Positions 1-64,000 of a stretch of 64,000 nucleotides of DNA are shown here, one piece after another; the first letter of the stretch is position 1; each line of letters opens with the position of its first letter. Where the stretch lies: positions 602,527 through 666,526 of the forward strand of contig JAHISV010000005.1 in the NCBI GenBank assembly GCA_018818065.1, read 5' to 3'. The position numbers and the translations under genes are program-made. The DNA comes from Bacteroidota bacterium (GTDB lineage: Bacteria; Bacteroidota; Ignavibacteria; Ignavibacteriales; Melioribacteraceae). The notes under the pieces are model-generated. The model was not told where the DNA came from. It searched no databases and worked only from the letters and a program-made list of their open reading frames with translations.

Positions 1-226
1 TAAAAGATATATTGACCGATTAAATGTCTAAAAAAATGTTAACATATAGCAGAATAATAGCGACTTATCTTCAAGAGTTCCATCATAAGAATATCCAATG
101 GAGTTCCAGGGATTCCCATCCTAAACCATAATGCTGCTATAAGCAGCTAACCCCGGACAATACTATTTCAATTTCACAAGCTAATTAATTAGATAGCAGA
201 AAATTCAGAATTATTTGGAGAGACAA

Positions 227-1045
227 ATGAATCTTAATAAGAGAATAGCCATAATCGGATGTGGTAATATTGGGTCTGCCATTGCCGAGGGTATAATCAA
301 AGAAAAGAAAATTGAAAATGAAAATCTGATGTTAACCAGGCGAAATACCAGCAGTTTGGAAAAGTATAGAGAGCATGGTGTTAACATTATTTCTGACAAT
401 GTGGAAGCTGTTGCAAAAGCCCACATAATCATTCTTTGTGTTACTCCCCAACAGCTCGATGGCGTTTTGGAGGAGATGAAACTTACCCTTGAACCGGGGA
501 GGCATATAATTCAATCCGTTGTATCCGGAGCTTCTATTAACCAAATCCGGGAAAAGTTAGGTGTGGACGTTCCTATTATTCGTGTAATGCCTAACCTTGC
601 ATTGTCAATCCAACAGTCTATGACGTGCCTGTCGGGAGAGGAAAGGGATCGTGAGGCAATGGATTATACAAAAGAACTTTTTGATTGTATGGGAAAAACA
701 GTTGAGATACATGAAGAGCTTATGGTTCCGGCAACGGCACTTTGCGCTTGTGGAGTGGCGTTCTTTTTGCGTGCTATACGTGCCGCCTCTCAGGGTGGTA
801 TAGAAATCGGCTTCCACGCGGAAGAGGCACTTCTCATGGCGGCACAAACAGCCCTGGGCGCTGCCCAACTATTACTGGAAGACAAAGCACATCCTGAGCG
901 GGAAGTAGATAAGGTAACCACTCCAAGGGGATGCACAATTGTAGGATTGAATCAGATGGAACATAACGGGTTTAGTTCTTCCATGATTAAGGGGATTGTT
1001 ACTTCTGCGGAGAAGGCTGAAACTCTTTATAGTCAGAATGAATAG
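227..1045 (+). CDS. proC: Pyrroline-5-carboxylate reductase
   Basis: Catalyses the last step of proline synthesis, reducing 1-pyrroline-5-carboxylate with NAD(P)H in the cytoplasm. The 272-residue length is normal for ProC. The N-terminus carries the Rossmann motif IGCGNIGSAIAEG, and the C-terminal helical domain has the family patterns VTTPRGCTIVGL and MIKGIVTSAEKA. An upstream TTG at 215 is in frame, but the ATG at 227 is preferred because TTGGAGAG (215-222) sits at the right distance to be its SD and lies inside the longer version. The 226 bases before it hold no recognisable gene, only a weak 5-bp hairpin at 133-147. The gene is monocistronic and converges on the M29 aminopeptidase. Confidence 0.95.
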   Translation: MNLNKRIAIIGCGNIGSAIAEGIIKEKKIENENLMLTRRNTSSLEKYREHGVNIISDNVEAVAKAHIIILCVTPQQLDGVLEEMKLTLEPGRHIIQSVVSGASINQIREKLGVDVPIIRVMPNLALSIQQSMTCLSGEERDREAMDYTKELFDCMGKTVEIHEELMVPATALCACGVAFFLRAIRAASQGGIEIGFHAEEALLMAAQTALGAAQLLLEDKAHPEREVDKVTTPRGCTIVGLNQMEHNGFSSSMIKGIVTSAEKAETLYSQNE

Positions 1046-1068
1046 AACCAAATTTTGAGTCAAAGGGC

Positions 1069-1087
1069 GGAGCGGCTGAGCCGCTCC
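1069..1087. repeat. GC-rich palindrome between convergent genes
   Basis: GGAGCGGC-TGA-GCCGCTCC is an 8-bp perfect inverted repeat (9 bp if the centre is counted as one base). It lies between the converging proC and M29 genes. There is no T-run on either side, so it is a weak terminator candidate; it could equally be one of the dispersed palindromes seen elsewhere in the window. Confidence 0.6.
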
Positions 1088-1105
1088 TCAGTCTATAAAT
1101 GTATT

Positions 1106-2302
1106 TTAATCTTTTGGAACAACCCAAATATCATTCTCAATTTCAAGTTTGGTCTCACCTATATAAACCGCTCTTCCAGATCCACCTGGTCTGAAATCAG
1201 TAACAATATCAACATGCTGGGCAGAAGTGTTGTAAACACCTTTTTCAGTAAGCTCATCGATAAGTTTTTGCCCGGCTTCTGATTCAGGGTCATTTGTGAA
1301 TGCAGTGGGGTAGCTTGCCCCAATTGCAATGTGCGCGGTACCGCCAACCTTCTCGACAAAGAGCGGGTGCATTAAAACTTTCTTCATTCCCGTATTCATT
1401 CCAAGAGCAACCTCTCCAAGTCTGTGGGAGCCATCATCTGTTTCAATAATTTTCTGAAGAGCATCGTGTCCTTTGTCAGCTTTATAATTAATTATTTTGC
1501 CACCTTCGAATTTAAGATAGATCCCCTGAATAACTTTGCCACCCTGAAAAACCGGAAGATCTACAAATATTTCGCCTTCCACGGTGCGGGCATCAGGACT
1601 TGTATAAACTTCACCATCGGGGAAGTTGCGTGTACCGGTACATTTAACCGCTAGCCGATCTTTGATATTCATAGTTAATTTTAAATCACGATTCGTATGT
1701 GGACAGTGTGTTTCTAATGTTACTGTGTCTTCGCTATCAAACAGAATAGCGAGATCCTCTTCAAGTTCATCCAGATTTGATGGATCAACGAGTGAGGCGC
1801 CAACAACAATATCAGTATACTCTTCGAGTGACAGCCCTTCCATATCGGCAAAGCCCTGAGTAGGGAAGAGAGTGATACACCATTTTTTTGAAAGACGCAG
1901 ATTTTTTAATTCTTCATCAACACGCATAATTTCCTGAGCCAACTCTTCTTTTTGTCCTTTAAAAAGATTTGGGTCTTCTACACCGAGGACTTCAATAAAT
2001 TTATTAAATTCTTCATATCGTTTTCGTTGCCATTCGGGTGCACGTTTAATTTGTTCCGGCGATCCATACTTCCCCATGGATGCGCCAAATACTTTTCCCC
2101 TGTCGTTGTCTGGCGCGGTAATATTTATATCGCAAACGGCGCCCGCCTGAATGATTTTATCCTGAAGGACCGACATTAATGGCCAACAAATATGTTCTCC
2201 CTTTACCATTACAACATCTTCTTTATTTACTCCACCGAGAGAATGGTTAATTAAATATTCAGCCCACTTTTCTAAATCTGCAGTTTTTATTTTTGCTTGC
2301 AT
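1106..2302 (-). CDS. Peptidase M29 family aminopeptidase
   Basis: Metal-dependent aminopeptidase of the M29 (thermophilic aminopeptidase T/AmpS) family, releasing N-terminal residues from peptides in the cytoplasm. The 398-residue length is close to the family norm. The metal-ligand and active-site neighbourhoods typical of the family are visible in order: NFPDGEVYTSP, HRLGEVALG, GTAHIAIG and HVDIVTDF, supplying the conserved Glu, Glu, His and His/Asp positions. No signal peptide. The ATG at 2302 is supported by a strong family-like N-terminus (LEKWAEYLINHS). It stands alone between proC (convergent) and the DUF885 gene upstream on the same strand, with 112 bases between them. Confidence 0.9.
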   Translation of the reverse strand: MQAKIKTADLEKWAEYLINHSLGGVNKEDVVMVKGEHICWPLMSVLQDKIIQAGAVCDINITAPDNDRGKVFGASMGKYGSPEQIKRAPEWQRKRYEEFNKFIEVLGVEDPNLFKGQKEELAQEIMRVDEELKNLRLSKKWCITLFPTQGFADMEGLSLEEYTDIVVGASLVDPSNLDELEEDLAILFDSEDTVTLETHCPHTNRDLKLTMNIKDRLAVKCTGTRNFPDGEVYTSPDARTVEGEIFVDLPVFQGGKVIQGIYLKFEGGKIINYKADKGHDALQKIIETDDGSHRLGEVALGMNTGMKKVLMHPLFVEKVGGTAHIAIGASYPTAFTNDPESEAGQKLIDELTEKGVYNTSAQHVDIVTDFRPGGSGRAVYIGETKLEIENDIWVVPKD

Positions 2303-2414
2303 AGATTCCCCGTAATTATTGAATGAGTATTATATTACTAATATAGGGCTAAGAGGATTGAAAATCTGTTGATTTTAATAATGTCATAGGCGGTTAAAAA
2401 TTATTTATAAAGAT

Positions 2415-4175
2415 TTAGTTGGTTGAAAGTGTGATTTTTTTCACCCAGCGCTTGATTTTTTCCCCCAGTATCGGCAATGGAAGCGCACCATCTTCCAGAA
2501 TTTTAGTATGAAATTCTTTTAGGCTGAATTTGTCGCCGAGGGCATTTCTGGCATAATTTCTTAACTCGATAATTTTCAATTCACCAAGTTTATAAGAAAG
2601 AGCCTGACCAGGCATTGTTATATAGCGCTCTACTTCTTTTATGGCATATTCTGTGGTGGAACCCGTCTGATTCTTGAAATAGTTTATTGCCTGTATATAG
2701 GTCCAGCCTCTGTAATGTATTCCGGTATCAACAACCAGACGAACAGCCCTGTATAAATCTGATTCGAGTTTGATTAGTAAATCCAGATCCGAATCATAAA
2801 CTTCCAGTTCTTTACCGAGGCTTTCAGCATATAATGCCCATCCTTCGCTGTATCCGCCATTATAAGAATACTTCTGAAAATCAGGCAGGGAGTTATTCTC
2901 TCTGCTTAAGGATGTTTGAAAATGATGACCTGGAATTGCCTCGTGCAGTAAAATGCTTTTATTCGCCCTACGTCCATATTCGCTCATAGATCTGGCGTCA
3001 AAATAGAAAACTCCCGGGTCTGATTGTTTGGGCGAGGGAATATAGTGCGCACCAAAATAATTGGATCTTGCATCTTTGATTGCCTCCAACTCGAATTGCG
3101 ATTCTGGTATAACCGTAAAATAGTCAGAAATATTATCCTCAATTTTTTCTGCAATATCATCATACTGATCCAGTAATTTTTCCGCGGTATACACGAGGTT
3201 CGAATTCTTATATAAATAATCCTTATACTGAAAAACGTTAGCAGCAGGGAAAGCGTCTCCTTTTAATTCATTCATGGCACTTTTCGTTTTAACAATTTCA
3301 TCTAATCCTATTTGCATTATTGAATCAGGATGAATGTCAAGAGTAGTATGGTGTTTAATATACTGTTTGTACCACTCATTGCCGTTTGGCAAAGCGGACA
3401 TCCCAATGTCATCACTACACTTATAAATGTATGTATTAGAAAGAAACCCTTCGAGCTCCTTAAATGCCGGAAGTAATTTATCCTCAATCATATCTTTATA
3501 AACATTCTCGTAAAAAACTTTGTGCTGCGGACTAAAATTCTCCGGGAAGTATAATACCGGTTGATAAAATTCATTTTGATAAAGATCCTTGGACAACAAG
3601 TCCCGGACGACCTGCAAAGTTTTTTCTGTCACTCTTTTAGGCAGCACAATTCCTTCTTCAATTCCTTTAGAAAGATTTATTATGGCAACATGAATACCTT
3701 CAATGAATCCGTCTATCCTTCTAAGAAAGTTATCATAATCTCTTAAGCTTTTAAAAGGTTGCGAGCCCTTCCCCGAACCCATCCTTATAAACTGCATAAG
3801 GAAATGATACTGATCAATTAAAAATAAATTATCCGAAAACTTGTAAGACTCTAGTTTTTCATGCATCTGATAAGTAAGTAGATCGTGGCTGATTTTCAAT
3901 TTTTCGCTAAGTGAATCAGTATCAAATTCTTTTAGAGAATGAAGAGTGTTTACTAAAAATATTTTATGACTCTCAATGAAATCATCATCGATTGTTATTG
4001 TAAAAAGGTCATTATAGCCGTAGAAACCATTTTCCGTTGCTTCAATGGGGAAATATGACAGATGAATTTTATAGTAATTATCGAGAAAACTGATGAGTTT
4101 TTTATCTTCGTTGCTATTTGCGCAAATGGAAATAGATAATGAAATGATTAAAAATGTATATAAGTTTTTTTGCAT
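2415..4175 (-). CDS. DUF885 family secreted metallopeptidase-like protein
   Basis: 586-residue member of the DUF885 family, whose members are predicted zinc peptidases. The zinc-binding motif HEAIPGHH is present with the downstream SEGWALYAESLG segment that carries the third ligand. The N-terminus MQKNLYTFLIISLSISICANS looks like a signal peptide, possibly with a lipidated or simply terminal Cys, so the protein probably acts in the periplasm or on the outer membrane. An in-frame GTG at 4196 would add seven residues, but it has no SD and would spoil the signal peptide, so the ATG at 4175 is chosen; its SD is weak. Substrate unknown. Confidence 0.88.
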   Translation of the reverse strand: MQKNLYTFLIISLSISICANSNEDKKLISFLDNYYKIHLSYFPIEATENGFYGYNDLFTITIDDDFIESHKIFLVNTLHSLKEFDTDSLSEKLKISHDLLTYQMHEKLESYKFSDNLFLIDQYHFLMQFIRMGSGKGSQPFKSLRDYDNFLRRIDGFIEGIHVAIINLSKGIEEGIVLPKRVTEKTLQVVRDLLSKDLYQNEFYQPVLYFPENFSPQHKVFYENVYKDMIEDKLLPAFKELEGFLSNTYIYKCSDDIGMSALPNGNEWYKQYIKHHTTLDIHPDSIMQIGLDEIVKTKSAMNELKGDAFPAANVFQYKDYLYKNSNLVYTAEKLLDQYDDIAEKIEDNISDYFTVIPESQFELEAIKDARSNYFGAHYIPSPKQSDPGVFYFDARSMSEYGRRANKSILLHEAIPGHHFQTSLSRENNSLPDFQKYSYNGGYSEGWALYAESLGKELEVYDSDLDLLIKLESDLYRAVRLVVDTGIHYRGWTYIQAINYFKNQTGSTTEYAIKEVERYITMPGQALSYKLGELKIIELRNYARNALGDKFSLKEFHTKILEDGALPLPILGEKIKRWVKKITLSTN

Positions 4176-4378
4176 GGGGGTCTCTGAGTAATACACAGGT
4201 ACTAATTAGTAATTATATGTAAAAAATGAAAGTTAAATTTTAAATGGCAAACCTCGTCAATTATTGATTAATACGCGAATTCAACTGAAATAAAGGGACG
4301 AAATTTTACCCTTTTAGGATTAAGCCGGAATTCTTTCTCTGTTGTCTTATTTAGTACAAATAAAAAAAGGAGGAGACT

Positions 4379-4879
4379 ATGTTTAAGAATCTGCTGGTTG
4401 CAATTTGTTTAGCCGCGTCATGCGGATTATCATTAAGTCTATCACAATTAATTGCTCAACCCAGACATCCAAGTGGACACAGTACAAGCAGCATGCCGCC
4501 GCAAGAATTCCTTGCCCCTGTACCAAATCAGTTGGAAATAAATAAACTGATGGATGAGCTCGAGATTGATCTTTGTCTTACCCGTGAGCAGAAAGTAAGA
4601 ATTAAATCCATATACGAAGAACATTTCAATTCGGTTAAACATCTTCAGCCTGGTAATACGAGAACTTACGACGCGATGGATAACAGGCAGGAAGAATTGC
4701 AAATGGAATTAACAAGAAAGGTAGCCGCTGTTCTTGATGATTTTCAGCTTGCGCGGTATGTACTTTTTTTGGAAAGAAGAGCTCTTGGGCGTGAGGGGCA
4801 TAAGTTTATGGATGAAGAATCTAATGAAGATCAGATTGAAGATGGTGACTATGATCACGAGGAAGAGCTGCCTGATTAA
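4379..4879 (+). CDS. Spy/CpxP-like periplasmic protein
   Basis: 166-residue exported protein of unknown exact function. A signal peptide (about residues 1-27, ending LSQLIAQP) is followed by a helical region containing LCLTREQKVRIKSIYEEH, which matches the LTxxQ-type motif of Spy/CpxP-like periplasmic chaperone or metal-sensing proteins. The C-terminus is very acidic (DEESNEDQIEDGDYDHEEE). A near-perfect SD, AGGAGGAG, lies just upstream. It precedes the T9SS arylsulfotransferase-like gene by 61 bases in the same direction and may be cotranscribed. The assignment to the LTxxQ group is by motif and overall helical character only. Confidence 0.7.
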   Translation: MFKNLLVAICLAASCGLSLSLSQLIAQPRHPSGHSTSSMPPQEFLAPVPNQLEINKLMDELEIDLCLTREQKVRIKSIYEEHFNSVKHLQPGNTRTYDAMDNRQEELQMELTRKVAAVLDDFQLARYVLFLERRALGREGHKFMDEESNEDQIEDGDYDHEEELPD

Positions 4880-4940
4880 ACCTTTATTTGAGTGAGCCTC
4901 TCTAACTTCCGAAACGCAATATAAATGAGAGGAGCGGAAA

Positions 4941-6641
4941 ATGTTAGCCAGAGCTTTTAGATTAGCAATGCCATGCCCGGTGAGAATATTCACGGTTATT
5001 TCAGTTCTTTTTGTTTTCACTCTTAGGGCTTTTGCTCAAGCTACTCCCACTGTGGGGTTGCTAACCTATGATGAAAGGGCTGCTGATGGCTACACATTAT
5101 TTGCTCCTCTTACTTCTAACATCACTTTTCTTATAAATAATGAAGGTAACCTTGTTCACAGCTGGCAGGGTACTGCTCGTCCTGGCAATTCCGTCTATTT
5201 TTTGGAAAACGGCAATTTGCTGAGAACCGAAATTGTGCTTAATGAAACCATGACAGCCGGGGGCGAGGGTGGAAAGGTAATTGAGCAGGACTGGGAGGGA
5301 AATATAATATGGAGTTTCACTTACAACAACGATAAGGTTCGGTCACACCACGATGTTGAGTATTTGCCCAATGGAAATATCCTCATGATTGCCTGGGAGT
5401 ATAAAACCTATGATGAGGCAATTGCAGCCGGAAGAAAGCCAACCATGTTGAGTGATAACGAGTTATGGCCCGATCACGTAATAGAAGTGGATCCTTCAAC
5501 AAATGAAATAGTCTGGGAATGGCATGTTTGGAACCATCTTATTCAGGATTATGACCCGACTAAACTTAACTATGGAGTAGTCGCTGACCATCCTGGGTTG
5601 ATTAATTTGAACTACAAAGACGGCGTGGAACCAAACACGGGAGGCGCTGACTGGAATCATACAAACGGTATTGATTACAATGAAGAGTTTGACCAGATTT
5701 TATTAAGTGTACATGGATTCAGTGAGATTTGGATAATTGACCACAGCACAACTACCGAAGAGGCTGCAGGTCATTCAGGTGGAATTTATGGCAATGGCGG
5801 CGACCTGTTGTATCGATGGGGAAACCCTGAAGCGTATGACCATGGAACTGCTAACGATCAAAAACTTTATCAACAGCATAACGCCCATTGGATTGAGGCG
5901 GGATTGTCAGGCGAAGGGAATATTCTGATCTTTAATAATGGCAAGGGTAGACTGGATGGTGACTATTCATCTATTGAAGAAATTACCCCGCCACAAATAA
6001 ATGGTGCTTACCCATACACAGTTGGCGAAAGTTATGGACCGGAGGGCACGGAGTGGAATTACAGTAATCCGGGGACTTTCTTTGCCGATCACATTTCCGG
6101 TGCGCAGCGCCAGTTGAATGGTAATACGCTAATCTGCGAGGGAACCACCGGAACATTTTTCGAGGTAACCGAAAACGGAGCTTTGGTGTGGGAATATGTT
6201 AACCCGATTGCGCAAAGCGGCGCACTAACACAGGGCGATACACCAACACAAAATAGTGTATTCAGGGCATATCGTTATTCAGAAGATTATCCCGGATTTG
6301 CGGGTAAAGACCTAACGCCCGGTAATCCTCTTGAGATTTATAATACCACAGTACTTGAAAGCGGGGAGGGCTTGCCAACGGATTTTGTCCTATTTCAGAA
6401 TTTCCCAAACCCTTTTAATCCTTCAACGAAAATTTCATTTGCTTTGCCTAATCCGGGCAATGTGACAGTGGACATTTTTAATATACTTGGTGAATTGGTT
6501 GAGAATCTTGTTAGTGATTTTCTTCTGGCCGGGAATTACATCTTTAACTGGAATGCAGAAGAATTGCCGAGTGGAATTTATCTCTATTCACTTGAAGCAG
6601 CAGGTTATCGGGAAATTAAAAAGATGACCCTTATGAAATGA
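4941..6641 (+). CDS. Arylsulfotransferase (ASST)-like protein with T9SS sorting domain
   Basis: 566-residue secreted protein. A signal peptide ends near FTLRAFAQA. Residues about 40-460 form the repeated beta-propeller of the arylsulfotransferase family, with recurrent blades (GNLVHSW, GNILMIAWE, DQILLSVHGFSEIWIIDH, RWGNPEAYDHG, GNTLICEGT) and His-rich loops (SHHDVEYLPNG, QQHNAHWIE). ASST enzymes move sulfate between phenols, but many relatives lack proven activity. Residues about 480-566 are a type IX secretion C-terminal domain (NFPNPFNPSTKISFALP to KKMTLMK), so the mature protein should be exported through T9SS and anchored or released. This sorting domain has no palindromic insert. The SD region GAGAGG (4927-4932) could pair with CCTCTC (4897-4902), which may mask it. 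Confidence 0.85.
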   Translation: MLARAFRLAMPCPVRIFTVISVLFVFTLRAFAQATPTVGLLTYDERAADGYTLFAPLTSNITFLINNEGNLVHSWQGTARPGNSVYFLENGNLLRTEIVLNETMTAGGEGGKVIEQDWEGNIIWSFTYNNDKVRSHHDVEYLPNGNILMIAWEYKTYDEAIAAGRKPTMLSDNELWPDHVIEVDPSTNEIVWEWHVWNHLIQDYDPTKLNYGVVADHPGLINLNYKDGVEPNTGGADWNHTNGIDYNEEFDQILLSVHGFSEIWIIDHSTTTEEAAGHSGGIYGNGGDLLYRWGNPEAYDHGTANDQKLYQQHNAHWIEAGLSGEGNILIFNNGKGRLDGDYSSIEEITPPQINGAYPYTVGESYGPEGTEWNYSNPGTFFADHISGAQRQLNGNTLICEGTTGTFFEVTENGALVWEYVNPIAQSGALTQGDTPTQNSVFRAYRYSEDYPGFAGKDLTPGNPLEIYNTTVLESGEGLPTDFVLFQNFPNPFNPSTKISFALPNPGNVTVDIFNILGELVENLVSDFLLAGNYIFNWNAEELPSGIYLYSLEAAGYREIKKMTLMK

Positions 6642-6737
6642 CAATCTCCTTCTATCATTCTGTGAAATAAGTATTAGGATTGATAGAATTTTAATAAATT
6701 TCAAGGAGGTATTTATTTGTTTCTTTGAGGATTTAGG

Positions 6738-7595
6738 ATGAAGATTTTATTTATTATTCTCGCAGCAATAGTCTTATTAATTGTTTCACTTCTTATCGCT
6801 CAATATTTCGGTAATAAGTCTTTTACCGGAAAAGTAAACAATGAAATCAAAACAGTATTCGATTCAGTTAATCTGACCAATCCTGAAATCGTTACCGAAG
6901 AATCGATTCAGCATTTGCCTTCGCCTGTTCAGAAATACCTAAAGTATGCCGGAGTTGTTGGTAAAGAAAGAATCAGATGTACACGATTAAAGCAAAGAGC
7001 CAATATAAAAATGTCGCCGGAAAGCAGCGGGTTTAACCATACCGCAGTTCAATATTTCACGTCTGAAAAACCTGCCTTTGTATGGTTGGCTGATATGTCC
7101 CTGTTCCCGGGATTCTCAATGATGGTTCGTGATAAATGTATTGAGGGTAAAGGAGAAATGTTAGGGAAGCTATTCTCATTGTTCCCCGTGGTATTTGCTG
7201 AAGGTCCTAAAATCAATCAGGGTGCGCTGGCACGTTACGTTGGCGAAATGGTCTGGCAGCCTTCGGCATTTCTTGAAGAATATTGTAAGTGGGAAGAGAT
7301 TGACAGTTCCTCTGCACGCGTAAAAGTTAGTGTTAGCGGCGTTGAAGTAAATGGGGTATTCACTTTTGGAGATGAGGGTAAAATTGAAACCTTCGTCTGC
7401 CCGCGATGGAAGGGAACCGATGGCGAGGAAATGAGCACCTATGTTAATTACTTTTTAGAATATAAAAATTTTAGTGGTTACAAAGTGCCTTCCAGAGGAC
7501 AAGCAGTCTGGCGCGAAAAAGATGGCTCAGAATTTATTTACTGGGATGGCTGCGTAACAGAAGTTGAATACAATATTCCGGAGATTTGGCAATAG
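6738..7595 (+). CDS. DUF6544 family protein
   Basis: 285-residue protein with one N-terminal membrane segment (about residues 2-23). The segment LPSPVQKYLKYAGVVGKERIRCTRLKQ is the signature of the DUF6544 (formerly DUF6920) family, whose function is unknown. The rest is probably a beta-rich domain facing the periplasm. The local SD is GAGGATTTAGG directly before the ATG. A stronger SD (AAGGAGGT, 6703-6710) lies about 28 bases upstream and would serve only a TTG-start, three-codon frame. A clear hairpin terminator follows. Confidence 0.75.
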   Translation: MKILFIILAAIVLLIVSLLIAQYFGNKSFTGKVNNEIKTVFDSVNLTNPEIVTEESIQHLPSPVQKYLKYAGVVGKERIRCTRLKQRANIKMSPESSGFNHTAVQYFTSEKPAFVWLADMSLFPGFSMMVRDKCIEGKGEMLGKLFSLFPVVFAEGPKINQGALARYVGEMVWQPSAFLEEYCKWEEIDSSSARVKVSVSGVEVNGVFTFGDEGKIETFVCPRWKGTDGEEMSTYVNYFLEYKNFSGYKVPSRGQAVWREKDGSEFIYWDGCVTEVEYNIPEIWQ

Positions 7596-7614
7596 TTTTT
7601 CTGTGAATATATCA

Positions 7615-7660
7615 AGAAGCCCTTCCGTTTTACAGGAAGGGCTTCTGTTGTTTTTCTTTT
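7615..7660 (+). terminator. Intrinsic terminator after the DUF6544 gene
   Basis: A 12-bp perfect stem, AGAAGCCCTTCC (7615-7626) with GGAAGGGCTTCT (7635-7646) and an 8-base loop, is followed by GTTGTTTTTCTTTT. It lies between convergent genes; the T-run fits the plus-strand gene. Confidence 0.85.
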
Positions 7661-7689
7661 CTAATATCTAAAGTCTTGTGTCTATTAAT

Positions 7690-8187
7690 CTATACTGTAA
7701 TATATTTATCAGCCGGTGCATTACAAATAGGGCATCTTTCAGGTGCCGCATTAAATTCAACATGCCCGCAAACCGGACAAAGATAAATCTCGCCAACATC
7801 AAGATCTTTACCCGCTGCTGCTGCTTCAAGAGCCATTGTATATAATTTTGCATGAACAGCTTCGGCCGCTACAGCAAACTTGAACATTCTTTTTGCTTTG
7901 TGTCCCTCTTCTTCAGCCTGTGTTAACATTGGCGGGTACATTTGTTCAAATTCGTATGTTTCGCCCCCAATTGCCGCTTTCAGGTTCTCAATAGTAGAAC
8001 CAATTCCATCCATTGCTCCCAAATGAGCTTCAGCATGAATTCTTTCAGCTTCAGCTGTAAGCTTGAATAATTTCGCAATGTTTGTTAAGCCTTCTTTTTC
8101 TGCTGCTTTAGCAAATGCGCGGTATTTCTGGTTTGCCTGGCTTTCACCTGCAAAGGCTTCTTTCAAATTGTCTTGTGTTGTTGGCAT
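7690..8187 (-). CDS. rbr: Rubrerythrin
   Basis: 165-residue rubrerythrin, a non-haem iron peroxidase that reduces hydrogen peroxide in anaerobes and microaerophiles. The N-terminal four-helix di-iron domain (residues 1-125) shows the paired carboxylate/His motifs FAGESQANQKYRAF, EAERIHAEAH, and FAVAAEAVHAKLY. The C-terminal rubredoxin-like domain has CPVCGHVE (Cys137, Cys140) and CPICNAP (Cys152, Cys155) for one iron. SD AGAGGAT before the ATG. It is alone, convergent with the DUF6544 gene. Supports an oxygen-sensitive lifestyle. Confidence 0.96.
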   Translation of the reverse strand: MPTTQDNLKEAFAGESQANQKYRAFAKAAEKEGLTNIAKLFKLTAEAERIHAEAHLGAMDGIGSTIENLKAAIGGETYEFEQMYPPMLTQAEEEGHKAKRMFKFAVAAEAVHAKLYTMALEAAAAGKDLDVGEIYLCPVCGHVEFNAAPERCPICNAPADKYITV

Positions 8188-8380
8188 AATATCCTCTATT
8201 TATTAGTTAATAAATGCAATTAACATGTTCAGATGTTTTTATCTGGTTATTTGCAAACATAGTGATTTTAAAAGAAAAGAGTAAGAGTATGATTAAGAAT
8301 AAGAACACAAGAGGATTACAGAATTGACTTGGCAATTCTTTGAAATATTCAAATGAAAAACAGCGCTGCCTGTTAGTATA

Positions 8381-9370
8381 TTACTTTAATAGCAACATTT
8401 TCCCGCTTCTTTGAAAAAAAGTGCTTGTACCGCTAGATGGATTTACTCTCAATTGGTAAAAGTAGACTCCACTGGAGACATGTTTTCCATGTTGGTCTGT
8501 ACCGTTCCATGTTATCTGGTGCTGCCCGACTGTCTGGTTAGTAGCCGAAGATGACCATACCTCCTCACCATTCGAATTATAAATGAGAAAACTTATATCT
8601 GCATGTGAAGGAAGCGAATAGAGAATATTCGTTGATGGATTAAATGGATTTGGGTAGGGTGGACTTACCTTGAAGTTTTCAATTATATCCATTTCTTCAA
8701 CGCCCACAACATAAACATCTGCATACTGTACATTAGGGCTGTATTCAACATAGTTGAACAGGTTTGTGGAATTCAGAACTGTCCTGATACTATCCAGGGA
8801 ATGGCCGGCAACATCCCATTCGTCACTTATTTTATTTAGAATGTCATAACTTACAGAAGAGAGTTTTGTGATTGAAAAGTTTTGTCTTAGGGAATCAACT
8901 GCAACTGAATCACTTTTATAATATCCAACATGAATGACTCCACCATAATATTTTGGAGCTTGAAAAAAAGTTGTATCAGATAATCCAGGGAAGAGTGTGT
9001 GAAAACCGACAATTTTGTTAAGACCATTTGTCTTTGGTAATCCATATATTCTTGGGTCAATAATCCACTTGTATACTCTCTCGTTACCTGGTTGGAAAAT
9101 AATTTCTAAATAAGTCGGCAAACTTGCGCCAAAATCTAATGAATTAAAACCATTCCATATAAAACCTGCATGATTGGAATCATAACTCCCTGACCAAATT
9201 GATATGGTCGAATCACTGGTGTTCTTTACCTTGCAGAATATGGTAATCTCTTCGCCATATGCATATTCCTGCTTATCGGTAAGGATCTTCAATTCAAATT
9301 GAGAATAGACTGGAGTAGTAACAGAAATCAATAAAACAACAAAAGTAAGTGCAGAAAATAAATTTTTCAT
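8381..9370 (-). CDS. Secreted BsuPI-like domain protein with T9SS sorting domain
   Basis: 329-residue protein with a signal peptide (ending near TTPVYSQ). The N-terminal part (FELKILTDKQEYAYGEEITIFCKV) resembles a BsuPI/Ig-like beta-sandwich of the kind found in intracellular proteinase inhibitor domains. The middle has no clear family. The C-terminal about 90 residues are a T9SS/FlgD-Ig-like sorting domain (PYPNPFNPSTNILYSLP, GQHQITWNGTDQHGKHVSSGVY, ending KMLLLK). Its loop after the LP strand is short (SHAD), without an insert. Function unknown; export through T9SS is inferred. Confidence 0.7.
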   Translation of the reverse strand: MKNLFSALTFVVLLISVTTPVYSQFELKILTDKQEYAYGEEITIFCKVKNTSDSTISIWSGSYDSNHAGFIWNGFNSLDFGASLPTYLEIIFQPGNERVYKWIIDPRIYGLPKTNGLNKIVGFHTLFPGLSDTTFFQAPKYYGGVIHVGYYKSDSVAVDSLRQNFSITKLSSVSYDILNKISDEWDVAGHSLDSIRTVLNSTNLFNYVEYSPNVQYADVYVVGVEEMDIIENFKVSPPYPNPFNPSTNILYSLPSHADISFLIYNSNGEEVWSSSATNQTVGQHQITWNGTDQHGKHVSSGVYFYQLRVNPSSGTSTFFQRSGKMLLLK

Positions 9371-9491
9371 GGATTAAGTCGTAAGCTATTATTATTTTAA
9401 TTTAAGATAACGTATATATTGCTCCGTTCCTAACTTAAATATTAAACACTTTGCCTTTTCTGCTATCTCCTGAATTCTGACTTCTTCTCTT

Positions 9492-10283
9492 TCAAATCCT
9501 CCTCTTCAAAAAACCGCTTATCATATCATTAACAAACTTCGGGTTTTCAAGGGGAGCCAGATGCCCGGCTCGTGGCGCAACACCAAATTCACTATCCTTT
9601 ATCTTTTCGTGTATGGCGCGCATTACTGGTGGTGGTGTCAACTTATCCTGGGCTCCCACCAGAAGAAGTGTTGGGATTTTTATTTTTTTCAGGAAGGGAG
9701 TTGTGTTCGTCCGGCTTAGCATGGCCAGCAGCGAAGCTTTAACACCCTGCGGGTTATGTTGTTTTGCCTTATCTATAGTGGAATTAAAAACCGTTTTATT
9801 CTCCTTGTTCGCTTCCTCTGCAAAAAGAGGGGGAACGAATCCATCTACGAAACTCGCCAATCCCTCAATATTTATTTTATTAATGGCTCCGGCACGCGCA
9901 AGCTTTGTTATGTCGTTATCGGCTTCTGCTTTCGTGTCGCAAAGAATCAGGGCGTTAAAACGATCCTGAGCAAATTCTACAGCACGCAGGGCAATATAAC
10001 CACCCATGGAGAGTCCGCACAAAACAGCTTTTTCGATTTTCATATCTTCTATAATAGAAAAGAGATCATCCTTAAAAGCTTCCATGGTATATTGCGCATC
10101 ACCAACATGACTTTTACCTAAACCACGTATATCATACGATATACAGTAGTAATCCTTACTTAAGCCCTTAAACTGTTTATTCCACATTGAGTGGTCTAAG
10201 GGAAATCCATGTACAAAAATAATAGGTTGGTTTTTAGCGTTTCCGGCAGTTTTTACAAAAAGTCCGTTTATATATTTTTCCAT
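9492..10283 (-). CDS. Alpha/beta hydrolase
   Basis: 263-residue cytoplasmic alpha/beta-fold hydrolase resembling 3-oxoadipate enol-lactonase-type enzymes. The oxyanion region HGFPLDHSMW, the nucleophile elbow GLSMGG (Ser92), the acid loop GAQDKLTPP and the catalytic His in RAGHLAPLENP are all present. A longer in-frame start at 10343 is possible, but the ATG at 10283 has a textbook SD (GGAGGA at 10293-10298 on the minus strand, 9-base spacing) and starts the family-like segment. Substrate unknown. It is divergent from cysE and may share the inverted repeat at 10391-10408. Confidence 0.88.
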   Translation of the reverse strand: MEKYINGLFVKTAGNAKNQPIIFVHGFPLDHSMWNKQFKGLSKDYYCISYDIRGLGKSHVGDAQYTMEAFKDDLFSIIEDMKIEKAVLCGLSMGGYIALRAVEFAQDRFNALILCDTKAEADNDITKLARAGAINKINIEGLASFVDGFVPPLFAEEANKENKTVFNSTIDKAKQHNPQGVKASLLAMLSRTNTTPFLKKIKIPTLLLVGAQDKLTPPPVMRAIHEKIKDSEFGVAPRAGHLAPLENPKFVNDMISGFLKRRI

Positions 10284-10368
10284 TACAGTGTTTCCTCCAT
10301 GATTATAATATGCGATAATAGCAAAAATGATACTGATTGTCATCTTTTTGTCGTCTTAACGACTATTT

Positions 10369-10398
10369 AATATAATACTATATTTTCATACTTGACAA
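10369..10398 (-). promoter_or_regulatory. Candidate promoter of the alpha/beta hydrolase gene
   Basis: On the minus strand TTGTCA (10398-10393) is followed after 18 bases by TATATT (10374-10369), a reasonable sigma-70 match. Its -35 overlaps that of the divergent cysE promoter within the inverted repeat CTTGAC-AAAAAA-GTCAAG (10391-10408), so the two could compete or share an operator. Confidence 0.4.
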
Positions 10399-10420
10399 AA
10401 AAGTCAAGATTGATTAAAAT
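10392..10420 (+). promoter_or_regulatory. Candidate promoter of the cysE-cysK operon
   Basis: TTGACA (10392-10397), exactly 17 bases, TAAAAT (10415-10420). The predicted transcription start falls at about 10426-10428, on the ATG of the short leader frame. The -35 box lies in a 6-6-6 inverted repeat (CTTGAC, six A, GTCAAG; 10391-10408), a possible operator. Confidence 0.6.
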
Positions 10421-10426
10421 TGAGTC

Positions 10427-10516
10427 ATGAAAAATGAAAAATTAATATCTTCAGAAGAAAACCCCTCTCAAACTCACTTGAGAAACTCAGGGTACCTGTT
10501 TACTTGCATATGTTAA
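10427..10516 (+). CDS. Candidate leader peptide, possible cysteine sensor
   Basis: A 29-codon frame starts with ATG at the predicted transcription start, so it would be read from a leaderless mRNA; no SD is visible. The peptide begins MKNEKLISSEENPSQTH and ends with Tyr-Leu-Phe-Thr-Cys-Ile-Cys-stop, so two of its last three codons are Cys codons. It lies 95 bases upstream of cysE, the first committed enzyme of cysteine synthesis. Leaderless cysteine-rich leader peptides that attenuate cysteine genes are known in mycobacteria; the parallel here is inference. Chance occurrence of a short frame cannot be excluded. Confidence 0.45.
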   Translation: MKNEKLISSEENPSQTHLRNSGYLFTCIC

Positions 10517-10603
10517 TGCTCATTTTATGAGCACCCCAAACAAAAATTAAAATCATTTAAAATAAAATTTATTTGTAGTCAGCCTATGGCGAACTATAGG
10601 AGG
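10461..10603 (+). promoter_or_regulatory. Structured cysE leader
   Basis: Three potential hairpins can be drawn: TCTCAA-6-TTGAGA (10466-10483) enclosed by ACCC/GGGT (10461-10464, 10490-10493); TGCTCAT-TTT-ATGAGCA (10517-10533), starting directly after the leader-peptide stop; and CCTAT-8-ATAGG (10583-10600), whose right arm abuts and partly overlaps the cysE SD AGGAGG (10598-10603). Ribosome stalling at the terminal Cys codons could change which of these forms. None is followed by a strong T-run, so control of translation rather than classical termination is the more natural guess. It does not match a SAM riboswitch. Confidence 0.4.
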
Positions 10604-10611
10604 TTAATAAC

Positions 10612-11460
10612 TTGGAAAGCAAATTAGATTTGAATGGATTTGCAGCAGAACTTTTGAAAATAAGAAAATCACACTCGAGAACTTTGCCTGTTAAGGTCGA
10701 AACGCAAAAGTTCGTTGATGACCTGCTGCAGGTGCTGTTTCCGCATTTTACAGAACATATATATTACAGCCCGGAGGAGATTGAGAGCAAGCTGCATCTC
10801 TTGCGACGAAACCTTAAAAATATTTTGATATCTATTAATCTGGAGCCGTCTAGAATTGACCTGGTTGCCTCAGAGTTTATAAAAAGAATTCCAAAAATTA
10901 ACAAGAATCTCTGGAGTGATGCCGAGGCTATTTACAAGGGGGATCCCGCAGCCGAGAGCATTGACGAAGTGATACTTGCCTACCCTGGTTTTTTTGCCAT
11001 TGCTGTTTTTCGGTTTGCACATGAGTTGTACGAATTAAAAGTGCCGATTATCCCAAGGATAATGACAGAGTACGCCCACCAAAAATCGGGAGTAGATATT
11101 CATCCGGGAGCTACTATTGGTGAATCATTCTGCATTGATCATGGAACGGGAGTTGTAATTGGTGAGACTACAGTTATTGGTAATAATGTTAAGATATACC
11201 AGGGAGTTACTCTTGGTGCTCTAAGTGTGGATAAAGCGCTTGCCAACCAAAAACGGCATCCTACCATTGAGGACGGAGTTGTTATTTACGCGCAGGCAGT
11301 TATTCTTGGCGGTGAAACAATCATTGGAAAAGACAGCATTGTTGGAGGTAACAGCTGGGTAACGCAAAGCATACCTGCCTTTTCTGTTGTTTATAATAAG
11401 AGTGAAGTTAAGGTTAGAAACAGTGAAAATTATAAGGAACCCATAGATTTTGTAATCTAA
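10612..11460 (+). CDS. cysE: Serine O-acetyltransferase
   Basis: Transfers acetyl from acetyl-CoA to L-serine, making O-acetylserine, the substrate of the next gene product. 282 residues: an N-terminal helical domain (residues about 1-150), then a left-handed beta-helix of hexapeptide repeats (IHPGATIGESFCIDHGTG, IGETTVIGNNVKI, QGVTLGAL) with the catalytic His/Asp of the DHGTG segment, as in EpsC/CysE enzymes. The start is TTG at 10612: AGGAGG (10598-10603) is placed 8 bases before it and no better ATG is in frame. The gene ends 15 bases before cysK and forms an operon with it. Upstream leader suggests cysteine-responsive control. Confidence 0.95.
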   Translation: MESKLDLNGFAAELLKIRKSHSRTLPVKVETQKFVDDLLQVLFPHFTEHIYYSPEEIESKLHLLRRNLKNILISINLEPSRIDLVASEFIKRIPKINKNLWSDAEAIYKGDPAAESIDEVILAYPGFFAIAVFRFAHELYELKVPIIPRIMTEYAHQKSGVDIHPGATIGESFCIDHGTGVVIGETTVIGNNVKIYQGVTLGALSVDKALANQKRHPTIEDGVVIYAQAVILGGETIIGKDSIVGGNSWVTQSIPAFSVVYNKSEVKVRNSENYKEPIDFVI

Positions 11461-11475
11461 TTGAAAGGAAGTAAA

Positions 11476-12387
11476 ATGAAACTAAATAACATTTTGGAAG
11501 CAATTGGTAATACACCTCATGTGAGGATAAATAAGCTTTACGACAGAAACATAGAAGTCTGGATTAAACTGGAGCGTCAGAATCCGGGGGGCAGTATTAA
11601 AGACAGAATTGCCCTCTCTATGATTGAAGATGCTGAAAAGAGAGGAATACTGAAGGAAGGAAGTGTAATTGTTGAGCCTACTTCCGGGAATACTGGTATC
11701 GGTCTGGCGATGGTTGCCGCTGTAAAAGGATACAAGCTGATACTTGTAATGCCTGATTCAATGTCAGTTGAACGCCGCAAACTTATGTCAGCTTACGGCG
11801 CAACATTTGAGTTGACACCCCGCGAAAAAGGTATGAAAGGCGCTATTGAAAAAGCAAAACAAATTGTTGACTCAACTCCAAATGCATGGATGCCGCAGCA
11901 GTTTGAAAACCCGGCTAATATTTCTGTTCATCAGGCAACAACAGCGCTTGAAATTATTAGAGACTTCCCTGAGGGAATAGATTATTTGATAACAGGAGTT
12001 GGCACAGGTGGTCACATTACAGGCGTAGCAGAAGTATTGAAAGAGAAGTGGCCAAACCTGAAAGTTCTGGCAGTTGAACCTGCGCAATCACCTGTTATTG
12101 CCGGGGGAGAACCCGGACCGCATCCGCTGCAGGGAATTGGAGCCGGATTTATTCCCAAAAATCTTCATACTAATATTCTGGATGGAACTGTACCAGTTGA
12201 TAAGGAAGAAGCATTTGCATTTGCAAAAAGGGCGGCCAAGGAAGAAGGAATATTTGGTGGAATATCATCTGGAGCAACTCTTGCAGCTATAGGGAAAAAA
12301 TTAGCTGAGATACCTGAAGGAAGTACAGTCTTAGGTTTTAACTACGATACGGGGGAAAGATACCTCTCGATTGAGGATTTGTATTAG
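11476..12387 (+). CDS. cysK: Cysteine synthase A (O-acetylserine sulfhydrylase)
   Basis: PLP enzyme that makes L-cysteine from O-acetylserine and sulfide. 303 residues, normal for CysK. The PLP lysine is in NPGGSIKDR (Lys42), followed by the substrate loop PTSGNTG, the phosphate-binding [11 protein letters not shown], and the C-terminal [10 protein letters not shown]. An in-frame TTG at 11461 is possible, but AAAGGAAG at 11464-11471 is the SD for the ATG at 11476. It sits directly behind cysE; together they supply cysteine from sulfide, consistent with the sulfide-handling operon at 28.7-32 kb. Confidence 0.97.
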
Positions 12388-12399
12388 GTGAATTTTTTG

Positions 12400-12430
12400 A
12401 TAACCTCCATTGGTTTTTAATGGAGGTTAT
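12400..12430 (+). terminator. Hairpin terminator after cysK
   Basis: A 12-bp perfect stem (ATAACCTCCATT, 12400-12411, with AATGGAGGTTAT, 12419-12430) with a 7-base loop, followed by TCTTACACTTT. The stem is strong and the T-run poor. Confidence 0.7.
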
Positions 12431-12507
12431 TCTTACACTTTAAATAGATTAAATCCTCTGACCCAGAGGAACTATCTGTGTAATAGATTCATTCTTAATA
12501 AATAGAG

Positions 12508-12536
12508 TAGACAACCATTGTTTCTTGTAATATATT
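12508..12536 (+). promoter_or_regulatory. Candidate promoter of the PAS histidine kinase gene
   Basis: TAGACA (12508-12513), 17 bases, TATATT (12531-12536). The predicted start site is near 12543, only about four bases before the ATG at 12547. The gene has no SD, so a nearly leaderless transcript would explain it. A 7-bp hairpin TCCTCTG-ACC-CAGAGGA lies upstream (12454-12470). Confidence 0.5.
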
Positions 12537-12546
12537 TATTGTTGAG

Positions 12547-14550
12547 ATGGATGAGAATAATTCAAATATCGAAGATCTGAAAAATCAGATTGCAAATCTT
12601 CAGGAAAAGTACGATGAGCTTCTACGCCAGGTTGAAAATTCCGTCTCTGAATCCCCATATAAACGATTAGCGGAAGAGAGCCGTGACGGAATTCTTATTA
12701 TTCAGGGAGAGGTAATTAAGTACCTGAATGATGGTTTTATTAAAATGGTCGGTTACGAGCGTGAAGAGGTAATTAATAAGAGTTATGGTGATTTTGTTCC
12801 ACCGGAAGAATTCGAAAAATTAAAAGTAAATGCCACTCGCCGGATTTCCGGGGAAGATGTTCCCTCGGTTTATGATACGGTTCTAATAACTAAAAATAAA
12901 ACCACTATTCCCATAGAAATTAATGTTGCAATTGCTGATGTAGAGGGAAAAACCGCCTTAGTAGTTGCGATACGTGATATTTCAATAATAGCTAAACATC
13001 AGCGTGAACGTGATAAAACGCTCCATTTCTTTAGAACACTTCTGGACACTATTCCCATCCCTGTCTTTTATAAAGATGCAAAAGGAATTTATGGAGGATG
13101 CAACAGAGGTTTTTCTGAACTTACCGGATTGGATGAGGCAAAACTTGTAGGATCTTCAGTCTTCGATCTGTTTGATGATGAATTAGCTCAAAAATATCAT
13201 GATGCGGATCAGACCGTATTCCGAAAAAGGGAAAAACAATCCTATGAAACAACAATTAGAAATATCGATGGTGAGATGAAGGATGTTATTCTCGTCAAGG
13301 ATGTTTTCTATAGGCAAGATGGAGAAATTGGTGGTTTGGTTGGTGTTGTTTTTGACATTTCGGATCGGAAAAAGATAGCGAAAGAACTTGAGGAAAAAAC
13401 AAAGTTCCTGGAATCTTTATTAAGAAAACTACCGGTTGTACTTTTCAGTGTGAACAGTAATGGAATTTTTACTTTATCAGAGGGTGAGGGCTTAAAAGCT
13501 TTTGGACTAAAGCCAGGGGAGGTTGTTGGCAGATCTATCTATGATGTTTACAAAACTGATGGAAAAGTTCTGGATTCTTTTAACCGGGCCTTAAGTGGAG
13601 AGATGTTTATCGAGCAGGGTTATTTTAATGATTATTTTTTCGAAACTTATTACACCCCGATGTTTGATAAGAATAAGAAGATTGAGGGGATAATTGGTAT
13701 CGGATTAGATATTACTAAAAGAAAAAAGGCGCAGGAAGAGATTCAAAAATACATCTTAGAATTGCAGGAAAACAAGCAGAAGTTGGAAGAGTATTCAAAA
13801 CATCTTTCTGTAAAGAATCAAGAACTTGAAGAATCGGAGCAGAACTTAATTGAATTAAATACAAGCAAAGATAAATTCTTTTCAATAATTTCTCACGATT
13901 TGAGAAGTCCTTTTACTTCTCTTATTGGTTTAAGTGATTTTATGTATAGCGATTTTGAAGAGCTCGAGAGGGAAGAGCTCAAGCAAGGATTAGGCTCATT
14001 CAACAGAAATGCCCGTAATATTTTTGCTTTACTCGAGAACCTTCTTGCATGGGCTAAAATTCAGATGGGGCGTCAGGAAATCGATTTAAAAGAGGTTAAT
14101 CTTAAGGAGGTAGTATTAAGTATTGGCGAAGTTTTCAAACTGAACCTTAAGAACAAAAATATTTCCTTCGACGTAAACATTCTTGAGGATATAGTCTTGT
14201 TTGTTGATCAGAATATGCTTGATGCGGCAGTAAGAAATTTAATTTCTAATTGTATCAAATTTACTCCAAAGGATGGAAAAATTACGGTCAGTGCGAGCTG
14301 TCAGAATTCTCTCTGTATAGTGGAAATTGCAGATACCGGAGTTGGAATGGAAGAAAATCAGATTCAACAATTGTTTTCCCTGGAATCCGTTAAATCTACT
14401 CCGGGATTGGAAGGAGAGACAGGCAGCGGGCTTGGGTTAGTTCTGGCAAAAGAATTAATTGAAGCTAACGGTGGTCAAATTGCAGTAGATAGTGTTGTTG
14501 GAAAAGGCACAACGTTTAAAATAACATTTCCATATCTAAAGAAAAGCTAA
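12547..14550 (+). CDS. PAS-domain sensor histidine kinase
   Basis: 667-residue soluble (no membrane segment) hybrid-free histidine kinase. Order: short coiled coil (residues 5-40), three PAS domains (about 48-150, 155-275, 285-395), a long coiled coil (395-440), a HisKA domain with the phosphorylatable His450 in SIISHDLRSPFTSL, and an HATPase_c domain with N box NLISNCIKFTP, G1 DTGVGM and G2 GSGLGLVLAKEL. It should sense a cytoplasmic or redox signal and phosphorylate a response regulator that is not adjacent. PAS1 ends with EGKTALVVAIRDIS, PAS2 with GVVFDISDRKK, PAS3 with GIGLDITKRKK. Convergent with rtcB, overlapping it by 4 bases. Confidence 0.92.
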   Translation: MDENNSNIEDLKNQIANLQEKYDELLRQVENSVSESPYKRLAEESRDGILIIQGEVIKYLNDGFIKMVGYEREEVINKSYGDFVPPEEFEKLKVNATRRISGEDVPSVYDTVLITKNKTTIPIEINVAIADVEGKTALVVAIRDISIIAKHQRERDKTLHFFRTLLDTIPIPVFYKDAKGIYGGCNRGFSELTGLDEAKLVGSSVFDLFDDELAQKYHDADQTVFRKREKQSYETTIRNIDGEMKDVILVKDVFYRQDGEIGGLVGVVFDISDRKKIAKELEEKTKFLESLLRKLPVVLFSVNSNGIFTLSEGEGLKAFGLKPGEVVGRSIYDVYKTDGKVLDSFNRALSGEMFIEQGYFNDYFFETYYTPMFDKNKKIEGIIGIGLDITKRKKAQEEIQKYILELQENKQKLEEYSKHLSVKNQELEESEQNLIELNTSKDKFFSIISHDLRSPFTSLIGLSDFMYSDFEELEREELKQGLGSFNRNARNIFALLENLLAWAKIQMGRQEIDLKEVNLKEVVLSIGEVFKLNLKNKNISFDVNILEDIVLFVDQNMLDAAVRNLISNCIKFTPKDGKITVSASCQNSLCIVEIADTGVGMEENQIQQLFSLESVKSTPGLEGETGSGLGLVLAKELIEANGGQIAVDSVVGKGTTFKITFPYLKKS

Positions 14551-15998
14551 CCTTTAATTACACCAAAAGGTTTTAGTTTAACAACTTTTTTAGTAATTCC
14601 CGCATTATGCATTATATCAACAACATCCGTTACATCCTTATAGACATAGGGCATTTCTTCCGCAATAGTTTTCATACCTTTTGCTCGTATCTCAACACCA
14701 AATCTTCGCATCTCGCTCAACAAATCTTTGCCTTTGCCCATTTTAATTGCTTTATGACGGCTGGCAACTCTGCCTGCACCATGGCAGGAACTTCCGAAAG
14801 TTTCATCCATAGATTTTTGAGATCCCGCCGCGATGTATGAGTATCTCCCCATATCTCCGGGAATAAGCACGGGTTGTCCTACAAACCTGTATCTTTCAGG
14901 AATCAGCTTCCCCGGCGGGAATGCCCTGGTTGCTCCCTTTCTGTGGACACACAATTGCTTTGGTCTACCATCTATATTGTGTTCTTCCATTTTAGCAATA
15001 TTGTGGGCAACATCATAAAGAAGTTCAAAACCAAGTTCGCTGTTCGATATGCCAAGAGAACGAATGAGTGATTTTTCAGTCAGGTGCATAATAATCTGTC
15101 TGTTATTCCAGGCAAAGTTTGCGGCACATTTCATGGCGTTAAAGTAATCGGTTCCCTCCTGCGATTTAACAGGTGCGCATGCTAACTGTCGGTCGGGTAA
15201 ATTGAATCCAAATCTCTGCTCGGCTTTAACGAGTCTTTGCAAATAATCGTCGCAAATCTGATATCCCAATCCACGGGAACCAGTGTGTATTTGAATCACT
15301 ACTTGTCCCATAAATAATCCGAAAGTTTCGGCAATTTCATTATTAAATATTTCATCAACTACATCAATTTCTAAAAAATGATTTCCCGAACCAAGAGTAC
15401 CTGCCTGATCAAGTCCCCTTTCAATAGCCCGTTCGCTTACCGCAGATGGATCAGCTCCTTCCATTTTACCATTTTCTTCTGTAAAAAGTAAATCCTGCTC
15501 TACACCAAATCCATTGTCAATAGCCCACTCACTACCATCTTTCAATATCCTTTTCAATTCTTTTACACAAAGCTTCTTAATTGCCCCGCTGGAACCAACC
15601 CCTGTCGGGACAGATTTGAACAAGTCCTCAATTATTTTTGTGATTCGGGTACTTATCTCCTTGTGATGGAGCGATGTTTTGACTACCCGAACTCCGCAGT
15701 TTATATCATACCCAACACCGCCGGGCGAGATCACTCCTTCATTAATATCCGTGGCAGCAACACCTCCTATGGGAAAGCCATAACCCCAATGAATATCAGG
15801 CATAGCGAGACTGTATTTCTCAATTCCGGGAAGGTGGGCAACATTAACAACCTGTTTAATGGCATCCTCTTTGGCAAGAAAATTTTCGAGCATGCTTTGG
15901 GTAGTATAAATTCTGCCTGGTACACGCATTCCCTTGCTCATGGGGATTTCCCATAGATTCTCATGTATTCTTGTTAATTCCACTCCATTAATAATCAT
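14547..15998 (-). CDS. rtcB: RNA-splicing ligase RtcB
   Basis: Mn2+/GTP-dependent ligase joining 2',3'-cyclic phosphate (or 3'-phosphate) and 5'-OH RNA ends, used in RNA repair and tRNA healing. 483 residues, normal for the long bacterial form. Key motifs: AMPDIHWGYGFPIGGV, GVGYDINCGVR (metal-binding Cys), GSGNHFLEID, IHTGSRGLG, and SSCHGAGR with the guanylated His406. No intein. The start at 15998 begins MIINGVELTRI. It follows the archease gene by 14 bases, forming an archease-rtcB operon. No RtcR-type regulator is nearby. Confidence 0.97.
   Translation of the reverse strand: MIINGVELTRIHENLWEIPMSKGMRVPGRIYTTQSMLENFLAKEDAIKQVVNVAHLPGIEKYSLAMPDIHWGYGFPIGGVAATDINEGVISPGGVGYDINCGVRVVKTSLHHKEISTRITKIIEDLFKSVPTGVGSSGAIKKLCVKELKRILKDGSEWAIDNGFGVEQDLLFTEENGKMEGADPSAVSERAIERGLDQAGTLGSGNHFLEIDVVDEIFNNEIAETFGLFMGQVVIQIHTGSRGLGYQICDDYLQRLVKAEQRFGFNLPDRQLACAPVKSQEGTDYFNAMKCAANFAWNNRQIIMHLTEKSLIRSLGISNSELGFELLYDVAHNIAKMEEHNIDGRPKQLCVHRKGATRAFPPGKLIPERYRFVGQPVLIPGDMGRYSYIAAGSQKSMDETFGSSCHGAGRVASRHKAIKMGKGKDLLSEMRRFGVEIRAKGMKTIAEEMPYVYKDVTDVVDIMHNAGITKKVVKLKPFGVIKG
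14549..14576 (+). terminator. Possible terminator of the kinase gene, inside the rtcB 3' end
   Basis: AACCTTT (14549-14555) and AAAGGTT (14566-14572) form a 7-bp stem with a 10-base loop, followed by TTAG and another T-run. It lies in the last codons of the convergent rtcB gene, as expected when two genes overlap tail to tail. Confidence 0.45.
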
Positions 15999-16012
15999 AC
16001 TTGCTCATCAAA

Positions 16013-16438
16013 CTAAATATCAAAAATAAGATTTGTTTTATACCCTTCATTTGTTTTTACAACTGCAAGCTGGTGGTAGGTTATGGCTTTTATCTCTTCT
16101 TTTAACTCCAATTTATTTTTGCCGGATTCATGCCCTGCAACATTAATTTTCGCCTTAAAACCATTCTCAAATATTAGCCTAGCATTTATTATTTTTTCCG
16201 GCACCCATCCTTTTTCGGTAAGCAAGTAATTTATCTCTCTTAAAAAATCTACGATAAGTTCCTCAATCGAATTCCCCTGAAGAGAAAGAGTAATATCTTT
16301 GGCAGCATTGTATTTATGCTGCGGCAAAACAGAATTTTTGTAAGCGCCTAGTGCGGCTGAAAAAAGCGCTTCCTGCGTTGTAGCAATCAGTTGATAAGCC
16401 AGGTCTGCTGTGTGATCTATTTCTTTGAATGTATACAT
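16013..16438 (-). CDS. Archease, RtcB activator
   Basis: 141-residue archease. It helps RtcB become guanylated and turn over, and it lies directly upstream of rtcB in the same operon. Family features: N-terminal MYTFKEIDHTADLAYQL with the metal-binding Asp of DHTAD, the central EELIVDFLREINYLL, and the C-terminal EIKAITYHQLAV with conserved His and the final acidic region LIFDI. A longer frame starting at 16555 is open, but the family begins at the ATG at 16438, and the extra 39 residues have no family match and run into the divergent neighbour's SD. Confidence 0.93.
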   Translation of the reverse strand: MYTFKEIDHTADLAYQLIATTQEALFSAALGAYKNSVLPQHKYNAAKDITLSLQGNSIEELIVDFLREINYLLTEKGWVPEKIINARLIFENGFKAKINVAGHESGKNKLELKEEIKAITYHQLAVVKTNEGYKTNLIFDI

Positions 16439-16554
16439 TTTTACATTGTACTTGGTATTAATTCTTAATAATATAAAACAAAATTTCCAATGAAAAGTTT
16501 TCTGCTTTATACTTATACGCAATAATATCTTATTAACCGGCACTGGGGGTGGCA

Positions 16555-17622
16555 ATGGTAAGAGTAATTATCATTTTTTTCACAATAGCTTCATCTCTTT
16601 TTTCTCAAAACAATGACAACTACATTAAGGGGCGTGTAACTGAGAGTGCGACCGGTAAACCTTTACCCGGAGCAAATGTTTACTTGAATGAAACCATGAT
16701 TGGAACCACTTCAGATCTTTCAGGGAATTTCATTATTAAAAACATACCAGCTGGCACATACGAGCTGATCACTTCAATGATTGGGTTTGATGTTGAAACA
16801 AGCAGGATTGTTTTTAGAGACGGAACTCACATTGCTTTTAACGTAGAACTGAATGAAAAGCTTTATGATTTTGGAACGGTGGTTGTCGAGGCGGAGAAAG
16901 ACGATACATGGCAGCAAAATCTTATATTCTTTAAAAAGCTGTTCCTTGGTCAATCAAATTTCGCTGAGGGGTGTGTAATTCAAAATGAAACCAGCCTGGA
17001 GTTTGACAGAGAAGCTGACAGGTTTTATGTCCATACTTATGAACCATTAAAAATTGTTAATAACTCTTTAGGATATCAGCTGAACTGCGATTTAATAGAG
17101 TTTTACTATTCTGAGGCGGAAAACAGTTATAAATATTTAATCAAAACCTTTTTTAAGGATCTGAGTTCGGAAGATAACATGAAGGGGTATCATTGGACTA
17201 TCAATCGCTCTAATGCTTATTATGGTTCTTTCCATCATTTTCTTAAAGCTCTGGCAAAAAAAGAAGCTGTTAAAGATGGCTTCGAAATTAAGTTATCCAA
17301 AATAGCTGATTATCATATTGATTTGGAGAGCCCCGAGGGATATGGAACCCTTAATGAGAATCAGATAACCGAAGATGATGAATACGGGGTGTTGCAAAAA
17401 ATTGTTTTTGATGATTATTTAAGGGTACTTTATAATGATCCATTAAGTAAAAAGCGCATTCTCTCCTACCTGAAGCTGCGTGGATTTGAGGCTACTATTG
17501 ATGAGGAAGGCGCTCTCATGGAATCAATGCCATTTCAATTCTTTGGTACCTGGGCTCTTCGCGGCGTTGCTGATATGCTGCCTCGCAATTTTGAGCCGGT
17601 AGGTTCTGGCATGAATAAATAA
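16555..17622 (+). CDS. Exported protein with carboxypeptidase-like regulatory domain (copy 1)
   Basis: 355-residue protein of unknown function. Signal peptide (VIIIFFTIASSLFSQ), then a carboxypeptidase-like regulatory beta-sandwich (residues about 22-110: IKGRVTESATGKPLPGANVY to FNVELNEKLYDFG). The remaining 240 residues match its neighbour at 17791 along the whole length (WQxxLIFFKKxFLG, NNSLGYxxxCDLxEF, YKxxIKTFFK, PFQxxGxWAxxGVADMLPR), resembling the middle part of DUF5686-type proteins. A GTG at 16549 is in frame; the ATG at 16555 is preferred because GGGGGTGG just before it can serve as SD. First of a co-directional run of surface or envelope genes. Confidence 0.8.
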   Translation: MVRVIIIFFTIASSLFSQNNDNYIKGRVTESATGKPLPGANVYLNETMIGTTSDLSGNFIIKNIPAGTYELITSMIGFDVETSRIVFRDGTHIAFNVELNEKLYDFGTVVVEAEKDDTWQQNLIFFKKLFLGQSNFAEGCVIQNETSLEFDREADRFYVHTYEPLKIVNNSLGYQLNCDLIEFYYSEAENSYKYLIKTFFKDLSSEDNMKGYHWTINRSNAYYGSFHHFLKALAKKEAVKDGFEIKLSKIADYHIDLESPEGYGTLNENQITEDDEYGVLQKIVFDDYLRVLYNDPLSKKRILSYLKLRGFEATIDEEGALMESMPFQFFGTWALRGVADMLPRNFEPVGSGMNK

Positions 17623-17674
17623 AAACAATTGGACTAGTTTAGTTCTATCAGTTTAAAATTTCTACGTTTCTACC

Positions 17675-17708
17675 GCACCGGGCATTCCATTCTTTAGATG
17701 CCTGGTGC
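17675..17708 (+). terminator. Hairpin between the two paralogues
   Basis: GCACCGGGCAT (17675-17685) pairs with ATGCCTGGTGC (17698-17708) with one G-T pair and a 12-base loop. No T-run follows, so it is either a weak terminator, an RNA processing site or a dispersed hairpin. Confidence 0.5.
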
Positions 17709-17721
17709 ATAATTAATGCCT

Positions 17722-17749
17722 TTCACAAAAAGTGACTAATTACTATATT
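17722..17749 (+). promoter_or_regulatory. Candidate promoter of the 17791 gene
   Basis: TTCACA (17722-17727), 16 bases, TATATT (17744-17749), each one base off the sigma-70 consensus. It lies between the hairpin at 17675-17708 and the start codon. Confidence 0.4.
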
Positions 17750-17790
17750 CACTCACCCTCGCCTTTCAAAATCATTATTTTGGAGTCACG

Positions 17791-18837
17791 ATGAAATTTA
17801 AAATTATTTATTTACTATTCTTTGTTGCATCTCTGGTTGCGCAGGAGAATTACGTAAAGGGGAGGGTAACAGAAAAAAGCACAGGAAAGCCAATACCTGG
17901 TGTAAATATTTATTTTAATGAAACTACTTCCGGAACAACATCCGACTTAATGGGAAATTTTAAAATTAGAAAAATTATCCCAGGCTCACATGAACTGGTG
18001 GCTTCAATGGTTGGCTTTGAGGTTTATTCCGTAAATATGGTTATTAAAAATAATAGCAGTATTAGTATTGATGTTGAGCTTGAAGAAATGTTATATGAGT
18101 TTGGTACTGCGGAGGTGATTGGGAACAGGGATAACGTCTGGCAACGGGATTTAATATTTTTCAAAAAAATCTTCCTGGGAAAATCGCCATTCTCCATTGA
18201 TTGTGAAATTACAAATCCATATTCGCTTGATTTTAGTAATGATTATTATAGTTTTAAGGCAAAAGCCAGGGAGCCTTTGATCATAATAAATAATTCACTT
18301 GGCTACGAAATTATCTGTGATCTTTTAGAATTTGAATACATTGAAGGAATGAAGAATTTCAAGTACAAGATCAAAACATTTTTTAAAGAGATTGAAGATG
18401 CACCAGTGGGGAAAAGTGATTATTGGATGCTTAATAGAAATCTTGCTTTTGAAGGTTCAGTTAATCATTTTCTAAAATCACTTCTCAATAGAAAAGTAAC
18501 AGAGGAAGGATTTAATATCTCCATTACCAATGCTCCCTATAATAAGATTGGAGACGTCATCGGCTTCCAGGAGATTTCAGAAGATAGTCTGCTTACTACT
18601 GATCAGTATGGGGTGTTAAAAAAAATCTCATTCAGAAATTATCTTAAAGTTGTATATCAGGATCCGGTTTCAAATTTATACAGTTTATCCTACCTTCTTC
18701 TGAATCATTCAGATTTGACAATTGATGATTATGGAATTCCAATGGAGTTAATGCCATTTCAGACTTATGGAAGCTGGGCCGAAAAAGGGGTTGCCGATAT
18801 GCTGCCAAGGTCATTTGTGCCACAGAAGAATTTCTAG
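17791..18837 (+). CDS. Exported protein with carboxypeptidase-like regulatory domain (copy 2)
   Basis: 348-residue paralogue of the preceding gene, clearly from tandem duplication. Signal peptide (KIIYLLFFVASLVAQ), regulatory beta-sandwich (VKGRVTEKSTGKPIPGVNIY), then the shared 240-residue domain (WQRDLIFFKKIFLG, NNSLGYEIICDLLEF, MPFQTYGSWAEKGVADMLPR). SD GGAG at 17780-17783. It ends 31 bases before the first GWxTD gene and is probably cotranscribed with it. Carboxypeptidase-regulatory domains often precede outer-membrane barrels; here no barrel follows, so it may be periplasmic. Function unknown. Confidence 0.8.
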   Translation: MKFKIIYLLFFVASLVAQENYVKGRVTEKSTGKPIPGVNIYFNETTSGTTSDLMGNFKIRKIIPGSHELVASMVGFEVYSVNMVIKNNSSISIDVELEEMLYEFGTAEVIGNRDNVWQRDLIFFKKIFLGKSPFSIDCEITNPYSLDFSNDYYSFKAKAREPLIIINNSLGYEIICDLLEFEYIEGMKNFKYKIKTFFKEIEDAPVGKSDYWMLNRNLAFEGSVNHFLKSLLNRKVTEEGFNISITNAPYNKIGDVIGFQEISEDSLLTTDQYGVLKKISFRNYLKVVYQDPVSNLYSLSYLLLNHSDLTIDDYGIPMELMPFQTYGSWAEKGVADMLPRSFVPQKNF

Positions 18838-18868
18838 ATGTTTATATTAACTTGCTATTTAGGAAGTA

Positions 18869-20977
18869 ATGGATTCTTATCATAAATATATTTTTTTGGT
18901 TCCGCTAATAGCCTTATTGTCTATAGCCCAGAATAAGTATACTGAGCCGGACTATTACCGGGCGGGTCTGGCGGCCCTCAAAGAGAAATCGATGGATGAG
19001 GCTGCCAAGTGTTTTGAAAAATCTATTTATGAATATAACGACGCCTTGTCCTATTACGAACTTGCCAAGATATATCTGGAGAGAGGTTCATTTGTGCAGA
19101 GGGCAAAAGCTCTTCGCTTACTAAAGAAAGGCGTTTATAGGGATCCGGAAAGCCTTGAAATAAGAATGGCCTACGCAAAGCTTCTTGAGGATTTTTCCAA
19201 ATTCAGCGCAATAGACCAATACGAATATATCATCACGCGTGATTCAACAAACTCAACCGCAAGATTGAGGCTTGCCACAATCAGGGAAAAGGATTTTGAT
19301 GAATATTACAAATCTTACCGGGATATGGAAGGTGTACTTCTTGCGCCGCTATCAGAGTATGCCTTGGAGGATTTCAGGGAAGCTGAGTTTCAGTATCTAA
19401 AAGCCCTTGAATTCGATCCGGAAAACAAGGATTTGCTTCTGGCGTTATCAAGACTTTATCAAAGGTCGGATTCGCTTGATGCGGCTATCAAGTATCTCCA
19501 TCAACTTAGTAAGGTTGATCCGGCATCTAATGAAGCGCATTTATATCTTGGGCTTTGCTACAATTTAACTCAGGAATATGAAAAAGCTCATAAAGAATTT
19601 GGCAAAGCGATTGCACTGATGACCTTCGAGGAAAAAAATGATTTTACACTTAATTCGGTCATCGAACTTATTGAGCCTGTTTTTGAGGGAATAGATGAAA
19701 TCAATAATCCGCAATACGTGAATAATGTAATCAATGCCTATTGGCAGATGAGTGACCCCCTTTTTAAGAAGGGAATTAACGAACGTTTGCTGGAGCATTA
19801 TACACGGGTTGCTTATGCAAACCTTCATTACAGCGTGCCGGATATGGGAATAGAGGGTTGGAAAACAGACAGAGGAAAAACTGTTCTTAGGTATGGCATA
19901 CCCCGTGAGAGGAAAAGGCTCCGTCCTTCGAAGACTGAGTGGGGTGTGTCAATGAAAACAGAAATATGGAATTATGATGATATGTTTTTTGCCTTTACTG
20001 ACCAGTTCTCATCTGGCAATTATGCCTACAGTGCTCCCACAGGTGAAAAATCAAGATTTAAATCTCAATATGGTGGCGATTCTCATACTTATGCTCAAAA
20101 TTTGCTTAATATCAGACATCAGGATTATAGACCTCCGTTTTACGGAGAAAAACTTGATTTGGAATATGACATTCCGCAGTTTAGAAATATAAAGAACGGC
20201 AAAATTACAGATATGGTCTTTACCTACTCGTATGAAGCTCACGATTCAACAGTATCTCGTTATGACAGTCTTCAAAACCATTTATGGAGTTTAGAGATAT
20301 TTGACAATTATTTTACCAATGTTTTTTCTGCAGAGCAAACGGCAAATCCTGATGATGTGAAAGTCAGAAAAATTGATGAGTACAATCTCTACCAATCAAC
20401 TACTCTTGTCTCACTCGCACCGGATTCCGGGTACTTATCCTTTAAGATATTCAGAAGCAATGATAAAGGTTTCAGCACAATAATTCAGCCAATGAGGATC
20501 AGTGAGTTCAGTTCTGATAAACTTCTTGTCAGCGATATTATTTTTGCTTCAGAGTTGTCTAATAATAAGTTTGAATATTCACTTACAAGGGGAGATATAT
20601 CTCTGAATCCGGTGAGCAGTCAGCTTCTTGAAAAGGATGGAAATCTTTATATCTATTATGAAATATATAATCTTAGTAAGAATGCTGGTCATTTAACAGA
20701 TTTTAAGATTGATTTGAACATTCACGAAGCCGAAGGTGATGGAGTATTTGAAGGCATTGGCTCGCTGGTAAATGATGCACTTTCGATTCTGGGTGGTGGA
20801 TCAGAAACATCCTTTAATTTTAGTTCCCAATACCAAACAGTTGAACAGAACCCTCAAATGTATTTACAATTAGATCTTTCAGAATTGGCAGCCGATGATT
20901 ACGTACTAGAGATTGAAATTGTGGATAATAATACCGGGGAAATAAATAGATCCAAAATTGATTTTAGATTGTTTTAA
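18869..20977 (+). CDS. TPR repeat protein with GWxTD domain (copy 1)
   Basis: 702 residues: signal peptide (ending IALLSIAQN), TPR-like helical repeats (about 20-260, e.g. EAAKCFEKSIYEYNDALSYY and EAHLYLGLCYNLTQEYEKAH), then the GWxTD domain (about 300-480) with its defining GWKTDRGKTVLRYGIP followed by KTEIWNYDDMFFAFTD. A beta-rich C-terminal part follows. GWxTD proteins are typical of Ignavibacteria and some other anaerobes; their role is unknown. AGGAAG is only two bases from the ATG, an unusually short spacing. It is followed by a paralogue at 21067. Confidence 0.85.
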   Translation: MDSYHKYIFLVPLIALLSIAQNKYTEPDYYRAGLAALKEKSMDEAAKCFEKSIYEYNDALSYYELAKIYLERGSFVQRAKALRLLKKGVYRDPESLEIRMAYAKLLEDFSKFSAIDQYEYIITRDSTNSTARLRLATIREKDFDEYYKSYRDMEGVLLAPLSEYALEDFREAEFQYLKALEFDPENKDLLLALSRLYQRSDSLDAAIKYLHQLSKVDPASNEAHLYLGLCYNLTQEYEKAHKEFGKAIALMTFEEKNDFTLNSVIELIEPVFEGIDEINNPQYVNNVINAYWQMSDPLFKKGINERLLEHYTRVAYANLHYSVPDMGIEGWKTDRGKTVLRYGIPRERKRLRPSKTEWGVSMKTEIWNYDDMFFAFTDQFSSGNYAYSAPTGEKSRFKSQYGGDSHTYAQNLLNIRHQDYRPPFYGEKLDLEYDIPQFRNIKNGKITDMVFTYSYEAHDSTVSRYDSLQNHLWSLEIFDNYFTNVFSAEQTANPDDVKVRKIDEYNLYQSTTLVSLAPDSGYLSFKIFRSNDKGFSTIIQPMRISEFSSDKLLVSDIIFASELSNNKFEYSLTRGDISLNPVSSQLLEKDGNLYIYYEIYNLSKNAGHLTDFKIDLNIHEAEGDGVFEGIGSLVNDALSILGGGSETSFNFSSQYQTVEQNPQMYLQLDLSELAADDYVLEIEIVDNNTGEINRSKIDFRLF

Positions 20978-21066
20978 CAAGTTCCTTTTTAAAGAATTAT
21001 ATTAAATGCTATATTTATAGACAGTCATTTGTTATATACTAATTATCAGTTGAACCAGGGGGTTAA

Positions 21067-23418
21067 ATGAAATATATAGGTGTACTAACCATATATATAT
21101 TTCTTGTCATTCAAAACAATTTCGCACAGAAAAATTCAGATTATACCGAGTTGTATAAAAAGGCGGTTCTTTCGATTAACGAGATGGACACAGCTTCGGC
21201 GCTAAAGCATCTGCTTGACTCTGTTGAGAAGTTTGGAGATGTTCAATCTTATTACCGCCTGGCTGTTTTATATCAACAGAAGAATACTTCGGATGATTTA
21301 AGAATTGCAAGGGATTATATCATAAAGGCTATCGAAAAGGATGATAAGAACATCGCTTACCACCTGATGTTTGCTTCAATTTTAGAAAGGCTTTTTGTAA
21401 TAAGTGAATTTGAATTTGATGCAAGATCCCGAGCCTTTCTTGAGTATGAAAAAATATTGGAGATTGATTCTACCTTTTCTTTTGCGTGGTATAAATTGGG
21501 AGAATTCAAGCGCCAGGATTTTAACGAGTTTAATCAGTCATATCTTCGAGTGGAATCCAATATTTCCCAGCAGCCGACCTCTACGGATACAGAAGAATTT
21601 GGACAACTAAGCCCAACCTACAAGGATAATCCCGCTGGATTCGAAAATGACCGGGCTGCCACCCGACAAATGGGAGTGAGTGAGACGAGAGAAATGATGC
21701 AGATGAACGCATTTCTTGATGAAAATTCTCCTTTGCTCAGTTACGAAGGTGCTGTTGAAGATGATTTGTTAGATGCGGAAATTTTTCTTAAAAAAGCAAT
21801 TGAAACGAATCCTAAAAACTATAATGCCCGTTTAGAACTGGGGTTTCTTTATGAAGACGCTGATATGCCGGAGGAAGGAATCCCCATATTCGAAGAGTTA
21901 GTAGATGAGAATTCCCTGGATAAAGATGCTCACCTGTTTCTCGCTCTTCTTAACTACGAGTCAGGAAACATTGACCAAGCATATGAATCTTTTCAGAATG
22001 CTCTTTCTTTAATGCCAAATGATGAATTTAAAGACTATACCTTCTACTCGGTTCTTTTATTACTCGAACCAATACTTGGAGATAGAGCTTCAACATTTGG
22101 CTTGGCAGAAATGAAGATATTTATTGATGCATTCTGGCGTGTTAGAGATCCGTTTAACCTTACTGAGTATAATGAAAGAATACTTGAACATTATGCACGT
22201 GTTGCATACGCTAACTTGAGATTCAGTATACCCTCAAGAAATATTTCTGGGTGGCAAACTGACATGGGCGAAATGATGATTCGTTATGGTGACCCGCCTG
22301 CAAGAAAAAGATTCAGGCAGGGTGTTGTTCAGAATGATTTTAGTATGTACCATGTTGGCGCCCTGAATTACGATTATCTGACCAGTTCGGGTGTTAAGAC
22401 CGAAGTCTGGTATTTTAACGACGTAGCGATTGCATTTACAGATGAGTTCTCAACAGGTGAGTATAAATATCATGATCCGTATGCCCGCTCAAGGAGAAGT
22501 TTTGCTCAGTTTTATCAGGATCCCAACACACTTGGTAAAAACCTCGTCAATAAAAAACCAGAGAGTTATACGCCAAAACTACATGGTGGTATAACGAATC
22601 TGCCATATAATGCAATACAGTTTAAAGGTGAGAATGGCAAAACTGATGTCTATGTAAATTATGCTTTAGAATATAACGAAAAGTATCTGAAAGAAAATTT
22701 ATATCAGGAAAACCACGATGTTGGTTTGTTCTTCTTCGATAAACATTTTCACAAGCTTTTTGAGAAGCGTAAAAAAGTACCAACAACATCCTCACTGAAT
22801 AAAATTCAGTTTACTGATACCACCGGTATAGTTGTTAACAGTCTCACAATGAATTTATCCCCAGTGAACGGGAATTGCGCCTTTGAGTATAAAAACAATG
22901 AAGACAACAAAGTTGCTTCTTATCATGGAACGTATCGCGTTCGTGATTTTATGGTAGACACTCTTTCAATAAGTGATATACTTGTTGGGTCAGCGGTTGA
23001 ACCGCTTGGGGGAACTATGTATCCTATTCACAGGGGTGAGTTTGGTCTGCTGCCAAATCCGGGACACGTTTTTACAAACAAAACTGACCTTTTTCTCTAC
23101 TTTGAAATTTATAATCTTAAAAAGGCAGAGGACGGCTTAACAAATTTTGAGCAAACGATTGAAGTGATCGAGTTTCAGGAAGAAATAAACGAAAGTCTTT
23201 TTAGTCTTATCGGTTCTTTTTTTGATTTGATCGGTCTTACGGGAAATGATCAAATAGAGCTTACATCATCCTATCAGACCCTGGAGGAAAATCCGCAAAA
23301 TTATTTGCAGTTAGACCTTTCTGATTACGATCCGGGTAAGTATCTTATAAGAGTAAAAATTAAAGATGTTATTACGCAACAGACTACTCAAACTGAGTCT
23401 TTGATTATTTGGGAGTAG
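21067..23418 (+). CDS. TPR repeat protein with GWxTD domain (copy 2)
   Basis: 783-residue paralogue of the previous gene with the same order: signal peptide (IFLVIQNNFAQ), TPR-like repeats (about 25-130 and 230-330), GWxTD domain with GWQTDMGEMMIRYGDPPARK and KTEVWYFNDVAIAFTD, and a matching C-terminus (SSYQTLEENPQNYLQLDLS compared with SSQYQTVEQNPQMYLQLDLS in copy 1). It has an extra low-complexity stretch near residues 165-220, rich in Gln, Thr and Met. SD CAGGGGGT. Likely exported to the periplasm or outer surface; function unknown. Confidence 0.85.
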   Translation: MKYIGVLTIYIFLVIQNNFAQKNSDYTELYKKAVLSINEMDTASALKHLLDSVEKFGDVQSYYRLAVLYQQKNTSDDLRIARDYIIKAIEKDDKNIAYHLMFASILERLFVISEFEFDARSRAFLEYEKILEIDSTFSFAWYKLGEFKRQDFNEFNQSYLRVESNISQQPTSTDTEEFGQLSPTYKDNPAGFENDRAATRQMGVSETREMMQMNAFLDENSPLLSYEGAVEDDLLDAEIFLKKAIETNPKNYNARLELGFLYEDADMPEEGIPIFEELVDENSLDKDAHLFLALLNYESGNIDQAYESFQNALSLMPNDEFKDYTFYSVLLLLEPILGDRASTFGLAEMKIFIDAFWRVRDPFNLTEYNERILEHYARVAYANLRFSIPSRNISGWQTDMGEMMIRYGDPPARKRFRQGVVQNDFSMYHVGALNYDYLTSSGVKTEVWYFNDVAIAFTDEFSTGEYKYHDPYARSRRSFAQFYQDPNTLGKNLVNKKPESYTPKLHGGITNLPYNAIQFKGENGKTDVYVNYALEYNEKYLKENLYQENHDVGLFFFDKHFHKLFEKRKKVPTTSSLNKIQFTDTTGIVVNSLTMNLSPVNGNCAFEYKNNEDNKVASYHGTYRVRDFMVDTLSISDILVGSAVEPLGGTMYPIHRGEFGLLPNPGHVFTNKTDLFLYFEIYNLKKAEDGLTNFEQTIEVIEFQEEINESLFSLIGSFFDLIGLTGNDQIELTSSYQTLEENPQNYLQLDLSDYDPGKYLIRVKIKDVITQQTTQTESLIIWE

Positions 23419-23445
23419 GAACGTTTCCCCCTTCATAGGTACTGA

Positions 23446-24051
23446 ATGATTGCCAGGCAGGATAAAATAAATTACCGCAGAAACATGGAAATCGCGCTGA
23501 TAACCAGTCTTACTATTGTTATTTTATTTGTACTGTTCTATCCGGGAATAAAACTGAGTGATGATAAAGTCCTATATTATGGCGAGCCTTTTATCACTCT
23601 TATCGATATACCTACTTCCGAGCAAAAACCATCGGCTACGGCGCCGCCCAAACCAATTATCCCCATACAGTTTATCGAAGTGGATGATGATGAACTGCTG
23701 CCTGATATATTAATAGAGGACACCTCACTCGATTTGCCTGTGGGTGAGAAAACTGACCCTTCTCTTAATTTTGACCCATCCGGGGCAATTCTTTCAAATT
23801 CTTTACCTTTCAAACCACGCGAAGTATACCTGTATGTTCCTGAATTAGATGGATGTGATGGAGAGATAAAACTTTCCCTAAGAATTGGAAAAGATGGTGA
23901 GGTTAAAGAACATAAAATTATCAGAAACTCTATAGATTCTGATGAGTGCGAAAAGAGAATAATTGAATCAATGTATAAATGGAGATATATGCCAATCATC
24001 ATTGAAGGTGACCGATTCGAATTCTGGACGGAAAAAACCATTACTCTTTAA
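23446..24051 (+). CDS. TonB-like energy transducer protein
   Basis: 201 residues: a short cytoplasmic N-terminus, one membrane helix (about 15-37, IALITSLTIVILFVLFYPG), a Pro- and acid-rich linker (KPSATAPPKPIIPIQFIEVDDDELLP), and a C-terminal TonB-like domain (about 120-201: GEIKLSLRIGKDGEVKEHKI and YKWRYMPIIIEGDRFEFW). TonB proteins couple the proton gradient to outer-membrane transporters. Placed 27 bases behind the second GWxTD gene, suggesting the cluster needs energised outer-membrane transport. Its partners ExbB/ExbD are not in the window. Confidence 0.8.
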   Translation: MIARQDKINYRRNMEIALITSLTIVILFVLFYPGIKLSDDKVLYYGEPFITLIDIPTSEQKPSATAPPKPIIPIQFIEVDDDELLPDILIEDTSLDLPVGEKTDPSLNFDPSGAILSNSLPFKPREVYLYVPELDGCDGEIKLSLRIGKDGEVKEHKIIRNSIDSDECEKRIIESMYKWRYMPIIIEGDRFEFWTEKTITL

Positions 24052-24144
24052 TACTTAATTTGTACTACTCATATTTATTTCCCATTTTAAGGTCTCAACG
24101 TCAGGTTCTATTTAATTTATAATCAGAAATTGCCGGACAAAATC

Positions 24145-25683
24145 ATGCTGAATGAAGTAATATTGAAAATATCTGATTCCAGTGAGTTAGAATCGCTTCT
24201 TGCCCAAATTTCGAATAATTTTAACTGGGTCATAGCAGGTAATCAGGATATTCAAGAATATTATTATGATACATTCGATTGGAGGCTGTTTAACCAAAAT
24301 CTTTGTTTGATAGCCAACAATAATATGCTCTCACTTTCCGAATATAATACAAATAGCAGAATAAGTTCTGAAGCATGTAAAAAGCCTAAGAGAAAATATT
24401 TCTGGAATAGTTTTAGAGACAAACTATTAAGAGATGAGCTTAAAGTTTTACTTCAGCACCGGGCATTGTTGAAAATATGCAAATGTGATAAAAACACAGA
24501 ACTGTTCAGATTACTTAACGAAGACGATAAAACCATAGCAAAATTATCATTTGAAAAACTGACTATTTCAAATGATCTCAACATTAAATTCGATTCATGC
24601 ATCATCAGGATACAGGGGATCAGGGGATATTCCAAAGAATTTAAGATGATCAAAAATATCGTTGCATCGGCAGGTCTAAAGAGAGTTGACGATAACTATC
24701 TCTTTTTTATTTTCAGTCATTTAGGCAGAGTTCCAGGAAAGTATTCCTCAAAAATTAAAATAAATCTTGATGCAGAAATGACAACAGCTGAGTCAATACG
24801 GCTGATATTAATGAAACTCGCAGATATTATTATCGAGAGCGAAGATGGCATTAAACAGGATATTGACATTGAATTTCTGCATGATTACAGGGTTTCTGTA
24901 AGAAAGGGGAGGGTAATTCTTAGTGAATTGAAAAATATAATTCCAGTCCATATACGAAAGGAGCTGAAGGAAATATTTGCTGAATTGGGAGAAAGAACAA
25001 ACAATCTTAGAGACCTTGATGTATACTTGCTAAAAAAATCTACTTATGAATCATATCTTCCAGACGTATTGAAAAAAGAACTATCACCTCTCTTCGATAA
25101 TATTAGAAAGGAAAGACTACAAGCCTTCAAAAAATTAAAATCATTTTTGATCTCAGAAGAGAACAAAAACATGATACTTCAAATGGAATGTCTGCTTGAG
25201 GAAGATTTCACTTTCACTAATTCATCAGAAGGAGATAAGCCGGTTTTACATCAGTCCAAACTGGCTATATATAAGCGTTGCAAAAGCATCTTAAAAATAG
25301 GACGCAGAATAAAGTCTAATTCCAAGGATGAACAACTGCATGATCTCAGGTTGGAGTGCAAAAAATTGCGTTATCTGCTAGAACTGTTTGCTTCCCTTTT
25401 TCCGCCTAAAGAAATTGACTTTCTTGTCTCTCAATTAAAAATGATTCAAGACAACCTTGGAGATTTTAATGATCTTTCAGTTCAGCAGGATAAAATGAAA
25501 ATGTACCTGGATTCGTATCTGGGTAAGTCAAAGTCTGAAATAAATTTAGCCTCTGTTATTGGTGGACTTATAACTTCTCTTCACCAGAGAAATCAAGTGG
25601 TTAGAAATGAATTTTTAGAAATATTTAAGCAGTTCGACTCAAAAAAGAATAATAAAATAATTATTAGTTTGTTCTCTTCATAA
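24145..25683 (+). CDS. CHAD-domain protein with degenerate CYTH-like N-terminus
   Basis: 512 residues. Residues about 1-200 look like a decayed CYTH (triphosphate tunnel) domain: the ExExK signature is reduced to EVILK, and the segment YYYDTFDWRLFNQNLCLIANN keeps the fold pattern but lacks the usual LRxR arginines. Residues about 230-500 are a CHAD domain with the conserved His-rich basic motifs HDYRVSVRKGRVILSEL and HDLRLECKKLRYLLELF. CHAD domains bind polyphosphate and target proteins to polyphosphate granules. A TTG at 24130 is in frame; the ATG at 24145 is preferred. It is followed after 11 bases by ParA. Confidence 0.85.
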   Translation: MLNEVILKISDSSELESLLAQISNNFNWVIAGNQDIQEYYYDTFDWRLFNQNLCLIANNNMLSLSEYNTNSRISSEACKKPKRKYFWNSFRDKLLRDELKVLLQHRALLKICKCDKNTELFRLLNEDDKTIAKLSFEKLTISNDLNIKFDSCIIRIQGIRGYSKEFKMIKNIVASAGLKRVDDNYLFFIFSHLGRVPGKYSSKIKINLDAEMTTAESIRLILMKLADIIIESEDGIKQDIDIEFLHDYRVSVRKGRVILSELKNIIPVHIRKELKEIFAELGERTNNLRDLDVYLLKKSTYESYLPDVLKKELSPLFDNIRKERLQAFKKLKSFLISEENKNMILQMECLLEEDFTFTNSSEGDKPVLHQSKLAIYKRCKSILKIGRRIKSNSKDEQLHDLRLECKKLRYLLELFASLFPPKEIDFLVSQLKMIQDNLGDFNDLSVQQDKMKMYLDSYLGKSKSEINLASVIGGLITSLHQRNQVVRNEFLEIFKQFDSKKNNKIIISLFSS

Positions 25684-25694
25684 AGGAGGAGCAG

Positions 25695-26438
25695 TTGAAG
25701 ATAGTATCGGTATACAATATGAAAGGTGGAGTTGGTAAGACTACTATCTGTGTTAATTTGGCCTATGCTGCTTCTAAAGCTGGTTTTAATACTCTTTTGG
25801 TCGACCTCGATCCACAGGGAGCTTCATCTTTTTATTTTAGAACAAAGCCCCGTAAAAAGTTCGATTCCAGCAAATTATTATCGGGTTATGAAAAAGTATA
25901 CAAGTCAATAAAGGGGTCGGATTATGATTTTCTTGACGTTCTCCCCGCATCTGTATCATATAGAAATCTGGATATAGAACTTGATTCGATGAGAAAATCA
26001 AAGAAACAATTAAAAAATGTTTTAAAACAATTAAAGGATGACTACGATATTATTTTTATTGATTCTCCACCAAATCTAACTCTGCTCTCTGAAAATATTT
26101 TTGAATCATCAGACCTTATGATAATTCCCTTAATTCCTACTCCACTTTCTCTAAATGCCTATAACAAATTGTCGGAATTTCTTTCTCAGAAAAATAAAAA
26201 CCTGAAGTGCGGCATAACATTTTCCATGGTGGAAAAACGGAAAGAAATTCACAGGTCAATCTTACAGAATTTTACTGTTTCAAAAGAAGTACTGCAGTTT
26301 AGTCCAATCCCTAATAGTTCGCAAATTGAAAAAATGGGACAGTATAGGGAACCCATTTTAGCAAAGCACCCCAAAGGAAAAGCTTCAGAGGCCTTTGTCT
26401 TGTTGTGGAATGAAGTGAGAAAATTTTTATATCCTTAA
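25695..26438 (+). CDS. ParA family partitioning ATPase
   Basis: 247-residue Walker ATPase of the ParA/MinD type. Deviant Walker A KGGVGKTT (residues 10-17), Walker A' DLDPQGASSF, Walker B DYDIIFIDSPPN. Such proteins bind the nucleoid and position a cargo. Start is TTG at 25695: AGGAGG (25684-25689) lies 5 bases before it and no ATG is in frame nearby. No ParB is adjacent and this is not an origin region, so its cargo is probably not DNA; the tight coupling to the CHAD gene suggests polyphosphate granules (inference). Confidence 0.9.
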   Translation: MKIVSVYNMKGGVGKTTICVNLAYAASKAGFNTLLVDLDPQGASSFYFRTKPRKKFDSSKLLSGYEKVYKSIKGSDYDFLDVLPASVSYRNLDIELDSMRKSKKQLKNVLKQLKDDYDIIFIDSPPNLTLLSENIFESSDLMIIPLIPTPLSLNAYNKLSEFLSQKNKNLKCGITFSMVEKRKEIHRSILQNFTVSKEVLQFSPIPNSSQIEKMGQYREPILAKHPKGKASEAFVLLWNEVRKFLYP

Positions 26439-26503
26439 TTAAACTGAATCGCCTCGTTCCAACTCTCATCAAATAATCAACAAAATAAATCATAAATATT
26501 GAT

Positions 26504-26532
26504 TTGACAGAATGGTAATAATAGACTATTTT
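26504..26532 (+). promoter_or_regulatory. Candidate promoter of the RsbRD-like gene
   Basis: TTGACA (26504-26509), 17 bases, TATTTT (26527-26532); start near 26539. The downstream gene has a good SD (GGAGGT). This shows the organism uses canonical sigma-70 spacing, unlike the TTTG/TAnnTTTG promoters of Bacteroidia. Confidence 0.55.
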
Positions 26533-26559
26533 ATGTTCAGATAACTAACCGGAGGTCCT

Positions 26560-27108
26560 ATGGATTTGAGTGCAATTGTTAAAGTTGTTGAGGAAAACAC
26601 AAAGGTTTTAGCGAATGATATAATGGGTGAATTTAAGAATTCAAAATTCACAAAAACTTATCATGATCTTGATGATGCAGAAATAATGAATCGACTCTCG
26701 GCGGTTTTTGAACACATGGTTTTATGGCTTAATACCGGAGCTTCTAATGATGATGCTGAAATATATTTTGAAGGTGTCGGGAAAAAAAGGTTAAAAGAAG
26801 GATTCCCATTAAGTGAAGTCAATTATGCCTTATATCTGGAAAAAAAGGTCTTCTGGAAATTTATTTCAAGCAAGGCGGATCTTATTGATCCTTTAACTAA
26901 ATCAGAAGCAATGGAATTGATGACTTTATTTAGCAACTATTTTGACCTTGGCAGTTTTAATATAACACAAGGGTATTTTTACGAGTTTTTCAGTGAGCTT
27001 GATGAAGGTGCTGTTTATTCAAAAGATCAATTGAAGGAGTTCTTAATGAAGGGCGCCCCGGATCATAAAATGATTAGACCTGATGAATTTGTCTGGAGAC
27101 ACGTCTAG
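26560..27108 (+). CDS. RsbRD N-terminal-like (globin-fold) protein
   Basis: 182-residue all-helical protein resembling the N-terminal domain of RsbT co-antagonist RsbRD and related sensor kinases, with the typical YFEGVGKKRLKEGFPLSEVNYALYLEKK segment. There is no STAS or kinase domain, so it is a stand-alone sensory or adaptor module. A separate promoter upstream suggests its own transcription, but it follows CHAD-ParA in the same direction. Function unknown. Confidence 0.7.
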   Translation: MDLSAIVKVVEENTKVLANDIMGEFKNSKFTKTYHDLDDAEIMNRLSAVFEHMVLWLNTGASNDDAEIYFEGVGKKRLKEGFPLSEVNYALYLEKKVFWKFISSKADLIDPLTKSEAMELMTLFSNYFDLGSFNITQGYFYEFFSELDEGAVYSKDQLKEFLMKGAPDHKMIRPDEFVWRHV

Positions 27109-27161
27109 AAAAGATAGATTAAGCCTGCCTGGCGGAAGGCTGGATTAAGATTAGGATTAAG

Positions 27162-27196
27162 AAAAGAGCAAGAGTGATTATGACCCTTGCTCTTTT
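27162..27196. terminator. Bidirectional terminator between the RsbRD-like gene and FadL
   Basis: AAAAGAGCAAG (27162-27172) and CTTGCTCTTTT (27186-27196) form an 11-bp perfect stem with a 13-base loop, with A-run on the left and T-run on the right within the stem, suited to both convergent genes. A preceding GGATTAAGATTAGGATTAAG is a short imperfect direct repeat. Confidence 0.75.
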
Positions 27197-27201
27197 AATA
27201 T

Positions 27202-28524
27202 CTAGAAAGAAAATCCTAACTCTAATTGCCACTGACTCATGGCTATGGTTATGTTCTGTGCGCCTGGCGCTTCCATTGGGTTAGCACCAGTAACTTCACC
27301 TTCAGGAGCAAACATAAAACCAAGGGTGACTTCTTTACCGTTAGATAATTGCTTAGTCGCGCCAAATGTTATGTGATGCTCAACTACTGCAGGGGCTAAT
27401 ATATTGAACATTACTTCGGTTTCATTAATTGGCTGCTTACCATATGAATAACCTGCCATAAATGTCCAACCTTCAAAGCCATTAAACATTGTACCAAATT
27501 TGATGACCATTACGTCTTCCCATCCAAAGCCCCATGCTTCGTTTGTTCCCAAAGCCTTAAAGTTTGGATTTGGATTTCCCTGCTGATCCATGGGAGAGTT
27601 AGTCATCAGGCTCATTGGATTTGCAACTGAAGCAACGCCCGTATAGAGAATCTGCTGTCCATCCAAAGCAAATGTCCAATCTGTGTTAGGGGAGATAGCA
27701 ACACCAACCGTCCAGTTGGCTGGAATATCAAATTTGCCTTGCTCAGCAAACAAACCTGCATATTCATCAAATTCACTCATGCTCATCTTTGTCTGGTACG
27801 AAGCACCAAAAGAAATTACATCTGAGAATTTGCCCATGTAACCCAATCTAGCTCCAAATCCGGTAGATGTACTCCATCTGTTTCCGGTCAAATTCATTGG
27901 TGAGCTTGAGAAGCCCATGAATGCTGTTAAACCTTTTGCGGCAAAACGCTGAAACCCAAATAAACCAGTTACACCTAAAGAATGATTAGGAGCAACTTCC
28001 ATGGCAAATGTAGCACCAAAAAACATTTGCTCAAGATTTACACCTGTAGCAGGTGATACTTCGGGTGCCATTGGATGATAATAAGTAACTGCTGGATAAT
28101 CTGAGTTCATACCACCGTTAGCATAGAAAATTAAGCCAAGGGACATGTTATCTTGGATTTTAAAACTAGCGCCCATTGTAGGCATTGGGAAATAGTTTGA
28201 TTCACTTTCTACTTTTCCGGGAGTTAGCGGAAATGTTCCGGGATACATTGAAGGATTTCCGTCAATGGTGTAAGATCTCGAGGGACTGAATAGGGCAACG
28301 TTAATATCGAAACGTGTTCCATCAATAAATACAATACCAGCCGGGTTTGTTGCTGCACCAATAGAACTTAGTGATAAAGCGACTCCTGCGCCTGCCATTG
28401 CTGAATATTTAACGCCATAACCATGTCTGAAATAACCATTTGTTGCGTTGATAGAGCTGTTTGTAAAAATCATCATAAGAATGATAATTGCAGCCGATGA
28501 TAAATACTTCTTAAAATTGTTCAT
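27202..28524 (-). CDS. FadL/OmpP1/TodX family outer-membrane transporter
   Basis: 440-residue outer-membrane beta-barrel for uptake of long-chain fatty acids, aromatic hydrocarbons or other hydrophobic molecules. Signal peptide (AAIIILMMIFTNSSINA), then the N-terminal hatch beginning TNGYFRHGYGVKYSAMAGAG with the signature NPAG (Asn60-Pro61). Later strands alternate (SLGLIFYANGG, FGARLGYMGKF, WTFMAGYSYGK) and the protein ends in the aromatic WQLELGFSF, the C-terminal beta signal. SD AAGGAAAG. Monocistronic, downstream of the sulfur operon but 225 bases away. Confidence 0.9.
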   Translation of the reverse strand: MNNFKKYLSSAAIIILMMIFTNSSINATNGYFRHGYGVKYSAMAGAGVALSLSSIGAATNPAGIVFIDGTRFDINVALFSPSRSYTIDGNPSMYPGTFPLTPGKVESESNYFPMPTMGASFKIQDNMSLGLIFYANGGMNSDYPAVTYYHPMAPEVSPATGVNLEQMFFGATFAMEVAPNHSLGVTGLFGFQRFAAKGLTAFMGFSSSPMNLTGNRWSTSTGFGARLGYMGKFSDVISFGASYQTKMSMSEFDEYAGLFAEQGKFDIPANWTVGVAISPNTDWTFALDGQQILYTGVASVANPMSLMTNSPMDQQGNPNPNFKALGTNEAWGFGWEDVMVIKFGTMFNGFEGWTFMAGYSYGKQPINETEVMFNILAPAVVEHHITFGATKQLSNGKEVTLGFMFAPEGEVTGANPMEAPGAQNITIAMSQWQLELGFSF

Positions 28525-28717
28525 GTTTCTTTCCTTGAATTGAGTTGTAGTTATTCTTCAGTATATTTTTTATTAAGTAATGCTTTTTTTTAATGTCTCA
28601 CCTAATTTTGCATAAATGCTTATTTGATCCATAAAAATTGTCATTCCCGCATCCCGGAAGCTAAGAGGCAATAAGGTATAAAAAGATCAGAATAACCTTT
28701 TTAACCATAAAAAAACT

Positions 28718-28749
28718 CCAGTAATAAAAGGGGGCGTTCAAGCCCGCCT
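28718..28749 (-). terminator. Likely terminator of the sulfur operon
   Basis: On the minus strand GGCGGGC-TTGAAC-GCCCCC directly follows the DsrE stop and is followed by TTTTATTA. The inner stem is 4 bp with a C-C mismatch, then two more pairs, so it is moderate. Confidence 0.5.
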
Positions 28750-29235
28750 TTAAGTGAAAATAATTTGTGCACCTGCTGATTTTTCGTAAAATGTCCCAAC
28801 CGGAATGATTTCTTCAACCTGTGGACAAAGGTCCTTTTCAGTCATATGAAACATATCCATGGCTGCTTTACAGGCATAGATTTCGCCGCCAGCATCACTT
28901 ATCATTTCTATAAATTCCCGGACGGGGGGAATATCCAGCGCTTCCATTTCTCTTTTCATCATATAAGTAGCGAAAGTTGACATGCCCGGAATAGCGCCCA
29001 GCCATGTAGGCATTTTCATTCCGCCCGGCAGGCGCATTGCCGCGTTGCCTACTGTGGCTACACTTATGTTATCCATTCTCTTTTCAAGGATTGCATCCAG
29101 TCCAAAGAAAGTGAAAAACATCATTACTTCAATTCCTTCCATACGCGCACCGTTGGCCATTATCAATCCGGGATAAATACCATCAAGCGATCCTTTTGAT
29201 ACTACAATGGATAGTTTTTCAATTGGTTCTGCCAT
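28750..29235 (-). CDS. DsrE/DsrF/DrsH-like family protein
   Basis: 161-residue DsrE-like protein. These small proteins carry sulfane sulfur as a persulfide on a conserved Cys; here the Cys in GGEIYACKAAMDMF is the candidate. N-terminus KLSIVVSKGSLDGIYPGLIMA and the MMFFTFFGLDAI strand fit the fold. A longer start at 29295 would overlap the DsrC gene; the ATG at 29235 is chosen because AGGAGA precedes it by 7 bases. Last gene of the MerR-SQR-DUF1641-DsrC-DsrE operon, so it probably passes sulfur to or from the DsrC-like protein. Confidence 0.88.
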   Translation of the reverse strand: MAEPIEKLSIVVSKGSLDGIYPGLIMANGARMEGIEVMMFFTFFGLDAILEKRMDNISVATVGNAAMRLPGGMKMPTWLGAIPGMSTFATYMMKREMEALDIPPVREFIEMISDAGGEIYACKAAMDMFHMTEKDLCPQVEEIIPVGTFYEKSAGAQIIFT

Positions 29236-29260
29236 TTCATAATCTCCTGTTAATTTTGGT

Positions 29261-29578
29261 TTAGATGCATCCCTTGGGTTTTGGTAATCCTGCAATTCGG
29301 GCAGCTTTTTTAGCAGGACCCTTTGGGAAAAGTGCGTATAGTTCTTTCGTATCCACTCCGCTTTCTTTAGTTAATTTGCGGATTGATGGAGCATCACCTT
29401 TTTCCTCGAAAACATTTCTCATAAAATCAATTACAAGCCAATGCCGCTCATTTAATTCTTCAATTCCTTCTTCTTTCGCTATTGCCTGAGCAACTTCTTT
29501 ATCCCAGTCAGCTCTGTTTGCCAGGTTACCGTCTGCGTCCACTTCCAGCGATTTTCCGGCCAATTCTACAGTTGCCAT
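29261..29578 (-). CDS. DsrC/TusE family sulfur-relay protein with one cysteine
   Basis: 105-residue DsrC-like protein. The C-terminal arm FPKGPAKKAARIAGLPKPKGCI aligns with the canonical DsrC arm, but the first cysteine is replaced by Ala (AARIAG where DsrC has ACKIAG). Only the penultimate Cys104 remains and there is no other Cys in the protein. DsrC proper uses both to form a trisulfide; TusE and several DsrC-like proteins have only the last one and act as persulfide carriers. It sits 12 bases after DUF1641 and 25 bases before the DsrE gene. No DsrAB is seen. Confidence 0.9.
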   Translation of the reverse strand: MATVELAGKSLEVDADGNLANRADWDKEVAQAIAKEEGIEELNERHWLVIDFMRNVFEEKGDAPSIRKLTKESGVDTKELYALFPKGPAKKAARIAGLPKPKGCI

Positions 29579-29590
29579 AATTCTCTCCGT

Positions 29591-30298
29591 TTATATGGTT
29601 TGAGTATTTTCTGTTTTTATCAATTTTACATCTTCTTGCTGCTGCGATAAATTTTTGAGGAAGCGCAGAGCAAAAGACATTGCCTTTTTAGTTTCAGGGG
29701 TATTTAATTCTTTTAATAACGCTAATGTCGAAACATTTTCCTCAACTTTGATGTCGAGATTATTATACACATTCACCGCATTGTTTATTGCATTAAGCAT
29801 GTCAGGCTGAGTGAGATTTTTAACTGTATTAATAATGGTTACCATATTTTCACCCAGAGCTTTTACATCACCTGGGGTGAACGAAGTAACAACATTGTCA
29901 ATTGCTTTGGTAAATTCCTTAGCAAACTCGAAGTATCCCTTTCTGTCGAATTCATCAAGTTTGTTCATAAAGTCAATTGTTAATTCTTTGGAAATTGGAG
30001 CGAAATCATTCACAAAATCCCTTACACCTTCAAGCTGCTCAAAAGTTTTTGTGAGGGTCTTTACATTTCTTAGCAGTTTTTTCCCAAGAAAGAGAATGTC
30101 CCCAGTATCCAGATGATCATGCACCTCTTCAAGTTCCGTAACAGTTGATTGATAAAGATCTTTACCGACCCGCATAAGGTCTTCCTTCAAGTCCTCCACT
30201 TCCAAACGATGTCTTCTTTGAAGAGCAATTTCTTCAAGGATGATATCCAGTTTACTGTTAATGCCATTTATCTGCTCTTGAATGTTTTTCTCATCCAT
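29591..30298 (-). CDS. DUF1641 domain protein
   Basis: 235-residue all-helical protein with the DUF1641 signature near the C-terminus (LTQPDMLNAINNAVNVY, TPETKKAMSFALRFLKNL). The N-terminal 60 residues are a coiled coil. DUF1641 proteins are commonly encoded next to flavin oxidoreductases or formate dehydrogenases, but their role is not established. Its ATG shares one base with the stop of the upstream oxidoreductase (TAATG), indicating translational coupling and probably a complex. Confidence 0.85.
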   Translation of the reverse strand: MDEKNIQEQINGINSKLDIILEEIALQRRHRLEVEDLKEDLMRVGKDLYQSTVTELEEVHDHLDTGDILFLGKKLLRNVKTLTKTFEQLEGVRDFVNDFAPISKELTIDFMNKLDEFDRKGYFEFAKEFTKAIDNVVTSFTPGDVKALGENMVTIINTVKNLTQPDMLNAINNAVNVYNNLDIKVEENVSTLALLKELNTPETKKAMSFALRFLKNLSQQQEDVKLIKTENTQTI

Positions 30299-31527
30299 TA
30301 CAACCTCTTTCCGGCCATTGACATATGAGACTCAATAGGCAGTTCCTGCCCTTTAAGGAGCGAGTTCCAATACATCCAGCGGAACATGATTTTACCATAA
30401 TGATTCATCTTGGTTTCTTCGAGCAAAGAGAAAGGTCCAATCCCGGGAAGCGGGAATTTACCAGGTAGCGGTTCTGTATCATAGTTAAAATCTATTAAAA
30501 TCCCTTTACCGAATCCCGACTCAATAAAGCAATTTGCATGTCCGTCAAATTTATGGGAAGGTTCTCTCCCATCCACAACATCAAGAAAGTTCTCTTGTAA
30601 TATATCGGATTGGAAATGTGCAACTGAACCGGCCTTTGAACTGGGAAGATCAGTAGCGTCACCAATTACAAAAATATTTTTATATCCTTTTGCCATTAAA
30701 GTTTGTTTGTCAGTTGGAATGAAATTAAGCTCATCGCCCATTCCTGATCTTTCGATGACATCATCACCCATGTTTGTTGGTATGGTTATCAGGCAGTCGA
30801 ACTCAACTTCGGTTTCGTCCCATGAGACTATTTTATTGTTATCATTATCTACACGGGCAATATTAAATTCTGTCGTTAACTTTATGTTTTTCTTATTAAG
30901 AATGTCTCCCAAAATTGAGGACGCTTTGGGCTTGGTGAAAGCACCGGGCAGCGGAGTGACGAAGTGAATCTCCACCTTATCTCTCATCCCTCTTTCAGTA
31001 AAGTAAGCATCAGCAAGGAAAACAAACTCGAGCGGAGCTACAGGACATTTGATAGGCATTTCGGAAATATTAACAACAAGCTTGCCACCTTTCCAATGCT
31101 TAAAATAATCTCTCAAAGCAACAGCGCCTTCTACAGTGTAAAAATCAAATATAGTTTTATGCCAGAGTTCGGCATTCATTCCCTCGGTTTCATCAGGATT
31201 TATTTTTGCGCCCGTTGCAATTATCAGGTAATCATATTCCAACACCTGTCCGTTTGACAATAGAACTCTGTTTTCAGCTGGTTCAATTTTATCAATCTTC
31301 GACATTATTACATTTGAACCTGCAGGAAAGTAATCCCGCTTCGGTTTTTCAACATCTTTACGTGTGTAAATATCAAAGGGGATGAATAGAAAACCGGGCT
31401 GGTAATAATGCGTTTCGAACTGATCTACAATTGTGATTTGCCATTCACTTTTATCAAGTATCGAGTTAAATTTGTTCAGCATCATAGTGCCGGCAGTACC
31501 TGCGCCAAGTATTACAAGTTTTCTCAT
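30298..31527 (-). CDS. Sulfide:quinone oxidoreductase-like flavoprotein
   Basis: 409-residue FAD-dependent oxidoreductase of the SQR family. FAD site LVILGAGTAGTMMLNKF at the N-terminus; second dinucleotide-type region YDYLIIATGAKINPDE; NIFVIGDATDLPSSKAG binds the FAD. Redox cysteines: Cys161 in IKCPVAPLEF and Cys333 in GHANCFIESGFGKG match the SQR pair that holds the polysulfur bridge; a third Cys (Cys245) is elsewhere, and the extra N-terminal-half Cys of type I enzymes is absent. It probably oxidises sulfide to polysulfide or a sulfane carrier, with electrons to quinone, at the membrane. First enzyme of the operon. True substrate is inferred. Confidence 0.85.
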   Translation of the reverse strand: MRKLVILGAGTAGTMMLNKFNSILDKSEWQITIVDQFETHYYQPGFLFIPFDIYTRKDVEKPKRDYFPAGSNVIMSKIDKIEPAENRVLLSNGQVLEYDYLIIATGAKINPDETEGMNAELWHKTIFDFYTVEGAVALRDYFKHWKGGKLVVNISEMPIKCPVAPLEFVFLADAYFTERGMRDKVEIHFVTPLPGAFTKPKASSILGDILNKKNIKLTTEFNIARVDNDNNKIVSWDETEVEFDCLITIPTNMGDDVIERSGMGDELNFIPTDKQTLMAKGYKNIFVIGDATDLPSSKAGSVAHFQSDILQENFLDVVDGREPSHKFDGHANCFIESGFGKGILIDFNYDTEPLPGKFPLPGIGPFSLLEETKMNHYGKIMFRWMYWNSLLKGQELPIESHMSMAGKRL

Positions 31528-31563
31528 AACTCTTTTGCCTTTGCTCTTAATTCCTAGTAAATT

Positions 31564-32001
31564 TTATAATAATTCTTTTAGTTTATCCTTTATTGAATGA
31601 CAGTTGCCAAAGGAATAATAAACCTGACATTCGCGGCAGTCCTTCTCTTTGCAATACTCCCCCTTGTTTTTTAATACCCAACAAGGTTTGCTATAGCCAG
31701 TATATGCATCACAATTTTCACGGTCACTATTACCACAATGCAAAATTGACCAGCAGGGTATGAGTGAGAGAATTCGTTTGATTCCCTCCGTACTCATTTC
31801 TGTGATAGTCTGTCTTATGCACTTAAGTCTTTCTATGTCGCTATCTGTATAAAGGCGTTGGTTGGAATCTTTCTTAAATGGAATGATTAATCCTTCTCTT
31901 TCATACTTCCTAATTGCATGAACAGAAAGGCCCACGAGATTTGCTGCGGCACTTATAGTGTACTTTGGAACGTTTGCTTCTGGATTGATATGTCTCAACA
32001 T
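31564..32001 (-). CDS. MerR family regulator with Cys-rich sensor domain
   Basis: 145 residues. Residues about 13-80 are a MerR winged helix (YTISAAANLVGLSVHAIRKYEREGLI, NQRLYTDSDIERLKCI). The C-terminal 60 residues carry eight cysteines (83, 89, 97, 107, 117, 122, 125, 134), far more than a normal MerR effector region; this suggests a metal, Fe-S cluster or persulfide sensor. It is the first gene of the operon, 36 bases before the SQR gene, so it likely controls itself and the sulfur genes. An inverted repeat lies just before the start codon. Confidence 0.85.
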   Translation of the reverse strand: MLRHINPEANVPKYTISAAANLVGLSVHAIRKYEREGLIIPFKKDSNQRLYTDSDIERLKCIRQTITEMSTEGIKRILSLIPCWSILHCGNSDRENCDAYTGYSKPCWVLKNKGEYCKEKDCRECQVYYSFGNCHSIKDKLKELL

Positions 32002-32003
32002 AG

Positions 32004-32023
32004 TTGATATAAATCCGTATCAA
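32004..32023. promoter_or_regulatory. Candidate operator of the MerR-type regulator
   Basis: TTGATA (32004-32009) and TATCAA (32018-32023) form a perfect 6-bp inverted repeat with 8 bases between, ending 3 bases from the MerR start codon. A third TATCAA half-site lies at 32043-32048. A clear -35/-10 pair with the 19-base spacing typical of MerR promoters was not found. Confidence 0.45.
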
Positions 32024-32175
32024 GTTTTTGCGTATACAATCATATCAATTTCTAAAAAATAAATCAAGAGGAAAATGTCTCTTTTGCTAATTGAAAAGGC
32101 AACACGTTTATTGATTTAAGAAAACTCAGAGATAAATTTGCTATCTTAAATTAACAAACGAACATAAAGTGAGAA

Positions 32176-32802
32176 ATGGAAGCAATAACAGCATATATTT
32201 TAGCTGGTGGAAAGAGCAGCAGACTTGAGACAAACAAAGCGTTGCTTGAGATAGAAGGGCGAAAAGTAATTGATATAATTTTTGCAAAGCTTAAATTGAT
32301 AACCAGTAATATAATTATTAGTACCAACCAGCCACAAGATTTTGATTTTATACCAGTTGATAAAATTAAAGATATTCATAAAGACATCGGTCCCTTAGGA
32401 GGGATTCATTCTTGTTTAACTCATTCGGAGACAGAGAAAAATTTTGTAATCTCTTGTGATTTACCGCTAATGTCAGAAAGATTCATGAGAAGCATTTTGG
32501 AAGCTGAAAATCACAATAAAATTCTTCTTCCTACTAATGAGGGAAAAATTGAGTTTATGTGTGGTCTTTATCTAAAATCGACTTTGCAGGTTATTGAAAG
32601 CATCCTGGAAACAAGGTCTGAAACTGAGGGGAAGAATAAAAGATTCAGTATGTGGAATTATGTGCATAAGGCGGAGTTTGAATTGCTTGAAGCTTCTCAG
32701 GCGCCGTCTTTTTCGGAAGAGATATTCTCCAATCTAAATACTATTGAAGATTATGAAAAAATAAAAAGCCTTGTCCACCTGAACAAGGCTTTGATAGAGT
32801 AA
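32176..32802 (+). CDS. mobA: Molybdenum cofactor guanylyltransferase
   Basis: 208-residue nucleotidyltransferase that attaches GMP to molybdopterin. Motifs: N-terminal LAGGKSSRLETNKALL, the DIGPLGGIHSCL loop and the catalytic SCDLPLMSERF. The C-terminus is a little longer than some homologues. It is divergent from the MerR operon and converges on the NifX-like gene with only two bases between the stops. Its last codons encode a perfect hairpin (32765-32792) that can act as terminator for the opposite strand. Confidence 0.88.
   Translation: MEAITAYILAGGKSSRLETNKALLEIEGRKVIDIIFAKLKLITSNIIISTNQPQDFDFIPVDKIKDIHKDIGPLGGIHSCLTHSETEKNFVISCDLPLMSERFMRSILEAENHNKILLPTNEGKIEFMCGLYLKSTLQVIESILETRSETEGKNKRFSMWNYVHKAEFELLEASQAPSFSEEIFSNLNTIEDYEKIKSLVHLNKALIE
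32758..32792 (-). terminator. Terminator of the DUF134-NifX operon inside mobA
   Basis: AAAGCCTTGT (32765-32774) and ACAAGGCTTT (32783-32792), 10-bp perfect stem, 8-base loop. On the minus strand it is followed by TTTTTAT and lies 13 bases after the NifX stop, so it fits an intrinsic terminator. It is at the same time the coding sequence for the last residues of MobA. Confidence 0.75.
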
Positions 32803-32804
32803 TT

Positions 32805-33227
32805 CTAATGCGCGTGACATGCGCCGTTTTCATTAATTTCGAGCTCGCCTTTTGAATATTTAATAGCAGCAGTTGCAGCATCAGTTTCAGTGGTAAATAT
32901 TACTTCAATTCCCACTTTTTTTAAGTCTTCAACAACACGCCATCCGGCGCCATGACATATCAGATGACTACAATCTTTAAGCCCCTCTGAGAGTTTGCTA
33001 TGCCCATGAGAATGTTCCTTCCCATATGCTTGCCCATGATTATGGTGACTTTGTTCTTTTTCCGACTCCGCACCGTTATTGGTTTTACTATGATGTGTAA
33101 AAAGATTTTGCCGATATTCTTTGCTGATTACTTGACCATCGACAATTGATAAAATCAGGAAACCTCTCACTCGGCCAATATGGCCTGTTACCGTGCGTGA
33201 GTCGTCTGAAGCTATTGCTAATTTCAT
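32805..33227 (-). CDS. NifB/NifX-like molybdenum-iron cofactor-binding family protein
   Basis: 140 residues of the dinitrogenase iron-molybdenum cofactor family (MKLAIASDDSRTVTGHIGRVRGF; ICHGAGWRVVEDLKKVGIEVIFT). Unlike the plain family it has a His-rich insert of about 35 residues (THHSKTN, SHHNHGQAYGKEHSHGHSK) and a C-terminal CHAH, suggesting metal binding. It is not evidence of nitrogen fixation; stand-alone members are common in anaerobes. Coupled to DUF134 11 bases upstream. Confidence 0.85.
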   Translation of the reverse strand: MKLAIASDDSRTVTGHIGRVRGFLILSIVDGQVISKEYRQNLFTHHSKTNNGAESEKEQSHHNHGQAYGKEHSHGHSKLSEGLKDCSHLICHGAGWRVVEDLKKVGIEVIFTTETDAATAAIKYSKGELEINENGACHAH

Positions 33228-33238
33228 TTTTTACTCCT

Positions 33239-33514
33239 TTATTTGTTTATTTTTATTGCTTTTCCATTGATAATACAATCTGCGATTTTACTTCTTGCAG
33301 ATTTAAGAATTCGTCCAAATGTTGCTCTGGAGACTTTCATCCTTGCAGCCGACTCTTCATGACTTAAACCTTTCAGATCAGCAAGGTTTATTGCTTCCAA
33401 CTCATCTTTCTCAAGAATCTCCTCAGTTAAATCAGACATAGGAATACCACGAGGTTTAAAATAGTTTGCTGCAGGGTCACAGTTTGTTGTTCTATGTTTT
33501 TTTGGTCTTGGCAT
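33239..33514 (-). CDS. DUF134 family DNA-binding protein
   Basis: 91-residue protein beginning MPRPKKHRTTNCDPAANYFKPRGIPM, the DUF134 signature, followed by a sigma-70 region-4-like helix-turn-helix (LEAINLADLKGLSHEESAARMKVSRATFGRIL). DUF134 genes commonly precede NifX-like genes and are presumed to be their regulators. The ATG at 33514 is chosen over an ATG five codons upstream because the family starts at MPRPKK. A 20-bp perfect palindrome lies 5 bases upstream. Confidence 0.88.
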   Translation of the reverse strand: MPRPKKHRTTNCDPAANYFKPRGIPMSDLTEEILEKDELEAINLADLKGLSHEESAARMKVSRATFGRILKSARSKIADCIINGKAIKINK

Positions 33515-33519
33515 AATCA

Positions 33520-33539
33520 TTATGAGCATATGCTCATAA
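33520..33539. promoter_or_regulatory. 20-bp perfect palindrome, likely operator of DUF134-NifX
   Basis: TTATGAGCATATGCTCATAA is a perfect palindrome with no spacer. It ends 5 bases from the DUF134 start codon and covers the alternative upstream ATG. Its position and symmetry suggest autoregulation by a dimeric HTH protein, most simply DUF134 itself. Confidence 0.6.
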
Positions 33540-33599
33540 CAAATATAAAAAAATCCCTGTTCGAATCAAATTTTAAATCAATTTGGTTTCCTAGAAATA

Positions 33600-34529
33600 T
33601 TATAGCTTCAGGGCTCTTTTTATAACTTCGAAGGTTTTTTCAATTGAAGAAGGTGAGTATCCGAGTTCAGTTTGTGCCTTAAGGGTGATAAGTCCTGATT
33701 TTAAAGGCCTTCTAGCGGGTTGATTTAAAGAACTGGTTTCAATGGGCACAATTAGCTCCTTCGGCAACCCAAAGTAATCGGCTATCCTAAGGGTAAAATC
33801 ATACCTTGAAAGCACTTCCTGTCCTGCAATATTAAAGATATCTTCTTTCTGGTATTCTGAAAGCTTACTTATTCCAATGACGAGATCATCAATAAAAGCA
33901 GGATTGTTAAACTGATCAGTTACAATTCTGATTGTCTGATTACCTTTAAGAGAATCAATTACCCATTTAACAAAATCTGGTCGGCCATATTTAGTTGGAC
34001 CATATAAGACATTAGTGCGGATGGAAGAATGTCTTACTCCGCTTGCAATTAGTGCATTTTCACTTGCCAATTTGGTTCTTCCATAGTAGGAAATAGGGTT
34101 GGTCTTATCTTTCTCAGAATAAGGTCCTTTTAGTCCGTCAAAAACATAATCTGAGGAAATATGTATAAGATAACCATCAATGGTCCAGGTAAAAAGAGCA
34201 ATGTTTTCAACTCCCTTTACATTTATATTCCACGCAAGTTCTCGTTCAGTTTCTGATTTATCGACATTGGTGTAGGCGGCCGCGTTAATTACTATATCCG
34301 GAAAAAAATCCAAAATAAGTTTCTTAACTTCAATTTTATTTGTAATGTTGACTTTTTTGTAAGAAATTTCTGACTGAAAGGAAGAGTTTTCCATGGATGA
34401 ACATAACAATTCAATGTTTTTCCTTCCCATGAAATGATCTGTCAATTTCTGCCCTAACATACCATTTGAGCCTATAATCAAGACACGTTTTTTTAAAATA
34501 CTATTAATACTTTCCAATAAATACCTCAT
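33600..34529 (-). CDS. rmlD: dTDP-4-dehydrorhamnose reductase-like protein
   Basis: 309-residue extended SDR of the RmlD substrate-binding family, which makes dTDP-L-rhamnose. NAD(P) motif IIGSNGMLGQKLTDHF, strand SSDYVFDGLKGPYSEKD, catalytic YYGRTK, and C-terminal LNQPARRPLKSGL typical of RmlD. The first 14 residues before KKRVLIIG are unusual; a TTG at 34517 preceded by GAGG is an alternative start. Rhamnose genes rmlD and rmlC flank bshA but RmlA and RmlB are not in the window, so this is a broken-up pathway. It could also be a MAT2B-like reductase. Confidence 0.8.
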   Translation of the reverse strand: MRYLLESINSILKKRVLIIGSNGMLGQKLTDHFMGRKNIELLCSSMENSSFQSEISYKKVNITNKIEVKKLILDFFPDIVINAAAYTNVDKSETERELAWNINVKGVENIALFTWTIDGYLIHISSDYVFDGLKGPYSEKDKTNPISYYGRTKLASENALIASGVRHSSIRTNVLYGPTKYGRPDFVKWVIDSLKGNQTIRIVTDQFNNPAFIDDLVIGISKLSEYQKEDIFNIAGQEVLSRYDFTLRIADYFGLPKELIVPIETSSLNQPARRPLKSGLITLKAQTELGYSPSSIEKTFEVIKRALKL

Positions 34530-34720
34530 TATTCCAATTCGATCAATGCAATCCTATTCCATCAGAAGAAGATCTCAATTTAATAGAACTGAATGTCTTT
34601 TATTTCAGTTAAAGATGCAACTAAAACATTACACCAAATTTATCGAACTCACGAGTAAAAAAATGGTTAAATTTCAGTCACCCCTATTATTTCTTGCAGT
34701 TAATTAATTTATGGAGCCTC

Positions 34721-35848
34721 ATGAAAATTGGAATAACATGTTACCCGACATATGGCGGTAGCGGAGTTGTAGCTACAGAACTTGGTAAGGCGCTGGCAAT
34801 ATTGGGGCATCAGATACACTTTATCAGTTACGCAATGCCACATAGACTGAGTCATTTTACTGAGAACGTATTTTTCCATGAAGTGGAAATGAGTAATTAT
34901 CCACTCTTTGAGCATTCGCTATATAGTTTGTCACTAGCATCAAAAATGATGGAAGTGGCAGAATATGAAAATTTAGACATTCTTCATGTTCATTACGCAA
35001 TTCCTCACGCAGTAAGCGGATATCTTGCAAAAGAGGTATTAAAAAAGAATAATCGCGACTTAAAACTTATAACTACACTCCATGGAACAGATATTACGCT
35101 CGTTGGTCTGGAGCCTTCATTTCTACCCCTTGTGAAATTCAGTATAGAACAGAGTGATGGTGTTACAGCTGTTTCCCGTTATCTTAAAGAGAAGACAATT
35201 ACAAATTACCATATTGAAAAAGATATTGAAGTAATTCACAATTTTATCGATACAGAGATTTTTAAGCCGGTTTGTAATCGAAAATTTAAGGAGCATGTTG
35301 CGCCTAATGGTGAAAAGATTCTTATGCATACATCAAACTTCAGAAAGGTAAAACGTGTGCAGGATACAATTCATGTTTTGGCGAAAGTTAGAGAAGAGAT
35401 ACCAGCCAAACTTGTTTTGATCGGTGATGGACCTGAGCGGTCTGACTGTGAAAGATTGGCGCGTGATTTAAATATTAGTCAGGATGTGATTTTTCTTGGT
35501 AAACAGGATGGATTAGGTGAGATATTAAGCACTGCGGATATCTTCCTGCTTCCCTCTCAATCTGAAAGTTTTGGATTATCAGCTCTTGAGGCAATGGCAT
35601 GTGGAAAACCGGTAATAAGTTCGAGTGTTGGCGGAATACCAGAATTGGTATTGCACAATGAAACAGGTTATATTGCTGAAATTGGGGATGTTGACCGAAT
35701 GGCTAAGTACGCTGTCGATTTATTGCATAATGAAAAGAAATACCTCAAGTTTGCTGAAAACTCAAGAATTCGTGCTGTCGATACTTTTGAAACAAGTATG
35801 ATTGTTCCGCAATATATAAACTACTACGAAAAAATTCTAAACAGCTGA
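34721..35848 (+). CDS. bshA: N-acetyl-alpha-D-glucosaminyl L-malate synthase
   Basis: Glycosyltransferase of the first step of bacillithiol synthesis, joining GlcNAc to L-malate. 375 residues. BshA-specific start MKIGITCYPTYGGSGVVATE, then PHRLSHFTENVFFHEV, YPLF, HVHYAIPHAVSGYLAK, TTLHGTDITLVG, and the GT4 nucleotide-sugar EX7E region (LPSQSESFGLSALEAMACGKP). The ATG at 34721 is chosen over a start nine codons upstream because the family begins at MKIGI. BshB and BshC are not in the window. Bacillithiol is the low-molecular-weight thiol of Bacillota and many Bacteroidota and Chlorobiota. Confidence 0.93.
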   Translation: MKIGITCYPTYGGSGVVATELGKALAILGHQIHFISYAMPHRLSHFTENVFFHEVEMSNYPLFEHSLYSLSLASKMMEVAEYENLDILHVHYAIPHAVSGYLAKEVLKKNNRDLKLITTLHGTDITLVGLEPSFLPLVKFSIEQSDGVTAVSRYLKEKTITNYHIEKDIEVIHNFIDTEIFKPVCNRKFKEHVAPNGEKILMHTSNFRKVKRVQDTIHVLAKVREEIPAKLVLIGDGPERSDCERLARDLNISQDVIFLGKQDGLGEILSTADIFLLPSQSESFGLSALEAMACGKPVISSSVGGIPELVLHNETGYIAEIGDVDRMAKYAVDLLHNEKKYLKFAENSRIRAVDTFETSMIVPQYINYYEKILNS

Positions 35849-35878
35849 TTACAAAAATACTTTCTATTTATAGGACTT

Positions 35879-36424
35879 CTAGTAAATGAAGTCCTGTTCA
35901 ATTTCGTCAAATTTAATACCAAGTAAATCTTTCCCGGATAATATCGGCATAGTTATTTGCCAGTCAATATTTAATTCCGGGTCATTATAAATTATGCAAC
36001 GTTCGTCAATCTTACTGTAAAAAGTGGAACATTTGTAGGAAAAAATGGCATCATCTGATAGAACTGAAAAACCATGTGCAAAGCCAGGAGGTATCCAAAG
36101 TTGTTTCTTATTCTCGTCAGAAAGCTCAACCGCCAAATGTTTCCCAAATGTTGGTGAACCATGTCGGATATCAACTGCCACGTCAATTACCTTTCCTTTA
36201 AGAACTGAACAGAGTTTGCCCTGGGAATTTTCACCCACTTGATAATGTAAACCACGCAAAGTGCCATACTGAGATTTTGAAATATTGTCCTGAACAAATT
36301 CAACATTACCTAATTCATTGTATCTTTTCTTGTTGAAAGATTCGTAAAAATAACCCCGATCATCTTCAAAAATATCGGGATTTATGATTAGCAGACCATC
36401 AATAAAAGTTTTTTCAAAGTTCAA
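35879..36424 (-). CDS. rmlC: dTDP-4-dehydrorhamnose 3,5-epimerase
   Basis: 181-residue cupin epimerase of dTDP-rhamnose synthesis. Typical motifs in order: DDRGYFYESFNK, VQDNISKSQYGTLRGLHYQ (catalytic His in RGLHYQ), GKVIDVAVDIRHGSPTFGK (catalytic Asp), IPPGFAHGFSVLSD, and YKCSTFYSKIDERCIIYNDPEL. Length normal. It converges on bshA with 30 bases between. Confidence 0.95.
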   Translation of the reverse strand: MNFEKTFIDGLLIINPDIFEDDRGYFYESFNKKRYNELGNVEFVQDNISKSQYGTLRGLHYQVGENSQGKLCSVLKGKVIDVAVDIRHGSPTFGKHLAVELSDENKKQLWIPPGFAHGFSVLSDDAIFSYKCSTFYSKIDERCIIYNDPELNIDWQITMPILSGKDLLGIKFDEIEQDFIY

Positions 36425-36512
36425 TCAGAATCCTCGGAATAATTATGTGGAAAATAGTAAAAATTGCAAAAAAAATACTATGCAAACGAACTAATATTAT
36501 TTGCAGATACAC

Positions 36513-36541
36513 TTGTCCAATTTAGATTATATGACTAAATT
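36513..36541 (+). promoter_or_regulatory. Candidate promoter of the MarR-type gene
   Basis: TTGTCC (36513-36518), 17 bases, TAAATT (36536-36541). The -10 is upstream of an SD AGGAAGG (36560-36566). The match is moderate. Confidence 0.35.
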
Positions 36542-36583
36542 TACTCCTGAAAATCTTTTAGGAAGGCAAAGATCACAACTACA

Positions 36584-37048
36584 ATGCAAATGACAACTGA
36601 AGAATTAGCCAAATCAATGGCTGAATTAACCTGCAGACTTTCAAAAGTCTGTTTGGAAAAAGATGCTTATTTAGCAGCAATGTTTAACCTGACTCCTGCA
36701 GAGTTCAGATGTTTAAAACTATTCTCTAATACGTCTCAATTGTCCATTAAGTCACTTGGCAAAGAATTGAATTTATCACCCGGGCGGATAACACATATTT
36801 TAACTTCACTTGAAAACAAGGGCTTTGTTACGAGACATCTTGACCCATCTGACAAGAGAAATGTTCTTGTTGATATAACCGCAAAATGTAAACCATTTAT
36901 TAAAAACCTTGATGAGTGCCATTTACAGGTGCATAAAGAGATTCTTAAGATAATTGATCCATGTGAAAGAGACTGTATCATAGGCGCCATGGAAGCCGTT
37001 GTATCCGCAATAGGACAATGGTCCGAGTCGAAAGGGCGAACGAATTAA
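36584..37048 (+). CDS. MarR family transcriptional regulator
   Basis: 154-residue winged-helix regulator: helical dimer arms and a MarR core (LTPAEFRCLKLFSNT, LSIKSLGKELNLSPGRITHILTSLENKGFVTRHLDPSDKRNVLVDIT). Seven cysteines (17, 23, 43, 102, 112, 127, 131), more than usual, could make it thiol- or metal-responsive. SD AGGAAGG is 17 bases upstream of the ATG at 36584 and 23 bases from a second ATG at 36590, both long. Divergent from rmlC. A strong terminator follows. Targets unknown. Confidence 0.85.
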   Translation: MQMTTEELAKSMAELTCRLSKVCLEKDAYLAAMFNLTPAEFRCLKLFSNTSQLSIKSLGKELNLSPGRITHILTSLENKGFVTRHLDPSDKRNVLVDITAKCKPFIKNLDECHLQVHKEILKIIDPCERDCIIGAMEAVVSAIGQWSESKGRTN

Positions 37049-37064
37049 GCTGCCAAAAAAATAG

Positions 37065-37098
37065 AAGCCTGCATTTTCCCATGCAGGCTTTTTTTGTT
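37065..37098 (+). terminator. Intrinsic terminator after the MarR gene
   Basis: AAGCCTGCAT (37065-37074), loop TTTCCC, ATGCAGGCTT (37081-37090), then TTTTTGTTT. A strong stem with a good T-run. Confidence 0.9.
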
Positions 37099-37300
37099 TA
37101 AATTATATATTGTGCAATGAGCTGATAAAAATGAACTTAAACTTTACTGCCATTTAAAGAGAACTGGGGTTAACCACAAATTAAATTATCGTAAATTGTA
37201 GTCTCATCAATTTGTAACTTGCGGGTTCTAGTATGCCTGTAATAAAATGTTTTAGAGGATAAAAGAACAGGATATCTCATTAAAAGAAATAACAATTTGC

Positions 37301-38362
37301 ATGATGAACGGACATAGAGGAAATATCAACAGTGAAAAGCTGTTAAATAGATTCGTTACACTTTGGGGGTTTAGCGAGGCCGCCTTTGGTGGGTTTTTAC
37401 ATCTTGTAAAATTTCCTTTCAGGGGAATGTTTATCGGTGGAAATGCAGTAATATTAATTTCCCTGATATCTTACTTCTCAAAAAACAAACGAATATTACT
37501 TCGGTCAACAATGCTCGTTATTTTAGTGAAGTTTATTATTAGTCCTTATACTCCTTTAACGGCCTACTTTGCGGTTGGATTCCAGGGGGTTACAGGTTTC
37601 CTGCTCTACCGGGTTTTCAGTTATAACAGTATAACTATTATTGTTCATTCTATAATTTCGCAAATACAATCTTCATTGCAGAAGTTTATTGGACTAACAA
37701 TTTATTTTGGGTTTACATTCTGGGATTCCATAAATATTTATATTCAGTATATTCTTGATAAATTTGGTTTTGACAATTTGGTTAATGGAAATATAAATTA
37801 CAGCCTGATAATTGTACTTGCTTATGTTGCTGTACATATTTTGGCTGGAATTTATGTTGGTTTTCAATCAATTAAAGCACCTAAAATGATATTGAATAAA
37901 ATTTCGGAACAGTCTTCGAATGAAAAACATTTAGCACTAACAACTTTTGTTAATAACGGGGCAAGAAAATCAAAAAAACAATGGTGGCGAAAGAAATCCG
38001 GCATTATTCTTTTATTCGTGTTTGTTATAATGGCAGTTGTACCTCTATTTGATCCCTCTTTGCAAAAAGATAACAGTTATAATGTGCTTTATATGTTGGG
38101 GAGAGCTATTTTAATCACCCTGCTTTGGTTTACTCTTATTTCGCCACTTATTGTAAAAGTTGTACAAAAATATTTGTTGAAAAAAAAGAATATGTATTCA
38201 GATGAGGTAAAAGATATTCTGGATCTTATTCCAACTATGAAATCACTTACGAAAGAGAATTGGGATAAAAATAGGATGAAAGGAATAAGAGGCTTCAAGC
38301 GATTTATATCTGATTTATTTTTTCAATTACTCCTATGGGAAAGTGAACCCCGGAGTGATTAA
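37301..38362 (+). CDS. Multi-pass membrane protein of unknown function
   Basis: 353 residues with six to eight predicted membrane segments (about 47-58, 68-85, 95-112, 117-135, 170-190, 235-250, 262-280). The N-terminal pattern WGFSEAAFGGFLHLVKFPFRGMFIGGNAVILISLISY and the SPYTPLTAYFAVGFQGVTG loop look like an integral membrane substrate-binding protein, possibly ECF-like; this is only a pattern impression. No ATPase partner is adjacent. Its end overlaps the convergent metallophosphoesterase by 4 bases. The function cannot be assigned. Confidence 0.6.
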   Translation: MMNGHRGNINSEKLLNRFVTLWGFSEAAFGGFLHLVKFPFRGMFIGGNAVILISLISYFSKNKRILLRSTMLVILVKFIISPYTPLTAYFAVGFQGVTGFLLYRVFSYNSITIIVHSIISQIQSSLQKFIGLTIYFGFTFWDSINIYIQYILDKFGFDNLVNGNINYSLIIVLAYVAVHILAGIYVGFQSIKAPKMILNKISEQSSNEKHLALTTFVNNGARKSKKQWWRKKSGIILLFVFVIMAVVPLFDPSLQKDNSYNVLYMLGRAILITLLWFTLISPLIVKVVQKYLLKKKNMYSDEVKDILDLIPTMKSLTKENWDKNRMKGIRGFKRFISDLFFQLLLWESEPRSD

Positions 38363-39621
38363 ATTGATCTAAGTTCAAGCACAGTAATTTCAGGGGGCAT
38401 TCCCACCCTGCCGGGGAATCCGATAAATCCAATCCCGGTATTTACATAAAGTTTTTGTTCGCCCTCTTCATACATTCCACCCCAGCGTTTATATCTAAGA
38501 TTAACGGGGCTCCACCTGAAATTGCCAAGTTCTACACCCATCTGCGCCCCATGTGTATGTCCGGAAAGAGTTAAATCGATATTGGTCTGACCCAATACTT
38601 GCTCATCCCAATGCGTGGGGTCGTGTGATAACAAAATTTTGAACGTATCGGGTTTGGTTAATGCCATTGCCTTATTCAAATCGCCATACTGCGGAAAGGG
38701 TTTTAGTCCCCAGTTTTCCACTCCAACCAATTCAATCAAACTATCCCCTAGTAAAATCTCTCTGGACTCATTCATCAGAAGATCGAATCCAAGGTTTTGT
38801 TGATGCAGAATTAGTTTCTCAAGATTCTCTCTCTTCGCCTCATCGGATTCCCAGGTAATATAATTGCCATAATCATGATTACCAAGGATAGAATATTTCC
38901 CATGCTTTGCTTTTAAGCCGCTCAGAATTTCAATAAATGGGTCAATTTCCGATGAAATATTGTTAACAAAATCACCCGTAAAAAGAATTATATCAGGATT
39001 TTGGTCATTAACGATTTTAACTGCCTCGCTTATTTTTTCTTTACTCTTCACAAAACTTCCAATATGCAAATCTGAAAGCTGCACAATTTTTAATCCCTCA
39101 AATTCTTTTGGGATTTTTGACGATTTAATTATTTCCTTACGGATAGTAAAATTAAACCGACCCCATGCTATACCATAAGCAAATGCCAGTAAATCAACAC
39201 CGGCAAGTATAGCACCTGTCCTTATAATAAACTGACGCCTGGAAATAGACTTATTATTTTTGTTTAATTCTTTTTTCTGGCGTGGAATAAGGGGCATCAG
39301 CCATTTTGCCAGTAACGCCAAATCATCCAGAAGATTGAAGAGCATAAAAACGAGTTTTGGTACATAGATAAGAATAAAAATACCGCTGACTATATGGAAA
39401 AAGTACATGTCGCCTGAAGGATGATTTTGGCTGGAAAATAAAACAAAAATAAACATGCCCGAAATTATGAGCCCGGTTAGTGTCCAAAAAAATATTTTAG
39501 AACGTTTTTTATTCTGTACGCTAAAGGTGGCAATTATTTTTTTTAATCCACGATAAGTATAGAAGTCTATGGACAAAACTAAAATATTGAAAAAAAGAAG
39601 AAATAATGCCGGGCCTCTCAT
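38359..39621 (-). CDS. Membrane-anchored metallophosphoesterase
   Basis: 420 residues: four N-terminal membrane segments (about 3-20, 43-63, 72-95, 135-155), then a calcineurin-like phosphoesterase (about 175-420) with the full motif set SDLHIGSF, GDFVNN, GNHDYG, SHDPTHWD and SGHTHGAQMG. Similar to YaeI/YkuE-type lipid or nucleotide phosphoesterases. The active domain follows a segment resembling a twin-arginine-like signal (SRRQFIIRTGAILAG) and is likely periplasmic. Overlaps the convergent membrane gene by 4 bases. Confidence 0.9.
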   Translation of the reverse strand: MRGPALFLLFFNILVLSIDFYTYRGLKKIIATFSVQNKKRSKIFFWTLTGLIISGMFIFVLFSSQNHPSGDMYFFHIVSGIFILIYVPKLVFMLFNLLDDLALLAKWLMPLIPRQKKELNKNNKSISRRQFIIRTGAILAGVDLLAFAYGIAWGRFNFTIRKEIIKSSKIPKEFEGLKIVQLSDLHIGSFVKSKEKISEAVKIVNDQNPDIILFTGDFVNNISSEIDPFIEILSGLKAKHGKYSILGNHDYGNYITWESDEAKRENLEKLILHQQNLGFDLLMNESREILLGDSLIELVGVENWGLKPFPQYGDLNKAMALTKPDTFKILLSHDPTHWDEQVLGQTNIDLTLSGHTHGAQMGVELGNFRWSPVNLRYKRWGGMYEEGEQKLYVNTGIGFIGFPGRVGMPPEITVLELRSI

Positions 39622-39675
39622 ACTTACCTTAATTTTAATCGATTAGACAGATCCTAAGTGGAATCGTTCCCTGAA

Positions 39676-39720
39676 AATAACAACTGATTTGTTACAAATT
39701 GTAACAAATCAGTTGTTATT
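39676..39720. repeat. 45-bp inverted repeat, AT-rich
   Basis: A 22-bp arm at 39676-39697 is perfectly complementary to the 22-bp arm at 39699-39720 with a single spacer base. It lies between the lipoprotein and metallophosphoesterase genes (both minus). On the minus strand the second arm is followed by TTTTCAGG, so it can end transcription of the lipoprotein gene, but the perfect arms and AT-rich content also resemble a small non-autonomous element. Confidence 0.85.
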
Positions 39721-39784
39721 AAAACATAATTCTTGGGAATAAGTTTCTTGGATTTTATTTTTATGCTATTACAGTAATAGATAT

Positions 39785-40534
39785 CTATTCGATAGGAGAT
39801 CCTTCCTCACCAATGAAATCAACACTACCATCAAAGTGAACACTAAAATGCCATGCATGTTGAGGGCACCCTGAGAGACAATCTCCGACGCCGTCCCAGC
39901 GTGTGAATTGAATAAGTCCCTCTTTGCTTTCGGCATTTAGCCCATGCCACTTACTTGAAGTTAACCATGCATCTGCTGATAATCCTTCGATGTCATTGAT
40001 TTTATGTGCAACTGCATCAAGGTTGTAAACTCCCTTGCTTTTGACTGCCCAGTGATAGATATGCTCGACATCTCTGAAGTAATAGTGTTCAAGTTGATAT
40101 TCACTGAGTATTCTATTCAGTTCTTGAGCCTCTTCACTTTGAATGTTTAGATAAATCTGTTTAAACCATGTAACTGAAGAATCGGCAGATATTTCAATAG
40201 CTCTGTTGGCAATATCCGCACAATGAAAGGTGAGAAAATTGCAGGAAGCATCATTTTTAATTCCCTCGTCTGATGCCAGGTGTAAGAGTGCATTATAATA
40301 ATTGTTTACCAGAGATTCATCAATTTCTGTTTTTTCGAGATATTCAGGATCGTTTGCTCTCATATCCCTGAGAGCAAGCGTATAAGCATCTTCCATATAT
40401 CTCGCTCTTTCAGATATTGTAAACAGAGATTCGTTGGCTTTTGAAATGGTTGTTGGTTCTTCTTCAAAACCAGTAGTTGTGTCGCAGGAAATAAGCAATG
40501 TTGCTAATAGAATAAAAGAAATAAATCTTTTCAT
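39785..40534 (-). CDS. Lipoprotein of unknown function
   Basis: 249 residues with a clear lipobox (FILLATLLISC, acylation at the Cys). The mature part is helical and acidic up to about residue 185, then a Trp/His-rich C-terminus (WLTSSKWHGLNAESKEGLIQFTRWDG, CLSGCPQHAWHFSVHFDGSVDF) that contains a possible Cys-x3-Cys metal site. SD GGGGGGG. It stands between the FG-GAP adhesin and the 45-bp inverted repeat. No family recognised. Confidence 0.75.
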   Translation of the reverse strand: MKRFISFILLATLLISCDTTTGFEEEPTTISKANESLFTISERARYMEDAYTLALRDMRANDPEYLEKTEIDESLVNNYYNALLHLASDEGIKNDASCNFLTFHCADIANRAIEISADSSVTWFKQIYLNIQSEEAQELNRILSEYQLEHYYFRDVEHIYHWAVKSKGVYNLDAVAHKINDIEGLSADAWLTSSKWHGLNAESKEGLIQFTRWDGVGDCLSGCPQHAWHFSVHFDGSVDFIGEEGSPIE

Positions 40535-40637
40535 ATGATCCCCCCCAGGAAAATTATACGTTTAATATAATAAATAATGATTTTAGATAAATAAAAATTT
40601 GGCAGAGCTTTAATAATACGCGCGTGTGATGGAAAAA

Positions 40638-43600
40638 TTATCTTAGCAGAACCATTTTTTTAGAAACTGAAAAATTACCTGCTCTAAGTATATAAATATA
40701 GATGCCAGATGACCTGTCCCCCGCGTTCCATGTTCGTTCGTAGTAACCAGGTGACTGAGGGCCATTCTGCAAGTTGGCTACTTCGTTGCCGAGGAGGTCG
40801 TACACTTTTAGCGAAACCAGCACTTCGACACAGCTAAGTGCATCGACTACGGGTATTTGATAACGGATAATAGTCGAAGGGTTGAATGGATTCGGGTAGT
40901 TTTGTGATAACTGAATGTTTGTCGGAATTCCATTATCGTCGTCTATGCCTGTCGAACTAGGCTGAACATAAACAGATAGTATCTCGCTGGTAAACCCAAG
41001 GTCCTTATCCAGAACGAAAACTGTTAGTTCCGCCCATCCTGAAAAACCGTATCTGGCTGATAGTGTAAGTATATTTGTGTCCCGATTATAATCAGCCTGT
41101 AATGAATCAGGTTTCGCAATGAAACCTATTGCCAACAGGTTTTTAGGCGTTTCCACATCCTCAATGTTTAATAAAAGAGTCCGGCTTGTTCCGGGTTCAA
41201 TTGTTATAGATTGATCCGGAATGCCTGTAATAACCGGCAGATCATTTATACTCTCAACATTAACAGGAACTAGTTGAGAACTGCTGAATTCACCGTCACT
41301 AATAGTGACATTGAGGAATGCATTCCCAAAATAGTTCGCATCAGGAACAATTGTACAGATATTATTATAAACCGGAGAAATACTAATAGCAGGTTCTTCA
41401 ATTGAAAGATCGTAAATTAGTAAATGGTCGGGAGTTTCAGCATCGGATATAAAACTATACCATGTGGTTAAATCGAGAGTATAGGTTTCGTCTTCCATAA
41501 GTTGTATGGAAGGTAGTTGCGCTATTACCGGTGGTTCATTAGTTCCAACGATTGTAATATTAAAATCATATTCCTGGGAAGTTGCTCCGTCTTCATCCTC
41601 CAGAGTAAAAATGAATTTATCGTATGTTACTTCAGAACCATTATGAGTATATGTAACTCTATTATTAGCAAGATCTTCCTGTGTAAAGGATGAAACTTCT
41701 ATCCTGTCAGTTTTCATGAGGAAACTGCCTTTGCTTAAGGTGCCGTAAGCAGGGCTATGAACAATATTATAAGTTACAGAATAATCGGAGCCATCAGGGT
41801 CGTTGGCTTTAAGAATGGAATTGGATAATGTATATGTTCCTCCTTCGGTTACCGAAATGCCCCTGTTTATGTATATATAGGGCGCCTGGTTGATGGACGC
41901 AGATACATTAATGTTCATGTTATATTGAGCGGTGGAGAACTCGTTACTGCTATCTTTTACTTTGAATTTGAAAGTGGCATATGGGGAACCTGTTTTATCC
42001 GGTTCAGGTGTAAACATTAATTTTCTTACATCGTCGCATATTGTGTTTGTTGCCACGGCAGCCCCATTGTATCTTAAATCGCCTGCCGATTCTGTTTGTG
42101 TTATCTGAATTCCTGCAAATGTGTGCCCGTCAACATCAATAAATGTGAAATCAGAAACCGAAAAAATATAAGGTGCTGACCGGGCAATTGTAACGCTATT
42201 GTTAATGCCGGCAGGAGGGTCATTTACCTGTTCAACATTTATTGTTATTGAATAGTAAGAGGTACTATATTCTGTTCCATCGTGAACCTTAAAATTGAAT
42301 AGCGTGTAAGGCGCACCAAAACCATTTTGGTCAGGTTTGAATTTTAATTGTCTGTTATCTAGATCAGCTTTGGTAATCACTCCATCCTGAAAGATTAACT
42401 CACTATTGGTTATAATTCCATCTTTATTCTTATCATTATATAAGGTGCCTTTTTGTGGGAATGCCGTAATCTGAATTTGCTGCATTGGGCTGTTTTCTTT
42501 ATCTGTGTAGTTGAATTCGGATGTGCTAAAAGTCTTTTGGGTATCCTCATCAATTGTAAATGAGTTACTGCCAGCCAATGGTGGCGTATTATATCCTGTT
42601 ACATTTATAGTGACTGTGCCTTCGTTACCAAAAATATCGAAACTATTTTTGGCTTTAAACCTGAATGAAGCGTAGTTTGAGCCGGTGTCGTTAGGGACAG
42701 GTATGAATAAGAGTTTGTCAAGATCCGGATAATAAACATCTTTAATAACATCGTTGCCATCGTAAAGAAGAAAACCATTTGTTTCAAGAGAGGTTATATT
42801 AATTCCTTGGGGAGTTCCATAGGCAGGGTCATTAAATGCAAAGTCTTCAACAGAAAACGTGTAGGTTTCGTTTTGTAGAATGGAGATGGCAAAATCATCA
42901 CTTATTATAAGTGGAGGCATTGTGTAGAGGAATACCTGCCCATTGCCCGGGTAGTTTGGAGCACCAACCATAAAGTCGGGTTGAGTGTCATTATTAAAGT
43001 CACCAACATAGGCAACAGATCTGCCAAACTTGGCTCCTTGAAGTTCAGTTCCCATACTTATATCCGGACTGGAATTCATTAATGATCCTGACTCTCCGAA
43101 ATAAGCATAGGCATACTCGTTCAAAGAATTGTAAAAGCCCGTGCCAATAAGTAAATCACCAACTCCATCATTATTCAAATCATCACTATCAGAAAGGGAA
43201 GTGCCAAAGTATGTGCCGCTTTCCCCGGTGAGGATAATATCAGCAATATTATTCATTGTGTTGCTTGGGGCACCAAGGTAAATGTATACTCTGCCTTTGT
43301 CAGCATTATAATTACTGCTGGTGACCATAACATCGTGGTATGCATCATTGTTTATATCGCCCGCTCCTGAAACAGTCATTCCGAAATAGTCGGATGAGTT
43401 TTCTCCGGTCATTGTTACATCCGCGATAGTGTTCATTGAACTGCCCCCGAAGAACAGATAAGCGCGTCCTTTAAAATTACTGTATCCCTCTGCGCCAACA
43501 ATAACATCATCAAAATTATCATTATTCACATCTCCGGCGGAAGAGACAGATGTTCCAAAACGAATAGCAGTTGACTCTCCCGTTAGTGTCACATCGACTG

Positions 43601-45437
43601 TACTATTCATAGATGACCCACCGTAATAAATATATGCACGTCCGGTATTCCCACTATATCCATATGCGCCAACTATTACGTCGTCATAGCCATCATTGTT
43701 TACATCACCAGCCGGGGAAACAGATTTACCAAAAAAGTCACCAATACCCGTACCGGTTAAAGTTACATCTGCATTGCTGTTCATTGAAGACCCACCGTAA
43801 TAAATATATGCTCTTCCTCTGCCCGTATTGTAATTATATGCTCCAACTATCACATCGTCATAACCATCATTATTTACATCTCCTGCTGTGGCTACAGAAT
43901 AACCAAAATAACTTTCCTCTGATTCGCCGGTTAGTACAAGGTCCACGTTATTATTGGGTGTTGAGCTGTTTGAACCAAAGTAGATATATGCACGTCCTGT
44001 ATAATTATTGTATTTTGGAGCGCCAATAATTATATCATCAATACCATCGTTGTTTATATCTCCTGCGCCAGAAATCGAAGTCCCGAACTGATTCCCAAAT
44101 CCAGCATCTCCTGTAATTGTAAGACCAACATTTATATCGAAGGTTGATGCACCTTTATAAATATAGGTTTTCCCAAGTCCCTTACTATAATTTGAAGCCC
44201 CGACAATTATGTCATCAAATCCATCGTTATTTAAGTCGCCCGCTGATGAAACTGAAACTGAAAATTTATCATATGTGTTTTCCCCTGTAAGTGTTCCATC
44301 GGAAATATTATCCATAGTGACCCCAGTGGCACCATAATATATTTTTGCAAAGCCAGTTTCAAAATTGTTCGATTCGGCTCCGATGATGATATCAGTGAAC
44401 CCATCGTTGTTTAAATCGCCAGCAGATGAAACCTGGCTGCCGAAGTTATCATTTGCATTGTCGCCAGTTATTACTACATCTGCAATGTTGTTTAACGAAG
44501 CTCCGCCCATATAAATGTATGCCCGACCTTTGGCGCTTTCGTATTTAGCAGCTCCAATTATAAAATCGGAGTAGTTATCATTATTAACGAATCCTGCAGA
44601 GGAAACAGAGTTGCCAAATTCGTTCCCGGTATTTTCCCCGGTCATTGTCAGGGCGGCAGCATTATTCATAGATGTGCCGCTTGCTCCAAGAAAAATATAT
44701 GCACGGCCTGTGTTTGAGCTATAACCTGGCGCTCCAACAATTACATCAGAGTAACCATCATTATTCACATCACCTGCTGATGAAACAGAATATCCAAATT
44801 TTTCATAGTCTGATAGTCCGGTCATTTTCACATCAGCAATACTATTCATACTGCTTCCGCCAAAATAAATATATGCGGTCCCTTTCAGGGTATTGCCATA
44901 TGCTCCAACTATTACGTCATCGTATCCGTCGTTATTAACATCGCCAGCTCCGGAAACAGAATACCCTAAAAACTCCCATTGATACTCGCCAGTAAGAATT
45001 ATGTCGGGGTCAGCATTAAGGCTCCCCTGCGAAGATCCGAAATAAATGTATGCTCTTCCTTTGTTATTTTCGTATCCGGGGGCTCCAACAATTACATCGT
45101 CATATCCATCGTTATTCACGTCACCTGCTGAAGAAACCGACGTGCCAAATTCATCAAAGAACCCCTCCGCGCTAAGAGTAAGATCTACACCACTATTAAG
45201 AATTGATCCTCCCAGGTATATATATGCCCGCCCTTCTTTTGAATTATAAGCTGGTGCTCCAACAATAAAATCATCAAAGCCATCATTATTCACATCTCCG
45301 GCGGAAGAAACTGATTTGCCGAATTCAGAATCGCCCAGACTGTTTATCTCAGAAAAAGTCTGGAGTTTTTCAGCCTGAGCAAATAATTGTAATGAAGTAA
45401 TAAGACTAATTATCGTAAAGTAAATCAAGTATTTCAT
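40638..45437 (-). CDS. FG-GAP/cadherin-like surface protein with T9SS sorting domain
   Basis: 1599-residue secreted protein. Signal peptide (IISLITSLQLFAQA), then 14 FG-GAP repeats of about 60-65 residues (GDVNNDGYDDVIVGAPGY type, Ca-binding D-x-N-x-D-G loops) forming one or two beta-propellers up to about residue 840. Then several Ig-like/cadherin-like modules (about 850-1500: TPPLAGSNSFTIDEDTQKTFS, NDPPAGINNSVTIARS, NQAPYIYINRGISVTEGG, NEPPVIAQLPSIQLMEDE), and a T9SS sorting domain (NYPNPFNPSTIIRYQIP to KKMVLLR). The sorting domain carries an 11-residue loop insert, VVDALSCVEVL, encoded by a palindromic element. Probably an adhesin. Confidence 0.9.
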   Translation of the reverse strand: MKYLIYFTIISLITSLQLFAQAEKLQTFSEINSLGDSEFGKSVSSAGDVNNDGFDDFIVGAPAYNSKEGRAYIYLGGSILNSGVDLTLSAEGFFDEFGTSVSSAGDVNNDGYDDVIVGAPGYENNKGRAYIYFGSSQGSLNADPDIILTGEYQWEFLGYSVSGAGDVNNDGYDDVIVGAYGNTLKGTAYIYFGGSSMNSIADVKMTGLSDYEKFGYSVSSAGDVNNDGYSDVIVGAPGYSSNTGRAYIFLGASGTSMNNAAALTMTGENTGNEFGNSVSSAGFVNNDNYSDFIIGAAKYESAKGRAYIYMGGASLNNIADVVITGDNANDNFGSQVSSAGDLNNDGFTDIIIGAESNNFETGFAKIYYGATGVTMDNISDGTLTGENTYDKFSVSVSSAGDLNNDGFDDIIVGASNYSKGLGKTYIYKGASTFDINVGLTITGDAGFGNQFGTSISGAGDINNDGIDDIIIGAPKYNNYTGRAYIYFGSNSSTPNNNVDLVLTGESEESYFGYSVATAGDVNNDGYDDVIVGAYNYNTGRGRAYIYYGGSSMNSNADVTLTGTGIGDFFGKSVSPAGDVNNDGYDDVIVGAYGYSGNTGRAYIYYGGSSMNSTVDVTLTGESTAIRFGTSVSSAGDVNNDNFDDVIVGAEGYSNFKGRAYLFFGGSSMNTIADVTMTGENSSDYFGMTVSGAGDINNDAYHDVMVTSSNYNADKGRVYIYLGAPSNTMNNIADIILTGESGTYFGTSLSDSDDLNNDGVGDLLIGTGFYNSLNEYAYAYFGESGSLMNSSPDISMGTELQGAKFGRSVAYVGDFNNDTQPDFMVGAPNYPGNGQVFLYTMPPLIISDDFAISILQNETYTFSVEDFAFNDPAYGTPQGINITSLETNGFLLYDGNDVIKDVYYPDLDKLLFIPVPNDTGSNYASFRFKAKNSFDIFGNEGTVTINVTGYNTPPLAGSNSFTIDEDTQKTFSTSEFNYTDKENSPMQQIQITAFPQKGTLYNDKNKDGIITNSELIFQDGVITKADLDNRQLKFKPDQNGFGAPYTLFNFKVHDGTEYSTSYYSITINVEQVNDPPAGINNSVTIARSAPYIFSVSDFTFIDVDGHTFAGIQITQTESAGDLRYNGAAVATNTICDDVRKLMFTPEPDKTGSPYATFKFKVKDSSNEFSTAQYNMNINVSASINQAPYIYINRGISVTEGGTYTLSNSILKANDPDGSDYSVTYNIVHSPAYGTLSKGSFLMKTDRIEVSSFTQEDLANNRVTYTHNGSEVTYDKFIFTLEDEDGATSQEYDFNITIVGTNEPPVIAQLPSIQLMEDETYTLDLTTWYSFISDAETPDHLLIYDLSIEEPAISISPVYNNICTIVPDANYFGNAFLNVTISDGEFSSSQLVPVNVESINDLPVITGIPDQSITIEPGTSRTLLLNIEDVETPKNLLAIGFIAKPDSLQADYNRDTNILTLSARYGFSGWAELTVFVLDKDLGFTSEILSVYVQPSSTGIDDDNGIPTNIQLSQNYPNPFNPSTIIRYQIPVVDALSCVEVLVSLKVYDLLGNEVANLQNGPQSPGYYERTWNAGDRSSGIYIYILRAGNFSVSKKMVLLR
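40820..40841 (-). repeat. Palindromic element in the sorting domain of the FG-GAP gene
   Basis: GCACTT-CGACACAGCT-AAGTGC, a 6-bp inverted repeat in frame. It encodes part of VVDALSCVEVL between IIRYQIP and VSLKVYDLLGN. Uninterrupted sorting domains in this window have only about four residues here (NPGN, SHAD), so the insert is about 7 residues (21 bases). Confidence 0.65.
42930..45340 (-). repeat. Tandem FG-GAP coding repeats
   Basis: 14 units of about 180-200 bases in the FG-GAP gene, each encoding GDxNNDGxDDxIVGAxxY plus GRAYIYxGG. The unit sequences vary at DNA level, so this is an old amplification kept in register, not a fresh expansion. Confidence 0.9.
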
Positions 45438-45756
45438 AACAGATTCCGAAAGTTAAATTCAATGTGGAGTAGAAGAAAAGTCTTTATAATGGATTGAATA
45501 TAAGGAAAATCGTATAAACGTGAAATATCAAACTCGAAATGTCAAATGTGAAAAGAGTAAATATTTATTTGAAATCAGAATATAAATATGGATGGCATTC
45601 TCGCCCATTAAGTCCTTCAGTAATAATAAGTTGATTCCAGAGGGAAGGCTTCTTTCGTCTTATATCTTATAATTTCGATGAAGTGATTTTCAAGCGGGAA
45701 AATATGAAAATAAAATAAGGAGGACTTTTCAGTCCTCCTCTTATCATGAAGATAGA
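45438..45756. other. 319-base intergenic region
   Basis: Lies between the FG-GAP gene and the TonB receptor gene (both minus). No frame or RNA gene was found. It holds the receptor's terminator at its far end and must hold the promoter of the FG-GAP gene, which I could not place. Confidence 0.6.
45705..45739 (-). terminator. Intrinsic terminator of the TonB-dependent receptor gene
   Basis: AGGAGGACT (45718-45726) and AGTCCTCCT (45731-45739) form a 9-bp stem with a 4-base loop; on the minus strand it is followed by TATTTTATTTTC. Confidence 0.8.
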
Positions 45757-47775
45757 CTACATATCAAAAATAAAACCGAGCTTTATGGAACGACCCTTAT
45801 TAATTACACCATCTGGAAATACAAGAGAAATGGTATGGTATTCTTCATCAAAAATATTCTTAACAATAAATTGTGCTTTAACATGAGAAGAAAAATTATA
45901 GCTTAAAGCAGTATTCAAAATAAAATATGCATCCTGACTTGCCATAATTGCAATTTGATCTCTGTAAATACCGTTCACATTTATATTAATTGGACTAAGA
46001 TTTACGTTTAATGCGAAGGAGGCAAAATTTGCCGGCATTAATAATAAATCAGCGTCCATTAAGTGTGTAAAGGTGGCTGCCAGAAGTATGTTCTCGGCAG
46101 GTGAGAATCTAAAATCAAATTCCAAACCATTTGTTTTTAGGTCGGCACCGTTTGTAAATGTTGCAGAGCCAAGAGGGTTATCCGGGCTATCAACCGGAGC
46201 ATCCAGGAGTATCTGGTCTTTTATGTTGTTGTTGAAATAGGTTACCGTACCCTGAAACGCTGAAAATGATTGAGCATATGCCACCTCAATTGTTTGTACC
46301 GTTTCAGCCTTCAAATCCGGATTACCAAAATCTACGGGATTATTCTTATCATATAACTCAAGAAAGTTTGGAGCTCTGAAGGCATTCCCATACATGAACT
46401 TAATTTTCGAGTCGAAAGGGGTAGAGTATATAAATGCAAACCTTGGGTTAAATGAACTTCCAAAGTCATTGTAATTGTCAAATCTTACTCCGGCTGTTAG
46501 GGAAATGGATTCTCCTATTGTCTGCTTATCCTGTAAGTATAACCCAACTATATTACGACTCTCTTCCCGATTAAAAGTAGTTGATGCATCGGCAAATTCA
46601 ACAACTCTCCCCTGAGGTTCAAGTTCTATCGGGTGATGGTTCATTAAATTTTTAACAGATGAGATTGCTGATTTTTCAAAGGAAGCACCGGCAATCAGTT
46701 GATTGGTCTTAGAAACCTTAAAAAATCCATCAACATTTAAATTAAAATTGTAACTCTCCAGAAAAGGTCCACCGACGAAGTTTTCACTTAGTGCAAATCC
46801 AGGTGCTATTTCGATTCCTGCCGGTATTAGAAGGGCTTGTGTAAGCCACTGGTCCTGCGAGTATCCTGAAGCAAACTCCAGCCGTACATCCTCGGAAACT
46901 TCCGTTGAAAATTTTGCGTCAAACGAGGATTGTTTTGTTTTTTCACTATTCACATTATTGGCAAGAGCTCCAAAGGTAAGAAAGTCATTTAAAGTTCTGT
47001 CCATGTGTCGAGCATGTAACGTAAGTGATTTGTAATTCATGGTAAAATATGCGTCCATTCCTTTTGCAGGATCAGTTGTTTCACCCTCGTTACCGAAAAT
47101 ATCAGTTACATTATTATATTCAAATCCCTCTTCTGAAAAGGCCTTTAAAAAACCTGCAATTTTCACATCACCATATTCGTGGGCAAAATTTGCCGAGGCT
47201 TCTCTTACATTTTCTGTTCCGAACTTCACATCAAACGAATTTAGATCATCAAATGTTCTTATATCAACTACTCCCAGGAAAGCATTCGATCCATAAAGTG
47301 CCGATCCGGGTCCTCTGATAATTTCAACCTGTTTGATGTTTTCAACGGGAATCATTCTGTTCAGAAGGCTAACGCCCCCTGTATAAAGATCATTTAATCT
47401 CTGTCCGTTTAATAAAAACAAGACAGATTCTGATAAGGCAGAACTTCTACCACGGGCAGAAATGCGATTTGCGGTTCCTTGTTCAATATCTCTGGTTGTT
47501 TGAAATCCCGGGACAAAATTTAGTAATTCTTCCAGCGAAGAAATTCCCATGGTTTCAATTTCTTTATGTGTAAATACAATTACCGAGGATGGTGCATCTG
47601 CCACGCCCTCTTCAGATTTTGAAGCTACTGATGAAGTAAGTGCCATGATTTCCTCAAAAGTAAGGTATTCAGCTTCTATTGTAAATCCGGGTTCTTCTTG
47701 TGCCAATATATTTGAAGTAAAAAGGAATAGGAGAAAAAGTGAAAATATGATAAAAGTTTTGCTAATGCTTTGCAT
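45757..47775 (-). CDS. TonB-dependent outer-membrane receptor
   Basis: 672-residue receptor. Signal peptide (FIIFSLFLLFLFTSNILAQ), a short TonB-box-like stretch (EYLTFEEIMALTSSVASK), plug domain (about 50-165: PSSVIVFTHKEIETMG, LEELLNFVPGFQTTRDI, VEIIRGPGSALYGSNAFLGVVDI), then the 22-strand barrel ending NKGRSIKLGFIFDM. No carboxypeptidase-like domain. SD AGGAGG before the ATG. It is divergent from the hemerythrin/Feo genes, so a siderophore, haem or other iron chelate is a plausible ligand, but the sequence does not say which. No cobalamin riboswitch upstream. Confidence 0.9.
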   Translation of the reverse strand: MQSISKTFIIFSLFLLFLFTSNILAQEEPGFTIEAEYLTFEEIMALTSSVASKSEEGVADAPSSVIVFTHKEIETMGISSLEELLNFVPGFQTTRDIEQGTANRISARGRSSALSESVLFLLNGQRLNDLYTGGVSLLNRMIPVENIKQVEIIRGPGSALYGSNAFLGVVDIRTFDDLNSFDVKFGTENVREASANFAHEYGDVKIAGFLKAFSEEGFEYNNVTDIFGNEGETTDPAKGMDAYFTMNYKSLTLHARHMDRTLNDFLTFGALANNVNSEKTKQSSFDAKFSTEVSEDVRLEFASGYSQDQWLTQALLIPAGIEIAPGFALSENFVGGPFLESYNFNLNVDGFFKVSKTNQLIAGASFEKSAISSVKNLMNHHPIELEPQGRVVEFADASTTFNREESRNIVGLYLQDKQTIGESISLTAGVRFDNYNDFGSSFNPRFAFIYSTPFDSKIKFMYGNAFRAPNFLELYDKNNPVDFGNPDLKAETVQTIEVAYAQSFSAFQGTVTYFNNNIKDQILLDAPVDSPDNPLGSATFTNGADLKTNGLEFDFRFSPAENILLAATFTHLMDADLLLMPANFASFALNVNLSPININVNGIYRDQIAIMASQDAYFILNTALSYNFSSHVKAQFIVKNIFDEEYHTISLVFPDGVINKGRSIKLGFIFDM

Positions 47776-48076
47776 TGTGCCTCCTAATTTAGTTTCTAGT
47801 TAGAATCATCGGATTATATTTTAAAAAATAAAGGGAGTTTAGGGATTTTTATCTACTAATAAATTTATATTTAGTTATTGTTAAGCGGGGTCTAAATTAA
47901 TTGATAAACACAGGTCTTTAGTTTTACTATACAGATAACTTAATTACAATTAGTTTATTAGGTGTTCGAGTCAGAAAAATCGTTCGGTCCATTACTGATT
48001 CTTCTGCATAAGTCAACATTTCATTATCTTTGGGAACTTATTGGGACTATTTTGTGCTATTTACTGGAAAAACGTA
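47776..48076. other. 301-base divergent intergenic region
   Basis: Between the TonB receptor and hemerythrin genes. AT-rich; no riboswitch or RNA gene seen. Only weak promoter-like matches (for example TTGATA followed by TACTAT with 19 bases between). Confidence 0.5.
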
Positions 48077-48796
48077 ATGATACAGACAAACAGAAAATAT
48101 ATAACCGCGGAAATGAAACTGGCGGATTTGATTATTGAAAACCCATCAATTCTGCTACTTGTAGAACATTTTGGACTCGATCTTATTGTACATGATAAAA
48201 CTATAGCCCAGGTGTGCTTCGATAACAGATTAAGCCTAAAAGTCTTTCTCTCCTTCGCTAATCTTTACAACGGATTCCACCCTTTAGGCAGGGAAGAGTT
48301 TTCCAATAATGATATTGAGGATGTTATAAATTATCTGAAGAACTCCCATAATTATTACGAGAATGAAAAGTACCCTGAAATTCACAATCTTATCCAGGAA
48401 CTTTATAAACTAAACGATTTGCCTGAGATAAAACTTATTGATAAATTTTTTCAGGAGTATTTTGAAGAAGTTAAAGAACACCTTACCTACGAGAACACGA
48501 CTGCGTTTCCTTATTTTAAGGAACTACTTGCCGGACGGATACCTGCTGAGGCTGAGCGGGTTAAGCAGGATTTCTCAGTTGCTGAATACAGCGATCATCA
48601 CACTGATATTGAATCGAAGCTTACTGATCTTAAAGAGCTTCTCCTTAAACACGTTCCTGTTCAAAATGATCGAGTGCTGCGCCGGAAAATTATTCTTGGT
48701 CTCTTCGAAGTTGAGCATGACCTGAATATTCATTCCACAATAGAAGAAACCATTCTAATGCCATTTATTGACAGACTGGAAAAGAGTCTCTTTTGA
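48077..48796 (+). CDS. Hemerythrin-domain protein, RIC/ScdA-like
   Basis: 239 residues. The N-terminal about 70 residues resemble the DUF542/DUF1858-type region of Fe-S repair proteins (ITAEMKLADLIIENPSILLLVEHFGLDLIVHDKTIAQVCFDNRL) but lack the CCGG motif. The rest is a hemerythrin-like four-helix domain with candidate di-iron ligands in SHNYYENEKYPEIH, HLTYENTTAFPYF, DHHTDIESK and EHDLNIHSTIEE. It probably senses or detoxifies oxygen or NO, or protects iron centres. The ATG at 48077 is chosen over a TTG at 48041. Its stop overlaps the start of the LuxR gene by 4 bases. Confidence 0.85.
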   Translation: MIQTNRKYITAEMKLADLIIENPSILLLVEHFGLDLIVHDKTIAQVCFDNRLSLKVFLSFANLYNGFHPLGREEFSNNDIEDVINYLKNSHNYYENEKYPEIHNLIQELYKLNDLPEIKLIDKFFQEYFEEVKEHLTYENTTAFPYFKELLAGRIPAEAERVKQDFSVAEYSDHHTDIESKLTDLKELLLKHVPVQNDRVLRRKIILGLFEVEHDLNIHSTIEETILMPFIDRLEKSLF

Positions 48797-49392
48797 GTAA
48801 GAATAAAGTAAATATTGCCATTCTTGAACCATCACAAATTGTATACGAAGGCCTTTCTAATTTACTTTTGAAGTCCGGTAAATTTTTTCATCTTTTCAGG
48901 ATAGACAGCTTTAGCGAATTGGAAAAAAATATTCGGGAAGAGGAGCTTGATATTCTTATCATTAATCCGGCACAAGTGCAGAACAAGGAAAAAGAATTCG
49001 CCTCATTACGTAAATTAAGACCCGAGGCATGCTGGGTTGCCTTAATCTATAGCTTTTATGATCAACATTTTATTTCACTTTTTGATAAGTCAATACATAT
49101 TACCGATTCGGTTGAAAAAATCATTGAATCGATTGACCGTTTAAATGATCCGGCCGCGCCAAGCCAATACCTGGATCAGGATGACTTATCCGAACGTGAA
49201 ATTGAAGTTCTCAAACTGGTCATTGGAGGTATGTCAAATAAAGAAATAGCCGATAAGCTTTTCATTAGTATCCATACTGTTATTAGCCACCGTAAAAACA
49301 TCTCTCAGAAAACCGGCATTAAGAGTCAATCAGGGCTCACCATCTATGCTATTTCAAACAAAATTATACAAATCGAAGACTACAAAAACTAA
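48793..49392 (+). CDS. LuxR-type regulator with degenerate receiver domain
   Basis: 199 residues: an N-terminal receiver-like fold (1-125) and a C-terminal GerE/LuxR helix-turn-helix (LSEREIEVLKLVIGGMSNKEIADKLFISIHTVISHRKNI). The receiver has lost its active site: the acidic pair is Glu-Pro (AILEPSQIV) and the phospho-acceptor is Asn58 (DILIINPAQ), so it cannot be phosphorylated in the normal way. Start is TTG overlapping the previous stop (TTGA), so it is translationally coupled to the hemerythrin gene. Likely regulated by that protein or by direct ligand binding. Confidence 0.85.
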   Translation: MSKNKVNIAILEPSQIVYEGLSNLLLKSGKFFHLFRIDSFSELEKNIREEELDILIINPAQVQNKEKEFASLRKLRPEACWVALIYSFYDQHFISLFDKSIHITDSVEKIIESIDRLNDPAAPSQYLDQDDLSEREIEVLKLVIGGMSNKEIADKLFISIHTVISHRKNISQKTGIKSQSGLTIYAISNKIIQIEDYKN

Positions 49393-49407
49393 GCTTTTTA
49401 CCCTTCT

Positions 49408-49467
49408 ATCCCTATAATCAGGGATGAAACCAGCAAAGATTCCCCTTTTATAGCGATTGAAAGGGGA
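49408..49467 (+). promoter_or_regulatory. Two inverted repeats before the porin-Feo operon
   Basis: ATCCCT-6-AGGGAT (49408-49425) and TCCCCTTT-11-AAAGGGGA (49441-49467). They lie between the LuxR gene and the OprB-like gene. They may end the upstream transcript, serve as operator, or structure the mRNA leader. Confidence 0.45.
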
Positions 49468-49522
49468 TAACCACATCTATAATTTTATTCCAGGAATTAA
49501 ATTAAAATTCGGAGTAATAAAA

Positions 49523-50710
49523 ATGAATAGATCAGCAATGATTTTTGGGATTGTCCTTTTTTTTCAAGTTATAGCTCAGGGGCAACAATTCTCTTCCAAG
49601 AATGATGGCACGGCTGAAGAAATGTTCGACACTACCAACAATGAATTATTCACTCATGAAGTTTCTTACATCGGTGATTTTGTTTCAAACCTGCATGGGG
49701 GCAGGCAAACAGGAACAGCTTATCTTGGAATGGCGAACATAAAAATTGGCTTCGATACAAAAAGAATTGGACTTTGGAAAAACGGAAAAATTTTTATAAA
49801 CGGTGCTTCCACGCATGGTGCGACACCTACAGAAAAATTGTTTGGTGATTTTCAAGTCGCTTCTAACATCGAGGCCGGCAACAATATTTATATCCAGGAA
49901 TTATGGTATAAACACAGCCTTGAAAACATTGACATCACTATTGGCCTGCAGGATTTGAACTCAGAATATGTTGCCTGTGATAACGCCGGATCATTTTTAA
50001 ATAGTTCATTTGGTATCCCATCGGTTATTTCGGAAAACGTTCCAGTGCCTATTTTCCCATTAACCGCTTTAGGAATATCCGGAAGGCTTGAGATTAACAA
50101 CTCTTTGGCAATACAGGCTGCAATATTTGATGGCTTACCGGAAGATTTTGAGGATAATCCATACAACCTTAACTGGGATATTAAGAATGACGACGGTGTG
50201 CTGATCATATCGGAACTACAACTGTATACTGAACTCAATGACTTGACTGGCAGTATTAAAGTCGGAAGTTATTATCATTCTCATTTGAGGCTGCAAAATG
50301 AAAATAGTGAAATTGCTGAAACTATTTTTCATAAAAATTATGGATTCTATCTTCTTCTTAATCAGGAGCTATGGCAGGGGAGCGATAATGAAAAAATATG
50401 CCTGTTTACTCAAATCGCGGCAAGCCCCGGAAGTATAAATCGGCATAGTATTTTTTGGGGTGGTGGAATGCACTATTCGGGATTATTCAGCAAAGATGGA
50501 AGTGACGAATTTGGACTTGCCTTTGCACACGCTCGTTTTAGAGAAGGAATTGTAAGTCACGAAACAACAATTGAAATGTATTACAAATTACCGGTAACTG
50601 AAAATTTATTTCTGCAGCCGGATGTACAGTACATAATTAACCCGGCAAGCTCCGATGAAGCCTTAAATAATGCCTTTGCCGCAATAATAAGATTTGGAAT
50701 AAATTTTTAG
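49523..50710 (+). CDS. OprB-like outer-membrane porin
   Basis: 395 residues of the OprB carbohydrate-porin family fold. Signal peptide (AMIFGIVLFFQVIAQGQ), then the N-terminal EVSYIGDFVSNLHGGRQTGTAYLGMANIKIGFD typical of OprB, the central QELWYKHSLENIDITIGLQDLNSEY, and a barrel ending AFAAIIRFGINF. Start is the ATG at 49523 (GGAG 8 bases before); the longer frame at 49457 has no signal-peptide fit. It ends 7 bases before feoAB, so it is in the ferrous-iron operon and may let Fe2+ cross the outer membrane (inference). Confidence 0.85.
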   Translation: MNRSAMIFGIVLFFQVIAQGQQFSSKNDGTAEEMFDTTNNELFTHEVSYIGDFVSNLHGGRQTGTAYLGMANIKIGFDTKRIGLWKNGKIFINGASTHGATPTEKLFGDFQVASNIEAGNNIYIQELWYKHSLENIDITIGLQDLNSEYVACDNAGSFLNSSFGIPSVISENVPVPIFPLTALGISGRLEINNSLAIQAAIFDGLPEDFEDNPYNLNWDIKNDDGVLIISELQLYTELNDLTGSIKVGSYYHSHLRLQNENSEIAETIFHKNYGFYLLLNQELWQGSDNEKICLFTQIAASPGSINRHSIFWGGGMHYSGLFSKDGSDEFGLAFAHARFREGIVSHETTIEMYYKLPVTENLFLQPDVQYIINPASSDEALNNAFAAIIRFGINF

Positions 50711-50717
50711 GAATATT

Positions 50718-53207
50718 ATGCAGACAGAGATTAAATTATCAGCAAAACTTAGTGGTCTGAAGAATGGCGAAAAGGGAATTATTACCAAAATAATCGGGCA
50801 CGGGGCATTCCATAAACGTATCACTGAAATGGGATTTGTAAAGGGGAAAACTGTACATGTAATTAAGAACGCACCTTTGCAGGACCCTATAGAGTACGAA
50901 ATTCTTGATAGCAGGGTTTCACTCCGCCGCAGTGAAGCCAACTTAATAGAAATTGTTAGCCTGGATGAATATGATACTTCAATTGAAACTTTTTACGGCG
51001 GTACAACAGAAGACAATTTAATTGTTAGAAAAATAGAAGAGCAGAGCAAGACGATCAACATTGCTCTGGTAGGTAATCCTAATTGTGGAAAAACAACTCT
51101 CTTTAACTATGCTACCGGCAAGCATGAACGTGTTGGTAATTATGGCGGCGTTACTGTTGATACAAAAGAAGCCCACCTTAAAATGGATGGCTACAAGCTA
51201 AATGTTACGGATCTTCCCGGCACTTATTCTATTTCTGAATTCTCGCCCGAAGAACTTTTTGTCCGCAAACATATATCCGACAGCCTGCCGGATATTGTTG
51301 TGAATGTAATTGATGCCTCGAATCTGGAGCGCAACCTATACCTTACCTCACAACTAATTGATATGAATATTAAAGTTGTGATAGCTCTTAATATGTATGA
51401 TGAGCTTGAAAAGAAAGGGGACAAATTTGACTATGAGCACCTGGGAAAAATAATTGGTATTCCTATTATTCCCACCATTGGTTCAAAAGGAAAGGGGATA
51501 AAAGAACTCTTCAGTAAAGTTATTGACGTACATGAGAACAGGGATAGCGATGCAAGGCACATTCACATCAATTATGGCAATGATCTGGAAGAGGCAATTA
51601 AGAGACTGAGAGACGAAATCAAAAAGAATGCTGCATTGTGTGTGAAGTATTATCCTCGTTACTCGGCAATTAAGTTATTGGAGAATGACAAAGATTTCGC
51701 TCAGCAGTTGGGTCAGTTTGCTAACACGGGCGATATACTTCTACAGGCGGAAAGAGAAATTGAAACCATGGAGAAGGATTACAAAGAAACTTCAGAAACA
51801 ATTATTGCGGATGCAAAATACGGTTTTATTCATGGTGCCTTAAAAGAAACATACAAACGTAAACCGGCTAGCAGCCGCAAAATAAGCCGATCAGTTGATG
51901 AGATCCTCACCCATAAAGTTTTGGGGTTTCCCGTTTTCATTTTTTTCCTTTGGGCTATGTTTCAACTAACGTTTTCACTTGGCAGCTATCCTATGGAGTG
52001 GATTGATTCAGGTGTGTCGGGGCTTGGAAGTTTTGTTAGTAATATAATGCCGGAAGGTTCACTTCGCGATCTTTTGGTCGATGGAATAATCGGTGGAGTA
52101 GGAGGCGTTATAGTTTTCCTACCAAATATTCTGATACTTTTCTTTTGCATTTCACTGATGGAAGATACCGGATATATGGCGCGTGCCGCTTTTATAATGG
52201 ATAAGCTCATGCATAAAATGGGACTTCATGGCAAATCATTTATTCCTCTTATCATGGGATTCGGCTGCAACGTACCTGCTGTTATGGCTACCCGTACACT
52301 TGAAAACCGTAAGGATAGAATACTTACTATGCTCATTATTCCCTTTATGTCATGCAGTGCACGTTTACCTGTTTTCGTTTTATTCATATCTGCATTTTTT
52401 CCCGTTAACCAGGGACTGGTGCTCCTCTCGGTATATTTAATTGGTATAATGCTGGCTGTATTAGTTGCATTGTTTTTCAAAAAGATTTTCTTTGCAAAGG
52501 AAGACGTTCCTTTTGTAATGGAACTGCCCCCTTACAGAATACCAACCTTACGGAATACGCTTGTGCATATGTGGGGGAAAAGCGTGCAGTACCTTACAAA
52601 GATGGGAACGATAATACTTACCGCATCTATTCTCATCTGGGCTCTGGGATATTTTCCAAGAAATGTGGAGTACTCACAGGATTATAACTCTGTTGTTGAA
52701 AGAATATCAAAAGATAATTCTCTGAGCGATTCAGTTAAAGAAGAGCAAATATCACAGATTGAAATTGACAAAGAATCAGAAAGGATGGAGAAGTCATACA
52801 TCGGGCAGATGGGACATTTTATTGTACCTGTGATTGAACCTCTTGGGTGGGATTGGAAGATTGGGGTAAGTATTCTTACAGGTCTTGCCGCTAAAGAAAT
52901 TGTGATTGGTTCGATGGGTGTTCTTTATCAATCAGATATGGAAGCGGATGAGACTTCAGTAAATCTTAAAACCAGATTACAGCAACAGGTATTTACAAGC
53001 GGCCCCCAAATTGGGAAAAGAGTCTTCTCGCCGGTGGTTGCCTACTCATTGATGTTGTTTATACTTATTTACTTCCCTTGCGTGGCAGTAATAGCCGCCA
53101 TTAAAAAAGAAGCCAACTGGAAGTGGGCAAGTTTTACCATGATTTATACAACTGTAATTGCCTGGTTTGTGGCTTTTGCCGCATATCAGATTGGCAGTTT
53201 ATTATAG
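50718..53207 (+). CDS. feoB: Fused FeoA-FeoB ferrous iron transporter
   Basis: 829 residues. FeoA SH3-like domain (1-82: KLSGLKNGEKGIITKI, FHKRITEMGFVKGKTVHVIKNAPLQDPIEYEI), then the G domain with G1 GNPNCGKTT (119-127), G3 DLPGTYS and G4 NMYDE, then an insertion helix domain and the membrane part with two Gate motifs (FIPLIMGFGCNVPAVMATRTLENRKDRILTMLIIPFMSC and the C-terminal GLAAKEIVIGSMGVLYQ). G1 has Cys instead of the usual Ser/Val, which is tolerated. FeoAB fusion is typical of Bacteroidota. Cotranscribed with the porin and followed by a Cys-rich partner. Confidence 0.96.
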   Translation: MQTEIKLSAKLSGLKNGEKGIITKIIGHGAFHKRITEMGFVKGKTVHVIKNAPLQDPIEYEILDSRVSLRRSEANLIEIVSLDEYDTSIETFYGGTTEDNLIVRKIEEQSKTINIALVGNPNCGKTTLFNYATGKHERVGNYGGVTVDTKEAHLKMDGYKLNVTDLPGTYSISEFSPEELFVRKHISDSLPDIVVNVIDASNLERNLYLTSQLIDMNIKVVIALNMYDELEKKGDKFDYEHLGKIIGIPIIPTIGSKGKGIKELFSKVIDVHENRDSDARHIHINYGNDLEEAIKRLRDEIKKNAALCVKYYPRYSAIKLLENDKDFAQQLGQFANTGDILLQAEREIETMEKDYKETSETIIADAKYGFIHGALKETYKRKPASSRKISRSVDEILTHKVLGFPVFIFFLWAMFQLTFSLGSYPMEWIDSGVSGLGSFVSNIMPEGSLRDLLVDGIIGGVGGVIVFLPNILILFFCISLMEDTGYMARAAFIMDKLMHKMGLHGKSFIPLIMGFGCNVPAVMATRTLENRKDRILTMLIIPFMSCSARLPVFVLFISAFFPVNQGLVLLSVYLIGIMLAVLVALFFKKIFFAKEDVPFVMELPPYRIPTLRNTLVHMWGKSVQYLTKMGTIILTASILIWALGYFPRNVEYSQDYNSVVERISKDNSLSDSVKEEQISQIEIDKESERMEKSYIGQMGHFIVPVIEPLGWDWKIGVSILTGLAAKEIVIGSMGVLYQSDMEADETSVNLKTRLQQQVFTSGPQIGKRVFSPVVAYSLMLFILIYFPCVAVIAAIKKEANWKWASFTMIYTTVIAWFVAFAAYQIGSLL

Positions 53208-53219
53208 GAAAGATTTATT

Positions 53220-53393
53220 ATGATTCAGGATATACTTGTGTTTTTGATAATAAGTGGAACAGTTTTAATAAATGTCTTTTACTTTGCCAAGAGCTTAAAG
53301 GTAGGGGACGCAAATTCTGCGTCCCCTAAAAACAAATGTGGTGGATGCACGGGATGTGATTTATCGAAAGCGATAGAATCGAACAACCAATAG
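53220..53393 (+). CDS. FeoB-associated Cys-rich membrane protein, split by a palindrome
   Basis: 57-residue protein starting at an ATG 12 bases after feoAB. One membrane helix (QDILVFLIISGTVLINVFYF), then a linker and the Cys motif CGGCTGCDL (Cys40, 43, 46) typical of FeoB-associated Cys-rich proteins (FeoC-like), ending IESNNQ. The linker VGDANSASP is encoded by a perfect 11-bp inverted repeat at 53302-53328. The insert of about 9 residues is in frame and keeps the protein intact. Probably a small FeoB partner. Confidence 0.88.
   Translation: MIQDILVFLIISGTVLINVFYFAKSLKVGDANSASPKNKCGGCTGCDLSKAIESNNQ
53302..53328 (+). repeat. In-frame palindromic element in the FeoB partner
   Basis: TAGGGGACGCA (53302-53312), loop AATTC, TGCGTCCCCTA (53318-53328). 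Perfect 11-bp arms. Its ends TAGGGGAC are close to those of the sorting-domain element at 59479 (GTAGCGGAC/GTCCCTAC). It is far more GC-rich than its gene. Confidence 0.85.
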
Positions 53394-53574
53394 AAATAGA
53401 ATGAATCATTGTTCTCAAGCATTTTTCTCTCATCATGATGATGGTATAATGTTTCTGATGAAAGAAATGTTATAATATTACATCAAGGATTGTATTCGTG
53501 TCTTAAGTCATTGATTTAGTTGCCATCGCAGGGAAACAGGCAGGAGAATAATTAAGTTGAAGAGAGGAAATGAG

Positions 53575-54516
53575 TTAATTCTGCTCCTGTAATTTAAGAA
53601 TGAGATCTATGAGTTGACCACGGTGTTTAACGCCTATCTTTTTGTAAATCGCTGAAACATGATTTCTAACGGTACTGGATGAGATAAAAAGACTGTCCTC
53701 AATTTCCTTATTGTTTTTGCCCTGTAGAATCAAGTGAAGCACTTCCTGTTCCCTTTTCGATAGATCAAATTTTTCCTGGATAATAATAATCAGCTCCGAA
53801 CTGATTGGGGAGGGAAGCGGGACAATTGTTTTTACACAATAAATTGTAAACCACCAGACTAAAACTATGTTCAGGTAAAACCTTATCAATAAAGGGACTA
53901 TCTCAAACTTTGTTTTAAATATCGAGAAAAAAATGAAGAGCAAATACCCGGCTAAGAACTGAAAGAGAATAAAATTCAATGACTTTCTTTTCTCTCTGCT
54001 CATTTCTGGTCTATTATTGAAGAGATAAAATATTGCGGTGATAACAATTAAAAGAAAAGGGATTAAGTATTTACTTTTTGTTGTACAAAAATGGATATAA
54101 GAATTATCTATTAATACCACATGCTGACCGTAGATTAAAGATACAACAAGTATTATGATCCAGAAAAGAGCAGCCCCGGTTGAAAAAAACTTGTTAAACG
54201 CAGGAGTAATTCTTTTCCCCAGGACAAGTCTGACCAGGTTAATGAACGAATATAAAATGCAGACAGAGAGTAAATAAATACTTATTCCCCATATTATTGT
54301 CTGCAGCTCACCCTGATATAAAGAAATATTAAGGTTGGCGTCAATATAATCTTCCCAAAGCTGAATGATGATTTCAACATTGTTAAATGTTATGAATATC
54401 AAAACCGCCCTGGAAATAGATTCTTTTTGAGACCTTGACAACTGATAAAAGTAAAAATTAATTGAGGCGCTGATTGCCAGAATTAAGATTTGTACTATTA
54501 TTAAGAAATGTGTCAT
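53575..54516 (-). CDS. Membrane-bound LuxR family regulator
   Basis: 313 residues: about six or seven membrane helices (2-20, 38-55, 78-98, 117-137, 148-165, 185-205, 215-235) and a C-terminal LuxR helix-turn-helix (LSKREQEVLHLILQGKNNKEIEDSLFISSSTVRNHVSAIYKKIGVKHR). A 47-residue Cys-rich extension upstream of the ATG at 54516 is open to 54657 but has no SD and would precede a membrane protein, so it is not used. Membrane LuxR proteins of this type are common in Bacteroidota, signals unknown. It is at the far edge of the iron island. Confidence 0.8.
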   Translation of the reverse strand: MTHFLIIVQILILAISASINFYFYQLSRSQKESISRAVLIFITFNNVEIIIQLWEDYIDANLNISLYQGELQTIIWGISIYLLSVCILYSFINLVRLVLGKRITPAFNKFFSTGAALFWIIILVVSLIYGQHVVLIDNSYIHFCTTKSKYLIPFLLIVITAIFYLFNNRPEMSREKRKSLNFILFQFLAGYLLFIFFSIFKTKFEIVPLLIRFYLNIVLVWWFTIYCVKTIVPLPSPISSELIIIIQEKFDLSKREQEVLHLILQGKNNKEIEDSLFISSSTVRNHVSAIYKKIGVKHRGQLIDLILKLQEQN

Positions 54517-54839
54517 GTGATAAGCTGATTCTGAATTAGATAATCCCTCACTGGAAAAAATACACAAAATCTTAGAACCACACAAACCCGGGCATGAACA
54601 TACATTAGAGAACCGGCATTCATAATTGCAATCGGACAATAATTTACACAAAAACAAAAGAGAAACTTCTTTTGATTCCTTTATTTCAATGTTAAGAACC
54701 GGTACAGATGTACTGTTTTAATAAACGGTACATATATCCGATTGTGCCGGATGTATCCGCAATTTATGTTTCGTTTAGTTTTTTCAAATTCACTTGTTTT
54801 CATAAAAGCTTAAGGACAAAGAAATTGGGAAAGTACAAA
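54517..54839. other. 323-base divergent intergenic region
   Basis: Between the membrane LuxR gene and the DUF5916 gene. Contains GTACA-GA-TGTAC (54702-54713), a second CGGTACA (54726-54732), and one copy of a 13-base direct repeat (54743-54755). No RNA gene was found. Confidence 0.55.
54743..54755 (+). repeat. 13-base direct repeat, left copy
   Basis: TGTGCCGGATGTA occurs here and again at 57043-57055, flanking the DUF5916 gene. The two copies are exactly 2300 bases apart. Confidence 0.5.
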
Positions 54840-57017
54840 ATGAAAAATTCGATTTTGTTTTATGTTTTAACCGGGATTGTCTTTATAACCTGTAATTTAC
54901 TCACTGCTCAAAACCAAACCGGCGCCACGGAAAGATATACGGATGAATATCCAAAAGTATTATATCCGCTTAAGATTTCATCGCCTCCCAAAATAGACGG
55001 AATTATTGATGAACCGATGTGGAACTCAGCTTTAAAAATAAAGGATTTCAAAACTTATTCTCCTGATTTCGGTAGAGATCTTTCCGCGTTAACAGAATGT
55101 TATATGGCATATGATGTCGACAATCTTTATTTCGCTTTTAACTGTGCTGAAAGGGGTGGGATTAAATCTTCTATCGCCGGAAGGGATGAAATAACCGGGG
55201 ATGATTTCGTTTGTATTAAACTTGATTCTTTCGGTGACCAGCAAAGCCTGTATTCCTTTTATGTTAATCCCCATGGCATTCAGGCAGACAGCCGTGATAC
55301 CCGATCAAATCAAAATTTTCAGTTCGACGCACTTTGGGATTGTGAGAGCGTTTTAAGCAGTGAAGGATATACAGTAGAAATTAAAATCCCTCTGAAGAGC
55401 ATACGTTTCCCTCAAAAGGACTCTCTTGTCATGAAAATTCTTTTGCAGCGTAACTTTGTTTTGCAAAATGAATGTGGTACGTATCCCGCAATGGATCCGC
55501 AAAAAGGGCTTGACTGGCTGACGCAGACAATGCCGGTTGTGTATGAAAGCTTGAATGTGAACCAGTTGGTTGAAATACTACCAGCCCTGACGTATTCACA
55601 CAAAGAAATGAATGACAGGGGAGTGATGACTCAGAACGAGAACAGGGGCAAAATTAGCTTAACGGGAAAATACGGCATTACGCAGGATTTGATTCTAGAC
55701 GCAACTTATAACCCTGATTTCAGTCAGGTAGAAGCCGATGCCGGACAAATTGATGTGAACTTGCGTTATCAGTTGTATTATCCCGAGGCAAGACCGTTTT
55801 TTCTTGAAGGGAGTGAGAACTTTACAACTGCAATTGGACCGCGGCTTATTCACACGAGAAATATTGTGAATCCAATTTATGGCGCTAAGTTAACGGGGAA
55901 AATTACCGAGGGACATTCCATATCGGCTCTATATGTAAAAGATGAATTGCAATCAGCTCCGGGTCAATATCATGAACGGGCTGATTTTGGGATATTACGA
56001 TATAAAGCTGATCTGGGTAGCAGCAGCTATATTGGGGGACTTTTTACCGCCAAAGAATTAAGCAATTACAATAACAGAGTTGCGGCATTTGATGGTTATA
56101 TCAGCACTTCAGAGGGGAGCGGTGTCGCTTTTTTAAGTTCTTATTCACATACCTCCGATAAGAATAATTCTATAGAAAACAAGGGGCATGCCTTACAGGT
56201 AAAGTACAACGAAAACACACGAGAAAAATTGTTTTACGCTGAATTTATAAAAATATCGTCATCCTTCAACCCTGAACTTGGATTGCCTGAAAGAACAGGC
56301 ATGATGAGTTTTTCCACTACATACGGAAGAATATTTTATCCGCGATCCGAAATGTTGCTAACTGTAAAACCGGTGCTTGAACTTGTGTTAAGAAAAGATG
56401 ATCTGAGCGGATTATGGGAAGAAACAGTTGAGTTTTGTCTAAGGAATACCTTTGCCAATAGAATTTCCAGCCATTTTCTTGTTGCCTATAACAGTGAGGT
56501 TTTTCTCGGTAATAAATTTAAGAGAAATTATATCCATTTTGGACTTGAATCCCAGGTAACCTCAAAACTATACTTTCTTTTTGATTCTGAGATTGCGCAG
56601 GCAATATACTATGATAATAATCCTTACCAGGGTTTAGAACGTTATGCTTATAGCGAATTAATATTTCAGCCTTTCAGCTACATAAATCTAAGCGCTTCGG
56701 TTAATTATTCGGATTTTTACAAAGAAACAAATGGAGAGAAAATTTTTGATTATTTGATACTTCGCCTGAAGGCATCATATCAATTCAGCAGGCATCTTTA
56801 TTTTAGGGGTGTTATTCAGAGTAACAACTATCGTAAAACACTGCTTACGGATTTTCTGCTATCATATACTTATAGCCCCGGCACAGTCCTGTACCTGGGT
56901 TACGGGTCGATGTATGAAAAAACTGAATGGAGAACCGACAGATATTACCAATCTGAAAATTATCTTGAAACAAATAGAGGTTTCTTTTTGAAAGCATCAT
57001 ATTTGTGGCGATTATGA
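54840..57017 (+). CDS. DUF5916 protein with N-terminal CBM9-like domain
   Basis: 725 residues. Signal peptide (FYVLTGIVFITCNLLTAQ), a CBM9-like beta-sandwich (about 40-240: PPKIDGIIDEPMWNSALKIKDF, ALTECYMAYDVDNLYFAFNC, GYTVEIKIPLKSIRFPQK), then DUF5916, probably an outer-membrane barrel (YYPEARPFFLEGSENF, aromatic C-terminal end LKASYLWRL). The ATG at 54840 is chosen because the signal peptide starts there; a longer frame from 54708 lacks support. Divergent from the LuxR gene, standing alone; function unknown. Confidence 0.85.
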   Translation: MKNSILFYVLTGIVFITCNLLTAQNQTGATERYTDEYPKVLYPLKISSPPKIDGIIDEPMWNSALKIKDFKTYSPDFGRDLSALTECYMAYDVDNLYFAFNCAERGGIKSSIAGRDEITGDDFVCIKLDSFGDQQSLYSFYVNPHGIQADSRDTRSNQNFQFDALWDCESVLSSEGYTVEIKIPLKSIRFPQKDSLVMKILLQRNFVLQNECGTYPAMDPQKGLDWLTQTMPVVYESLNVNQLVEILPALTYSHKEMNDRGVMTQNENRGKISLTGKYGITQDLILDATYNPDFSQVEADAGQIDVNLRYQLYYPEARPFFLEGSENFTTAIGPRLIHTRNIVNPIYGAKLTGKITEGHSISALYVKDELQSAPGQYHERADFGILRYKADLGSSSYIGGLFTAKELSNYNNRVAAFDGYISTSEGSGVAFLSSYSHTSDKNNSIENKGHALQVKYNENTREKLFYAEFIKISSSFNPELGLPERTGMMSFSTTYGRIFYPRSEMLLTVKPVLELVLRKDDLSGLWEETVEFCLRNTFANRISSHFLVAYNSEVFLGNKFKRNYIHFGLESQVTSKLYFLFDSEIAQAIYYDNNPYQGLERYAYSELIFQPFSYINLSASVNYSDFYKETNGEKIFDYLILRLKASYQFSRHLYFRGVIQSNNYRKTLLTDFLLSYTYSPGTVLYLGYGSMYEKTEWRTDRYYQSENYLETNRGFFLKASYLWRL

Positions 57018-57042
57018 GAGTATAAGAATATCAGGAATATTC

Positions 57043-57055
57043 TGTGCCGGATGTA
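57043..57055 (+). repeat. 13-base direct repeat, right copy
   Basis: TGTGCCGGATGTA, 26 bases after the DUF5916 stop; partner of 54743-54755. Confidence 0.5.
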
Positions 57056-57222
57056 GAGACTGAATAGCCAAATTCTGAGTTACCTTTAATGTTTGTTTCA
57101 GTTAACGTTTGAAGCAGGTTTACCGGGGCATAAAGTGTGAGGGCTAATAATATACAAATTGTGTAGAACGCTCTGTTGAAATAATCTGGTGAGTTCAAAT
57201 TAAAGTCTCGTAATAATTGTAG

Positions 57223-57243
57223 AGGAGGGTCTCAGACCCTCCT
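57223..57243. repeat. 21-base palindrome after the sorting-domain remnant
   Basis: AGGAGGGTCT-C-AGACCCTCCT, 10-bp perfect arms, one spacer base. It lies 11 bases past the stop of the truncated sorting domain, with no T-run on the minus side, so a dispersed palindrome fits better than a terminator. Confidence 0.75.
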
Positions 57244-57254
57244 TACAGCTATGT

Positions 57255-57710
57255 CTATTTTAACAAAATCATCTTACGTGATTCAATAAAACTACCAGCT
57301 CTTAATAGGTATAAATATATTCCAGAAGATACATTCCCCGCATTCCATGTGCGTTCGTAGTACCCTGGTGACTGTGGGCCGTCCTGTAAAGTGGAAACGA
57401 GGTTACCTAGTAAATCAAAGATCCTCAGCGTCACAATTGGACTGTCACTCCGGGCTTGGTCCGGAGTCTGCCCGTTTAGATGCTGAAACGAGTTCAGCAT
57501 GACATTACTGGGAATAGCATACCGAATGGTAGTTGAGGGATTAAACGGATTCGGGTAATTCTGTGATAACTCGTAATCTGTTGGTATTCCGTTCAAGTCA
57601 TTGATCCCTGTCGGATCTGGAGTAACAGTTATTGTAACTACAGTTTCATCTGTTCCGCCATCCGCGTCAGTGACTGTAACAGTTAATTCAACGTTACCGT
57701 CAAAAGATTC
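57255..57710 (-). pseudogene. Truncated adhesin tail with T9SS sorting domain
   Basis: Remnant of a gene like the 59295 adhesin. The frame reads ESFDGNVELTVTVTDADGG, then DPTGINDLNGIPTDYEL and a full sorting domain (NYPNPFNPSTTIRYAIP to SRKMILLK). It is aligned with the tail of the giant adhesin (DSFTGNVTLTITVTDEQGG) but has no start: upstream of about 57710 it changes to an unrelated poly-A/T stretch (AGAGACGGAGAAAG plus nine A; 57719-57741) and meets a stop near 57775. Carries a 25-residue loop insert. Probably the 3' end left after a deletion or recombination. Confidence 0.75.
57443..57504 (-). repeat. Composite palindromic element in the sorting-domain remnant
   Basis: About 62 bases with TGTCA/TGACA ends. 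It holds ACTCCGG-7-CCGGAGT (57447-57467) and ATGCTGAA-5-TTCAGCAT (57480-57500). It encodes most of the 25-residue loop (NVMLNSFQHLNGQTP, DQARSDSPI) between the RYAIP and VTLRIFDLLGN strands; about 21 residues (63 bases) more than uninterrupted domains. Confidence 0.8.
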
Positions 57711-57794
57711 TTTCGCGGAGAGACGGAGAAAGAAAAAAAAAGCGAAAATTAATTCGCCCTTGTAGATCTCTAATATCTAAAATCTAACGGCTTG

Positions 57795-58889
57795 CTACTT
57801 GAGCAGAATCATCTTGCGACGTTCAATGTAAGTTCCCGCTCTTAATACATACAGATATATCCCTGATGCCACGTTCCCCGCATTCCATGTGCGTTCGTAA
57901 TATCCGGGTGATTGAGAACCATCCTGCAAGGTTGCTACAAGGTTGCCGAGGATGTCGTATATATATAATGAAACATTTGTAGCGGACAGGGCCGTGCCAG
58001 AGGCAGGTGAAACATGCCGTGTCCCTACAGACGATGGAATGCCGTAACGGATAACAGTCGATGGATTAAACGGATTCGGGTAGTTGTTATCCAGAAATAT
58101 TTTATTCGGGAGTGTCTTTTGGATATTTATATAAGTTACAAGGTTCCATGTGACTAAATCATTCAATACAGTTTCTGAAGCGAGATTTTGAAGGTAATAT
58201 GCCTCTTTAGCAGATAGCATACTATGATAGGTGTTCTCTGAAAGCCTCTCTCCAAATATTGTAGAGTAGAAAACACATGCCCCTATATATGAACCACGTA
58301 AAGCCGGGTGTGCTCCATCTGCGGCGAATAATACTATATCGTTTTTTTCAGCTCTTGCCGTCTTCCATGCCCAGCCTACCGGTGCAATCTGAAGATTAAG
58401 CTGGTTGGCAATGTAAAGTGTACCTGTGTAGATTTTGTTCATATATTCTTCGTATGAATAGTTACCCTCATTTGGAATTTCAACTCCATCTTCTAATCCA
58501 AAAACCATTTGGTAAATGACCTTTGACTCACTATGATTACTTCTTATACCAGCTAAAAGTTTGTTAATACAATTTATCTCGATGTTATACATGTCATCAA
58601 AGGCAGTTATATCGTCGGATTGCAGTATAACGTAATCCCACTGTTTTTGATTTATTTTTGTGTAGATGTCAGATGAATTAGCATGGGCACGGAGTGAAAC
58701 ACCTGGAAGCGTCCACGTATCTACTTCTAAATTTTTCCCCTCAGCGCTTGCAAGTTCAACCAACATACCCGGTAAATTATTTGAATATGTAAGACTATTC
58801 CCGATGAATAAAACTTCTGTTTGATTTTGCGCAAAGATGGTTGTTGTGATTAAATATATTAACAGGAAGGTCTTACTCAAAAGTGTCAT
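57795..58889 (-). CDS. SGNH-hydrolase-like protein with T9SS sorting domain
   Basis: 364 residues: signal peptide (FLLIYLITTTIFAQ), an SGNH/GDSL-like hydrolase (about 22-250) with block I IGNSLTYSNNLPG (nucleophile Ser), YVILQSDD, and block V DGAHPALRGSY (Asp, His), then a T9SS sorting domain (NYPNPFNPSTVIRYGIP to RKMILLK). Probably a secreted esterase or deacetylase acting on a polysaccharide. The sorting domain shares a 50-base identical run with the giant adhesin and carries the longest version of the same palindrome, with a nested 21-base insert. Confidence 0.85.
   Translation of the reverse strand: MTLLSKTFLLIYLITTTIFAQNQTEVLFIGNSLTYSNNLPGMLVELASAEGKNLEVDTWTLPGVSLRAHANSSDIYTKINQKQWDYVILQSDDITAFDDMYNIEINCINKLLAGIRSNHSESKVIYQMVFGLEDGVEIPNEGNYSYEEYMNKIYTGTLYIANQLNLQIAPVGWAWKTARAEKNDIVLFAADGAHPALRGSYIGACVFYSTIFGERLSENTYHSMLSAKEAYYLQNLASETVLNDLVTWNLVTYINIQKTLPNKIFLDNNYPNPFNPSTVIRYGIPSSVGTRHVSPASGTALSATNVSLYIYDILGNLVATLQDGSQSPGYYERTWNAGNVASGIYLYVLRAGTYIERRKMILLK
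57979..58028 (-). repeat. Nested palindromic element in the SGNH gene
   Basis: The same element as at 59479-59507 (GTAGCGGACAGGGC ... GTCCCTAC) but with 21 extra bases (57993-58013) at its centre, encoding seven additional residues (loop SSVGTRHVSPASGTALSATN against SSVGTGHALSATN). The total of 50 bases is 29 plus 21, and the frame is kept. Confidence 0.75.
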
Positions 58890-59294
58890 ATATAATATTC
58901 CATGAATCAGTTATTATTTTTTGTCGGTGAAATGGATGTTTTATAATAATAAAATAAAAAGGCAGGAGGTGATATTTTAATTAAGCGGTGAGATGGTCAT
59001 ATTAAACGGACGATATTTTTAATGAATGACTAAAGAACGCTTAGCGTCAGGTAAAAAATGAAGAAATGTCGGGACAAAAAAGTCGATGCTGCAAATATTG
59101 CTTGATTTGTTTTAAATGGTACTGTTTCAATAAAATTATCTGAAAGACTTTTTTTTCTGGGAATAAAATAATTCCGATTATATTTCTGGCTACTCTACAA
59201 AAATTTTTCTTGTCGATAATTTCTTTGAAGCCGGAAGAATTGAAAAAAAGCGGATATTAATCCGTCCCATTTTTTTCTCAATTCTTACAGATAT
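58890..59294. other. 405-base intergenic region
   Basis: Between the SGNH gene start and the adhesin stop (both minus). No frame, RNA gene or repeat recognised apart from the short terminator at 59243-59264. Confidence 0.6.
59243..59264 (-). terminator. Short terminator of the giant adhesin gene
   Basis: On the minus strand CGGAT-TAAT-ATCCG (59264-59251) followed by C and seven T. The stem is only 5 bp. Confidence 0.5.
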
Positions 59295-62200
59295 CTATTT
59301 TAATAAGATCATTTTGCGGCTTTCAACATAGCTATCTGCTCTTAACACGCATAAGTAAATTCCTGATGAAACGTTACTTGCGTTCCATGTCCGGTCGTAA
59401 TATCCGGGTGATTGCGGACCATCCTGCAGAGCGGCAACAAGATTGCCGAGGATGTCGTATATATATAATGAAACATTTGTAGCGGACAGGGCATGCCCTG
59501 TCCCTACGGACGATGGAATGCCGTAGCGGATTATTGTCGAAGGATTAAACGGATTCGGGTAGTTCTGATATAATGTGATTTGAGTTGGTATTTCGTCAGA
59601 CTTTTCCATTCCTGTTGGGTTAGATGTAACTGTTATAATAATGAATCCACTTGCCGTGCCGCCCTGTTCGTCTGTAACTGTAATTGTCAGTGTTACATTA
59701 CCTGTAAATGAATCCACCGGAAGCAGCGTTAAAACACCTGATTTTGCTTTATAGTTGACATAAACAGAATCGGGGGATATTTCGAAGCTTAGAATAAGTA
59801 AACTATCTGGCGACTCGACATCACTTATGCATGAACATAACTCAATTGATTTGGTTGAACCGCTTGCAATGGTAAGTTCCGCTGGTAAACCGCTTATTTC
59901 GGGTATATCATTAACTGCTGCAATCGTTAGACTGATATCAGTTTCACAGGTTAATTCGCCGTCGCTGATTATTACATGCAGAAGAGCAGTCCCGAAATAA
60001 TTTTCCAGGGTTGTTATTGTGTAGTGTTTATTATCATTAGAGTTAAAAAATATATTTTCATTGTTACAGGAAATACTAAATGATAATGTGGAATCAGCAT
60101 TGTCAGGATCGGTTATTTGATCATACCAGTCAATTACGCTAATCGAATAAGGAATATCTTCGAACATATTAATTGAAGCCAGTGATGAAACTGTAGGTGC
60201 ATCGTTTTTGCCTGTTATGGTTATAATGAAAACTTTCTCCGTACTTGTATTTCCGTAAGCATCTGAAATAGTAAACTTTATGCTGTCTGACTCCGCCTCA
60301 CTTCCATCATGAATATATTGAACATTTCCCTCCAGAAGATCTGTGTGAGAAAATGAAAGTGTTTCCATGGAAGATTTATATAATTGACTTGTACTCACAA
60401 TTAAGAATCCATGCCTGGGCAATTGAGTAACATTATATACAAGCGAAGATGTATCACTATTAGCATCGTGTGCAGATAATAAACTAGTTGTTAAGGTGAG
60501 AATTCCACCTTCACTGAGTGAGCCGCCGGTATTAACGTTAATAACCGGTACGCTTATACCTGAACCGACTTTAACATTGAATGTAGTTTCTGTAAACAGA
60601 CCGCCTGTATCTGTTGCTCTGATAGTGATATCCGATAAGCCGTTTGTGGAAAGTCCGTAATCAATAACTAATGTAGTGCCGGATATAAACAAAGAAGTAA
60701 ATAACCCCGCGTTTGAGATATTCTTTATTGTGTAATCTAGTCCTGCAGAACCGTCATCAGCGTCGTCGAAGGAAAGTGTTAAGTCAATAACTGTGTTTTC
60801 GGCACCTGTGTCAACTTCAACATTGGCAATCCCCGAAGTAGTTGGAGTGCTGTTTAATACTACTTCTACCCTTGATATCTCACTTGTTGCAGATCCTACT
60901 CCTGAAGCATCACAAATACTGAAATCTATAAACCGTGTAGCTAGCGAGGGCGAAATGGAGTTTGTGTTCTTATATGAAAGCTCCCTGAGCAAGGAATTAA
61001 CCCGTGCCAAAGTTGAGTTAGCGTTAAAAGTAATAACCAGGTCATTTCCGTTCTTACCATCCGATGTTATAGTGCCAACTAAAACGGCTTCAATAAAAAC
61101 GTCACTTCCGTTTATCATTCCTGCGCTTAATGTAACAGAACCCGAAGTATTAATCGCTAGGTCGTCCTCTGCTGCCTGTAATCCGGAAGAAATAGAAACC
61201 GTTAGATTACCTGAATTGAAGGTTGGTGAATCCTGATCACTAACCGTAGCGTTAGATCCTTTATCCAGAAGTAACGCGGTACCTCTTATATAGTTCTGGG
61301 AATCACCATTTAGATTTGAAATTACTGGTGGATTTTGAGTTACGGTAACAGTTAGTAAAGCAGTGTCCGCTGAATTGCCTCCATTGAGATTTCCATCCCC
61401 ATCATCTAAAGTTAAGGTAAAATTTCTGTCACCAACACCTGCCGGGACTGAATACATTAAATTATTTAGTAAATACCCTATTCGGGTTAAAGTAGAATTC
61501 GCATCGAATGTAATTATTAAATCATTCCCCGCCTGTCCATTGTCGGGGTTGTTTACTGTTCCAACAATAATTCCGTATACTGAGATTGATTCTTCCGAGT
61601 CAATAACACTATCAGAACCGGATTTTACAATTACGCCGTCAACCTTCCATGATCCGTTTGTTGTTCCAGAGGTTTGAACAATTGAAATACTTCCGCCATC
61701 GCTGTTAGGCGAGTCGGGATTTGTAACTGTTGCACTTGATACAACATCTATGTTCGAGGCTGAGCCGCCGGCAATGATAAAAGAATTATCCCCACTAAGA
61801 TTTGAAATAACCGGGGGTTCGTTTATAGGTTTAACATTTATGATGGAGGTTATACCCGGTGAACCGGTATCCGATCCGTTAGCAGATCCGCCATCATCCT
61901 TAAGTGAAACTATTGTGATAACTCTTTCAACTGAGCCGGGATTGTTACTGGTGTTTTGGTAAGTTATCCCATCAATAATACTTTGTGTTACCGCCGCAGT
62001 AATTCCTCCAACTTTCGAAACCTTAACAGTTGCTGTCGAACCCGAAGAAACTATCTCAATTGTCATTCCATTGCCGGATGTAACAAGAGAGTTGCTGTTT
62101 GTAAGTGTGAAAGAGTTTCCATCGATAGAGAGGTATTCGCTATTTCCGTCCGCAACATTTTGGATAGTTAATGTAAATTCCAAAATATTCTGACCAGGTT

Positions 62201-64000
62201 CTTCTGTAGAAACCGTAATGGTTGAAAACAAATCAACGGCAGCGCCGCCTTCTGTAAAATCAGGATCATCTCCTGTGGCTGTTAAAGTGGGAGGATAATT
62301 AATATCTGCCACAGTTATCTGAACAGAATCACTGGCGGTTGAAAATGCGGAACCAAGTATAGTGTTCACACTGATTGTGCCATTTGATCCTCCCGATGTT
62401 CTATCCCATCCCTTAAAATTGATTGCTTCCTCAACAAAACCGGAAATTCCATTATCCGGTTTATAATACAACCTTGTAATGTCGTCGGCAAATAGTAAGA
62501 GTGCACTTGTTTCGCTTACTACTCCGGTTAGCTCTGTCCAAACCGTTCCGTTGTCGAGTGAATACCAGAGAGTTCCCTGAACATTTACATCAGTAACGGC
62601 TAAGCCGGGTGAATCATTATCATTGTCGGAAAAATTATTTATTATATCACCGCCGCCAAAGCCGCCGCCCACATTAATAATTTCCGAAACCAGGGTTGAG
62701 TAAACTGTTGATCCATTTACCGGATCGCCTATGTCCTCTGGGACGCCATTAAATTCCGGTGCCTTTCCGTTATCTAATACAGGAGCGTCATTAACGCCTA
62801 TAATTGACACAAGGGTGCTGTCTAGAAATGCTGTAGAATCGGCACCGCCGTTTGCTCTCCCACCGTCATCTTTCACGGAATAAATAACTATTTTACGGTC
62901 AGATGTTTTTATGGCAGTACTTGTATTTTTATAAGTCATGTTATCAATAATATCCTGAACAACAGCAGAGGAAAATCCTGTGCCACCTGAAATTGTATCT
63001 ATTAAGGTAACATAAGTCCAAGTATCCGAAGTATCCCTGTTAGTAACCAACACGTGAATGTTGTTGTTTGTTGTTGTAAGGGAATCGCCAATCCCCAATC
63101 CCACATCACTTCCGTCAATATTAAGTATTTCATCCATACTGTTTGATACATTGTTGAGACGGAAAATTAATTCAATAACATTCTGACCAGCCTCAACTGT
63201 AGAGAAAGTAACCCCCGAAAAAAGATCAACTGCAGGATCGCCCTCTGTAAAAGTAGGGTCATTGGCGGTTGCAGTTAGTGCTGGCGCATCATTAATATCA
63301 GTGATGTTAATTGAAATATTGTCAGTTGCAGTCGAAAAAGAAGTGCCAATCGTTGTGTTTACGGTTAATGCTCCGTTTGCATCCCCTGAAGTTCTGTCCC
63401 AGGCTTTAAATACTACTGCATCACCGATTATTCCGCTCACGTTCGTATTTGGCTTAAAGTATATCCTTGCGTTGGCAAAAAGAACAAGCGCACTTGTTTC
63501 ACTTATTACACCGGTCAGCTCCGCCCAGTTTGTGCCGCCATTCAAAGTGTACCATATAGACCCTGAGTTAACATCTGTAATAGCAATGCCGGGTAAATCA
63601 CCCTCGGCATCGTAATAATTGTCATATGTACCGCCTATATCAATAACGTCGGAAACGAGTAAGGAGTTGTTGGTTGACCCATCAGTAGGATTTTCCTGAT
63701 CTTCAAAAATATCTGTAAATGCAGGAGAGGCAGTATTATCAAGAACCGGCGCATCATTAGCAGCAACCACTGTTATCGTTGAAGCGGTGTTTAGAGCACT
63801 TGTATCAGTTCCGCCGTCACTAGTTCCGCCATTATCTTTTACAGATGTTAAAGTTACAACACGGTTGCTTGTATTTGGTGTATCATTCTCATTTCTGTAA
63901 GTTATTCCATCAACAAGTGTCTGTATTGCTGCTCCGCTGATCCCACCAGCCTTTGAAATGGTAACCGTTGCCGTTGCAGCAACAACACTAACTGTTACAG
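59295..64000 (-). CDS. Giant adhesin-like protein with cadherin-like repeats and T9SS sorting domain (5' end outside window)
   Basis: Open reading frame runs from the stop at 59295 through the right edge without a stop, giving about 1568 residues here and more outside; an apparent GTG/Met at 63770 is internal. The sequence is tandem Ig/cadherin-like modules of about 160-190 residues (units with DGITYxNTS, RxVTIxSxKDNGGxxNG and NDAPxL/NEPPVI junctions), then three or so other Ig-like units (NDAPTVSSLASINMFED, NDIPEISGLPAELTIAS), and a T9SS sorting domain (NYPNPFNPSTIIRYGIP to RKMILLK). Probably a surface adhesin or biofilm protein. Its sorting domain carries a 20-bp perfect palindrome. Confidence 0.9.
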   Translation of the reverse strand, partial: VTVSVVAATATVTISKAGGISGAAIQTLVDGITYRNENDTPNTSNRVVTLTSVKDNGGTSDGGTDTSALNTASTITVVAANDAPVLDNTASPAFTDIFEDQENPTDGSTNNSLLVSDVIDIGGTYDNYYDAEGDLPGIAITDVNSGSIWYTLNGGTNWAELTGVISETSALVLFANARIYFKPNTNVSGIIGDAVVFKAWDRTSGDANGALTVNTTIGTSFSTATDNISINITDINDAPALTATANDPTFTEGDPAVDLFSGVTFSTVEAGQNVIELIFRLNNVSNSMDEILNIDGSDVGLGIGDSLTTTNNNIHVLVTNRDTSDTWTYVTLIDTISGGTGFSSAVVQDIIDNMTYKNTSTAIKTSDRKIVIYSVKDDGGRANGGADSTAFLDSTLVSIIGVNDAPVLDNGKAPEFNGVPEDIGDPVNGSTVYSTLVSEIINVGGGFGGGDIINNFSDNDNDSPGLAVTDVNVQGTLWYSLDNGTVWTELTGVVSETSALLLFADDITRLYYKPDNGISGFVEEAINFKGWDRTSGGSNGTISVNTILGSAFSTASDSVQITVADINYPPTLTATGDDPDFTEGGAAVDLFSTITVSTEEPGQNILEFTLTIQNVADGNSEYLSIDGNSFTLTNSNSLVTSGNGMTIEIVSSGSTATVKVSKVGGITAAVTQSIIDGITYQNTSNNPGSVERVITIVSLKDDGGSANGSDTGSPGITSIINVKPINEPPVISNLSGDNSFIIAGGSASNIDVVSSATVTNPDSPNSDGGSISIVQTSGTTNGSWKVDGVIVKSGSDSVIDSEESISVYGIIVGTVNNPDNGQAGNDLIITFDANSTLTRIGYLLNNLMYSVPAGVGDRNFTLTLDDGDGNLNGGNSADTALLTVTVTQNPPVISNLNGDSQNYIRGTALLLDKGSNATVSDQDSPTFNSGNLTVSISSGLQAAEDDLAINTSGSVTLSAGMINGSDVFIEAVLVGTITSDGKNGNDLVITFNANSTLARVNSLLRELSYKNTNSISPSLATRFIDFSICDASGVGSATSEISRVEVVLNSTPTTSGIANVEVDTGAENTVIDLTLSFDDADDGSAGLDYTIKNISNAGLFTSLFISGTTLVIDYGLSTNGLSDITIRATDTGGLFTETTFNVKVGSGISVPVINVNTGGSLSEGGILTLTTSLLSAHDANSDTSSLVYNVTQLPRHGFLIVSTSQLYKSSMETLSFSHTDLLEGNVQYIHDGSEAESDSIKFTISDAYGNTSTEKVFIITITGKNDAPTVSSLASINMFEDIPYSISVIDWYDQITDPDNADSTLSFSISCNNENIFFNSNDNKHYTITTLENYFGTALLHVIISDGELTCETDISLTIAAVNDIPEISGLPAELTIASGSTKSIELCSCISDVESPDSLLILSFEISPDSVYVNYKAKSGVLTLLPVDSFTGNVTLTITVTDEQGGTASGFIIITVTSNPTGMEKSDEIPTQITLYQNYPNPFNPSTIIRYGIPSSVGTGHALSATNVSLYIYDILGNLVAALQDGPQSPGYYDRTWNASNVSSGIYLCVLRADSYVESRKMILLK
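59479..59507 (-). repeat. 29-base palindromic element in the adhesin sorting domain
   Basis: The core GGACAGGGCATGCCCTGTCC (59484-59503) is a perfect 20-bp palindrome; GTAG/CTAC extend it on both sides with one extra C on one arm. It encodes part of SSVGTGHALSATN, about 9 residues more than in sorting domains without insert. Confidence 0.85.

Follow-up and report, generated by a model that had tools for sequence, protein, structure and literature searches.

A conserved short frame with C-terminal cysteine codons upstream of cysE-cysK as a candidate cysteine-responsive attenuator in Ignavibacteria

Introduction

Cysteine-directed attenuation was termed a first for bacteria when it was proposed in mycobacteria, according to excerpts of that study (Shell et al. 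2015, PMC4633059), and mycobacterial cysteine attenuation was reported by Canestrari et al. 2020, according to passages in papers that cite the work (PMC13236596, PMC9031893, PMC9094748). In the tnaCAB operon of E. coli, as described in excerpts of PMC8429421, a Rho site lies directly past the leader stop codon, where the stalled ribosome shields it. A reannotation of Streptomyces lividans yielded eight leader peptides, none of which was assigned to cysteine in the excerpted text and tables (PMC8079986). The S. lividans metN leader in that report (Table 4) is filed as methionine-dependent and ends in ARCMCRRMCAF, with three Cys residues; it might be read by means of its Cys codons as well. No such cysteine leader system was reported for Bacteroidota in the titles and abstracts that searches of the open-licence literature brought up, and in the portions of that literature covered, cysteine attenuation of this kind was found described only for mycobacteria.

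The stretch of DNA analysed here (the window) comprises 64,000 nucleotides of a Bacteroidota bacterium of the class Ignavibacteria (assembly GCA_018818065.1, contig JAHISV010000005.1). The original prediction held that a leaderless frame ending in Cys-Ile-Cys precedes cysE in the window, and that the layout resembles that of mycobacterial cysteine genes. The parallel is correct in kind, as judged from excerpts of PMC4633059. Like the mycobacterial polycysteine leaderless ORFs, the window leader is a short frame, predicted here to be leaderless, that has Cys residues near its C-terminus and stands first in a cysteine operon, and ribosome pausing on the Cys codons would serve as the sensor, as it does in mycobacteria. 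Unlike the mycobacterial run of consecutive Cys residues, the window leader has Cys-Ile-Cys within a GYxxTCIC end, while 17 relatives in its family are polycysteine. Leaders of the window type also differ from the mycobacterial attenuators in that no sequestration of the Shine-Dalgarno (SD) sequence is predicted for them, and whereas the mycobacterial set spans multiple loci, a single operon (cysE-cysK) was found in the genome to which the window belongs, which represents another phylum.

Two further groups of attenuators invite comparison. As with the trp, his, leu, and ilv attenuators, a conserved short frame with codons for the product precedes the biosynthetic genes, and sister lineages of the window's family have leaders with a terminator and, in part, an antiterminator. 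The window type departs from those attenuators in being without a terminator and in closing its frame with the Cys codons. The resemblance to TnaC lies in the short leader, the proposed stall at its 3' end that would shield a Rho site, and the conserved peptide residues. TnaC responds to excess Trp by nascent-chain sensing and controls a catabolic operon, whereas starvation logic and a biosynthetic operon are proposed here.

Results

The leader ORF lies on the + strand at 10427..10516, from an ATG at 10427 to a TAA at 10514-10516, and its 29 codons (MKNEKLISSEENPSQTHLRNSGYLFTCIC) end in TTT ACT TGC ATA TGT TAA (Phe-Thr-Cys-Ile-Cys-stop). It has only two Cys codons, Cys27 and Cys29, which are split by Ile and belong to a conserved C-terminal motif, Gly-Tyr-Leu-Phe-Thr-Cys-Ile-Cys (codons -8 to -1; 10490..10513, + strand), that is the presumed stall site. 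The TTG start of cysE follows at a distance of 95 nt. The cysE gene (serine O-acetyltransferase; 10612..11460, + strand) was identified by its best NCBIfam matches, TIGR01172 (cysE) and NF041874 (EpsC), and cysK (cysteine synthase A; 11476..12387, + strand) begins ~16 nt 3' of it. The order cysE then cysK, on the same strand and no more than 200 nt apart, was found in 27 of 30 loci examined. Between the leader stop and the cysE SD sequence (AGGAGG at 10598-10603) is a spacer (10517..10595, + strand), and two hairpins lie here on the same strand. The 7-bp hairpin TGCTCAT-TTT-ATGAGCA (10517..10533) stands directly 3' of the leader stop, and the hairpin CCTATGG-CGAA-CTATAGG (10583..10600) runs into the cysE SD, the first AGG of which is overlapped by its 3' arm. 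The 29-codon frame with its Cys-Ile-Cys end, the hairpin after the stop, and the hairpin abutting the SD, all part of the original prediction, were thus borne out in coordinates and letters. Taken as a whole, the window leader did not fold in an unusual way (z -0.54). An Rfam search of the window gave no family at the gathering threshold; four matches with E values of 0.9-7.3 were all to eukaryotic snoRNA models and were taken as chance.

Taken alone, the frame is no more than chance could give. Among dinucleotide shuffles of the window leader, 5% contained a frame whose eight C-terminal residues include two or more Cys, and in 464 kb of the same genome such frames precede 9 of the 143 genes that have free sequence ahead of them, cysE included, while frames with at least three Cys were found upstream of none of the 143. 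Since 9 of 143 genes have such a frame, the cysE leader is not remarkable by itself, and it is conservation that decides. One mechanical test, in which the scored frame had to end within 160 nt of cysE, was applied to each of the 78 cysE loci collected from the class. Two or more Cys among the eight C-terminal residues were found in 37 of 78 loci (4.3 expected from shuffles), against 8 of 78 in the antisense-strand control, and three or more in 22 of 78 (0.35 expected). With the Cys run free to lie at any position of the frame, at least three Cys in eight residues occurred in 30 of 77 loci (2.6 expected). The starts of cysE were chosen by script, and some loci may be off. The relatives and class genomes with no CysE match (53 of 97 at E ≤1e-30 and 227 of 294 at 1e-60, respectively) are uninformative on the leader, and among the loci L032 and L187 come from one genome and L005 and L100 from one record.

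In a CysE tree of 77 rows, 40 of which scored no leader in the first test, the window's family accounts for 32 rows. Thirteen of these have TCIC-like leader ends, 17 are polycysteine, and 2 are without a leader (L009 and L030). The original prediction had named the loss of the frame or its Cys codons in relatives as grounds for rejecting it, and it withstood that comparison: 30 of the 32 family rows do have a short frame, 47-95 nt before cysE, in which Cys residues cluster near the C-terminus while the N-terminal part drifts.

Outside the class, Cys leaders before cysE are sporadic. Within the same phylum, where 37 loci from 40 of the 58 matching genomes were scored, at least three Cys in eight residues occurred in 3 of 37 loci (1.1 expected) and at least four in 2 of 37 (0.02 expected); for named genomes the corresponding counts were 12 of 78 (2.7 expected) and 5 of 78 (0.1 expected). 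Other Bacteroidota have occasional polycysteine frames upstream of cysE (L112, L119, L121, L143, L272, and L292), with a Chitinophagaceae MAG and Flavobacterium suaedae among the hosts. In a Candidatus Dormiibacterota record (L103), a frame ending in LICTCACS, again with Cys-x-Cys spacing, precedes cysE. Searches of the genome that holds the window pointed to no further leader: among 24 matches to the TCIC pattern, only the one at cysE stood at the end of a short frame that had a start codon, and of 59 matches to the polycysteine pattern, none of the 30 examined resembled the leader of a cysteine gene. A 14-codon frame (MPKQNNKDSCNKCC) before an alpha/beta-hydrolase-like gene (L247, near 1922, genome G019) may be chance.

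The 13 leaders of the window type have a common end, [GSR]Yxx[TSA]C[ILM]C, and unlike N-termini. Tyr at -7 is present in 13 of 13 leaders, with both of its codons in use, and Gly at -8, encoded by three different codons, in 10 of 13. For the final eight codons pN/pS was 0.22; because the 13 leaders were grouped by their end motif, positions -4 to -1 within this span are not independent evidence. Codons -8 to -5 contain no Cys and were not used to define the TCIC class, and here pN/pS was 0.27, compared with 0.89 and 1.12 for the preceding codons. The low value at these four codons, which extend the conservation beyond the sensed codons as in TnaC-type arrest peptides, indicates that the leader end is selected at the protein level. 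The choice of Cys codon is also fixed, with TGC at -3 in 12 of 13 leaders and TGT at -1 in 13 of 13 (10505-10507 and 10511-10513 in the window). Both codons are used in the long frames of the window (64 TGT and 47 TGC).

Upstream of the leader, the best sigma-70-like match within 10000-11500 is TTGACA-17-TAAAAT (10392..10420, + strand; -35 at 10392-10397, -10 at 10415-10420), which agrees at 11 of 12 positions and bears out the promoter-like sequence named in the original prediction. The A of the leader ATG is 7 nt past the -10. Bacteroidota promoters have a -7 element, TAnnTTTG, and TAAAATTG (10415-10422) matches this element as well, at 5 of 6 defined positions. The start codon falls exactly 4 nt after TAnnWTTG in 6 of the 13 TCIC-type leaders (L002, which is the window leader, and L003, L006, L014, L028, and L037), and some such element lies 3-5 nt before the start in 9 of 13, compared with a background in which only 3.3% of start codons have any such element at 3-6 nt. 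Because of this spacing, leaderless initiation is plausible in the TCIC-type subgroup. It would not be general, as most polycysteine relatives have no TAnnWTTG-type element beside the start. The promoter spacing supports the predicted leaderless start in 6 of the 13 closest leaders; in other relatives a short 5' UTR seems to be present.

The -35 is covered by a perfect inverted repeat, CTTGAC-N6-GTCAAG (CTTGACAAAAAAGTCAAG; 10391..10408, + strand), which is a candidate operator of some regulator and is identical and in the same place in L003. Copies with one mismatch were no more frequent in the same genome than matches to a reversed-pattern control, and no regulon was found.

Sister lineages have Cys leaders of another build. 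In nine of them a Cys run stands 10-15 codons ahead of the stop, and an intrinsic terminator starts 10-27 nt past it. Six such leaders, from two further families of the class (L183, L188, L189, L190, L192, and L213), precede cysE and have strong terminators that start 10-26 nt past the stop. The other three, from genomes of a single genus of the order (L021, L026, and L305), lie with their strong terminators between cysE and cysK, at ~129-183 nt after cysE in L021 and ~70-160 nt after cysE in L026. The design of these last three would correspond to a textbook-like cysteine attenuator of cysK alone. Predicted antiterminator pairing, which joins the leader segment from Cys run to stop to the terminator's 5' half, was significant (p ≤0.03) in four of the nine, L183, L189, L026, and L305, and not significant on its own in the other five; the combined p over the nine was 0.0002, with relatedness ignored. 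In L026 the pairing is between TTGGAAGG and CCTTCCAA, and in L305, between ATGGAAG and CTTCCAT, it differs by a changed pair. Judged by its layout, the arrangement in the sister lineages is that of textbook attenuation, in which a stall on Cys would free the antiterminator and a ribosome at the stop would cover it. Among the relatives there thus appear to be three output designs, namely a terminator before cysE, a terminator before cysK, and a terminator-less design with a C-rich spacer.

The terminator-less design was studied in 32 leaders from the ranges L002-L045 and L180-L191, each with two or more Cys among its eight C-terminal residues. Five more loci that passed but belong to distant families (L195, L198, L201, L203, and L205) were left out. 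An intrinsic terminator between leader and cysE was found in none of these 32 terminal-Cys leaders, that of the window included. Their spacers average 18% C and 4.9% G, with C above G in 31 of 32, whereas the 100 nt before the leaders (12.3% C and 12.9% G) have no such bias and the median C-G difference upstream of 238 genes in three genomes is zero. The first 20 nt past the stop are the most C-rich (27-30% C, 6-9% G); beyond them the spacer is rich in A/T. The window's own spacer, a candidate Rho-loading region, has a milder bias (18% C, 11% G). Rho scored above the curated cut-off in each of the 7 genomes searched.

Local folding in the 32 leaders exceeded that of shuffles in 30-nt segments starting -55 to -35 and -15 to -5 from the end of the stop codon. 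Pairing of the -5 bin with the +5 bin was 0.90, compared with 0.09 in block shuffles, and in a strict test for a stem at the stop codon 10 of 32 leaders passed at p ≤0.1, the window leader not among them. In these folding models, stop-codon stems are a partial feature with no assigned role. Both hairpins of the original prediction exist in the window; across the 32 leaders, neither showed a conserved role as a switch, and no stall-dependent release is predicted for the hairpin abutting the SD.

Discussion

From the comparative sequence evidence, we consider it very probable that the window leader is a cysteine-responsive leader-peptide attenuator of cysE-cysK; this confidence applies to the sensor part, while the output step is one that we infer. 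Transcription would start on or next to the ATG of the 29-codon frame. With ample charged Cys-tRNA, the ribosome would read through Cys27 and Cys29, terminate, and leave, which would expose the untranslated C-rich, G-depleted spacer and turn the operon down, most likely via Rho. When charged Cys-tRNA is scarce, the ribosome would stall at the terminal Cys codons with its leading edge at the stop or a few nucleotides beyond, and by shielding the entry to the spacer it would allow cysE-cysK to be expressed.

Rho is the favored output of the terminator-less leaders because the spacer is C-rich and G-depleted, because tnaCAB provides a precedent, and because Rho is present. Set against every other output taken together, Rho-dependent termination has a probability that we place a little short of even. 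Sites for Rho utilization (rut sites) are C-rich and G-poor, and a classical rut site is longer than this spacer, the 47-95 nt from stop to start being short. The G-depletion may merely keep the RNA unstructured.

An alternative output is translation attenuation of the mycobacterial type, in which the SD would be sequestered after release of the leader ribosome and a stalled ribosome would prevent that structure from forming. Such attenuation has been reported in M. smegmatis, according to passages in PMC13236596 and PMC9031893, and the hairpin that abuts and partly overlaps the cysE SD in the window would suit it, as would the predicted folds that pair over the SD in L016 and L023 and a gain in SD accessibility on stalling above that of shuffles in L022, L023, and L038. 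Over all 32 leaders, however, the predicted gain on stalling was 0.009 compared with 0.024 in shuffles, the SD was about as accessible as in 245 control genes (0.439 and 0.419), and spacer-SD duplexes were no stronger within loci (-5.48 kcal/mol) than between loci (-5.63 kcal/mol). An SD-sequestration switch thus found no support in any of these three in silico tests, and we regard this output as unlikely. A similarly doubtful possibility is that the [GSR]Yxx[TSA]C[ILM]C terminus common to these leaders contacts the exit tunnel and arrests the ribosome, so that the nascent peptide would be a sensor besides the Cys codons. The invariant Tyr and common Gly, with free third positions, and the contrast in pN/pS with the codons upstream are what such an arrest peptide would lead one to expect. 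On the other hand, polycysteine leaders of the same family are without the motif and are explained by codon counting, the conservation at -4 to -1 is partly due to the definition of the class, and in some leaders (by eye, L002, L003, L007, L008, L036, and L037) the Gly-Tyr codons also sit in the 3' arm of an upstream stem, so a constraint at the RNA level on these codons is possible.

Two other explanations would dispense with the leader altogether. That a repressor bound at the -35 palindrome alone regulates cysE, with the short frame incidental, is suggested by the perfect 6+6 inverted repeat and its preservation in L003, but we consider it very unlikely: the palindrome has no second exact copy in the genome and, among the upstream regions printed for comparison, is common only to the window and L003, whereas the Cys frame is widespread. 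The palindrome may supplement the leader without taking its place. A chance origin of the frame, which the shuffles of the window leader alone would have allowed, is refuted by the conservation in the class and the family and by the selection on the C-terminal codons, and its probability is practically negligible. The preferred reading is a leader-peptide attenuator that senses cysteine. A more elaborate form of it, to which we give quite a low probability, is that the GYxxTCIC leaders are a new cysteine sensor in which a nascent-chain-assisted, leaderless stall would keep Rho off the C-rich spacer, and that they are related to the terminator attenuators of the sister lineages, which would have moved between cysE and cysK.

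With the leaders described here, cysteine-directed attenuation has comparative support in a phylum other than that of the mycobacteria. The apparent presence of three output designs around one sensor would make the evolution of attenuator outputs directly testable, and the window type adds a candidate leader peptide whose amino-acid sequence is itself conserved.

Follow-up and report, generated by a model that had tools for sequence, protein, structure and literature searches.

Palindromes lying in frame within proteins have been known since Rickettsia, as scattered curiosities. The GTAG-tagged REPs are mostly intergenic and near the 3' ends of genes, with some copies in frame in coding regions (Di Nocera 2013, PMC3733652). 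The 'double-foot' REPs of TnpA_REP subclass 2.4 are, in the relevant sections of Quentin 2018 (PMC6006769), frequent in Bacteroidetes and lie in frame in the transposase gene itself, between the HUH and Y motifs. Here we describe palindromes that lie in frame in T9SS C-terminal domains (CTDs), the tags that direct proteins to the surface of these bacteria, within a window of 64,000 nucleotides from a member of the Melioribacteraceae (assembly GCA_018818065.1, contig JAHISV010000005.1, positions 602,527 to 666,526).

Like the REPs of Di Nocera, the palindromes in the window include short GTAG palindromes, some of them in frame. However, those REPs occur in various host genes, many of replication and repair, and mostly at different sites, whereas the palindromes described here occur in one secretion domain, at the same loop, in many genera. 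With the subclass 2.4 REPs the CTD elements have in common the GTAG...CTAC ends and the in-frame copies, but the relevant sections of Quentin 2018 (PMC6006769) treat insertion into the transposase gene and are silent on sorting domains. Rickettsia palindromic elements (RPEs; Ogata 2002; Claverie and Ogata 2003, as described in PMC3733652) are likewise palindromes in frame in proteins, and are set apart by that description as other families, with a CGTC tag in RPE-4 and RPE-6 and with many unrelated host genes. The likeness to Rickettsia drawn in an earlier sequence-only reading of the window is apt for the in-frame position. The closest kin of the elements themselves are GTAG 'double-foot' REPs and GTCA hairpins, with RPEs proper further off. 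REPINs (PMC3116915) are resembled by the element of the 57255 gene and by long copies in genome G150, which also look like doublets of opposite hairpins, but the copy number here is low and the elements lie inside coding sequence. The 57255 element does not qualify as a REPIN, as the two hairpins of the doublet are unlike each other and the first is found at only six genomic places. Among open-licence papers, we found no report of palindromes or of a hot spot in T9SS domains. In-frame REPs as such are already known.

We re-read the six T9SS CTDs of the window and found a lengthened β2–β3 loop in four of them. In the empty sister CTDs, nine residues lead from the conserved P that ends β2 to the YD or FD after β3 (example IPEQTDVTLRVYD); the corresponding counts are 16 in the 40638 gene, 18 in 59295, 25 in 57795 and 30 in 57255. 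The excess of +21, +27, +48 and +63 nt, respectively, confirms that the loops differ by multiples of three at one place, as had been claimed. The two window CTDs with an empty loop belong to the proteins at 4941..6641 on the plus strand (NPGN) and 8381..9370 on the minus strand (SHAD). The window CTDs are T9SS type-A sorting domains by the Por_Secre_tail profile (TIGR04183/PF18962) and by the translocon, the SprA gene being intact in this genome (1002 bits); the filled CTDs score at or slightly under the PF18962 curated cut-off. Among the 87 TIGR04183 matches of the genome, the four long loops of the window are exceptional. When about 80 other CTDs of the genome were aligned, the β2–β3 loop was nearly constant and none of these CTDs showed a convincing palindrome there. 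Five loci (L048, L063, L066, L083 and L085) hold CTDs with a few extra residues and unconvincing palindromes.

We folded the loops as single-stranded DNA and compared them with dinucleotide shuffles. The CTD of the gene at 59295..63770 (59295..59582, minus strand; IPSSVGTGHALSATNVSLYIYD) holds a GTAG...CTAC palindrome at 59479..59507 (minus strand), similar to a 'double-foot' REP, which reads VGTGHALSA(T) in frame and folds with a z of -4.8. Its sequence, GTAGGGACAGGGCATGCCCTGTCCgCTAC, has the GTAG...CTAC ends and one extra base, and its relatives are perfect. The CTD at 57255..57560 (minus strand) lies in an incomplete gene (ORF at window 57255-57800), which is all that is left, at the 3' end, of a broken cadherin-like gene. 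Its loop holds a doublet whose two hairpins are oppositely oriented (GTCATGCTGAAC..GTTTCAGCATCT / AGACTCCGG..CCGGAGTGAC) at 57444..57503 (minus strand), reading VMLNSFQHLNGQTPDQARSD, with a z of -3.3 for the two hairpins. In the CTD at 57795..58085 (minus strand) of the gene at 57795..58889, which encodes a DUF4886 protein with a PF18962 tail, we found a longer and partly decayed palindrome of the GTAG type at 57979..58028 (minus strand; z -1.95, degenerate). The flanking and junction bases of this insert are identical to those of the 59295 insert, and it is a decayed relative of that element. The CTD at 40638..40901 (minus strand) of the FG-GAP/cadherin protein at 40638..45437 has a weak inverted repeat, GCACTTAGCTGTGTCGAAGTGC, at 40820..40841 (minus strand; z -1.54), and 17 of 200 shuffles fold equally well. 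This palindrome amounts to a six-base stem with one relative elsewhere in the genome at 1 mismatch (C6:34664, within a hairpin cluster), and is probably a decayed hairpin element. The earlier statement that each long loop is made of inverted-repeat DNA therefore holds strongly for 59295 and 57255, while the palindrome is decayed in 57795 and weak in 40638.

Elements of the GTAG type and of the GTCA type were found again between genes elsewhere in the genome, and empty sites exist in the short-looped sister CTDs, which are paralogues; both findings support the earlier interpretation. The 59295 palindrome has two intergenic relatives in its own genome (C13:592735 and C13:425727). The first hairpin of 57255 recurs at five other places, all intergenic in the stretches read; three of these places match exactly or bear one T/C variant, a fourth has 1 mismatch and the fifth has 2. 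The intergenic copies of both often stand directly after a stop codon. Dispersed intergenic GTAG copies also number 5 in genome G113 and about 18 in G079. In the copies read, the bases directly before the GTCA hairpin are TG or TTG, and not C as in the CGTC tag of RPEs; we know of no transposase for this type. Six of the strong palindromes of the window are intergenic, and only the 59295 element lies inside a gene. We rejected a general excess of palindromes in coding DNA, since the genes of the window hold one strong palindrome and the 89 kb of upstream coding sequence used as a control hold none. One of the intergenic palindromes, TAGGGGACGCA-aattc-TGCGTCCCCTA at window 53302-53328, is similar to hairpins near the RAYT gene of L037 (C15), which suggests that the genome has a second REP family. 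An intergenic stretch of L089 (G000:C6:32900-36000, about 1540-1900) also holds a tandem cluster of several unlike hairpin elements (TCATGCTGAAC.., GTCATTCCGGCGCATGCCGGAATC, ATCCTGAG..CTCAGGAT).

We then scanned 391 genomes of the class for the pattern GTAGGGRC followed at 30–60 nt by codons for YDxLG. The pattern matched in 26 of the 391 genomes, against scattered single hits for the controls, and reading of the matched loci removed about five chance hits and left about 21 true cases. An in-frame GTAG palindrome in the β2–β3 loop of a CTD was thus found in about 20 genera from at least seven families; where a named scan applies, the positive genomes carry names such as Melioribacteraceae and Ignavibacteria. 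These elements include near-perfect 28-nt palindromes that match intergenic copies, and the cores differ among genera (AAGTCGCGACTT, AACTCATGAGTT, AATTCATGAATT, GAACGGCCGTTC and others). Hairpins of the GTCA type occupy the same loop in genome G349. This agrees with the earlier claim of palindromes in frame at one tolerant loop and extends it to other elements in other genera. With in-frame palindromes recurring there in about 20 genera, the β2–β3 loop looks like a place within genes where mobile DNA can land safely again and again. About 94% of the genomes are empty, and most CTDs are empty in the positive genomes as well (about 9 of 132 filled in G113). Occurrence throughout the CTDs of a genome was rejected, the top-scoring CTDs of G311, G113, G278 and G106 being mostly empty. 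Two loci were set aside: L187, from the named scan, is not a CTD, and L277, considered as an insertion disrupting a CTD, is an uninformative CTD remnant. A strict DNA target site was not supported, as the position varies by 0–4 codons at the left junction and by 1–7 at the right one; the sole DNA preference at the junction is a pyrimidine before GTAG.

In family f21 (genomes G311, G285 and G317), palindromes were found in two loops of the same domain. The β2–β3 loop was significantly palindromic in 30 of 31 CTDs examined, a fraction that applies to loci chosen for holding a GTAG palindrome and not to whole genomes, and the β4–β5 loop in 27 of 31, with several unrelated palindromes in the β4–β5 loop alone. 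These double-loop CTDs are a subfamily, because the 27 top-scoring CTDs of G311 hold no palindrome in either loop. Together, 57 of 62 loops were significantly palindromic versus 1 of 30 upstream control stretches. This count, and the match of near-perfect elements to intergenic copies in so many genera, make it scarcely credible that the long loops reflect ordinary length variation with chance palindromes. The weak 40638 repeat and the decayed 57795 insert do fit such a reading, but for 59295, 57255 and the relatives it is already refuted.

We tallied the placement of 78 GTAG palindromes in the genomes with a CTD case, without conditioning on CTD context and reading manually from the printed list, as the automated labels are coarser. 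Of these, 32 were intergenic and 46 in genes: 37 in CTD loops (36 in β2–β3 and 1 in β4–β5), 4 in a domain before the CTD, 4 in RAYT genes and 1 in hsdM. Among the genomes of the order that were not picked for a CTD case, nearly all in-gene copies lay in RAYT genes. The pre-CTD copies belong to four T9SS-type genes of G079 (L141, L147, L148 and L152), where the palindrome lies in frame in the domain directly before the CTD, reading GFE..R[VGTTHELSLQ or VGTSRDLSLQ]WE..GFVEG. The hsdM copy (L136:61-1470, G333) lies in frame in a type I restriction-modification methylase, HsdM (KHN[VGAIHELPLQ]TKK), the only ordinary gene, neither cargo nor RAYT, seen with a GTAG palindrome.

All CTD cases are read in phase 0 (GTA GGG), in 20 of 20 genera, giving VG(T/A)xxx...L, and a second reading frame is also open in the CTD-loop elements. 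One copy in G311 starts one base off and ends in the same phase. In RAYT genes both phases are used, in 7 and 3 lineages (Fisher p 0.03 versus the CTDs, a descriptive value since the genomes are mutually related). This phase bias points to a filter on the peptide rather than to a DNA target alone, although the same uniform phase would follow if several genera had inherited a single old insertion. The perfect frame and phase and the use of two separate loops also speak against the hairpins being kept for an RNA role near the 3' ends of cargo genes, such as attenuation or mRNA stability, with coding incidental. REPs are common at gene 3' ends (PMC3733652) and the CTD is the last part of its gene, but the decayed hairpins of 57795 and 40638 are still in frame, and intergenic copies directly downstream of stop codons would do the same job; we consider an RNA role very improbable.

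The restriction to phase 0 would also be expected if the palindromes were kept for varying the sorting loop, with the peptides changing CTD recognition or anchoring and their exchange acting as an engine of diversity. That a single genome can hold unlike cores at homologous loops (G285, G311 and G113) fits this as well. However, the best-known recognition motifs of CTDs, Lβ3β4 and the C-terminus (PMC11285876), lie elsewhere, and by strand order the β2–β3 and β4–β5 loops would face away from them. In the AlphaFold model of the 57255 CTD (mean pLDDT 87.5), the insert lies between strands 7–14 and 40–47 and is modelled with low confidence, and the Foldseek matches of the model, with weak E-values, include CTDs of T9SS substrates and PorZ. 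Moreover, most CTDs in the same genomes have no insert, one-sided decay in the loops of G311 looks like drift, and 57255 is a gene remnant. We therefore regard a role in sorting variation as unlikely. The earlier proposal that the elements diversify the sorting signal draws its sole support from the variety of the inserts itself.

By their ends, the GTAG palindromes of the CTDs would be classed as 'double-foot' REPs of RAYT transposases. In G079, a 28-nt element within a RAYT gene is identical to intergenic copies, and its core is also found in a CTD of the same genome. Among the RAYTs of the window's own genome, none holds the palindrome of the window CTDs, which counts against movement by RAYT; RAYT L038 holds a different GTAG palindrome. 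That locus (L038:1453-2067, G000:C4) is a RAYT-like Y1 transposase gene with the palindrome in frame (SVGEGSPLPYV) and another just upstream. RAYT genes with an in-frame GTAG palindrome were also seen in about ten other genomes (L126, L134, L151, L123, L260, L265, L268, L276, L295 and L313). In one of these (L265:1501, G393), several tandem VGTTH units precede the palindrome, which looks like repeated insertion or copying of the element.

We constructed a tree of the CTDs of the window's genome from 78 columns, with the loop removed. In this tree the four filled CTDs group together as a clade (SH-aLRT 93). The clade is joined, with an SH-aLRT of 95, by four CTDs that lack a palindromic loop, and three of these have the standard length. 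Three unrelated elements within a single CTD clade could mean that the loop was hit repeatedly, or that it was hit once and the element was exchanged later. The claim of at least three separate insertions in this genome is therefore not proven by these data, because the four filled CTDs form one clade and a single insertion with later exchange of elements fits as well. In a tree of 204 CTDs, which rests on few columns with many unresolved forks, the filled state needs 19 label changes versus 48–58 in shuffles, with only 1–2 changes inside any single genome. Filled CTDs thus cluster by genome and multiply within a lineage, and independent insertions are therefore far fewer than copies.

Within a genome, elements can be more alike than the coding sequence around them. 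In G113, whose CTDs carry two unlike cores at this loop, identity is 0.88 for the element versus 0.71 for the flank; the values are 0.97 versus 0.83 in G278 and 0.94 versus 0.80 in G150. This was not so in G311 and G285, where several cores share a loop. In G311, the cores GAACGGCCGTTC and GGGTTCTGAACC have in common a variant right arm, CTTAC, which suggests that the core was swapped inside a resident element. The net gain of the loop is often below one element of 28–30 nt (+9, +21), so loop residues must have been lost or replaced. The near-identical elements in more divergent flanks of paralogues (as in G113 and G278) and the core swaps that kept the outer arm would both be expected if the palindromes were DNA recombination sites that help CTDs to shuffle between cargo genes. 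However, CTDs without palindromes have spread too, and we find this explanation quite unlikely. There is also only a small chance that the CTD is a dedicated, exchangeable docking site, with two bottom-loop residents swapped in frame by recombination to give renewable variants of the sorting signal.

We consider it probable that mobile palindromes have inserted in frame in the CTD loop, where they were tolerated, spread by duplication and had their cores exchanged. Short palindromic mobile elements would insert in frame into the β2–β3 loop, and in some relatives also into β4–β5. The commonest kind would be the GTAG...CTAC 'double-foot' REP, presumably copied by RAYT-type Y1 transposases, alongside GTCA-type hairpins and others. 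Inserts may survive there since the loop sits on the rim of the β-sandwich, at a distance from what the secretion machinery reads. Ten extra residues would cost little there, because the CTD is cut off after export in the systems studied; this cleavage is established for P. gingivalis (PMC4560394) and is assumed here. Filled CTDs would then multiply through gene duplication, and one palindrome core may be replaced by another, presumably by recombination, with position and reading frame kept.

A single domain in which palindromes of unrelated sequence gather at one loop across many lineages turns such insertions into a testable question, namely whether the survival of a mobile element inside a gene is set by the site of insertion or by the tolerance of the protein. 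The filled loops are also natural insertion data that show where the T9SS signal can take up extra length, and they point to a possible route by which mobile DNA may add coding sequence.
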